Positions 1 through 27,411 of a stretch of 27,411 nucleotides of DNA are shown here, piece by piece. Each line of letters starts with the position of its first letter. Positions within the stretch are counted from its first letter, which is position 1. The position numbers and the translations under genes are program-made. This stretch comes from a virus, in the IMG/VR virus record IMGVR_UViG_3300020180_000106, positions 1 to 27,411 of that record; one strand, 5' to 3'. The notes beneath the pieces were generated by a model, which was not told where the DNA came from, made no database searches, and saw only the letters and a list, made by a program, of their open reading frames with translations.

Positions 1-293
1 CTCCTACCACTTCCCCCGCTACCACCTCCACCTCCACCTCCTCCAGAGCGTGGAGCCCTACCAAGATTCCGATCTGACAATGCGGCGGCTACACCCCATG
101 GCATAGGCTTGACACCAGGAGACGCCGACGCCGCCATCAAGAAGACCGTGAGCCGACCCGCCATCGAACCCATCGCTTCCAGACTCTGCTGGAAGTGGGA
201 TAGGGTCGTGGACATCGACGAAAGGTGACGGTCGAATTCTCCGAACCGCCGCGACAACATCGCCACCGGGTCCATCTTGTCGAAATCCGACAT
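1..293 (-). CDS. N-terminus of probable tape measure protein (partial)
   Basis: An open frame begins at the ATG whose complement is 291-293 and continues past the window edge, giving 97 visible codons. The protein starts MSDFDKMDPVAMLSRRFGEF, has an amphipathic stretch to about residue 55, and then a glycine-rich run around residues 83-95. An AGGA lies about 8 bases before the ATG. I call it tape measure from position only: it follows two tail-assembly chaperone genes on the same strand, where siphophages place the protein that sets tail length. No tape-measure motif is visible in this short piece, and the Gly-rich run so near the N-terminus is unusual. It could instead be another tail protein. 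Confidence 0.45.
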   Translation of the reverse strand, partial: MSDFDKMDPVAMLSRRFGEFDRHLSSMSTTLSHFQQSLEAMGSMAGRLTVFLMAASASPGVKPMPWGVAAALSDRNLGRAPRSGGGGGGGGSGGSGR

Positions 294-316
294 CGCTCAG
301 GTCCTGACCATGTGAG

Positions 317-356
317 ATAGAGAAAGGCGGCGGCTTTCGCCGCCGCCTTTCTCTAT
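317..356. terminator. 18-bp perfect hairpin between tail chaperone and tape measure
   Basis: Positions 317-334 and 339-356 are exact reverse complements enclosing a four-base loop, which reads GAAA on the minus strand (a GNRA tetraloop). It sits between the second chaperone and the putative tape measure gene. There is no long U-run on the minus strand, so it may be a leaky terminator, an RNA-stability element or a partial attenuator lowering tape-measure expression. Confidence 0.6.
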
Positions 357-385
357 GAAGATTTTGGGTATATTAAAGAAATAAA

Positions 386-700
386 TTAGCTCATGTACTC
401 CGCACCCGACCACTTGTCCTTAACGCGAGACCCTTTCTCGGGGTTTGTATATCGAGGAGACTTGAGTTCCTCGAGCCACTTGGCGGCGGCGAAAGTGGCT
501 GTATATCCCCGTGAGGTCCATGCGTCTTGGAACAATTTCTGTGGCGATGCGTCCCAGAAAACGTCCGCGTCGATTTCTTTCTCTTTCGAGAGATCCTTAC
601 TATAATGATTACGGACCTGATAAGGAGTTAGACGTCGGATTTGATCATGGCTCAAATGATAATTCTGGACCAGGCTTGCGCACAGGTCATCAAAACTCAT
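386..700 (-). CDS. Tail assembly chaperone, second (GpT-like) ORF
   Basis: A 104-residue protein beginning MSFDDLCASLVQNYHLSHDQ, Lys/Glu-rich in the middle. Its ATG overlaps the TGA of the preceding gene as ATGA, so translation is probably coupled. A pair of small overlapping genes just upstream of the tape measure gene is the standard position of siphophage tail assembly chaperones (G and GT in lambda), where the second is often made as a frameshift fusion to the first. This ORF lies in the -1 frame relative to the first, as that mechanism requires, but no canonical slippery heptamer is seen and it has its own start codon. The function rests on context; no sequence motif was recognised. Confidence 0.55.
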   Translation of the reverse strand: MSFDDLCASLVQNYHLSHDQIRRLTPYQVRNHYSKDLSKEKEIDADVFWDASPQKLFQDAWTSRGYTATFAAAKWLEELKSPRYTNPEKGSRVKDKWSGAEYMS

Positions 701-1140
701 CGGGCCCCGGCCGGAGGCGCCGGGGTCTGACCATTTGGGTCAGAGTTCGCCGCATTCATCCGAGCCATGATTTCCTTGAACGTCACCTCGTCATCAAAGA
801 CGCGGTCAACGAATTCCATACCAAGAGTCGGGTGACCCTGTTTGAGCATGATCAGGACCATCATCTTCATGTTGGACAGAGAGCGGAGCGATTCCGCGAC
901 AAGCTCTGTACCAAACGTGTAGACCCCGGTCGCGATGTCTCGGGTCGCCGCCCTCAGCATATCATCGTACTCGGTGGCTGTAAGATTCAGCCGCTGGCGC
1001 TTAAGCTTCTTGAAGACAATACCTTCGAGATGCGTCTCGTAAGCCTCTTGAACCGCATAAGTCCACGGAGAAAGCTTCCAAGTCGAACCCTCGAACTCGA
1101 ACTCAACTGGAGCCGCGAGGCCCTTTGCTACTGCGCCCAT
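697..1140 (-). CDS. Tail assembly chaperone, first (GpG-like) ORF
   Basis: A 147-residue protein (MGAVAKGLAAPVEFEFEGST...), mostly helical by appearance, ending in a Pro/Ala-rich tail that overlaps the next gene. The ATG at 1140 is preferred over an in-frame TTG three codons upstream. It lies between the tail tube gene and the putative tape measure gene, the usual site for the chaperone that coats the tape measure protein before tube polymerisation. A very GC-rich hairpin (705-725) occupies its last codons. The call rests on gene order, size and the overlap with the following gene. Confidence 0.6.
   Translation of the reverse strand: MGAVAKGLAAPVEFEFEGSTWKLSPWTYAVQEAYETHLEGIVFKKLKRQRLNLTATEYDDMLRAATRDIATGVYTFGTELVAESLRSLSNMKMMVLIMLKQGHPTLGMEFVDRVFDDEVTFKEIMARMNAANSDPNGQTPAPPAGAR
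705..725 (-). promoter_or_regulatory. GC-rich hairpin at the chaperone gene overlap
   Basis: On the minus strand CCCCGGC (complement of 719-725) and GCCGGGG (complement of 705-711) form a seven-pair all-GC stem with a seven-base loop. It ends four bases before the ATGA stop/start overlap at 697-700. Its position suggests it could pause ribosomes and set the ratio of the two chaperone products by reinitiation or frameshifting. Confidence 0.45.
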
Positions 1141-1190
1141 TATTATCAACCGTTAGTTGTTAAGAAGAAGTAATAGAATAGACAAGACAA

Positions 1191-1607
1191 TCAAGAGATA
1201 CCTGTGAAGGCGACCGCATTACCCGGATACAGGAACGCACCCTTGTTACGAGCCGTCACACTCACACGAACCGCATCCCGGACTTCCGCACTGACATTCG
1301 CGGAAAGAACAATCGACGCCGGAAACGAGAAGAATTCCTGAGCCGTATCTCTCTGAGTGTAAAGCAGAATCACTGGCTGACTACCGACCGACAAAAGATT
1401 CGTATCAAACGGGCCACTTGTCGTGTCATAGAAAAGATCGATTGAAATCATTGCTTCGACATACGAAGTCAAGTAATCCTTGAATCCGCCCGTCTCAAAA
1501 TTCGTGATATCAATCTCATCCGCTTTGACATCGACCGACCATTTCGTGGCGGCAAAGTTCGTGCCGTCAATGCGCACGCGAGCATTCTTGGAACTGATGA
1601 TAGCCAT
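1191..1607 (-). CDS. Major tail (tube) protein
   Basis: A 138-residue beta-rich protein starting MAIISSKNARVRIDGTNFAA. The pattern of an N-terminal strand, a segment on conversion to a defined epitope (DVKADEIDITNFETGGFKDY), alternating strands and no Cys resembles small siphophage tail tube proteins, in which such segments ("D..D.TNF...G") are typical. Tail tube monomers stack as hexameric rings around the tape measure and form the DNA channel. The gene sits immediately before the two tail chaperone genes, as expected. AGGAT lies upstream of the ATG at 1607. Tube identity is well supported by context and pattern but was not checked by structure prediction. Confidence 0.7.
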   Translation of the reverse strand: MAIISSKNARVRIDGTNFAATKWSVDVKADEIDITNFETGGFKDYLTSYVEAMISIDLFYDTTSGPFDTNLLSVGSQPVILLYTQRDTAQEFFSFPASIVLSANVSAEVRDAVRVSVTARNKGAFLYPGNAVAFTGIS

Positions 1608-1649
1608 GCGTAATCCAATCCTGATAAATGTGTGAGTGAAAGAAACGGA

Positions 1650-2165
1650 TCAGACCACGCCGACAATTGCAAGCTTGTAATGGGCCGCGTTCGAACTATC
1701 GTTGTTGGTGAGCAAGAGTTGGTCGCCCGTACCCGCCGTCACGGCATAGCCTGTCGCGTCCGGACAGTAAGTGGAGAAATTGGAGCCGCCGCGAATCGTC
1801 AGCACATCCGTGGCATCACCAAAGAAGCCGACCCAAGTGTTCGAACCCGCACCCCCAAAATCCACCGAAGACGCCGCCGCAGGGGTCGTCAGAAGATCAA
1901 AGTAAACACCCTTGATCTTCGTAAAGGTAATGGTCGTACCAAACACATCTGCAAGACTGCCCGCAAGATCCAAAGCCAACGTGCCCGAAGCCGAGATGGA
2001 ACCTTGGGCAATGTAAATCATGTTGGACTGATCAGCGCCTGTACCACTCGCAATCGACTTCGCATACGAGAAGCTATTCGACTGGACCGTATTGCCAAAG
2101 TCATTCTCTTTCGTCAGGACCCAAGAAAGACCAGCGGTATAGCGACCCGTGTAAGTCGTGGCCAT
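1650..2165 (-). CDS. Beta-rich virion structural protein, unknown role
   Basis: A 171-residue protein starting MATTYTGRYTAGLSWVLTKE. The ATG at 2165 is chosen over one six codons upstream because GGGAG precedes it by 7 bases. Alternating short strands, a DLAGSLADVFGTTITFTKIKG segment and a Gly/Asn-rich C-terminal half suggest a beta-sandwich. It lies between the tail terminator and the tail tube genes on the minus strand and is almost certainly virion-associated. Possible roles are a tail-surface decoration, a second tail protein or a head-tail interface component. I do not recognise a named family. Confidence 0.6.
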   Translation of the reverse strand: MATTYTGRYTAGLSWVLTKENDFGNTVQSNSFSYAKSIASGTGADQSNMIYIAQGSISASGTLALDLAGSLADVFGTTITFTKIKGVYFDLLTTPAAASSVDFGGAGSNTWVGFFGDATDVLTIRGGSNFSTYCPDATGYAVTAGTGDQLLLTNNDSSNAAHYKLAIVGVV

Positions 2166-2232
2166 GTGTGTACTCCCGTACAAGAAAGTTGGATGTGGTC
2201 GAAATGGAAGTAAGAGACGAGAAGGGATTTCG

Positions 2233-2928
2233 TCAGGGATCTTGCCGATGCAAGATCACCTCATAGGTGAGCGAACCTACGAAGACAAGGTTTCCTTCTC
2301 GATCGCGAGCCGGTACGCTTTGAAGCCGACGATGAAGACAGTGAGAAGAAACAAACTCAGCAGAGGTAACTGGAATTGTTTCCCAATCATAAGAGTCTTG
2401 AAAGGCTCTCATTATGGCAGACGCCTCTTTAGCTCCAGATGCCCAAAACGTGAAAGCGAGACGAGACTTTTCCAGATAAGAATTCTCGGTTGTCCACTCG
2501 AACTCGGTGCCATTGACCTCAACGGAACCATAGGGGATTTCAAGATCCTCCCCATTCTCACCTGTCTCTGGAATTTCACCTGTCCACATACCGCCTGGTA
2601 CAAGACCAGACAGGGTGGGGTAAGAGTTGAAGTGAGCATGAACCGACCCGAGTAGATCGTCTGGAGCTAAAGGGAAAGCCCAAGCAAAAGTGGGAACAGA
2701 AAATCCGTCTGGTCCAATCGTAACGGCGTAAAAGACGGAAGCCTTATTTTCGGAAGCGTGGAAAATAATCGAGCCGGGTGAAGACAAAGTACCTAACTCA
2801 AGAATACGATTGTCTAGAGAAGACCAAGCAAAGATTCCCACAGAAAGTGTAGCATGAGATGCGGTAAGGGTAATCTCGTAATCCGAGGTACGTTCCGCCG
2901 AAAAAGTGGGAGCATCAGGAACCGACAT
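2233..2928 (-). CDS. Probable tail terminator / completion protein with N-terminal Ig-like part
   Basis: A 231-residue protein. Residues 1 to about 95 form a beta-rich part (MSVPDAPTFSAERTSDYEIT) that resembles fibronectin-III or Ig-like domains common on phage structural proteins. The C-terminal half, from about FNSYPTLSGLVPGG, has the pattern of tail terminators: an early LPYG-like stretch, strands, then an Ala-rich helix (WASGAKEASAIMRAFQDSYD) and a final strand. Its start overlaps the stop of the head-closure gene as TAATG. Tail terminators cap the tube and join it to the head. The position between head closure and tail tube supports this; the N-terminal extension is unusual for the family. 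Confidence 0.55.
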   Translation of the reverse strand: MSVPDAPTFSAERTSDYEITLTASHATLSVGIFAWSSLDNRILELGTLSSPGSIIFHASENKASVFYAVTIGPDGFSVPTFAWAFPLAPDDLLGSVHAHFNSYPTLSGLVPGGMWTGEIPETGENGEDLEIPYGSVEVNGTEFEWTTENSYLEKSRLAFTFWASGAKEASAIMRAFQDSYDWETIPVTSAEFVSSHCLHRRLQSVPARDREGNLVFVGSLTYEVILHRQDP

Positions 2929-3263
2929 TACGTTTTCTCCCGCACAAGCAAAGTCCAGAGCCGACCCAAGCCCGCCGCGTCCAAGGAGCCGTAGACCAGA
3001 AAAATCCGGCCATCATTCGACTCGACCCGATCGCCACGCTTAAATCCTGGATTCTCTCGAAGGTAAATCTTGTGAGTAGCGTGAATCATTCTCTGACCGA
3101 GCGATGCCCGATCTTCTGCCGTCACAGGCTGAACACTCGCTTCACGAGGACCTTCGTTTTCTGCTGGGCCCCAGACTCGCTTCGAGCCACCCGATGAGTC
3201 TTTGACAATACGGGGACGGACGAGAGTGATCTCTTGAGTAGCATAAAAATTGGAGAAGCTCAC
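2928..3263 (-). CDS. Head closure / head-tail adaptor protein
   Basis: A 111-residue protein (MSFSNFYATQEITLVRPRIV...) resembling the phage head-tail joining family (SPP1 gp16 / HK97 gp7-like). It shows early strands, a mid-protein TAEDRASLGQRMIHATHKIY segment and a late FKRGDRVESNDGRIFLV strand pair. The frame is open further upstream, but the GTG at 3263 is chosen because it overlaps the TGA of the connector gene as GTGA, the translational-coupling layout used elsewhere in this operon. This protein closes the portal-connector channel after DNA packaging and provides the docking surface for the tail. Confidence 0.72.
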   Translation of the reverse strand: MSFSNFYATQEITLVRPRIVKDSSGGSKRVWGPAENEGPREASVQPVTAEDRASLGQRMIHATHKIYLRENPGFKRGDRVESNDGRIFLVYGSLDAAGLGRLWTLLVREKT

Positions 3264-3940
3264 CAGGGCATCTCCTTGTAAATCGTCAGAATCTGCCGCG
3301 CCGAGCCCAACTCCGGAGCCGTCATAAGGGCGATTTGACCAATCTTGTACAAGTGATCGCCAAGACGTTCCATAACAGGAGCCGCACCAAAAGGGGCCGA
3401 CCGACGGGCAAAGGAGACAATTTGAGCACAAGCAAATTGAATGTCTTGAGGAATCTCCGCATAACCACCTGTGTAAGAAACTTTCAGATTTCCACGAAGT
3501 GGATAACTCTCAGCGACCAGCTTATCCGGTTCACGAGCTCGAACTCTCTCAGGCCACACACCTTTCGATCGAACGAGAAGACCCGTATTGGAAAGACCTG
3601 GAGATCGTTCATCCAAATAATAATCAATCCCTTCACGAAGTAGGGATGACACTGGGAATGGATCTTGAGATTGGCCCGCATAGCCGGTGTAGTCAAGATG
3701 GACAGACTCAACAGATGTTACAGGTCGGCGACGAAGAACAATATTCTTTGTGCCATTGGTATGATAAAATTCAGTGAGTGAAGCTTGGACAAACTCTCGA
3801 CCACACCACCGCTGTACCAATGTCGATACACCCGCGCCCCATTGAGCTAACTGCGCGTCGTGACGCACAGTCCCAGTTAGGCCAAGATGAATCTTCAGGT
3901 ACTCAACGGTAACGAGTGACACGTATAAAAACCTAATCAT
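3260..3940 (-). CDS. Head-tail connector (HK97 gp6-like)
   Basis: A 226-residue protein matching the gp6-like connector layout: an N-terminal helix (TVEYLKIHLGLTGTVRHDAQ), a repeated Leu/Ala helix, a central VTSVESVHLDYTG region, IDYYLDE, a LKVSYTGGYAEIPQDIQFAC stretch, and a closing helix. The phrase YTGGYAEIP followed by a helix is characteristic of this family. The protein forms a ring below the portal. The ATG at 3940 has only a poor ribosome site; an in-frame GTG at 3922 preceded by AGG is an alternative that would remove six residues. The gene overlaps the next by four bases. Confidence 0.78.
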   Translation of the reverse strand: MIRFLYVSLVTVEYLKIHLGLTGTVRHDAQLAQWGAGVSTLVQRWCGREFVQASLTEFYHTNGTKNIVLRRRPVTSVESVHLDYTGYAGQSQDPFPVSSLLREGIDYYLDERSPGLSNTGLLVRSKGVWPERVRAREPDKLVAESYPLRGNLKVSYTGGYAEIPQDIQFACAQIVSFARRSAPFGAAPVMERLGDHLYKIGQIALMTAPELGSARQILTIYKEMPW

Positions 3941-3954
3941 GTATAGGGATATAC

Positions 3955-3990
3955 TGTACAGGTAGGGTAACTCCCGTTCCTACCTGTACA
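3955..3990. terminator. 12-bp hairpin between decoration and connector genes
   Basis: Positions 3955-3966 and 3979-3990 are exact reverse complements around a 13-base loop that itself contains GGG/CCC. It separates the capsid-decoration genes from the connector genes and may reduce transcription into the latter, which are needed in few copies per virion. Confidence 0.45.
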
Positions 3991-4007
3991 CCATCAAAAA
4001 TGATGGA

Positions 4008-4451
4008 TCAGTATGAGTTGACTTGGGCACCATTGCCCGCGCCCGAAATCTTCTTTCGGCCCAGAATGAAAGCCGAAGCCGGAACAGACGGGGTGCCACC
4101 AGCCGTCACCACACGCGCTTTGACATAACGCATGGTTCTCTTTTTGGCACTGACCACCATGACAAGGTTGTCATTCGCAGTGGCAGAAGCCGCGAGCGCA
4201 TCAAGGGCACCATCTGCAATTGCACTATATGAACCACCCGAGGTAGCACATTCAACGAGCGAGAAGGTGATGACGGTCGAAGCATCGCCCGCATTACCCG
4301 TAAGAAAGAAGCCGTGGATCGGCCCTTCAAAGGTTTGACAATCGACGGCCGTACCATCCGTCGTGGTGGCACTCGAAATCGTCGTACCAGGGACAATGGA
4401 ATACCCGAGGGAACTGACGCCCTCCAGGTCAATCAAATGAGTCGCGGCCAT
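4008..4451 (-). CDS. Probable head decoration / minor structural protein
   Basis: A 147-residue, Ala/Ser/Thr/Gly-rich protein of short alternating strands (MAATHLIDLEGVSSLGYSIV...). It contains a MRYVKARVVTAGGTPSVPAS segment near the C-terminus. This pattern (a sequence-poor beta-barrel with a late RYV+ARV strand) is common in phage proteins encoded just after the major capsid gene. AAGGT precedes the ATG. It probably binds the capsid exterior, but direct virion function is inferred from position and composition. Confidence 0.6.
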   Translation of the reverse strand: MAATHLIDLEGVSSLGYSIVPGTTISSATTTDGTAVDCQTFEGPIHGFFLTGNAGDASTVITFSLVECATSGGSYSAIADGALDALAASATANDNLVMVVSAKKRTMRYVKARVVTAGGTPSVPASAFILGRKKISGAGNGAQVNSY

Positions 4452-4495
4452 GTGGTAGACCTTCTATTCGTAGGTGAAGAAAAATGCGGAGGAGG

Positions 4496-5152
4496 TTACC
4501 GACCGAGCGGCGTGTCCTTGGAATACGTCACGAGAACGGCACTCGTGTTGGTAGCACCAGCCACGAAAAGACCTGCCGTTAGAGGGGCCTGGATTTCAAT
4601 CACGTCACCAACCGTGGGCGTACCGACAAGCGTGTAAACCTTTACGCCAGAAGCGGCGGTCGCATGGTCGTAAAAGTTGGTTACGGCCGAGCCAGCAGAC
4701 AGAACCGAGATCTTACACAGACGACCTGGCACGGCCGAAGCGACAGACGCTCCCGGCGCGCCAGCGGCGTGGTAACTCGAATGCTGCCCACCCGAAGTGG
4801 TGGCTAGAGACTTGTCAGCAACGGCCCCAGAAACACCATCTTCCGTATAGAAGGCGGTAATTGCGGCCGACCCATTCACCTGTTTGGCGACAAGTCCATA
4901 TTGAAGTGGAATGTCCAGGACATAAGTCGTACCAACAGCTGGCTCAGCAACACTCTTCCACACCAACTTGGCACCAGACGACGCCGTGGCATGGTCATAA
5001 AGCTCAAGCGTAGCCGTACCAGCGGTGGTGACTACAAGCTTACAGACACGGCCCGGTACGGCCGTGACCACCACATCGGCGGCTTCTACTCCTGCAATGA
5101 CAGCGGCAGTCTTCTGACCACCCGTCGTTTGCGGCATACTCAAATCAGCCAT
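4496..5152 (-). CDS. Probable head decoration protein with internal tandem duplication
   Basis: A 218-residue protein made of two related halves. Residues about 33-105 contain GRVCKLVVTTAGTATLELYD and a later ITAFYTED; residues about 142-212 contain GRLCKISVLSAGSAVTNFYD and LVTYSKD. Both halves share (F/L)YDHATA(S/A)SG and an LxxGL(V/F) strand. The halves are clearly homologous and likely represent two copies of one beta-sandwich. Position directly after the major capsid gene, AAGGAG 7 bases before the ATG, and composition point to an abundant capsid-surface protein. The duplication may give a pseudo-dimer. Confidence 0.65.
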   Translation of the reverse strand: MADLSMPQTTGGQKTAAVIAGVEAADVVVTAVPGRVCKLVVTTAGTATLELYDHATASSGAKLVWKSVAEPAVGTTYVLDIPLQYGLVAKQVNGSAAITAFYTEDGVSGAVADKSLATTSGGQHSSYHAAGAPGASVASAVPGRLCKISVLSAGSAVTNFYDHATAASGVKVYTLVGTPTVGDVIEIQAPLTAGLFVAGATNTSAVLVTYSKDTPLGR

Positions 5153-5187
5153 GATGAAGCTCCTTGTTAAAGATGAGAAGAGCCTGA

Positions 5188-6597
5188 TCAGGCGACGACG
5201 AGTTGATCACACAGGATGTACGAAGCTTCATGACGCGGGGCACCGTCGGCGAACATGATACCACGGATGAGGCTTTGATCCTTGACGAATACATCGCTGG
5301 CCTGAGTGCTGACCACAAACTCCATCACACCACTCATGGCGATCAGATAGTCGCGGCCATTGCCACCAAGGATATAAGAAAGATCCGTACCCGAACCCTT
5401 CGTGCGAGCCTTCGAGACTTGGGTCGACTTATAGACCGAATAGCCCTGAAGCGCACCCACACTCTCACGAGTTACGTCATGGGTCGGAGCGGCCAGTTCA
5501 CGAAGGATGTTGAAGAGGAACATACCCTTGCCGTCTGCCGCCGTGACAGCATCGGCACGACGATTGGCGATGGCCGCATACATCAACGGGCGCATGGCCC
5601 AGAAGTTGAACGAAGCGTTCTGCTCTTCGACCTTACCGATCATCTGAAGGACGTCTTCCGGGGTGAACGTATTACCGTTTGCACCGACCGAAGCGGACGT
5701 ATGCGCGGTGATACCCGCATAGTTGATGATGCCCTTCGGCTCTTGGGCCGACCCGACACCTTCCAAGAAAGACTTGTCCATGCGCAGAGCGGCCTGCTTC
5801 ATGAGGTCTTCACGGAGGAACTGTTCGACCGAGATGGTGGCGAAGCGGAAGAGTTCATTCGGGACGCGACTCAGGATACCCAGCTTCTTGGCCTGGAGCA
5901 CCACGTCGCCAGTCGTCGGGTTGCTCTCATCGATCGAGGTCGATTCGCCGACCCAATAAGCCGTAGCACCTGCCGTCTGACGCGGGTAAACGATTCGACC
6001 ATTAGCGGGCATGGGCAGAACGCGGGCACCAGCTCGCATGAACACTTCATTATTACGAAGCAATTCGATCAACTCGCCAAACATCGGCGGGCCGACCAAG
6101 GCACCACCCTCAAGCTCATCTTGCCAAGATAGAGCCTTTTCCATACCCCAGTTGGCTTTACGCAGACGCATGACTTCATCACGATCGAAGCCTGCCGACC
6201 CGGCTCGAACAACTTGATTCACTTCACGAGCAAAACCGTCAAGCTGAGGGTCAATCTGCGAGATGTGATGGCTCGAAAGCGGAGCCAGAATCGAGTTGGT
6301 TTCGGCCTTGGTGTAATGACCTCGGGCCGCATATTCTTCTTGGAGACGATTCGACATGTCGATTTCGACTTTGGCATTCTCTCTGGCGACCTTGTTGGTC
6401 AAAAAACCAAACAGACGCGAGTACATATAGCCGCGCGAACTGAGCGGATCCTCACCACGACGAATGTGGAAGGCCGGCGATTTACGAGCATTGGCATCGA
6501 CAGGCGATGCCAAATCATCCAAGCGAGAGGCCAGTGCCGCCTGCTCAGAGGCGAGGCCGGTGACGCGGGCGGCAATGTCGTCGAGCGTGGCAGGCAT
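5188..6597 (-). CDS. Major capsid protein, HK97 fold
   Basis: A 469-residue protein of the HK97-type capsid family. Residues 1-30 are a short helical N-terminal segment; residues 31 to about 160 are basic and helical, as in a delta/scaffold-like domain likely removed by the adjacent protease. From about residue 163 (LEGGALVGPPMFGELIELLR) the classical mature start and N-arm appear, followed by the P-domain (TAYWVGESTSIDESNPTTGD), VPNELFRFATISVEQFLRED, and the conserved FLEGVGSAQEPKGIINYAGI segment typical of this family. About 307 residues remain after residue 162, a normal mature size. It assembles the icosahedral shell. It lies between protease and decoration genes in the minus-strand operon. 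Confidence 0.94.
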   Translation of the reverse strand: MPATLDDIAARVTGLASEQAALASRLDDLASPVDANARKSPAFHIRRGEDPLSSRGYMYSRLFGFLTNKVARENAKVEIDMSNRLQEEYAARGHYTKAETNSILAPLSSHHISQIDPQLDGFAREVNQVVRAGSAGFDRDEVMRLRKANWGMEKALSWQDELEGGALVGPPMFGELIELLRNNEVFMRAGARVLPMPANGRIVYPRQTAGATAYWVGESTSIDESNPTTGDVVLQAKKLGILSRVPNELFRFATISVEQFLREDLMKQAALRMDKSFLEGVGSAQEPKGIINYAGITAHTSASVGANGNTFTPEDVLQMIGKVEEQNASFNFWAMRPLMYAAIANRRADAVTAADGKGMFLFNILRELAAPTHDVTRESVGALQGYSVYKSTQVSKARTKGSGTDLSYILGGNGRDYLIAMSGVMEFVVSTQASDVFVKDQSLIRGIMFADGAPRHEASYILCDQLVVA

Positions 6598-6627
6598 AAT
6601 ACTTCCCGATTGAAAATGGTGAAGAGA

Positions 6628-6939
6628 TCAAGATTCAGAGTGGTAAGAACAATAATCAGAAGCGAGAGTGACAGGCTGGACGCAGAGTGGACCAAATTCG
6701 GTAGGCGTATGCACAATCGAATTAGGATTCATTCGGCAGATGCCATGAACACCACGCTTCGCTAACCAGTGTCGACAAGTAGAACAAGAAGGAGTTGCTT
6801 GGACTTGTACGAGGGGGCGGGGCGAAGGAGAGATATCCGGCGCGGTGGGCGCAGAATCTTCCTCACGCCCCGCTAAGAGAGGCGCAACGTCCGAATCATG
6901 CTTCGGAGTCGGCTTAGAACGGGACCGCTGTTGAGACAT
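6628..6939 (-). CDS. Small Cys/His-rich probable zinc-binding phage protein
   Basis: A 103-residue protein: a polar, Pro/Ser-rich N-terminal half, then a compact C-terminal part with CSTCRHW, GICRMNP and DYCSYH. The spacing C-x2-C ... C ... C-x2-H looks like a small zinc ribbon or knuckle. Similar CxxCRxW...CR..P...C proteins are frequent between protease or portal and capsid genes in siphophages, but I know of no assigned function. It shares the operon strand and is transcribed between protease and capsid genes. It could be a minor assembly factor. Confidence 0.6.
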   Translation of the reverse strand: MSQQRSRSKPTPKHDSDVAPLLAGREEDSAPTAPDISPSPRPLVQVQATPSCSTCRHWLAKRGVHGICRMNPNSIVHTPTEFGPLCVQPVTLASDYCSYHSES

Positions 6940-7006
6940 GTGGGCCGTCAGGAAGTGAAAAAAGAAGTGTCGTCCTATTTAATGTAAGGGTTTGAACCTT
7001 TGCATG

Positions 7007-8536
7007 TCAAGGACGTTTACCTGTGAGGTGGTAAATCGCATCTCCAATCCGTGAGTTCTGCGCAGAAAGCGCATCCAGAGCATTAGAGAGCGAGGTATAG
7101 TCTGGTTCAGGAGTGGTATCCGGGACAGTCTCTAAAGTCTTTTCGATGATAGGTTCCACATATTTTACAGACTTCTCAGGAGCTGATTCTTGCATTTCCG
7201 AACTCGCACTTTCCTCAGCGGGGAAATGGTCCGGATAAGTCTTGCGTGCAAACTTCCAAGCATCTTTGCACATCGCACAGACTTGACTATTGACACCCTC
7301 CAAGAAGGGGGCAGTCTTGGCATGCTCGATCAAGTCGAGTCGTGACGTTAAAGCTTCATCAATCTCACCCAACTCATGGATTAAAAACTTGAGTGCCGCC
7401 ACGCCTGCGGGTTCTTTGCGCTTCTTCGAGGCGGGAGTGGGATCTGGTTGAGCTTCCACTTCCGGATCAGGATCTGCGGCCGGAACCGAGGGCTCAATGA
7501 CCTTACCCTCTTTGGAGACGGCGGGAACCGCCGTCTCCAAAGCTTTGATCGTCCCGATATATTTCTTTTCGAGTTCTTGATACTCGTCCATCGAGACATA
7601 CAGCTTTGGATATTCCACAGGCTTGTAGGAATCCACGATGAGGATCTCTTCTTCTACCACTAGATCAATTTTGGGAACGTCTAATCCATCGGGCATAGCT
7701 TCCGGGCCGCGATGTCCGATTTCGCCAACCTCTCCAATCTTGCCCACATCTTCCGCAAAAAGGATAATATCACCAGTCGGCATTGTAAGATCCGTGAGGG
7801 CTAAGGTGACTTTTGATTCCGGGACTAAATTCTCGGACAACATTTTGTGGATAGGTTCCGCAATCTTCTCGCCTGCAATCTTACCACGCGAGAGGAAAGA
7901 TCGAACGGCGTCCTGGTTACAAGGAATACCAACAACAGACCATTCCAACAATTCCCATTCTTCAAACTCAATACCTGGCCAGAACTTGTCAAACTCAATT
8001 ACATCCCTGTCCTTGGACTTTGACGACTCACTTTGAATGAGCCGACCCTTCAAAGGACGAAAACCGATTGATGCGGCCTTCAAGATTCGATGTTTGACCA
8101 ACTCATAAACCTGGGTACTCTCGGGCGTGCGTCCGTGGAAGAAGCACGTCGCCCAGATTCCTTGATCCGAAACAGAAACGCACAAGTCATCGGAACCAGG
8201 TCGCGTCGAAAGACCAATTGGCAATTCAAACGACTTATGATTAAAGAATACTTGAGCATTATTCTTATAGTGATCAAGATGACCAAGACATCCACGAGGC
8301 TGGATGACATCGCCCATTCGATCACCCGACGGTGTCGAGATGAGGAAGTCCGCGCTCATATCCTTGTCATCTGTCTTGATGACATCGGACTTAGAGTCGC
8401 AGAATGTAGCCGTACCTGCGTCCTTATCGAAAGCCGCAAAGTCGCGGGAGCGGGGCTGATGGAATTTACCAGCGGCCGGATCCCAGCGTCGAGCCTTCAG
8501 GATATCCAAGACCGAATCCAAAGTCTGTTCACTCAT
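7007..8536 (-). CDS. Prohead protease with long C-terminal (possible scaffold) extension
   Basis: A 509-residue protein. Residues about 60-205 are an HK97-type prohead maturation protease (peptidase S78): ISTPSGDRMGDVIQPRGCLG, the catalytic His in VFFNHKSF (His100), the nucleophile in AASIGFRPL (Ser156), and EWELLEWSVVGIPCNQDAV closing the domain. The remaining ~300 residues are acidic, Pro-rich and helical at the end, far beyond the usual ~200-residue protease, and may act as a fused scaffold. The ATG at 8536 overlaps the portal stop by 8 bases and has AAGGA 8 bases upstream. A 15-bp perfect hairpin lies inside the gene at 7510-7542. It cleaves capsid N-termini and then itself. Confidence 0.9.
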   Translation of the reverse strand: MSEQTLDSVLDILKARRWDPAAGKFHQPRSRDFAAFDKDAGTATFCDSKSDVIKTDDKDMSADFLISTPSGDRMGDVIQPRGCLGHLDHYKNNAQVFFNHKSFELPIGLSTRPGSDDLCVSVSDQGIWATCFFHGRTPESTQVYELVKHRILKAASIGFRPLKGRLIQSESSKSKDRDVIEFDKFWPGIEFEEWELLEWSVVGIPCNQDAVRSFLSRGKIAGEKIAEPIHKMLSENLVPESKVTLALTDLTMPTGDIILFAEDVGKIGEVGEIGHRGPEAMPDGLDVPKIDLVVEEEILIVDSYKPVEYPKLYVSMDEYQELEKKYIGTIKALETAVPAVSKEGKVIEPSVPAADPDPEVEAQPDPTPASKKRKEPAGVAALKFLIHELGEIDEALTSRLDLIEHAKTAPFLEGVNSQVCAMCKDAWKFARKTYPDHFPAEESASSEMQESAPEKSVKYVEPIIEKTLETVPDTTPEPDYTSLSNALDALSAQNSRIGDAIYHLTGKRP

Positions 8537-9983
8537 TGTCTTGGTCCTTCTGAGGATCTTTAGTAGGCTTCTCAACGGGATCTTTCTCTAAGACTTTGTC
8601 GGACTCATCCGATTCGTCCAGAGGTTTCTTCTTGTCGGAGAACGGGTTAATCACTTCGCTTGGCTTCCCTGTGTTCCAAGGTAAGATCAAGCCAAGATTG
8701 GGAATGAACGGATCATCACCACCATGCGGATATGGCTCACGGCCACGTAGGGCTCTCACTTCACTTGGAGTGATGGCTCCAAGTGCGGCGTCTGTCAGGA
8801 TTCGCTTCTCGACAATCTCTGGATCGTCGGGCGTAGCGTCGTCCCACCATACCCGCAAAGACGGGTCGTAGAGACGGGCTAGCTTCTCTGTCAAGACTTG
8901 TCCCAAGAATCGTGTCTTGGGATTGATCGTCAGAGACATGAATGAGGCGATGGAAGCACGAACAGATCCATAGGTTAAGTCTTTTTGAATCCCCGCTACG
9001 GCCGCTGGCACGCCGAATAGGGCGAGGATGTTATCTCTCATCTGATCCGCACTAGCGGAGAAATCCATCTCGCGGGGACTGACGGAAAGATTCCGGACCT
9101 TGACACCAGGAGGCAGAATGTAAGGTTTACCTGCCCGTGCTTCACCAGCATAGCGAGAGAAATATTTGGCCTCGATACGTTCGAGTTCGTCCTGATCCAA
9201 TTCTTTAAACTGAGAATCGAACTCGAAGGCGGCATGAGGGAATGCACTGTTCCGAAAGGTGTGCCAGCGCGAACGATCGATCGAGAGTTGGCCATCAATC
9301 CAATGTCCGCCCGCCGTCATAGGCGAGAACCCGTCGATCTTGTGACTCGGATTCTTAAACTTGATATGAATGATTTCGTCGGCGGGATAAATCCGCCGGA
9401 GGTAATTCCCCTCAACGGGGCGAATTTCATAAGCGTCGATAAAGCGAGACTTGTCGCCGACGACGGGCCAAACCCAATGAGAAGGTAGAACCCAAAGGGC
9501 CGTCGGGAACCCGCCCTTATTCCGAGGCACCCATAGGTAGGCGCTCCCTGTCAGGCACAGGAACAGAATGATCTCGTACCAAAGGTCGTAGGCCGTGTCC
9601 GGATCATTGGGATCACGAAGAAGCCGCATCAGAGGGTGATCATCATCCACGGATTCAAGGAATTCTTGTTCACGAAGTGGAGTGAGAGCCTTGGTCCGGG
9701 CCGCGAGATGCTTCTGTCTGGGACCGGCTTGACGGGCATAACCAACGTTGGGTTGCTGTTGTGCAACCTTACAGGCGATCCGATCAATAGCGATGTAGAC
9801 CCAATGTCGGAACTGACGAACTTGTTCAACCCGATAATCGGTCCAGGCATTCGTAACGTGCGAAGGACCACCACCAGGCGTGAAGACATCGCCCAAGTCA
9901 CGCCGATCATTGCCCTTACCACCCTTGGGTGGCTTACCCGCGATCGCGCGGAATACCGACTCGGCGTATTCAAAGGCGCGCAT
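8529..9983 (-). CDS. Portal protein, HK97 type
   Basis: A 484-residue portal of the HK97 / phage_portal family. Recognisable parts are the early HWVYIAIDRIA helix (residues 60-70), YDLWYEIILFLCLTGSAYLW (132-151), the ADEIIHIKFKNPSHKIDGFSP segment (201-221), and the C-terminal GVPAAVAGIQKDLTYGSVRA (324-343), a hallmark in which the clip/stem connects to the crown. The last ~60 residues are charged and disordered. Portals form the dodecameric vertex for DNA packaging. This is the first gene of the minus-strand structural operon as seen here; the terminase gene that usually precedes it is absent, replaced by a divergent unknown gene. Its ribosome site (AGGTAAAGC) is weak. Confidence 0.94.
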   Translation of the reverse strand: MRAFEYAESVFRAIAGKPPKGGKGNDRRDLGDVFTPGGGPSHVTNAWTDYRVEQVRQFRHWVYIAIDRIACKVAQQQPNVGYARQAGPRQKHLAARTKALTPLREQEFLESVDDDHPLMRLLRDPNDPDTAYDLWYEIILFLCLTGSAYLWVPRNKGGFPTALWVLPSHWVWPVVGDKSRFIDAYEIRPVEGNYLRRIYPADEIIHIKFKNPSHKIDGFSPMTAGGHWIDGQLSIDRSRWHTFRNSAFPHAAFEFDSQFKELDQDELERIEAKYFSRYAGEARAGKPYILPPGVKVRNLSVSPREMDFSASADQMRDNILALFGVPAAVAGIQKDLTYGSVRASIASFMSLTINPKTRFLGQVLTEKLARLYDPSLRVWWDDATPDDPEIVEKRILTDAALGAITPSEVRALRGREPYPHGGDDPFIPNLGLILPWNTGKPSEVINPFSDKKKPLDESDESDKVLEKDPVEKPTKDPQKDQDNE

Positions 9984-10102
9984 GCTTTACCTGTGGTCGG
10001 TAGAATTTTGTTCGGGGGCAACAAAGTGATGTGGACGCGGAGGGCCCTTATTCAAGATAGTCAATGATGGATTACATATCAAGTATAGAAGAGAGACCGA
10101 CC

Positions 10103-12568
10103 ATGAGAGAACGAAGAGCAGGCGAACAATTTGACCAGAACAATAAATCACACGTGGATCTAAAGAGAGTCTTGCCGAATGGCGCACCCCGAACAGGGAT
10201 GGGATCTGGAGACTTTGCTCAACTTGAGGCGGCACTCCACGACGCGGCGACAGGACGCCTTCCCAGGAACCCGGAAAGATTCCGATCCGATTTATTCAAA
10301 CTTGCGTATGGGTTCCAGAAGAAAGGTTCTGAGTTGGGTGGGATATTGAGTCTTCGCAAAGGAGATGTATTGTTTGGACCAGGATCCGCGACCGCGATGA
10401 TGCTGAATGATTCGCTTCAACGAGCACCTAAAGTCCGAGCTTTCGTAATCTCGGCGGCAGGTGAAGTTTCTAAGGGTGGGACAGATAGGCTGGTCATGGG
10501 AACTGTTCAATCTGTAGCTGAGAATTGTCTACCCCGGTCAGGTGATATCAAAAACTCAGTCCGTCAAGAAGTCTTAAAGCTAGCCGAGGGGACGCCAGCC
10601 GCAAAACGAATTGAAGCTTTGATTAGCCAGCAGGCCCACGAGTCTGGCTCGACAAACGCGGCATCCAAAACAGGCGGACATTTCAGTCGTATTGAAATAG
10701 TCAAAGCCGACGGTTTGAAGAAAAAAGTTGAATCGAGGGGGACGTATACCACCGTAACGCGAACAGATTTCCGCAAGGATGAACAGGAAGAAGAGATGGA
10801 AAAAAATCGCAAGACGGCCATCGAGAACGAAATCCAAGATACCATGACGGCCATCAAATACAAAATCGGACATGTGTCTAGATTGCACGCGAGTGCCCTA
10901 GCTCGTTTAATGGAAGCCGCAAAAATCGAGGAGGCGGTAGGTAAACTGGGCGCTCGACCTTATTGGAAAAGGAATCCCGGTTGGATCCATATGGAAGTAA
11001 CGAACCTCGGAGACTTGTATCGTCAGAGACGTGCGGACTATTCTCGTGTACGCGGTAATATTGAAGTAGAAAGGAAACGTCTTCTCGCTCATCTGGCCAA
11101 ATGGGAGGGCCTTCAAAGTATGGCGGGTGATAGCCCAAAGAAGTACCACAGTAATGACTTTCGTTCTCTTATCTCAAACTCTGGGGCATGGGCGGGAACA
11201 GTCGGGGCCGAGATCCGACGGACTCAAGATATGATTGCGGCTCTAGATAATCGTAAGAATAATAGCCTGACTCGGAAGTTTGATCGGAACAGATCCTATC
11301 TCGACAATCTAGCCGCAAGCCAAGTCACGGAACTTGTACGAGGAAAGAAAGATTCGATTGGCGATAAAGAAGGACGAACAATCGCCTCTCTATCTCGCGA
11401 TACACTCTTGGAAATTTACGACACTTATTTCGGTGATGGGTCAGCCCATGATGATTGGGACATGCGTCTTGGTGGACCAAAGGTTCGGATTCAAGTAGCT
11501 GAACGAGTTAAGGATGCAGTCCGGGATCACATCGAATCCATGTCGGACTTGTTCAAGACTAAGGGAGAAGGACCTTCCGCATTTGAAGAGGTTGACCCGT
11601 GGCAGAGACCAGACCGATTAGACCGACATGGTCCGTTTACTCAAGCGAAGTTTAAGGATTGGGGTACGCCATATTACAATGGCTCGAACTTTCCCGCGAC
11701 TCGATTTGAACGAGTAGGCGCTGGAACATTCACATACGTGGATGATTTGACAGGGAAGAAGGTTGAAGAGCAACGACAAATTGTCCGAGACTCGACAGGG
11801 CTAGTCGATCCCCATCGACAATTGAACTGGGTCACGGATAAATATCTCCGTGAAGAAGAAGATCGAGTAGGCCATTTCACAATCGTTGGCCCGAATGGGG
11901 AAAGACTCCCAAAGCCTAAGGAACTCATGACAGCAGTTGAAATAGCAAATAATGATCCTTCATGGAAACCTCAAGCTTGGGAATGGTACACCATGCAATT
12001 ACCCACGTCGTGGAAGCGAGCCTTGGGAACTTTGGAACAAATCCAGAAGGCGAACTCTTACCTGGGTGTACGGGAAGGAGTATTGTCTCTCCACCGATTC
12101 TTCCGCGAACACCCGACCGAACACTGGCCAATCCAAGCTCAGCCTCTTGTCCAACACATCGCCAGAGAAGCATTCTTTGCGGCGTCTACATTCGCAGATC
12201 CACATTTGGAATTCGAGCAGAACCGGGATGGAAGCCCAATCATTCCGACCGACCCAAACCAAATCTCCAAGACACTCACGACTTGGGTAAACCGAATCAA
12301 GGATGACCAGATGAGCACACGCGACTTCTGGGACCAGTGGTACGATACGACAGGCCGGAACTCTCAAAGTAGGAAAGATCTCCGTATGGGCGGCTCCAGA
12401 GCCCTTAGCGTAATCGGGAAAGTCGAGACGGCCAAAACAGAAACGTATGACTTTCATGGGGCAGAATCGGCCAGAGGAGATGATCTTGAAGACCGTGGGC
12501 ATAGCTCAGTAGACCAACAAATAGATAAGATGAGCACAAGGAAATGGAAAGACGAATCGGGTAAATAA
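10103..12568 (+). CDS. Large hydrophilic protein of unknown function
   Basis: An 821-residue, highly charged protein without membrane segments or signal peptide. The ATG at 10103 is chosen over one at 10064 because GAAGAGAG lies before it. Residues about 230-350 are Glu/Lys-rich and probably coiled; a YDTYFGDGSAHDDWDMRLGG region near 455 and a Trp-rich FRDF/WDQWYDTTGRNSQS segment near 755 are distinctive, but I recognise no family. It is divergent from the portal and ends at a strong terminator, so it is a stand-alone transcription unit. Given its location next to the structural operon it might be a virion or ejection protein, but nothing in the sequence proves this. Confidence 0.8.
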   Translation: MRERRAGEQFDQNNKSHVDLKRVLPNGAPRTGMGSGDFAQLEAALHDAATGRLPRNPERFRSDLFKLAYGFQKKGSELGGILSLRKGDVLFGPGSATAMMLNDSLQRAPKVRAFVISAAGEVSKGGTDRLVMGTVQSVAENCLPRSGDIKNSVRQEVLKLAEGTPAAKRIEALISQQAHESGSTNAASKTGGHFSRIEIVKADGLKKKVESRGTYTTVTRTDFRKDEQEEEMEKNRKTAIENEIQDTMTAIKYKIGHVSRLHASALARLMEAAKIEEAVGKLGARPYWKRNPGWIHMEVTNLGDLYRQRRADYSRVRGNIEVERKRLLAHLAKWEGLQSMAGDSPKKYHSNDFRSLISNSGAWAGTVGAEIRRTQDMIAALDNRKNNSLTRKFDRNRSYLDNLAASQVTELVRGKKDSIGDKEGRTIASLSRDTLLEIYDTYFGDGSAHDDWDMRLGGPKVRIQVAERVKDAVRDHIESMSDLFKTKGEGPSAFEEVDPWQRPDRLDRHGPFTQAKFKDWGTPYYNGSNFPATRFERVGAGTFTYVDDLTGKKVEEQRQIVRDSTGLVDPHRQLNWVTDKYLREEEDRVGHFTIVGPNGERLPKPKELMTAVEIANNDPSWKPQAWEWYTMQLPTSWKRALGTLEQIQKANSYLGVREGVLSLHRFFREHPTEHWPIQAQPLVQHIAREAFFAASTFADPHLEFEQNRDGSPIIPTDPNQISKTLTTWVNRIKDDQMSTRDFWDQWYDTTGRNSQSRKDLRMGGSRALSVIGKVETAKTETYDFHGAESARGDDLEDRGHSSVDQQIDKMSTRKWKDESGK

Positions 12569-12582
12569 TATAAGGGCAGACT

Positions 12583-12637
12583 AAAAGGGAGAGGGGGTAG
12601 GTAAGAGCTTCGCTCTTACCTACCCCCTCTCCCTTTT
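12583..12637. terminator. Strong bidirectional intrinsic terminator
   Basis: Positions 12583-12607 and 12613-12637 are exact reverse complements (25 pairs) around a CTTCG loop, followed by a run of T to about 12641 and preceded by AAAA on the other side. It ends the transcript of the 821-residue protein. Confidence 0.92.
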
Positions 12638-12641
12638 TTTA

Positions 12642-12869
12642 TTTCATGTTAAGCACATACCCCTGACTTATCAAAAGTCTGGAAAATAGTCCCGGATTTT
12701 TTTGAGACGTTTCAAAAGGGGACCAATACTGAAATGGAAATATGTGGATACGAGACTAGAGAAAAGGCACGGCTGGAAGTGGGGTCCTGTCGTGTCTGGT
12801 GGGTGGTACTCCGTCTGGTGATGAAAGTATCCCCCCCTTAACCCTATCGGGGCCGACGAGGGTGTGAAA
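12642..12869 (+). other. Leader region of the small-gene array
   Basis: No gene is seen here. After the terminator the sequence is AT-rich to about 12735 and then mixed. It holds a candidate promoter (12702-12730) and the ribosome site GAGGG (12858-12862) of the next gene. The untranslated leader would be about 130 bases; no tRNA-like element is present in it. Confidence 0.5.
12702..12730 (+). promoter_or_regulatory. Candidate sigma-70-type promoter
   Basis: TTGAGA (12702-12707, five of six to TTGACA) and AATACT (12725-12730, four of six to TATAAT) are separated by exactly 17 bases. It lies downstream of a strong terminator and upstream of a rightward gene array, where a promoter is needed. 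Confidence 0.45.
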
Positions 12870-13397
12870 ATGGAGAGCATCAATGTCGAGATCTGTAGCG
12901 TCGAGGTCACCAAGTCCGTCAATCTGCGTCTGAAGAGTCGTCTTCTCGATCTTAAGACGACGCCAACCGTGACCGTTGAAATCGTGCCCTACATGGGCAC
13001 CGAGACGGTCGTTCTGACGAAGGCTGAGAGTTACTTGATCCATGTCAAGCGACTCAAGGAAACGCTCGCCGACCTCGCGGAGTCGCTCGAAGAAACGGCG
13101 AAGAAGTTGACCAATCTGAAAGATTACACGTCGCCTGAACGCAAGGCGGAACGTGCGGCGGCGGACCAGGCGCGTGTGCTGGCCGATCAGGCGCGTGTGC
13201 TGGCCGATCAGGAACGTGTGCTGGCCGCACAAGAGCAAGCTAAGGTACGCGAACAGGAGTGGAAAGAGGGACAGGCCAGACTTGACGCCATCCACGCGAA
13301 GATGGAGACCTTGGCTCAAGAGGCTAAGGCCCGGGAAGAGAAATTCCAGGCTGAAAACGCAAAGTGGGCCGCGTTCAAGGCCAAGCATGGCCCGAAG
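12870..13397 (+). CDS. Coiled-coil protein with tandem heptad repeats, unknown function
   Basis: A 176-residue protein. The ATG at 12870 is preferred over a GTG at 12864 because GAGGG is 7 bases before it. Residues 1 to about 60 look like a small beta domain (MESINVEICSVEVTKSVNLR). The remainder is a long coiled coil: LKETLADLAESLEETAKKLT, then three near-identical heptads (DQARVLA-type) encoded by three 21-bp units at 13161-13223, then EQEWKEGQARLDAIHAKMET. It is the first gene of the rightward small-gene array. It may be an oligomerisation or bridging protein; no known family was recognised. The repeat number could vary by slippage. The stop is TGA at 13398-13400. Confidence 0.75.
13161..13223 (+). 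repeat. Three 21-bp tandem repeats inside the coiled-coil gene
   Basis: Three in-frame units ending in CGTGTGCTG, at 13161-13181, 13182-13202 and 13203-13223, each encode one seven-residue turn of the coiled coil. The period matches the coiled-coil heptad, so copy-number changes would lengthen the rod without disrupting its register. Confidence 0.85.
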
Positions 13398-13410
13398 TGA
13401 TCGCCTAACA

Positions 13411-13435
13411 GAGGGTGACCATGTTGGTCACCCTC
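13411..13435 (+). terminator. Family-A intergenic hairpin, copy 1
   Basis: An 11-bp stem, 13411-13421 with 13425-13435, loop TGT, followed by TTCTCGT. It ends the coiled-coil gene and recurs before each family-A gene. The weak T-tract suggests either partial termination or 3'-end protection. Confidence 0.65.
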
Positions 13436-13476
13436 TTCTCGTCCGTAAGTATGTACCCAAAGTTGGAGATTGAAGC

Positions 13477-13656
13477 ATGAAGATTAGACGTCCTGTTCGC
13501 ACGGCAGATGAAGGTAGGATGCAATGTGCGGCTGAAGCGGCGCACCAAGAGAACCTTCAGTTCGAGAACGAAAGCCTCCGAATGGTGGCCGCGATTCTCT
13601 TAGAACGTGCTCTCGCCATGTTAGAGCAGAAACTGGTTCGACAAAGTAAAAACTGA
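13477..13656 (+). CDS. Family A small protein, shortest copy
   Basis: A 59-residue protein starting MKIRRPVRTADEGRMQCAAE, with GTTGGAGATT about 6 bases before the ATG. The part ENLQFENESLRMVAAILLER aligns with DNVAFEMETNQLIASIINER of the next gene and DNVKFEMETDQLIATIVDQV of the third, so it is a short member of family A. It is a helical, soluble protein of unknown role. It lacks the C-terminal extensions of its two paralogues, so it may be the minimal domain or a truncated copy. Confidence 0.7.
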   Translation: MKIRRPVRTADEGRMQCAAEAAHQENLQFENESLRMVAAILLERALAMLEQKLVRQSKN

Positions 13657-13675
13657 TCAGAGTCTGGGTTTACAC

Positions 13676-13700
13676 GAGGGTGGCCATGTTGGTCACCCTC
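13676..13700 (+). terminator. Family-A intergenic hairpin, copy 2
   Basis: Stem 13676-13686 with 13690-13700, loop TGT. Relative to copies 1 and 3 a G replaces an A in the left arm, converting one pair to G-U, so the fold is preserved. It is followed by TTCTCGT and a small GGGC-ATGT-GCCC hairpin at 13712-13723. Confidence 0.65.
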
Positions 13701-13741
13701 TTCTCGTCCCTGGGCATGTGCCCACAGTTGGAGATTGAAGC

Positions 13742-14155
13742 ATGAAGACCATGAAGTGCGCTGTTCGGATGATGGCTAAGGACAATGTAGCGTTCGAGAT
13801 GGAGACCAATCAGTTGATCGCGTCCATCATCAATGAGCGTGCCAATGTACTGAGAGCCATCTGTGAAAAGATGGAACGGGCATCCATCGCCCGATGTGCG
13901 GCGACTATCGCCCGATGCGAAGCCGCGAAGGCCGTCTGCGTCGTGACGACCGCTTCGGTCGTCACGACGGTGGTGATGCCCAAGGTAGACATGGCCGTTC
14001 CCTGCGACCTAATGATGTCTCGCTTCGAAGAGCGGATGGATGCCCATGATGCGGTCATGGCCATCCGCAAGGACTGTCGAAGTTCGATGATCAAAATGGT
14101 GACTCTCACGGGCTGCGTACTTAGCCTCCTGCTCGTTGTCTACCTACTTCTGTGA
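13742..14155 (+). CDS. Family A protein with C-terminal membrane anchor
   Basis: A 137-residue protein starting MKTMKCAVRMMAKDNVAFEM, with GTTGGAGATTGAAGC before the ATG. Residues 1 to about 48 are the family-A helix pair (LIASIINERANVLRAICEKM). Residues 49-80 are Ala/Cys/Val-rich and coincide with a 13-bp perfect hairpin in the DNA (13939-13969). The C-terminus ends in a single membrane helix (VTLTGCVLSLLLVVYLLL, about 118-137) with no residues after it, typical of a tail-anchored protein. The soluble domain would face the cytoplasm. Function is unknown; a holin-like or membrane-recruiting role is possible but not shown. Confidence 0.75.
   Translation: MKTMKCAVRMMAKDNVAFEMETNQLIASIINERANVLRAICEKMERASIARCAATIARCEAAKAVCVVTTASVVTTVVMPKVDMAVPCDLMMSRFEERMDAHDAVMAIRKDCRSSMIKMVTLTGCVLSLLLVVYLLL
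13939..13969 (+). repeat. 13-bp perfect hairpin inside a family-A gene
   Basis: Positions 13939-13951 and 13957-13969 are exact reverse complements with a GCTTC loop. In protein it encodes a VVTT-A-SVVTT duplication-like segment that interrupts the family-A alignment, so it looks like an inserted hairpin. Confidence 0.75.
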
Positions 14156-14213
14156 TGACCACACAGTAGATGACCACACAGTGGATGTTGTGAAAAAATT
14201 GAGTTGATCCAGT

Positions 14214-14259
14214 TTGCCCTGTGTAGGCACACACACCAGTTCAAGTCTGGTGGGGCGAC
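14214..14259 (+). ncRNA. tRNA-like minihelix 1 (class I)
   Basis: Acceptor-type stem TTGCCC (14214-14219) with GGGCGA (14253-14258, one G-U), T-arm CACCAG / CTGGTG around the loop TTCAAGT. No anticodon arm. It lies 45 bases upstream of the family-B gene at 14304. The linker after the stem is slightly longer (TGTGTAGGCACACA) and less regular than in other copies. Confidence 0.7.
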
Positions 14260-14261
14260 AT

Positions 14262-14284
14262 TGTCTTCCCACTTCGGGAAGACA
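14262..14284 (+). promoter_or_regulatory. ACTTC-loop leader hairpin 1
   Basis: TGTCTTCCC (14262-14270) pairs with GGGAAGACA (14276-14284), loop ACTTC. It lies just after tRNA-like element 1 and 10 bases before the TTGGAG ribosome site of the gene at 14304. Confidence 0.8.
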
Positions 14285-14303
14285 CTCAGGTTGGAGAATA
14301 CAG

Positions 14304-14579
14304 ATGAAGATTGAGATCGTCGAAGACGTGGACTTCAAGTGTCTGCGTGTTAAGGAAGGCGACATCGTCCTCCTTGAGATTACGCACGCGACGGGCGGTC
14401 GCGGGTTGAGCATGGCGCTCAACAAGGGAGATGAGTACTTCGTTGAGATTCCGTGTTTCATTTGTAAGAAGCTCTTCTGCGAGAACTCAGAATACCTCGG
14501 AACGATTAGGTTGGCAATTGAGGACGCGTGCCTTCAGAGGTTTGCGGATGCGTTCCGCGAGATGCTTATGCACGTCTAG
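14304..14579 (+). CDS. Family B small protein, copy 1
   Basis: A 91-residue protein starting MKIEIVEDVDFKCLRVKEGD, with TTGGAG before the ATG. Residues 1-55 are beta-rich and align closely with copy 2 at 15127 (FKCLRVKEGDI(V/I)LLEITH, LNKGDEYF). The C-terminal part is helical and shares RFADA(F/I)REM. It is probably a compact alpha/beta cytoplasmic protein. Preceded by tRNA-like element 1 and ACTTC hairpin 1, followed by a family-A hairpin. I recognise no known family. Confidence 0.75.
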   Translation: MKIEIVEDVDFKCLRVKEGDIVLLEITHATGGRGLSMALNKGDEYFVEIPCFICKKLFCENSEYLGTIRLAIEDACLQRFADAFREMLMHV

Positions 14580-14598
14580 ATGATTGTCAAGATATACA

Positions 14599-14623
14599 GA
14601 GGGTGACCATGTTGGTCACCCTC
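14599..14623 (+). terminator. Family-A intergenic hairpin, copy 3
   Basis: Stem 14599-14609 with 14613-14623, loop TGT, followed by TTCTCGT. The sequence is the same as copy 1. It precedes a small TGGGCA/TGCCCA hairpin and the ribosome site of the third family-A gene. Confidence 0.65.
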
Positions 14624-14664
14624 TTCTCGTGTCTGGGCATGTGCCCACAGTTGGAGATTAAACC

Positions 14665-15036
14665 GTGGCCAAGACTAAGTGCGCTGTGCGCACGATGACT
14701 GAAGACAACGTCAAGTTCGAAATGGAAACCGATCAGTTGATCGCGACCATCGTCGATCAGGTCGGTAACGAGCTCAGAGCCATCTGCGAACAGATGGCGT
14801 CAGGCGTGATGTCACTCGAATCAATAACGGAAATGTTCGAGTTCTGTACGAGGTGTCCCCGTGAGGCCTCATTAGAGGCGATGCTGAGAGAGAGTAACCA
14901 GTTGGATGTTCTATTCGAAGAGACGACTCTTCGAATCGGAGAGGAAATGAACCGGATTGAGGCGGACATCTTGGCTGACTCAAAGAGTCAGAAGGAGTAT
15001 TACACGCGAAATCGTGGATCTATTCACGAACAGTGA
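14665..15036 (+). CDS. Family A protein, long soluble copy
   Basis: A 123-residue protein with a GTG start; TTGGAG is 9 bases before it and the family alignment (MAKTKCAVRTMTEDNVKFEM) begins at that codon. It shares the first ~48 residues with the gene at 13742. Its C-terminal part differs: helical, acidic and with no membrane segment (LRESNQLDVLFEETTLRIGE). Thus one shared N-terminal domain carries different C-terminal modules in neighbouring paralogues. The stop codon lies in a small 7-bp hairpin (15021-15039). Function unknown. Confidence 0.75.
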   Translation: MAKTKCAVRTMTEDNVKFEMETDQLIATIVDQVGNELRAICEQMASGVMSLESITEMFEFCTRCPREASLEAMLRESNQLDVLFEETTLRIGEEMNRIEADILADSKSQKEYYTRNRGSIHEQ

Positions 15037-15040
15037 ATAT

Positions 15041-15083
15041 TCGCCTAGTGGCACACACACCAGTTCGAGTCTGGTGGGGCGAC
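15041..15083 (+). ncRNA. tRNA-like minihelix 2 (class I)
   Basis: Stem TCGCCT (15041-15046) with GGGCGA (15077-15082), linker AGTGGCACACA, T-arm CACCAG / CTGGTG, loop TTCGAGT. The acceptor differs from copies 6 and 8 (GACGCCT / GGGCGTC) by paired changes. It precedes the family-B gene at 15127. Confidence 0.8.
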
Positions 15084-15086
15084 ATC

Positions 15087-15107
15087 GTCTTCTCACTTCG
15101 AGAAGAC
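15087..15107 (+). promoter_or_regulatory. ACTTC-loop leader hairpin 2
   Basis: GTCTTCTC (15087-15094) pairs with GAGAAGAC (15100-15107), loop ACTTC, three bases after tRNA-like element 2. An ATG at 15112 follows, but TTGGAG at 15115-15120 places the real start at 15127. Confidence 0.8.
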
Positions 15108-15126
15108 ACTCATGTTGGAGATTCGC

Positions 15127-15435
15127 ATGTTCAAAGTTGAGATCGTTGAAGGCTTCGAGTTCAAGTGTCTGCGTGTCAAGGAGGGTGACATCATCCTCCT
15201 TGAGATTACCCATGGAGAGGGTGACTGTAGGCTCACTATGTCCTTGAATAAGGGCGACGAATACTTCCTCGACGTCCTGCATAACGTATGTGAGCTGATG
15301 TTCCGTGGAGACCAAGACGATCTGAAATACCTGGCGGAGGTTATGGAAGAGTACCACCTGAGTCGTTTCGCGGATGCCATCCGCGAAATGGTGATGCCGA
15401 CACGTGAGGTTGTCTTGTCAACCTCGGACTATTGA
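15127..15435 (+). CDS. Family B small protein, copy 2
   Basis: A 102-residue protein starting MFKVEIVEGFEFKCLRVKEG. The ATG at 15127 is taken because TTGGAG precedes it by 6 bases; an earlier in-frame ATG at 15112 lies before that ribosome site. It aligns with copy 1 for its whole length (about half the residues identical in the N-terminal 55) and adds a 12-residue C-terminal tail. After the stop is the sequence AGAAGTGATTCTCTAAAGG, identical to the 3' end and flank of family-C genes, which suggests that a family-C gene was lost here by recombination. Function unknown. Confidence 0.75.
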   Translation: MFKVEIVEGFEFKCLRVKEGDIILLEITHGEGDCRLTMSLNKGDEYFLDVLHNVCELMFRGDQDDLKYLAEVMEEYHLSRFADAIREMVMPTREVVLSTSDY

Positions 15436-15461
15436 TCAGGTTGCCCGAGAAGTGATTCTCT

Positions 15462-15491
15462 AAAGGTTGAGATGATATCATCTCAACCTTT
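15462..15491 (+). terminator. 30-base perfect palindrome after family-B copy 2
   Basis: Positions 15462-15476 and 15477-15491 are exact reverse complements (as RNA a stem of about 13 pairs with a tight loop). It is the family-C 3' hairpin type, with AAAGG / CCTTT ends, found also at 15999, 16830 and 18617. Confidence 0.7.
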
Positions 15492-15502
15492 CGTCATCCA
15501 TC

Positions 15503-15545
15503 ACGACTACTGGTGCATATCGCGGTTCGATTCCGCGAAGTCGTC
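15503..15545 (+). ncRNA. tRNA-like minihelix 3 (class II)
   Basis: Stem ACGACT (15503-15508) with AGTCGT (15539-15544), linker ACTGGTGCATA, T-arm TCGCGG / CCGCGA, loop TTCGATT. Against copy 5 (ACGACC / GGTCGT and TTGCGG / CCGCAA) one pair in each stem is changed on both sides. It precedes the family-C gene at 15588. Confidence 0.82.
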
Positions 15546-15547
15546 TC

Positions 15548-15568
15548 GTCTTCTCACTTCGAGAAGAC
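15548..15568 (+). promoter_or_regulatory. ACTTC-loop leader hairpin 3
   Basis: GTCTTCTC (15548-15555) pairs with GAGAAGAC (15561-15568), loop ACTTC. It begins four bases after the acceptor-like stem of tRNA-like element 3 and precedes GTTGGAGATCCAG and the ATG at 15588. Confidence 0.8.
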
Positions 15569-15587
15569 ACTCATGTTGGAGATCCAG

Positions 15588-15992
15588 ATGAAGATTCAAG
15601 TGACGACGTTCCACAATGTGACGATCGACTTCGTGTCCATGACGGACATGATCGAGTACGTCAAGGGGTATGCCGTCCGGCATCGCCAGTTGCCGAAGGC
15701 GATCCGGCTCAATGGTTGCCATGTGGCCATCGCTAACAAGATGGTCATGTGTGGAATGGCTTATTTGATCAAACCGACGCCCGGTGGAGACGGGTATTGC
15801 TTTGACCAAAAGGGTTACGAAAACTTCGTGGCCTTAGTCGGAGCGGGGAAGCGGAAGACTCCGCTTGAAGTGTGGAGGTTACGAAAGTTGGATCTCTGGT
15901 CCGACTTTCAGTGTATTGGGGTCATGCACCCCTGGCTCGAAATGTTTAAGGAGGATGTCGAGGACTATATCCAGACATTGATCAAGAAGTGA
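15588..15992 (+). CDS. Family C protein, copy 1
   Basis: A 134-residue protein starting MKIQVTTFHNVTIDFVSMTD. The four family-C members share an N-terminal strand, a helix ending in (H/Y)R.(L/I)PK (here YVKGYAVRHRQLPKAI), a central strand M.YL(I/V)K, the signature YC(F/L)......Y..F(V/L)..V..G.RK.P (YCFDQKGYENFVALVGAGKR), and an F..DVE.YI C-terminus. The pattern suggests a small alpha/beta protein. The ATG follows GGAGATCCAG. It is flanked by tRNA-like element 3 and a 30-base palindrome. No known family recognised. Confidence 0.8.
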   Translation: MKIQVTTFHNVTIDFVSMTDMIEYVKGYAVRHRQLPKAIRLNGCHVAIANKMVMCGMAYLIKPTPGGDGYCFDQKGYENFVALVGAGKRKTPLEVWRLRKLDLWSDFQCIGVMHPWLEMFKEDVEDYIQTLIKK

Positions 15993-15998
15993 TTCTCT

Positions 15999-16028
15999 AA
16001 AGGTCGAGATGATATCATCTCGACCTTT
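15999..16028 (+). terminator. 30-base perfect palindrome after family-C copy 1
   Basis: Positions 15999-16013 and 16014-16028 are exact reverse complements. It differs from the palindrome at 15462 by paired changes (GTTGA to GTCGA with TCAAC to TCGAC). Confidence 0.72.
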
Positions 16029-16049
16029 CATCCTGATTCCCACACACAC

Positions 16050-16079
16050 GAAGGGAAGGCGATTTATCGCCTTCCCTTC
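16050..16079 (+). terminator. 13-bp hairpin before small ORF
   Basis: GAAGGGAAGGCGA (16050-16062) pairs with TCGCCTTCCCTTC (16067-16079), loop TTTA. It takes the place that tRNA-like elements occupy in front of neighbouring genes and is 20 bases before the ATG at 16099. Confidence 0.6.
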
Positions 16080-16098
16080 TCTCATGACTGGAGATCAC

Positions 16099-16275
16099 AT
16101 GGACATTGGCATGATTGAGACAATTCTGGAAATGGCACTGTCTGAGCTGGGATCTCTCCGACTCCAGATTTCGATCTGGAGTTCTTTCATCTCAATGAAA
16201 GAACTCGAAGAGTTGATCATCCGTGAGCGGTTAGTTCGAGAGGACATTCGTCGTTACCAAAGGGAGTTAAGCTAA
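16099..16275 (+). CDS. Small helical protein, unknown function
   Basis: A 58-residue protein starting MDIGMIETILEMALSELGSL. The CTGGAGATCAC before the ATG at 16099 matches the ribosome sites of neighbouring genes, and earlier in-frame starts lack one. It is mostly helical, with a moderately hydrophobic first half and a charged second half (LIIRERLVREDIRRYQREL), possibly a dimeric helical hairpin. It has no visible paralogue in the window. It is preceded by a hairpin rather than by a tRNA-like element. Confidence 0.62.
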   Translation: MDIGMIETILEMALSELGSLRLQISIWSSFISMKELEELIIRERLVREDIRRYQRELS

Positions 16276-16281
16276 TACCAT

Positions 16282-16324
16282 TCGCCTAGTGGCACACACA
16301 CCAGTTCGAGTCTGGTGGGGCGAC
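16282..16324 (+). ncRNA. tRNA-like minihelix 4 (class I)
   Basis: Stem TCGCCT (16282-16287) with GGGCGA (16318-16323), linker AGTGGCACACA, T-arm CACCAG / CTGGTG, loop TTCGAGT; same sequence as copy 2. It precedes the family-C gene at 16368. Confidence 0.8.
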
Positions 16325-16327
16325 ATC

Positions 16328-16348
16328 GTCTTCTCACTTCGAGAAGAC
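16328..16348 (+). promoter_or_regulatory. ACTTC-loop leader hairpin 4
   Basis: GTCTTCTC (16328-16335) pairs with GAGAAGAC (16341-16348), loop ACTTC, followed by CTGGAGATCGAG and the ATG at 16368. Confidence 0.8.
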
Positions 16349-16367
16349 ACCCTGGCTGGAGATCGAG

Positions 16368-16823
16368 ATGAAGTACAAAACGAACTACGAAACGAACTAC
16401 AAGGTCACGACGGTCGGTGACGTGGTGTTGGAATTTAAAACAAAGGTGGAGATGGTGGAGTTCGTGAAGGCGTACGCCGCCAAACATCGGCGTCTGCCAA
16501 AGAGCGTCACGTCCGGCAGTTGGAAGGCGAACAGTGCTCAGATGTTGACATACGCAGAAATGGAATACATTGTCAAGACTGTCAGTGGTGACAGTTATTG
16601 CCTCAACTACGAGAGCTACTGTAAATTCGTAGCCTTAGTTGCGGTCGGAGCCCGCAAGGCTCCGGAACAGTTGATCTCGTTGGTCGAGGATCGTGGTTGT
16701 ACGTTTACCTTTAGTTCCACCAAGAATTTTGAAACGCAGGTCAAAGAATATATCGAGCAGGTACTGTCGCCCCTCACGCCAGAGCAACGTCTGGAGATGA
16801 TCCAGACATTGATCAAGAAGTGA
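16368..16823 (+). CDS. Family C protein, copy 2
   Basis: A 151-residue protein starting MKYKTNYETNYKVTTVGDVV, with a short NYETNY repetition at the N-terminus not seen in other copies. It carries the family helix FVKAYAAKHRRLPKSV, the strand MEYIVKTVSG and the signature YCLNYESYCKFVALVAVGAR. Its C-terminus has an added LTPEQRLEM-type helix, shared in part with copy 4 (LTPEQRVMY), and it ends MIQTLIKK like copy 1. CTGGAGATCGAG precedes the ATG. Mosaic sharing of C-terminal ends among copies suggests recombination between paralogues. Confidence 0.8.
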   Translation: MKYKTNYETNYKVTTVGDVVLEFKTKVEMVEFVKAYAAKHRRLPKSVTSGSWKANSAQMLTYAEMEYIVKTVSGDSYCLNYESYCKFVALVAVGARKAPEQLISLVEDRGCTFTFSSTKNFETQVKEYIEQVLSPLTPEQRLEMIQTLIKK

Positions 16824-16829
16824 TTCTCT

Positions 16830-16859
16830 AAAGGTCGAGACGATATTGTCTCGACCTTT
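16830..16859 (+). terminator. Hairpin after family-C copy 2
   Basis: A near-perfect 30-base inverted repeat (16830-16844 with 16845-16859) with one G-U pair. Compared with the palindrome at 15999, GATGA/TCATC is replaced by GACGA/TTGTC, so pairing is kept. Confidence 0.7.
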
Positions 16860-16871
16860 CGTCATCCCCTT

Positions 16872-16914
16872 ACGACCACTGGTGGGTATTGCGGTTCGAT
16901 TCCGCAAGGTCGTC
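16872..16914 (+). ncRNA. tRNA-like minihelix 5 (class II)
   Basis: Stem ACGACC (16872-16877) with GGTCGT (16908-16913), linker ACTGGTGGGTA, T-arm TTGCGG (16889-16894) / CCGCAA (16902-16907), loop TTCGATT. It precedes the family-C gene at 16957. Confidence 0.82.
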
Positions 16915-16916
16915 TC

Positions 16917-16937
16917 GTCTTTCTACTTCAGGAAGAC
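16917..16937 (+). promoter_or_regulatory. ACTTC-loop leader hairpin 5
   Basis: GTCTTTCT (16917-16924) pairs with AGGAAGAC (16930-16937) with one G-U pair and a changed closing pair; the loop is still ACTTC. This copy shows that the loop is more conserved than the stem. Confidence 0.8.
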
Positions 16938-16956
16938 ACTCATGTTGGAGATCCAG

Positions 16957-17478
16957 ATGAAGATTGAAGTGACGACGGGTCGCGGTGTTATGTCCTTCCA
17001 GTCCATGAGCGAGATGTTCGAGTTCACTAAAACCTATGCCCGTGTATACCGGCGTCTGCCGAAGAGGATTATGATCGACAACAAAGTTATCGATACACCT
17101 GGTCGCATGATCATGTGCGAGATGGTATATCTCGTAGAAACGATTAGCGGCTACACATATTGTCTCAACCGTTTTGAGTATGAGAATTTCGTGGAGTCAG
17201 TATCGAGAGGAGATCGCAAGGCCCCAGCGAGCGTATTAAAGTTAACTGACGCAGGGCCCGGATCGATGGTGCCATGGACCAGCATGTTCGATGAAGATGT
17301 GGAAGATTATGTCCGCCGTATCCTGGATAACGATAAATTCTCTTCGTGTCATTCCGCTATCGCACAGGACTCCAATACGCTTATAAGACTTCGACGGGCA
17401 TACCGAGGGTCATCGAGGGTCAGCCCAGTAGGGCACACGTACTGTAGATTCAGAAACTACGGAAATGGTCGTAGTTAA
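16957..17478 (+). CDS. Family C protein, copy 3, with divergent C-terminus
   Basis: A 173-residue protein starting MKIEVTTGRGVMSFQSMSEM. Residues 1 to about 128 follow the family (FTKTYARVYRRLPKRI, YCLNRFEYENFVESVSRGDR, FDEDVEDYVRRIL). After that, about 45 residues (FSSCHSAIAQDSNTLIRLRR...) match no paralogue, are Arg/Ser-rich and read like formerly non-coding DNA. The 3' palindrome of other copies is missing, and a decayed tRNA-like sequence lies within the last codons (around 17420-17475). A loss of the original stop and terminator, by frameshift or deletion, explains this best. The first part is probably still functional. Confidence 0.7.
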   Translation: MKIEVTTGRGVMSFQSMSEMFEFTKTYARVYRRLPKRIMIDNKVIDTPGRMIMCEMVYLVETISGYTYCLNRFEYENFVESVSRGDRKAPASVLKLTDAGPGSMVPWTSMFDEDVEDYVRRILDNDKFSSCHSAIAQDSNTLIRLRRAYRGSSRVSPVGHTYCRFRNYGNGRS

Positions 17479-17483
17479 AACCT

Positions 17484-17528
17484 GACGCCTAGTGGCACAC
17501 ACACCAGTTCAAGTCTGGTGGGGCGTCT
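17484..17528 (+). ncRNA. tRNA-like minihelix 6 (class I)
   Basis: A seven-base acceptor-type stem GACGCCT (17484-17490) with GGGCGTC (17521-17527), linker AGTGGCACACA, T-arm CACCAG / CTGGTG, loop TTCAAGT. It precedes the gene at 17571. Confidence 0.83.
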
Positions 17529-17530
17529 TT

Positions 17531-17551
17531 GCTCTTCCGAAGTGGAAGAGT
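17531..17551 (+). promoter_or_regulatory. GAAGT-loop leader hairpin 6
   Basis: GCTCTTCC (17531-17538) pairs with GGAAGAGT (17544-17551). The loop is GAAGT, the reverse complement of the ACTTC loop found in most other copies. TTGGAG and the ATG at 17571 follow. Confidence 0.78.
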
Positions 17552-17570
17552 ACTCAAGTTGGAGATCGAA

Positions 17571-17975
17571 ATGATCTGCATTGAAGCAAAATTGGTCGCT
17601 AGTGATGGCGACCTCGCTACGGGAGACAACGGGTACGCGATCTACCGTAAGGTAGATGGGGCGTACGTGGTCGTGTGCCACGGCCAAACGGCGGATGGGT
17701 ACACCGCCATCCGCCTTGATAATAAATTGAAAGATTCGAGTTTCTTGGCAGAATGGCTGCCCAAGAAAATCCAGGTCGAAGTCGGTGTGGATCATCACTT
17801 GGTGATCTACATCGCGTGTTGTTATAACGCGGGTGTCTCGGAGTACTCAAAGCTCCGACATCGAGAGTTTCCGAAAGGAGTGTGCATTCGTCGGGCCCTA
17901 CCATCAATGGTGGGGCCGGGAAGCCTTGGTGTGTTCGATTGGGGAATCACGATTCGAGAACTCAAAGGCGAATGA
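17571..17975 (+). CDS. Protein of unknown function (single copy)
   Basis: A 134-residue protein starting MICIEAKLVASDGDLATGDN, with GTTGGAGATCGAA before the ATG. The first half is strand-rich (YAIYRKVDGAYVVVCHGQT, GYTAIRLDN); the second half contains VEVGVDHHLVIYIACCYNAG and ends IRELKGE. I recognise no family and no catalytic motif. The coding sequence contains several perfect stem-loops, such as GGCGGATGG pairing with CCATCCGCC near 17691-17715. It lies between tRNA-like element 6 and a terminator-like hairpin, in the same array as family C. Confidence 0.7.
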   Translation: MICIEAKLVASDGDLATGDNGYAIYRKVDGAYVVVCHGQTADGYTAIRLDNKLKDSSFLAEWLPKKIQVEVGVDHHLVIYIACCYNAGVSEYSKLRHREFPKGVCIRRALPSMVGPGSLGVFDWGITIRELKGE

Positions 17976-18003
17976 CCGTAGTTTCAGCAATCTGTCCATT
18001 CAC

Positions 18004-18033
18004 GAAGGGTGAGTGCTTTCGCACTCGCCCTTC
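18004..18033 (+). terminator. 13-bp hairpin after the gene at 17571
   Basis: GAAGGGTGAGTGC (18004-18016) pairs with GCACTCGCCCTTC (18021-18033) with one G-U pair, loop TTTC. Downstream is a short tandem AGTTCGC/AGTTCCC stretch (18042-18067). Confidence 0.65.
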
Positions 18034-18083
18034 ACTCGTTCACAGTTCGCAGTTCCCAGTTCGCAGTCCACTTACATACACAC

Positions 18084-18101
18084 GCGGGCCGCAGTGCCCG
18101 C
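18084..18101 (+). promoter_or_regulatory. Short leader hairpin of family-C copy 4
   Basis: GCGGGC (18084-18089) pairs with GCCCGC (18096-18101), loop CGCAGT. It stands where ACTTC-loop hairpins stand in other leaders; no tRNA-like element precedes this copy. Confidence 0.55.
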
Positions 18102-18115
18102 ACATGGAGATTACG

Positions 18116-18610
18116 ATGAAGATTGAAGTGACGACGGCTCGTGGTGGTGTGGTTCTGTTCGAGTCTATGGGCGAGATGTTCGAGTTCGCTAAGAACTATG
18201 CGGCCAAACATCGAATGATCCCTAAGGGGATCACGGTTGATGGCAAACCTTTGGACGTCGCCGGTCGCATGATTATTTGTGAAATGACTTACTTAATCAA
18301 GACCGCTCACGGTGAGACGTATTGTCTCACTCAAAAGGATTACAAAAACTTCTTGGCTTTGGTGGCGGTGGGAGCTCGCAAGGCTCCAAAGGGTGTGTCC
18401 AAGCTCATTGACAAAGAACTTGGTTCCATGATGGCCTACACGGCCATGTTCGATCAGGACGTAGAAGGCTACATACGTCATTCACTGACGGCACTGGCCG
18501 TCCTCACACCGGAGCAACGTGTCATGTACGAGGCTGAGGTGGCATATAAGAAAGCCAAGGCTGTCGCCGATGACGCCCTGGAGCGTCTCGAGGCGTTACG
18601 CAAGAAGTGA
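18116..18610 (+). CDS. Family C protein, copy 4
   Basis: A 164-residue protein starting MKIEVTTARGGVVLFESMGE; the ATG at 18116 follows ATGGAGATTACG and aligns with the starts of the other copies. It has FAKNYAAKHRMIPKGI, MTYLIKTAHG, the signature YCLTQKDYKNFLALVAVGAR and FDQDVEGYIRHSL. It then has a long helical tail (LTPEQRVMYEAEVAYKKAKA...) ending in a Lys-rich helix. It is the longest and perhaps most complete member. It is most similar to copy 3 at the N-terminus and to copy 2 in the C-terminal LTPEQR segment. Confidence 0.8.
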   Translation: MKIEVTTARGGVVLFESMGEMFEFAKNYAAKHRMIPKGITVDGKPLDVAGRMIICEMTYLIKTAHGETYCLTQKDYKNFLALVAVGARKAPKGVSKLIDKELGSMMAYTAMFDQDVEGYIRHSLTALAVLTPEQRVMYEAEVAYKKAKAVADDALERLEALRKK

Positions 18611-18616
18611 GCATTT

Positions 18617-18642
18617 AAAGGTCGAGACGATTCTCGACCTTT
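18617..18642 (+). terminator. 11-bp hairpin after family-C copy 4
   Basis: AAAGGTCGAGA (18617-18627) pairs with TCTCGACCTTT (18632-18642), followed by T. It is a shortened form of the family-C 3' palindromes. Confidence 0.7.
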
Positions 18643-18652
18643 TGTAACTCCT

Positions 18653-18693
18653 ACGACCACTGGTGTATCGCGGTTCGATTCCGCGAGGTCGTC
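18653..18693 (+). ncRNA. tRNA-like minihelix 7 (class II)
   Basis: Stem ACGACC (18653-18658) with GGTCGT (18687-18692), linker ACTGGTGTA, T-arm TCGCGG / CCGCGA, loop TTCGATT. This is the shortest copy at 41 bases. It precedes the small gene at 18736. Confidence 0.82.
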
Positions 18694-18695
18694 TC

Positions 18696-18716
18696 GTCTT
18701 CTCACTTCGGGAAGAC
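18696..18716 (+). promoter_or_regulatory. ACTTC-loop leader hairpin 7
   Basis: GTCTTCTC (18696-18703) pairs with GGGAAGAC (18709-18716) with one G-U pair, loop ACTTC, followed by GTTGGAGATCGAG and the ATG at 18736. Confidence 0.8.
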
Positions 18717-18735
18717 ACTCTAGTTGGAGATCGAG

Positions 18736-18888
18736 ATGGTTCCGAACAGTGTTGTTGAGCGGTTCGAGAAGCTCGTGGCGTTGCTGGAGATCCTAAGGAC
18801 AACAGATGTCGATCGGGAGCTGATCGAACCCATGATCGAGGAATTGGAGGTGCTGTGGCACCAGATGATCTACGGAGATCCTTCATAA
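18736..18888 (+). CDS. Small acidic helical protein, unknown function
   Basis: A 50-residue protein starting MVPNSVVERFEKLVALLEIL and ending HQMIYGDPS. It is acidic and appears as two helices with a hydrophobic face, a size and pattern common in phage host-takeover or anti-restriction miniproteins, although no such identity is visible. The gene has the full standard leader: tRNA-like element 7, ACTTC hairpin, TTGGAG at a good distance. That shared leader supports it as a real gene despite its length. Confidence 0.7.
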   Translation: MVPNSVVERFEKLVALLEILRTTDVDRELIEPMIEELEVLWHQMIYGDPS

Positions 18889-18897
18889 CTAAAACCT

Positions 18898-18942
18898 GAC
18901 GCCTAGTGGCACACGTCGGGGTTCAAGTCCCCGAGGGCGTCT
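18898..18942 (+). ncRNA. tRNA-like minihelix 8 (class I)
   Basis: Acceptor GACGCCT (18898-18904) with GGGCGTC (18935-18941), linker AGTGGCACACG, T-arm TCGGGG / CCCCGA, loop TTCAAGT. The acceptor is identical to copy 6 while the whole T-stem is replaced (CACCAG / CTGGTG there) with pairing intact. Confidence 0.85.
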
Positions 18943-18944
18943 TT

Positions 18945-18965
18945 GCTCTTCCACTTCGGAAGAGT
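18945..18965 (+). promoter_or_regulatory. ACTTC-loop leader hairpin 8
   Basis: GCTCTTCC (18945-18952) pairs with GGAAGAGT (18958-18965), loop ACTTC. The stem is the same as hairpin 6, whose loop is GAAGT, so loop and stem vary independently. Confidence 0.8.
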
Positions 18966-18984
18966 ACTCAAGTTGGAGATCGAG

Positions 18985-19233
18985 ATGAACTACGAGATGC
19001 TGATGGTGTGTGTCAAGTCCACAAAAGATTTCATCCGAACGGAAATGGATGAGATCGAGATGGCAGCCCACATGCGAAACTCATCAGACGAGTTGTTCCC
19101 AAGCCTGGCTCAAGCCCAGGATGAGTTGGAAGAGTCCTTGGCCCATCCTGTTGGATCGTGGTCGAATACAGACCACTTACAGAGTGCCAAGGACCTTCTG
19201 GAGATTGTGTGGAAGTTATTGGAAAATTACTGA
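18985..19233 (+). CDS. Small acidic helical protein, unknown function
   Basis: An 82-residue protein starting MNYEMLMVCVKSTKDFIRTE, with GTTGGAGATCGAG before the ATG. It is helical and acidic (LFPSLAQAQDELEESLAHPV) with a C-terminal helix DLLEIVWKLLENY. No family recognised. It belongs to the same array by leader structure: tRNA-like element 8 plus ACTTC hairpin. The next gene follows after a degenerate tRNA-like stretch and a ninth hairpin. Confidence 0.7.
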   Translation: MNYEMLMVCVKSTKDFIRTEMDEIEMAAHMRNSSDELFPSLAQAQDELEESLAHPVGSWSNTDHLQSAKDLLEIVWKLLENY

Positions 19234-19265
19234 ATACACCAGTTGAAGTTGAAGTTGAAGAATCA

Positions 19266-19290
19266 GTGTCTTCCTACTTCGGGAAGACAC
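19266..19290 (+). promoter_or_regulatory. ACTTC-loop leader hairpin 9
   Basis: Ten pairs, 19266-19275 with 19281-19290 (last pair G-U), loop ACTTC. The tRNA-like element normally upstream is reduced to ACACCAGTTGAAGTTGAAG (19237-19255), a T-arm 5' half with GTTGAA triplicated. Confidence 0.78.
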
Positions 19291-19312
19291 TCTGTCGATA
19301 AAGGAGAAAAAG

Positions 19313-19654
19313 ATGCTACTGATTGAGTACCGTAATCTGTCTGGCCGTATCGTAGGCGCCCTTCACTGGGACGCCGAGGGACAAGCTATTGGCGGGTATG
19401 AACCCCGCAAAACTGATCGCATCGCCAACACAACTGTTCGCTGGTCTAATGCCAGCCAATGGCTGTCGGTTGCAGATGGCCCTTGGGGGTTGCGTTTTGA
19501 AGGGGACCACCACCCGGACATCATCTTTTGTATGATCAATGGTTACGGATTATTACCCGCAGAAGTTCTGCGGGAGGATGCGGGAGAACCTGAAGGGCTT
19601 CTCCCAGATGGAAGCCCAAACATGGTCGCACCCCGACGTGGGCGACCACGATGA
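19313..19654 (+). CDS. Protein of unknown function
   Basis: A 113-residue protein starting MLLIEYRNLSGRIVGALHWD, with an excellent ribosome site (AAAGGAG, 6 bases before ATG). The N-terminal two thirds contain short strands and Trp residues (WSNASQWLSVADGPWGLRFE), then IIFCMINGYGLLPAEVL; the C-terminus is Pro/Arg-rich and disordered. I recognise no family. Last gene of the tRNA-like array before a 500-base repeat-rich gap. Confidence 0.7.
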   Translation: MLLIEYRNLSGRIVGALHWDAEGQAIGGYEPRKTDRIANTTVRWSNASQWLSVADGPWGLRFEGDHHPDIIFCMINGYGLLPAEVLREDAGEPEGLLPDGSPNMVAPRRGRPR

Positions 19655-20130
19655 TTAGTAAGGGGCTACGCCTCTCTGCTACGCCTCGTGCGCCTCCCTT
19701 TGTTGTTGTTGGCTGGCTACGCCAGGGGTCTGGTGACGGTACTCGTTGGAGGCTTGGGCGAAGCCATTGTGCTACGCCTCGTGCGCCTCCGTTAGTGTTG
19801 GCTACGCCTCGTGCGCCTCCGTTAGTATTGGCTACGCTACGCCAGGGGTATGGTGCTAGCGGCTATTCGATGGTTTGGCGAAGCCATTGTGCTACGCCAT
19901 GGGTGTGTCGTGGCGGTGTTGGCTGGCTACGCTACGCGCGAAAGTCTGGTGGCGGTGGCTATTCGATAGTTTGGCGAAGTCCGAGATGATCGGTATTGGG
20001 AATGCGTGAGGTGAAAAGTACTCATCTGTAGATGAGTCCATGGTTCTAGGGTGTGCTACGCTCAGGTCGAGCTACGCGCGCGTCTAACGAATCGTTAAGC
20101 TTGGGCTATCTCCGGGTCGCCTTTCCCATT
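19655..20130. repeat. Mosaic repeat region rich in gctacgc
   Basis: No convincing gene lies here. The heptamer GCTACGC or its extensions occur about ten times between 19665 and 20080. A 30-base direct tandem occupies 19771-19800 and 19801-19830, each beginning with GCTACGCCTCGTGCGCCTCC. GGCGAAGCCATTGTGCTACG occurs twice (about 19758 and 19873), as do GCTATTCGAT-GTTTGGCGAAG and CGCCAGGGGT-TGGTG. An ATG frame (19651-19989) spans it but only translates the repeats (ATPRAPP). The style resembles short interspersed repeats of some cyanobacteria. Confidence 0.7.
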
Positions 20131-20133
20131 GAG

Positions 20134-20161
20134 GTACGCCTACGAGGCACGTGGGGCGTAC
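20134..20161 (+). promoter_or_regulatory. Reduced acceptor-like hairpin before small membrane protein
   Basis: GTACGCC (20134-20140) pairs with GGCGTAC (20155-20161) around a 14-base loop containing GAGGCACGTGG. The sequence resembles the class I tRNA-like element (CGCCTAGTGGCACG...GGGGCGT) with the T-arm deleted. It precedes the gene at 20191. Confidence 0.45.
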
Positions 20162-20190
20162 GAAGTGAGTGAAAGAAGAAGGAGATGAAG

Positions 20191-20328
20191 ATGAAGATGA
20201 GTGTGCGACACGCCGGTTACTGTCTCGTCTGTGTCACGGCTGGAATGCTGACCCCTTGGGGTTGGCTAGTCTACCTTGGCGGGGCTTACGCCCTGTCGGC
20301 TGGACTGGGTTACGTGCTCGGTCGATAG
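20191..20328 (+). CDS. Small membrane protein
   Basis: A 45-residue protein (MKMSVRHAGYCLVCVTAGML...) with two closely spaced hydrophobic segments around residues 10-22 and 24-43, the second Gly/Ala/Leu-rich (YLGGAYALSAGLGYVLG). It is probably a membrane hairpin with both ends in the cytoplasm. AAGGAG is six bases before the ATG at 20191; in-frame ATGs also occur at 20185 and 20197. Size and topology would suit a holin-like or superinfection protein, but there is no lysis gene nearby. A strong terminator follows. Confidence 0.65.
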   Translation: MKMSVRHAGYCLVCVTAGMLTPWGWLVYLGGAYALSAGLGYVLGR

Positions 20329-20375
20329 TCGAAACGGGCTAGTGGTGAAATGCTTTTCACCCCGTTGTGAGTATG

Positions 20376-20414
20376 AGAAGAAGGGAGAGGAGCTACGCTC
20401 CTCTCCCTTCTTCT
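20376..20414. terminator. 18-bp terminator
   Basis: Positions 20376-20393 and 20397-20414 are exact reverse complements with loop TAC, followed by TTCATTTAT. It ends the transcript of the small membrane protein and perhaps of the whole array. Confidence 0.85.
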
Positions 20415-20510
20415 TTCATTTATAATCGTCATGTCGATAGGTGATACAAAATATAACATCACCTGAGAGGCGTGAGGTAAAAAGTATTTTTCCTAAAAGA
20501 ATCTGATGTG
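20415..20510 (+). other. AT-rich intergenic region with imperfect operator-like dyad
   Basis: No gene. AGGTGAT ... ATCACCT (about 20440-20465) form a 7-bp dyad around an AT-rich 12-base centre and may be a promoter/operator for the gene at 20706. GCGTGAGGT(A/G)AAAAGTA here (about 20470) also occurs near 20005, upstream of the previous gene. Confidence 0.4.
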
Positions 20511-20571
20511 TTGGTGACTCCCGGAATGGCCGGGGATCAAGAGATCAGGGGTTCGAATCCCCAGTCACCAA
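20511..20571 (+). ncRNA. tRNA-like element 9, with D-arm and stunted anticodon arm
   Basis: Acceptor TTGGTGA / TCACCAA, or TGGTGAC (20512-20518) with GTCACCA (20564-20570); D-type arm CCCGG-AATGG-CCGGG (20520-20534); a tiny arm GATC-AAGA-GATC (20535-20546); T-arm GGGG-TTCGAAT-CCCC (20548-20562). The third arm has a four-base loop, so no anticodon can be assigned. It appears intermediate between a true tRNA and the minimal elements. Confidence 0.75.
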
Positions 20572-20583
20572 TGGCGGAATGGG

Positions 20584-20610
20584 CCAGTGAGCGTCAACTC
20601 ACTGGCCCTA
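20584..20610 (+). terminator. GGGCCAGTGAG hairpin in leader
   Basis: GGGCCAGTGAG pairs with CTCACTGGCCC around the loop CGTCAA (about 20583-20610), shortly after tRNA-like element 9. It may protect or process the leader of the gene at 20706. Confidence 0.55.
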
Positions 20611-20635
20611 CCCGTCTGGTCCGAAACATGTGTTT

Positions 20636-20665
20636 GCTCGTCTTCACTTCAGAAGATCGACGAGC
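20636..20665 (+). promoter_or_regulatory. Leader hairpin with ACTTC-type loop
   Basis: GCTCGTC pairs with GACGAGC (outer stem about 20636-20665) and TTC / GAA enclose ACTTCA. The apical loop keeps ACTTC, linking this leader to the hairpins of the 14-19 kb array. Confidence 0.6.
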
Positions 20666-20675
20666 AGACGTAACC

Positions 20676-20705
20676 AGGAGGCGGTAGTAACCTACCGCGC
20701 GCACG
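20676..20705 (+). promoter_or_regulatory. Ribosome site bridged to the start codon by a hairpin
   Basis: AGGAGG (20676-20681) is 24 bases from the ATG at 20706, too far for direct use. Between them GCGGTAG (20681-20687) and CTACCGC (20692-20698) form a 7-bp stem with loop TAAC. Folding would bring the ribosome site to an effective spacing of about 7 bases. Confidence 0.6.
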
Positions 20706-22931
20706 ATGGCTCGTCAAGCGTACTCGTCGGAAAACTCGTTCGTCTTCTTCGGCCCAGAGGGACATCCGGTCAAGAAGGCGTTGAGGAAGAAATTCCCCAA
20801 CGCCCTGTCGTACCGGTCGGTCGGTGTGAAAGTGTTTCACGCCACCGACGGTAGCCGCTTCGATGTGAAGACGATCAAGGATGGCGACATCCTGGTCGTC
20901 AAAAAGGGAGATCAGATTCCAGTCGTACCGATGTGCGACCTCGAGCCGCAAGGCTCGAGCGCTAATTACACTTTCCATCTTGTGGCGAATTGGATGGGCA
21001 AACGTCTCCCAACCGCCTCGGAAACGGGCGGTTGGAAGTTCGGCCCAGTACAGAGCGGAGAAGACTGGGCTCGTCCCGGTCAGTTCTTCGAGCAATGCGA
21101 CCTGCGATATTTGGCGTGGTTGGCGGCTTGCGGCCCAATTGGATTCCGGATGGACGAATTCTTGTTCTCCGCCGAACGAGAGGTCTCGGCCGGAAGGCTG
21201 GATCACGCACGGGGGTTCGTCCCCCTGTTCAAGAAGAATAAGGACGGCTCGGTGATGACCGAGCCAAACAGTTTGCACGACAACCTGTGGGCATACATCA
21301 ATGCCCACCCCGCTGTTGGACGCGTGGTTCGGGAATGGCAGAACTTGTTTGGCCTACAGGCCGACTACGGTCAATATGCCAAATTCGATAGTTTCGCCCC
21401 TGGACTGGATACCAGTCCGGATGAGGAGAGGCAGACTCTACCGCCCCACCTTCGATCTGGAAACGGTGGAGGTAAACGTCGCCCGCTCCATTGGATGGAC
21501 GGGTCGGACTTCGCCCCCAAGAGGCGAAAAGTGAGCCGCCGAAAGGAGGCGTCGGAAGACGACGCCAGGTCGCCCTGGCTCACCGTCGGAATGGTTCAGT
21601 GTCCCGGCGACCTTCGACGCAAAGCCAACGCTGAAGAGTCGGGAATCATTCCGCGATCGGATAAGGGTGGCTCCATCCAGTTCTCAGGATCGAGTCTCCG
21701 TGAGGGACTCGAGGCGGACTGGTCGCCGGGACCACTCCAATTGAACGAGTTCATCAACGCTTGCAAACGACGGGGCTACGTCACGGGGGTCCTTACGACT
21801 TCCGTTGAGCTCCAAATGATTCAGAAGCCCATTCTTGGAAAGAATGGGCTTCCCATCAAGGCCCAGGGTCGCGTCCTCACAGAAGACGTGGTGCTGACAC
21901 GCAAGTTCGTATCTCCTGAGCTCGCATGGATCAACGAGCGGGTGTTAGTGCCCGCAGAAGATTTTCTCCAGTATGCGATGGAAATCCGTTCAGAAGATGT
22001 TACGGAGTTCGATTACACGCGGGCATTAAATGGCCCGTCCCCATCACCGGAAGAAGGGCAAGGCGAATCGATGGTCCTTTTGGACCCGATAGTTTTGACG
22101 GATCAGTACTTCAATTATACGGTTAAGTTAACGGCCCCATGGCCGGATGAAATCCTCGCTGTCCAGAAGCAAGGGAAAATGTTCCTCTTGGACACCGTTG
22201 TCCAAGCCGACTGGATCATCGAGGAGGATGTCGAGGTCGGCGTCCATTCACGAACGCTACAGGTGGCAAAGAAAGATGGAGAGGTGATCGGAGCATTCCC
22301 GATCATCGGTGATTACAAGCGAGACAACGACGGTTCATGGATCGACCATGAGTCATGGGACGCATACCTGCGTCTCTTGTCAGATGCCCGATCGCTAGCC
22401 GGAGCTGTCCGCGAGGTATCAGGCTTGCTCCCGATTGTCGGACGGTTCTCAGAATCGGGAAAGGAATGGACGGAGTTGGAACGGGCGGAGATCGCCCGTT
22501 CCCAACTCGAATCGATCAAAGCTTCAGGCGCGCGTCTCAAGCTCGGATACTACCTACCCAAGGAGGGTGGTGGAATCGATTTCAAATCCTATGTGGACCG
22601 TCCAGAATTCTGTAAGCTCCTCATGGACGTCGTCTCCTCTGCCGAAGATACGATTGAGTATCGCTGGCCAGTGGGAAAAGAGGCTCCCGTCTTCAAGTCT
22701 CCTCCTCCGGAGACGGTCCAAGTCGAATGGACGGTCTTCTCAACCTGGAAAGAGAGTCGTGAGAAGAAGGTTCGTCAGGTCCGGTTCGACGGGGTGATCC
22801 CCGCGAACGATCCGGAAGCCTATGAAGGCCCCGGACGGAGGCTCTCCGGGGCCCGGAAGGCGAGCGTGACCACAACGAAGGTCACGCCTTCGAACAAGTT
22901 GAGGGAGCGGTTCTCCCTCGCTAAGAAGTAA
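20706..22931 (+). CDS. Large protein of unknown function
   Basis: A 741-residue soluble protein starting MARQAYSSENSFVFFGPEGH. I recognise no domain. Visible parts: a beta-rich region (residues 1-100), a Trp/Arg-rich helical region (100-260), a basic low-complexity linker (about 265-310, KRRPLHW...PKRRKVSRRK), a second folded half with EFINACKRRGYVTGVLTTSV and WPDEILAVQKQGKMFLLDT segments, and a basic Ser/Thr tail. Its coding sequence is unusually rich in perfect stem-loops (for example 21824-21852, 22479-22501, 22901-22919). The leader has tRNA-like element 9, an ACTTC-type hairpin and a hairpin-bridged ribosome site. It ends at a 21-bp terminator. Confidence 0.8.
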   Translation: MARQAYSSENSFVFFGPEGHPVKKALRKKFPNALSYRSVGVKVFHATDGSRFDVKTIKDGDILVVKKGDQIPVVPMCDLEPQGSSANYTFHLVANWMGKRLPTASETGGWKFGPVQSGEDWARPGQFFEQCDLRYLAWLAACGPIGFRMDEFLFSAEREVSAGRLDHARGFVPLFKKNKDGSVMTEPNSLHDNLWAYINAHPAVGRVVREWQNLFGLQADYGQYAKFDSFAPGLDTSPDEERQTLPPHLRSGNGGGKRRPLHWMDGSDFAPKRRKVSRRKEASEDDARSPWLTVGMVQCPGDLRRKANAEESGIIPRSDKGGSIQFSGSSLREGLEADWSPGPLQLNEFINACKRRGYVTGVLTTSVELQMIQKPILGKNGLPIKAQGRVLTEDVVLTRKFVSPELAWINERVLVPAEDFLQYAMEIRSEDVTEFDYTRALNGPSPSPEEGQGESMVLLDPIVLTDQYFNYTVKLTAPWPDEILAVQKQGKMFLLDTVVQADWIIEEDVEVGVHSRTLQVAKKDGEVIGAFPIIGDYKRDNDGSWIDHESWDAYLRLLSDARSLAGAVREVSGLLPIVGRFSESGKEWTELERAEIARSQLESIKASGARLKLGYYLPKEGGGIDFKSYVDRPEFCKLLMDVVSSAEDTIEYRWPVGKEAPVFKSPPPETVQVEWTVFSTWKESREKKVRQVRFDGVIPANDPEAYEGPGRRLSGARKASVTTTKVTPSNKLRERFSLAKK

Positions 22932-22976
22932 GACATCGACAAGGGGGGCAAGGAACTTGCCCCCCTTGTCGATGTC
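22932..22976. terminator. 21-bp perfect terminator
   Basis: Positions 22932-22952 and 22956-22976 are exact reverse complements with loop GAA, starting right at the stop codon of the 741-residue gene. There is no long T-run, so RNA protection as well as termination is possible. Confidence 0.85.
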
Positions 22977-23030
22977 TTCATGAACTGAAAAATAATCTAC
23001 TGAGATGAGTGTCCAAACAAGGAGAACATC

Positions 23031-23426
23031 GTGGTCGATCTTGTTCTGATCAAAAAGATCCTTTCCAGCCCTGTCCAAATGGGACTCTGGGACGAGTCCT
23101 TCACGGAGATCTTTCGGGAAGGTCATAGGGTCGTAGAAATGTCAGCACCGCTGACATTCCCAGGCTTCTCAAATCTCGTCTATGTCCGCATCCGAAACCT
23201 TAAGACGGGTCGTATCGAGATGTCGAAGTTCAAGGCGGATGGAAGGCCGCTCAAAGAATTCATTCGAAACCTCGACATTGACGGATACCGTTTTATGAAG
23301 TATGCCACTGGGAAAATCCATTACCTCGGGGGATGGAACTCTCTCTCTTCCACGGAGTTCTGGTACCCCGATGCTCAATGGAGCATCCCCGTAGGATGCT
23401 CCTACGGGGATGTGGCCACGCTTTGA
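23031..23426 (+). CDS. Family F protein, copy 1
   Basis: A 131-residue protein with a GTG start preceded by AAGGAG (8 bases). It shares with the next gene an N-terminal helix (VLIKKILSSPVQMGLWDESF), FREG..V.EMS.P..FPG.SNLV, a VRIRNL strand and a C-terminal GKI.Y.GGWNS....FWYP motif with Trp and Gly, which looks like a conserved beta-sheet surface. Function unknown. The two genes are tandem duplicates with a similar leader. Confidence 0.78.
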   Translation: MVDLVLIKKILSSPVQMGLWDESFTEIFREGHRVVEMSAPLTFPGFSNLVYVRIRNLKTGRIEMSKFKADGRPLKEFIRNLDIDGYRFMKYATGKIHYLGGWNSLSSTEFWYPDAQWSIPVGCSYGDVATL

Positions 23427-23455
23427 GATTACTAAAACCCAAGTGTCCAAGGAGA
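23423..23455 (+). repeat. Repeated F-type leader, copy 1
   Basis: The block TTGAGATTACTAAAACCCAA followed by GTGTCCAAGGAGAT recurs with few changes at 23862-23895 and partly at about 23001-23025. It contains the ribosome site and is a shared leader for the three genes here. Confidence 0.7.
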
Positions 23456-23460
23456 TCGTC

Positions 23461-23865
23461 ATGGTCAACATGGTCAACATCGAACAGGTCGAGAAGATCC
23501 TTTCCAACCCTATCCCCATGGTCGAATGGAATGGGCAATACGAGGAAGTATTCCGAGAAGGAGAGAAGGTGATCGAAATGTCACCACCCCAATCGTTCCC
23601 CGGTTTGTCGAACCTCGTCGTGGTCCGGATTCGAAACCTTGAATCAGACCGATCCGAATCAGCAAAATTCAAAGCGGAAGGATTTTCCCTCCGCGACTTC
23701 ATCGTCCGTCTGAGTGGCTACGGCTTCAAGGAAATGATTTGTACCAGTGGAAAGATTTATTACCCGGGAGGATGGAACTCCGCCAGGAATTCAGACTTTT
23801 GGTACCCTGGGTGCGGATGGTGGATCCCCGAAGGATCGTGGTCCGTTCCCACCAGTTCGTTTTGA
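23461..23865 (+). CDS. Family F protein, copy 2
   Basis: A 134-residue protein starting MVNMVNIEQVEKILSNPIPM, paralogous to the preceding gene along its length (EEVFREGEKVIEMSPPQSFP, NLVVVRIRNL, GKIYYPGGWNSARNSDFWYP). CCAAGGAG is 6 bases before the ATG at 23461; ATG at 23470 is a possible alternative. It is Trp-rich at the C-terminus (GCGWWIPEGSWSV). Function unknown. The conserved Trp/Gly/Pro pattern suggests a ligand- or protein-binding beta structure. Confidence 0.78.
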   Translation: MVNMVNIEQVEKILSNPIPMVEWNGQYEEVFREGEKVIEMSPPQSFPGLSNLVVVRIRNLESDRSESAKFKAEGFSLRDFIVRLSGYGFKEMICTSGKIYYPGGWNSARNSDFWYPGCGWWIPEGSWSVPTSSF

Positions 23866-23895
23866 GATCACTAGAAACCAAGTGTCCAAGGAGAT
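23862..23895 (+). repeat. Repeated F-type leader, copy 2
   Basis: TTGAGATCACTAGAAACCAA followed by GTGTCCAAGGAGAT, nearly identical to 23423-23455, supplies the ribosome site of the gene at 23899. Confidence 0.7.
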
Positions 23896-23898
23896 CTA

Positions 23899-24129
23899 GT
23901 GACCGAACAGATTACGCTTGAGAACGAATTCGTAATGACCCCAAGATTCATCTTCGAAAACTTGGCCAGAGATGCCAAGACAAATGGGGTACGCACAGTC
24001 GATCTCCACGAGCCCAATCAACGGTTCGTGGGGATCATGACAGTCGTGGACCAATACTGGGCCGTACTCACACTCCGCCTATTTGGCGGCGAGTACGGCC
24101 TAGCCATAGCCCATGAGGGACGGCTGTAA
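23899..24129 (+). CDS. Small protein of unknown function
   Basis: A 76-residue protein with a GTG start (AAGGAGATCTA before it), MTEQITLENEFVMTPRFIFE. It has an N-terminal helix region (FIFENLARDAKTNGVRTVDL) and strands in the C-terminal part (FVGIMTVVDQYWAVLTLRLF). It is not clearly paralogous to the two genes before it but carries the same leader block, so it belongs to the same expression unit. No family recognised. Confidence 0.68.
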   Translation: MTEQITLENEFVMTPRFIFENLARDAKTNGVRTVDLHEPNQRFVGIMTVVDQYWAVLTLRLFGGEYGLAIAHEGRL

Positions 24130-24319
24130 AGTCCGTACCCCGTTCGCTCTTCCTGTGATGAGGATGAGCCTTGAGCCCTGAGCCCTCCGTCTCACATCAG
24201 CCGAGACTGTATCCGACGAAGTCGGATCAGTCGAGGGTGTATGTCATGCTCATGCTCATCTTCACCCTATGTATATCTATCTGATCTAGTGTATCATCTG
24301 ATCTATCTGATCTCGGTGA

Positions 24320-24351
24320 GGGAGGTGAGGTGCGAAGCAACCTCACCTCCC
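24320..24351. terminator. 12-bp hairpin, loop GCGAAGCA
   Basis: Positions 24320-24331 and 24340-24351 are exact reverse complements; outer GGTGAG / CTCACC can extend the stem. The eight-base loop GCGAAGCA is the exact reverse complement of the loop of the next hairpin. Confidence 0.7.
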
Positions 24352-24384
24352 GTCTCACCCTGATCATCACCGTTTCACCTAGTC

Positions 24385-24412
24385 GAGGGAGGGTTGCTTC
24401 GCACCCTCCCTC
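24385..24412. terminator. 10-bp hairpin, loop TGCTTCGC
   Basis: GAGGGAGGGT (24385-24394) pairs with ACCCTCCCTC (24403-24412). The loop TGCTTCGC can pair with the loop of the hairpin at 24320. The two could also be terminators for opposite strands. Confidence 0.65.
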
Positions 24413-24548
24413 TCTATGCTCCATGCACACTCAGACTCACACTCAGACTCATCTTCACCTTTTCACTTTCACCCTTTATCTCTTATTCTATGTCCGTTTT
24501 TCAAAAGTCAAGGGGGCGGGGACATCTTTTTTTTTTTGAAATAAAAAT

Positions 24549-24568
24549 TATTCTCAATATTGAGAATA
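24549..24568. promoter_or_regulatory. 20-bp perfect palindrome, candidate operator
   Basis: TATTCTCAATATTGAGAATA is fully self-complementary, AT-rich and just upstream of a promoter-like sequence. The form is that of a dimeric repressor site. Confidence 0.5.
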
Positions 24569-24583
24569 GTTTCACATTATATT

Positions 24584-24610
24584 TTGACAATCTTATAGCC
24601 CTTTGATAGT
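24584..24610 (+). promoter_or_regulatory. Candidate sigma-70-type promoter
   Basis: TTGACA (24584-24589) is a perfect -35 hexamer; GATAGT (24605-24610), four of six to TATAAT, follows at a 15-base spacing, slightly short. It lies upstream of the gene at 24749. Confidence 0.4.
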
Positions 24611-24654
24611 TAGCTTACTAACTATTTACTCTTTCAATATATCAAATTAATCTA

Positions 24655-24681
24655 ATGATTGTAAAAATATTTTACAATCAT
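24655..24681 (+). promoter_or_regulatory. ATGATTGTAAAA dyad, copy 1
   Basis: ATGATTGTAAAA (24655-24666) and TTTTACAATCAT (24670-24681) are perfect inverted arms around a three-base centre. Preceded by TTTCAATATATCAAATTAAT. It recurs exactly at 25037 and imperfectly at 25509 and 26409, always before a gene: likely a shared promoter or operator. Confidence 0.65.
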
Positions 24682-24748
24682 GGATTAAAAGAGATGTGCG
24701 AACCACAAAATGTGGCCCGCACAGGACAACCAAGAAAAGGGACAAGCG

Positions 24749-24982
24749 ATGAAAAGTGAAGATGTCGCAAAAATCATTCGAGGGTTGAATGTGAGAGGGC
24801 GAGGTCTCAAGAGAGACCTCTTGGAGGGAAACTACTGTGAAGCGGAGGGCGATCTAGACACCATTCGCCAATTGCTTGTGCAGGACGGTTGCCCAGAGAC
24901 TCAAGTAGATGAATTCATGGACGAATTCATCCACTCGAGTATGGACGATTTCGATAGATCCTCATACAACCCTCGTTACTGA
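24749..24982 (+). CDS. Small acidic protein, unknown function
   Basis: A 77-residue protein. The ATG at 24749 follows AAAAGGGACAAGCG; an earlier in-frame ATG has no ribosome site. The sequence (MKSEDVAKIIRGLNVRGRGL...) is helical, with LLEGNYCEAEGDLDTIRQLL and an acidic C-terminus (VDEFMDEFIHSSMDDFDRSS). Its leader contains GTGCG...CGCAC enclosing CCAC / GTGG. No family recognised; it could be a small host-targeting protein. Confidence 0.65.
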   Translation: MKSEDVAKIIRGLNVRGRGLKRDLLEGNYCEAEGDLDTIRQLLVQDGCPETQVDEFMDEFIHSSMDDFDRSSYNPRY

Positions 24983-25036
24983 TTTTTTTTCTTTCTATTC
25001 AATGTATATATATCTATCTTTAAACGTATAGATCTA

Positions 25037-25063
25037 ATGATTGTAAAAATATTTTACAATCAT
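25037..25063 (+). promoter_or_regulatory. ATGATTGTAAAA dyad, copy 2
   Basis: Identical in all 27 bases to copy 1, again followed by GGATTAA and placed about 70-95 bases before a start codon. The exact repeat in a non-coding region supports a binding-site role. Confidence 0.65.
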
Positions 25064-25078
25064 GGATTAACAAAGAAA

Positions 25079-25103
25079 TTCGACCGACAAGGTGTCGGTC
25101 GAA
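25079..25103 (+). promoter_or_regulatory. Leader hairpin, loop AAGGT
   Basis: TTCGACCGAC (25079-25088) pairs with GTCGGTCGAA (25094-25103), loop AAGGT. Hairpins with the same CGACCGAC stem occur at 25552 and 26453, with loops ACTTC and GAAGT. Confidence 0.7.
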
Positions 25104-25132
25104 CAGTCAGACAAACGCAAACGGGAGATGAA

Positions 25133-25378
25133 ATGAACAAGACCATCGTCATGGACAGCAATTACTCGGCACGCGAACAATTCGTTTCGCCGACTCGTTC
25201 GCGGGTAGGCCGTTACGATATGGTGACCGCAAAATGCGGGTGTGTATGCAAAATTGCCTTGGTGGAGGTTCCGAATTCGTTCGGGACTCGCAGTCTCTGC
25301 CAAAGCACCGATGGTGAAATCCATCTCTGTAGGGATCACGAGATCCCCGAGCAAGAAGATGATATGTGGGGCGAATAA
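25133..25378 (+). CDS. Small probable zinc-binding protein
   Basis: An 81-residue protein starting MNKTIVMDSNYSAREQFVSP. The ATG at 25133 follows CGGGAGATGAA. Its central part carries CGCVC, then SLCQ, then HLCRDH: a C-x-C ... C ... C-x2-H set that could coordinate one zinc. The C-terminus is acidic. Such single-zinc miniproteins are common in phage early regions and often bind host transcription or repair proteins, but nothing here shows the partner. Confidence 0.65.
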   Translation: MNKTIVMDSNYSAREQFVSPTRSRVGRYDMVTAKCGCVCKIALVEVPNSFGTRSLCQSTDGEIHLCRDHEIPEQEDDMWGE

Positions 25379-25385
25379 AAATTCA

Positions 25386-25423
25386 GACACCTATACCTGC
25401 CCTATCGGGCAGGTATAGGTGTC
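25386..25423. terminator. 17-bp terminator, loop TATC
   Basis: GACACCTATACCTGCCC (25386-25402) pairs with its reverse complement at 25407-25423. The same stem recurs at 25982 with loop GATA, so the core of one is the exact reverse complement of the other. Confidence 0.85.
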
Positions 25424-25508
25424 GAACGGCCAATCTGATCTATCCATTCAATATCAATATCAATGTCTATATATATACATTTACCTTTCAATATATCACA
25501 TTCATCTA

Positions 25509-25536
25509 ATGAATGTGAAAAATACTTTACAATTAT
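25509..25536 (+). promoter_or_regulatory. ATGATTGTAAAA-type dyad, copy 3 (imperfect)
   Basis: ATGAATGTGAAAAA and a TTTACAATTAT half form an imperfect version of the dyad. CTTTCAATATATCA-ATT-ATCTA upstream matches the flank of copy 1, so the repeated unit is longer than the dyad. Confidence 0.55.
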
Positions 25537-25551
25537 GGAACAAAAGGAATT

Positions 25552-25572
25552 CGACCGACACTTCGTCGGTCG
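25552..25572 (+). promoter_or_regulatory. Leader hairpin, loop ACTTC
   Basis: CGACCGAC (25552-25559) pairs with GTCGGTCG (25565-25572), loop ACTTC. It has the same loop as the hairpins of the 14-19 kb array on an unrelated stem. Confidence 0.75.
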
Positions 25573-25603
25573 GATCGTCAGTGGAACACAAACGGAGATG
25601 AAA

Positions 25604-25957
25604 ATGACCACGCAAGAGTACTTCAACTTACTCATCGAGACTTCTAAGTCGGGAGGCTTTCCGGCAAGTGCCGAAGACGGAACCTGTGCCTATCGGGGGA
25701 AAGATGGAAAGAAATGTGCGGTAGGCGTCATCATTCCGGATGACGTATATGACGTGGAGATGGAGGGAAAGCCAGTTTATGATCTACTTGAGAAGGGGGT
25801 AGACTGGGATTGGCTGCCGAAACGTGATGGTGTAACCGTCTCACCCAAAGACCTCCACTGGGTCCAGGCCGCTCATGACAAGCAGGTCAACGGGGAATGG
25901 AGTCATGAAAAGTTTGAGGCCGATTTAAAGAAGGTTTGGATCTTTAGCAAAGAGTAA
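25604..25957 (+). CDS. Conserved phage protein of unknown function (CAYRG...KCAVG type)
   Basis: A 117-residue protein starting MTTQEYFNLLIETSKSGGFP. The ATG at 25604 is 6 bases after CGGAG; another ATG two codons earlier abuts it. The core CAYRGKDGKKCAVGVIIPDD followed by VYDVEMEG is a recurrent motif in many unrelated phages and some bacteria: two Cys flanking a charged turn, then an IPD-x2-Y strand. The C-terminal half (LQ-like LHWVQAAHDKQVNG) is helical. I know the family as widespread but without established function. Leader: dyad copy 3 and ACTTC hairpin. Confidence 0.8.
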   Translation: MTTQEYFNLLIETSKSGGFPASAEDGTCAYRGKDGKKCAVGVIIPDDVYDVEMEGKPVYDLLEKGVDWDWLPKRDGVTVSPKDLHWVQAAHDKQVNGEWSHEKFEADLKKVWIFSKE

Positions 25958-25981
25958 TTATTGCTTGACTAAATAGTCTAC

Positions 25982-26015
25982 CACCTATACCTGCCCGATA
26001 GGGCAGGTATAGGTG
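25982..26015. terminator. 15-bp terminator, loop GATA
   Basis: CACCTATACCTGCCC (25982-25996) pairs with GGGCAGGTATAGGTG (26001-26015), loop GATA. It is an inverted copy of the terminator at 25386 and ends three bases before tRNA-like element 10. Confidence 0.85.
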
Positions 26016-26017
26016 TC

Positions 26018-26062
26018 AACGATCAATGGAACCAAACGGGGTTCGAATCCCCGTGATCGTTC
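26018..26062 (+). ncRNA. tRNA-like minihelix 10
   Basis: Seven-pair acceptor AACGATC (26018-26024) with GATCGTT (26055-26061), linker AATGGAACCAA, T-arm ACGGGG / CCCCGT, loop TTCGAAT, which is a fully canonical T-loop. Both stems are unrelated in sequence to classes I and II but the plan is the same. It precedes the gene at 26119. Confidence 0.87.
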
Positions 26063-26065
26063 TTC

Positions 26066-26088
26066 CCATAACGCACATCGCGTTATGG
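26066..26088 (+). promoter_or_regulatory. Leader hairpin, loop ACATC
   Basis: CCATAACGC (26066-26074) pairs with GCGTTATGG (26080-26088), loop ACATC, one base different from ACTTC. It follows tRNA-like element 10 at the same distance as in the main array. Confidence 0.75.
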
Positions 26089-26118
26089 AACAATAGTACA
26101 AGTGTTAGAGGGCTAAAG

Positions 26119-26391
26119 ATGGGTAAGTTACGTTCAGCGATCCGTGCAAAACGAATCGCGGCGGGGATGACAGCAAGTGTACCTAAGACGTACTCCAATT
26201 TCTCAGTAGGAGACAAACTACAATGGCTTCGAGCAGGGCAATGGATCGATGTGTATCATGTTTTCGATGAGGAAAGTGCGGAATGGTCCGCCGAATGTAT
26301 GAAAGAAGACTCTCCAGAAAATCAGCGAATCCTCGGTCTAAACGGCTTCATCAAATGTCAATGTGAACCCCGGATTGCTTCGGAGAATTGA
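26119..26391 (+). CDS. Small protein of unknown function
   Basis: A 90-residue protein. The ATG at 26119 follows AGAGGGCTAAAG; earlier in-frame starts lie inside the tRNA-like element and hairpin. The sequence starts MGKLRSAIRAKRIAAGMTAS (basic helix), then YSNFSVGDKLQWLRAGQWID with an SH3- or Tudor-like strand pattern, VYHVFDEESAEWSAECM, and a final GFIKCQCEPR. A small barrel that binds nucleic acid or protein is plausible. No family recognised. Confidence 0.68.
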   Translation: MGKLRSAIRAKRIAAGMTASVPKTYSNFSVGDKLQWLRAGQWIDVYHVFDEESAEWSAECMKEDSPENQRILGLNGFIKCQCEPRIASEN

Positions 26392-26408
26392 TCTCCGGAG
26401 AATTGATA

Positions 26409-26429
26409 ATGATTGTAAAAATATTTTAT
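26409..26429 (+). promoter_or_regulatory. ATGATTGTAAAA-type half-site, copy 4
   Basis: ATGATTGTAAAAATATTTTA matches copies 1 and 2 for 20 bases; the right arm is then lost. The left arm being the conserved part suggests that not all copies are full dyads. It precedes the gene at 26507. Confidence 0.5.
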
Positions 26430-26452
26430 ATTGGTAGGTAAAGTAGGAAAGT

Positions 26453-26475
26453 CCGACCGACGAAGTGTCGGTCGG
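26453..26475 (+). promoter_or_regulatory. Leader hairpin, loop GAAGT
   Basis: CCGACCGAC (26453-26461) pairs with GTCGGTCGG (26467-26475), loop GAAGT. Same stem as 25552 with the complementary loop. Followed by ATCGTCAGTGGAA, also shared with 25573. Confidence 0.75.
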
Positions 26476-26506
26476 ATCGTCAGTGGAAAACAAACGAAGA
26501 ACGAAG

Positions 26507-26758
26507 ATGATTCAGTCGAAGATTTTTCTGTCGAGCCTTGATATGCTCGATGGACTCAACGAAGCGGCGTTCTCATCGCTTCAAGGCCAATGGGAATTGC
26601 TGGCGAACGCCAGCGCGGAGGAGTTTACAAAACTCCTCCTGAACATCGGCCCCAAAATCCGCCGTGAGGCGGAGATGTCCATGCGACATGGAGATACCGA
26701 GGACGGGATCACCTGGAGAGCGTACACTCTCCAGGTGAACCAGCCCCGTCAGGGCTAG
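26507..26758 (+). CDS. Small protein of unknown function, hairpin-dense gene
   Basis: An 83-residue protein starting MIQSKIFLSSLDMLDGLNEA. The ribosome site is weak (ACGAAG). It is mainly helical (FSSLQGQWELLANASAEEFT, LLLNIGPKIRREAEMSMRHG). The 252-base gene contains five perfect stem-loops: 26599-26614, 26618-26638, 26658-26673, 26678-26692 and 26711-26736. The stop is TAG, and the same frame stays open afterwards for 56 more codons with protein-like sequence, so a read-through product or a broken longer gene is possible. Confidence 0.68.
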   Translation: MIQSKIFLSSLDMLDGLNEAAFSSLQGQWELLANASAEEFTKLLLNIGPKIRREAEMSMRHGDTEDGITWRAYTLQVNQPRQG

Positions 26759-26929
26759 TTAAGGGTAGAAAGTTTCGAAGGGATCGTTGTCTCAATCATT
26801 GCACTTGAAGCTGGCGGATGGGATATTTTAGTCATCGTACCCGATGACTATGGCGGCCGTATGTGGGCAGAGGAAACTCTGTCCCGCCTGGAGAACGCGA
26901 TAGGCAGTCATTCGCCCATCGCAATGTAA
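26759..26929 (+). other. Open same-frame extension after TAG
   Basis: In frame with the preceding gene, 56 sense codons follow the TAG and end at TAA (26927-26929). They encode a coherent sequence (IIALEAGGWDILVIVPDDYG, then WAEETLSRLENAIGSHSP). No ATG, GTG or TTG with a ribosome site occurs early in it, so it is either reached by TAG read-through or is the remnant of a longer ancestral gene. Confidence 0.45.
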
Positions 26930-26959
26930 CTATCATCTCACGACAGGTAGTTACCTGTC
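26926..26959 (+). promoter_or_regulatory. Two mutually exclusive hairpins
   Basis: GTAACTA (26926-26932) can pair with TAGTTAC (26948-26954), while GACAGGT (26942-26948) can pair with ACCTGTC (26953-26959). The two folds overlap, so only one can form; this may be a simple switch or chance. Confidence 0.3.
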
Positions 26960-26965
26960 TCACGT

Positions 26966-26988
26966 CCGACCAGCGAAGTGCCGGTCGG
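26966..26988 (+). promoter_or_regulatory. Leader hairpin, loop GAAGT
   Basis: CCGACC (26966-26971) pairs with GGTCGG (26983-26988); after one mismatch GC / GC encloses GAAGT. The fourth member of the CGACC-stem leader set, upstream of the gene at 27012. Confidence 0.65.
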
Positions 26989-27011
26989 AACGTCAAACAA
27001 AAGGAGAGAAA

Positions 27012-27131
27012 ATGGACCACATTGGTCCAGGCCCACAAGCCGACGGAGATGAATGGTTAGACTTATTTGTGATTATTTTTACGTGTATTGTTTTCATCTG
27101 TATCAGTTTGTATCTTACGGGAGAAATTTAA
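27012..27131 (+). CDS. Tiny single-pass membrane protein
   Basis: A 39-residue protein starting MDHIGPGPQADGDEWLDLFV, with an AAAGGAG ribosome site 6 bases before ATG. Residues about 17-36 (LFVIIFTCIVFICISLYL) form one membrane helix. The acidic N-terminus and lack of positive residues before the helix favour the N-terminus outside. It shares the GAAGT-loop leader hairpin with its upstream neighbours, which supports it as a real gene. Possible membrane-active or superinfection-exclusion protein; unproven. Confidence 0.65.
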   Translation: MDHIGPGPQADGDEWLDLFVIIFTCIVFICISLYLTGEI

Positions 27132-27203
27132 AAATTTACATTTCTCCAATGAAAATGTTTTTGTACCCAGTTAAATTCTTTAGCATTGCCAAAGGATCAA
27201 AAA

Positions 27204-27411
27204 ATGGACCAATTCTTAATCGAAGAATGCGGCACTGGAGTCTTCTCCCATAAAGAAAAGAGACGACGGTCAGTGTGGTGTGGACCCGGAGAAGCCTACG
27301 CTTTCGGGCTAGCCGAAAGCGTGTCGAAGACGCCCTCAGCCGTTTGGGTTGAGTGCGTCCAAGTCATGGTATTGAAAGATGACGGCACGAAGCGTGTCGT
27401 CATGGAGTACT
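27204..27411 (+). CDS. Unknown protein (partial, runs off window)
   Basis: An open frame from ATG 27204 to the window end, 69 codons, with AAAGGA 7 bases upstream. It starts MDQFLIEECGTGVFSHKEKR and continues GEAYAFGLAESVSKTPSAVW, VMVLKDDGTKRVVMEY. Codon use and strand agree with neighbouring genes. The sequence contains short stem-loops like other right-arm genes (CGCTTTCGG...CCGAAAGCG around 27300-27320). No family can be assigned. Confidence 0.6.
   Translation, partial: MDQFLIEECGTGVFSHKEKRRRSVWCGPGEAYAFGLAESVSKTPSAVWVECVQVMVLKDDGTKRVVMEY

Follow-up and report, generated by a model that had tools for sequence, protein, structure and literature searches.

In mitochondrial tRNA punctuation, and likewise with the t-elements of plant mitochondria (PMC4919922), a tRNA or tRNA-like structure lies between cistrons and the tRNA enzymes make the mRNA ends. 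RNase P clamps the tRNA elbow and measures the distance to the cleavage site (PMC4919913), the GGU of the bacterial enzyme pairs with RCCA (PMC4919922), and model hairpins consisting of an acceptor and a T-arm are cleaved by the E. coli RNase P RNA (PMC11143913). The phage elements described here share with the model RNase P substrates (AT1/pMini, McClain/Altman; PMC11143913) an acceptor stacked on the T-stem, a tRNA T-loop and the lack of an anticodon arm. Those substrates are, however, laboratory constructs, whereas the phage elements are natural, lie in mRNAs, form a pseudoknot and possess an 11-nt connector with a GG docking loop. The mitochondrial systems are organellar and near full-size, while the elements described here belong to phages, measure about 42 nt and are so far only predicted to be cleaved. 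Non-tRNA substrates of RNase P have also been described in phages (the C4 antisense RNA of P1/P7 and the M3 RNA; PMC11143913), but these are single and of another fold, whereas the present elements are repeated and intercistronic. The mascRNA/menRNA family (RF01684) resembles them in being tRNA-like and processed by RNase P, although it belongs to the 3′-end of mammalian lncRNAs, has a short anticodon-like arm and plays no intercistronic role; the elements fall outside this family, as copy 8 of our locus scores 31.7 bits against a gathering threshold of 42.5. The tRNA-like domain of tmRNA likewise combines a tRNA elbow with a reduced D-arm, but it is part of a large RNA and is charged with alanine, while the elements are separate and short. 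As a kind, tRNA-like structures and RNase P substrates are already known, but a minimal elbow with a pseudoknot that occurs phage-wide between cistrons appears to be undescribed in the sources available to us. In the literature covered, where subscription journals and bioRxiv preprints are sparsely represented, we met no account of tRNA-like elements lying between the cistrons of phages. A report on "tRNA-like" sequence in Halovirus HF2 concerns a tRNA fragment of the attP site, not elements of this type.

Head and portal genes of HK97 type occupy the minus strand of the window, a linear IMG/VR virus record of 27,411 bases, and the plus strand has a block of small genes of unknown function. 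A strong bidirectional terminator (12587–12633) lies ahead of this block, and a strong terminator-like hairpin on the plus strand (20375–20415) closes it. Since the block is flanked by these two terminators and shows no promoter excess, we infer that it is transcribed as one RNA. Seven elements of the block, copies 2–8, are half-tRNAs on the plus strand, built in the order of acceptor, connector of 9–11 nt, six-base T-stem, seven-base T-loop, T-stem and acceptor. Their T-loops are perfect (TTCGAGT, TTCAAGT or TTCGATT) and their stacked helices comprise 12–13 bp. Copy 2 (15041–15083; TCGCCT AGTGGCACACA CACCAG TTCGAGT CTGGTG GGGCGA C) begins 4 nt past the stop codon at 15036, and a plus-strand hairpin, GTCTTCTC-ACTTC-GAGAAGAC (15087–15107), separates it from the Shine–Dalgarno sequence TTGGAG and the start codon at 15127. 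Copy 4 (16282–16324, 5′ of the ATG at 16368) has a core identical to that of copy 2, copy 6 (17484–17527, 5′ of the ATG at 17571) forms a 13-bp stacked helix, and in copy 8 (18898–18941, 5′ of the ATG at 18986) the T-stem is replaced. The remaining three are of type B: copy 3 (15503–15545), which contains the connector ACTGGTGCATA and is followed by a hairpin, TTGGAG and the ATG at 15588; copy 5 (16872–16914, ACGACC...GGTCGT, 5′ of the ATG at 16957); and copy 7 (18653–18693, 5′ of the ATG at 18737), whose connector of 9 nt is two nt shorter. A weaker plus-strand element, copy 1 (14213–14260), with an outer acceptor G.U and a 14-nt connector, lies 5′ of a gene beginning at about 14305, outside the range given in the original prediction. 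A divergent element at 26018–26062 (plus strand) has a 13-bp stack, a hairpin behind it and a connector, AATGGAACCAA, with GG at the same place as in the other elements. A larger tRNA-like cloverleaf is also present on the plus strand (20509–20573; T-arm GGGG-TTCGAAT-CCCC, 11-bp acceptor, z −3.73).

The original prediction held that paired base changes in both stems of these copies reveal selection on RNA structure and not mere duplication. All letters that it quoted are found in the window. Between copies 3 and 5 the acceptor changes from ACGACT/AGTCGT to ACGACC/GGTCGT (T-A to C-G) and the T-stem from TCGCGG/CCGCGA to TTGCGG/CCGCAA (C-G to T-A); copies 6 and 8 share an identical acceptor, while their T-stems, CACCAG/CTGGTG and TCGGGG/CCCCGA, differ with pairing complete; and the outer acceptor pair switches from T-A in copy 2 to A-T in copy 6. 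In the alignment of copies 2–8 all 72 stem cells (100%) pair, compared with 79.0% when the 3′ letters were shuffled, and none of 500 shuffles reached as high a value. Two-sided changes occur in 14 cells and affect 7 of the 12 pairs.

Homologues were sought in 2.9 million viral contigs with connector and T-loop patterns that did not demand stems. Pairing at 9 or more of 11 positions was nevertheless found in 205 of the 221 distinct matches, with 201 Watson–Crick combinations at the T3 pair and 193 at the A2 pair versus 71 and 70, respectively, under independence of the two sides. From other viruses only, 61 dereplicated elements were taken, chosen by short loop and connector patterns without a stem requirement, in which 91.5% of the cells pair (54.7% in shuffles). 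The covariation check that the original prediction had proposed was run on this set and gave a score of 0.857, against 0.185 after shuffling and at most 0.225 with partners slid, the signal being lost when the partner was moved by one to three columns. Unpaired substitutions were not as frequent as paired ones, since 239 cells with two-sided changes stand against 57 of 671 that are unpaired, and the claim of selection on RNA structure is thereby supported in viruses other than the one it was made for. A covariance model built on these 61 elements alone, with the window left out, recovered copies 8, 2, 4 and 6 at E-values between 9e-12 and 6e-10 (9.2e-12 for copy 8, 5.4e-11 for copies 2 and 4, 5.9e-10 for copy 6), copy 1 at 7e-6 (29.4 bits) and copy 3 at 0.011; the divergent element at 26018–26062 has an E-value of 0.005 and copy 7 one of 0.15, and copy 5 scored weakly. 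The low scores of the type B copies (3, 5 and 7) are explained by their different connector, type B being outside the training set. The type B pattern was, on the other hand, found at twelve further phage loci, 10 of which share this fold, and in most of these a hairpin and a start codon follow. In otherwise paired elements, mismatches were G.U in 38 cases and A.C in 5 (p = 2.5e-7), an asymmetry that neither a symmetric DNA palindrome nor the complementary strand would produce; selection therefore acts on RNA read from the coding strand. The fold is thus kept by evolution while its letters change, and the elements are structured RNAs on the same strand as the genes.

In the 1.41 Mb of related loci, the stem-loop descriptor detected 339 elements versus 0.5 in shuffled sequence, and descriptors with altered T-loop motifs gave 0–2 matches. 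Many phages of soil bacteria carry the elements: a single consensus query gave 461 matches in at least 150 deposited actinophage records, the hosts being Streptomyces (113 records), Mycobacterium (26), Gordonia (10) and Arthrobacter (1). Among 40 records listed, all matches but one lie in unannotated gaps. Cellular genomes are nearly free of the elements. Of 296 actinobacterial genomes sampled, one contained elements, and that one was the seed itself; a strict pattern matched seven of 11.3 million genome contigs, and as many as ten matches lie together on a single contig, as in a putative prophage. Several other routes gave no elements or no relatives: BLAST of a window element found no match in deposited phages, two of the related loci (L009 and L020) had no close match there, portal-protein relatives of the window virus reached 23–27% identity only and the descriptor found no elements in them, and following the paralogous downstream protein family uncovered none either. 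No Rfam family covers the elements. The search of the window returned only sub-threshold or irrelevant matches, and the gathering-level matches in 10 loci were four genuine tRNAs situated away from the elements. ARAGORN predicted no tRNA in the window, and on related loci it made no call at elements except one false tRNA-Arg in phage Endor2, so that the elements cannot be assigned to the tRNA family (RF00005), which also has no gathering-level match at them. One Endor2 element is annotated as tRNA-Arg.

The connector and T-loop carry a signal of their own. A scan that fixed the two stems but left loop and connector free gave 188 matches, of which 149 had a tRNA T-loop; in 148 of these 149 the connector had GG at positions 4–5. 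Mutual information was then calculated for 155 dereplicated elements that had been selected for paired stems and for a C at T-loop position 3 and an A at position 5, a selection by which the stem counts are biased and the additional connector/T-loop pairs are not. In this set connector positions 2 and 8 (con2:con8) pair in all four Watson–Crick forms (CG/AU/GC/UA), and connector positions 9 and 10 covary with T-loop positions 7 and 6, respectively (con9:loop7, AU/GC/CG/UA; con10:loop6, CG/GC/AU/UA). Moreover, con4:loop2, in the place of G18–Ψ55, switches jointly from G/T to A/G. The three pairs are formed in 94.8% of the cells, compared with 63.6% after shuffling, and their signal was gone when the partners were slid. 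This covariation indicates that the connector acts as a one-pair mini D-arm docking the GG and is locked by a two-pair pseudoknot. Copies 2, 4, 6 and 8 of the window show the extra contacts, while the type B copies and the one at 26018 show only some of them, and type B elements do not obey con10:loop6.

Accordingly, the acceptor and T stems stack into a helix of 11–13 bp under a tRNA T-loop cap. The 11-nt connector folds back through con2:con8 and presents its GG to T-loop positions 55/56, which is the G18/G19–Ψ55/C56 contact of a tRNA-like elbow under selection, and two further connector bases pair with T-loop positions 59/60, which yields a pseudoknotted minimal tRNA elbow. A T-loop consensus with a GG contact on a stacked acceptor/T helix, the hallmark of an elbow mimic, is therefore found in these elements. 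We know of no counterpart of the two-pair connector/T-loop pseudoknot in tRNA.

The position of the elements between genes is equally constant. The median start is 9 nt past the upstream stop codon and the median end 43 nt before a start codon with a Shine–Dalgarno sequence; this placement was found for 139 of 203 elements versus 19 of 203 in the antisense control. Where a locus has at least three elements, all are on one strand (27 of 27 loci). Gene annotation is available for the Streptomyces phages Endor2 and Lika, where 13 elements lie in intergenic gaps, most of them 6–18 nt past a stop and all 33–52 nt before the next start. An element is usually followed by a hairpin, a Shine–Dalgarno sequence and the start (GTCTTC...GAAGAC and then TTGGAG in the window), and the leader 3′ of the element is folded, with a mean z of −2.18. 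Sense orientation between cistrons, as in tRNA punctuation and t-elements, is thus present, with co-transcription probable. The breadth of the class, the fixed stop/start placement and the pseudoknot are absent from the original prediction.

The helix ends provide further indications. R-C follows the helix directly in 135 of the 155 dereplicated elements, those of low-GC phages included, and resembles R73–C74 of tRNA. Any base may come next, A being the commonest in low-GC phages. Without a C at the third 3′ position RCCA is kept only in part, and the type B class has no R-C. In high-GC phages the element has a 5′ G. Because the conserved parts (elbow, stacked helix, 5′ G and R-C) are those that tRNA enzymes read, RNase P processing is favoured, and the elements are probably RNase P processing sites between cistrons, a phage version of mitochondrial tRNA punctuation. 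The long phage transcript would fold mini-tRNAs between its cistrons; the host RNase P would grip the elbow, measure to the acceptor end and cut on the 5′ side of the element, and RNase Z may also cut on its 3′ side. Each cistron would then form an mRNA of its own whose 5′-end is structured, the upstream mRNA ending a few nt past its stop codon or at its own hairpin, and the outcome would be phage tRNA punctuation with separate stability and expression for each gene. The fuller proposal, a widespread phage-specific class of pseudoknotted elbows of about 42 nt that recruit the host RNase P for gene-by-gene punctuation of the mRNA, with the hairpin as the new 5′ guard, has in our estimate about an even chance of being right. 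The position of the cut is uncertain: outside the window the stack mostly has 11 bp with N−1:N73 unpaired, one short of the 12 bp that RNase P measures in tRNA. N−1 is usually A, not the preferred U. It is also to be expected that the start of the element, lying within the footprint of a ribosome terminating on the upstream gene, would make that ribosome compete with folding.

The main rival is a translational role at the stop/start junction, in which the element would stay uncut and mimic the tRNA elbow. Its partner would be the ribosome or one of the proteins that recognize the elbow (TruB, EF-Tu, the CCA-adding enzyme or RNase Z), and it would control termination–reinitiation between adjacent genes or protect mRNA ends. 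Its median place, 9 nt past a stop and about 43 nt before a start, is where translational coupling is decided, and the elbow is the conserved part; this reading is nevertheless unlikely, as it gives the conserved R-C after the helix no obvious role and a plain hairpin would be enough to block coupling. We regard a function in trans as rather improbable; once cut out, the element would be a small RNA that decoys a host tRNA enzyme or a defence nuclease directed at tRNAs, and its placement would serve transcription only. The repetition of nearly identical folds within a genome (as many as 15 matches in a single record) and the tRNA-like features without an anticodon would fit such a function, but the close and conserved distance to the following start, together with the adjacent hairpin, suggests a role in cis, and the stem sequences diverge freely.

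Explanations at the level of DNA find very little room. Inverted repeats for module recombination, attachment sites or transposed tRNA fragments could account for the repeated intergenic placement, and phage attP sites often contain the 3′ halves of tRNAs. However, the stems pair despite little shared sequence, G.U is tolerated and A.C is not, the loop and connector show tertiary covariation, and the elements are always on the gene strand; decayed tRNAs, attP sites, transposons and DNA palindromes are rejected on this G.U/A.C asymmetry, strand bias and tertiary covariation. Slighter still is the chance that one intergenic cassette was duplicated and its pairing kept through recent common origin: copies 2, 4 and 6 have a common T-stem and a paralogous family occurs among the downstream genes, but the changes on both sides of pairs, 14 in the window copies and 239 in unrelated phages, stand against it.

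If RNase P punctuation by these elements is true, they would represent a natural minimal tRNA mimic, present in hundreds in phage genomes and missed by annotation pipelines, and the pseudoknotted elbow would be a new route to the tRNA corner in about 40 nt. As Streptomyces coelicolor and Mycobacterium smegmatis both have laboratory phages that carry the class, the idea is directly testable. Phages would then split their operons into single-gene messages through the tRNA-processing ribozyme of the host, as mitochondria do with full tRNAs.

Four mutually paralogous proteins are encoded in the window (15588-15992, 16368-16823, 16957-17478, and 18116-18610), and the leader of each of their genes is formed either by a tRNA-like element or by a hairpin. 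Three members of this family were scanned against Pfam and PHROG with no matches, and the search for relatives of the family among viral contigs found none. Further genes in this block have leaders with a hairpin of the AGAGGGTGACCA-TGT-TGGTCACCCTCT type in place of the tRNA-like element, at about 13411-13437, 13677-13704, and 14598-14624.

A larger tRNA-like cloverleaf (z -3.73), with an 11-bp acceptor, a T-stem of four pairs, and a five-base loop that includes TGG, was detected at 20509-20573, upstream of a 741-aa ORF (20706-22931). Neither this ORF nor the other large one, of 834 aa (10064-12568), gave any match in Pfam or PHROG. Degenerate GGCTACGCCTCGTGCGCCTCC repeats lie at 19660-19990, in the spacer preceding the terminator at 20375.

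The tRNA-Arg annotated in Streptomyces phage Endor2 (8124-8206 of the fetched locus L017, MT711979.1 44378-44460) is a miscalled element of the mini-tRNA class; a tRNA-Arg is likewise annotated in the matching region of Sitrop. A second element class, found at loci L170-L181 in phages of 42-53% GC, has a 12-nt connector, AGCTGGTGNTTA, and the loop TTCGATT; the element-hairpin-SD-ATG order is kept; the R-C directly 3′ of the helix is not conserved. At L032, L037, L049, and L059/L167, originating from large-genome phages and one Amycolatopsis genome, the elements are followed by GGC-rich degenerate repeats (GGCACGGCATGGC...).

Near-perfect palindromic hairpins (AAAGGTCGAGATGATATCATCTCGACCTTT) stand directly 3′ of stop codons at 15462-15491, 15999-16028, 16830-16859, and 18617-18640 of the window. 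Three of the four are followed by a type B element, the variant with a differing connector. A possible role of these post-stop hairpins is protection of the upstream mRNA at its 3′ end.
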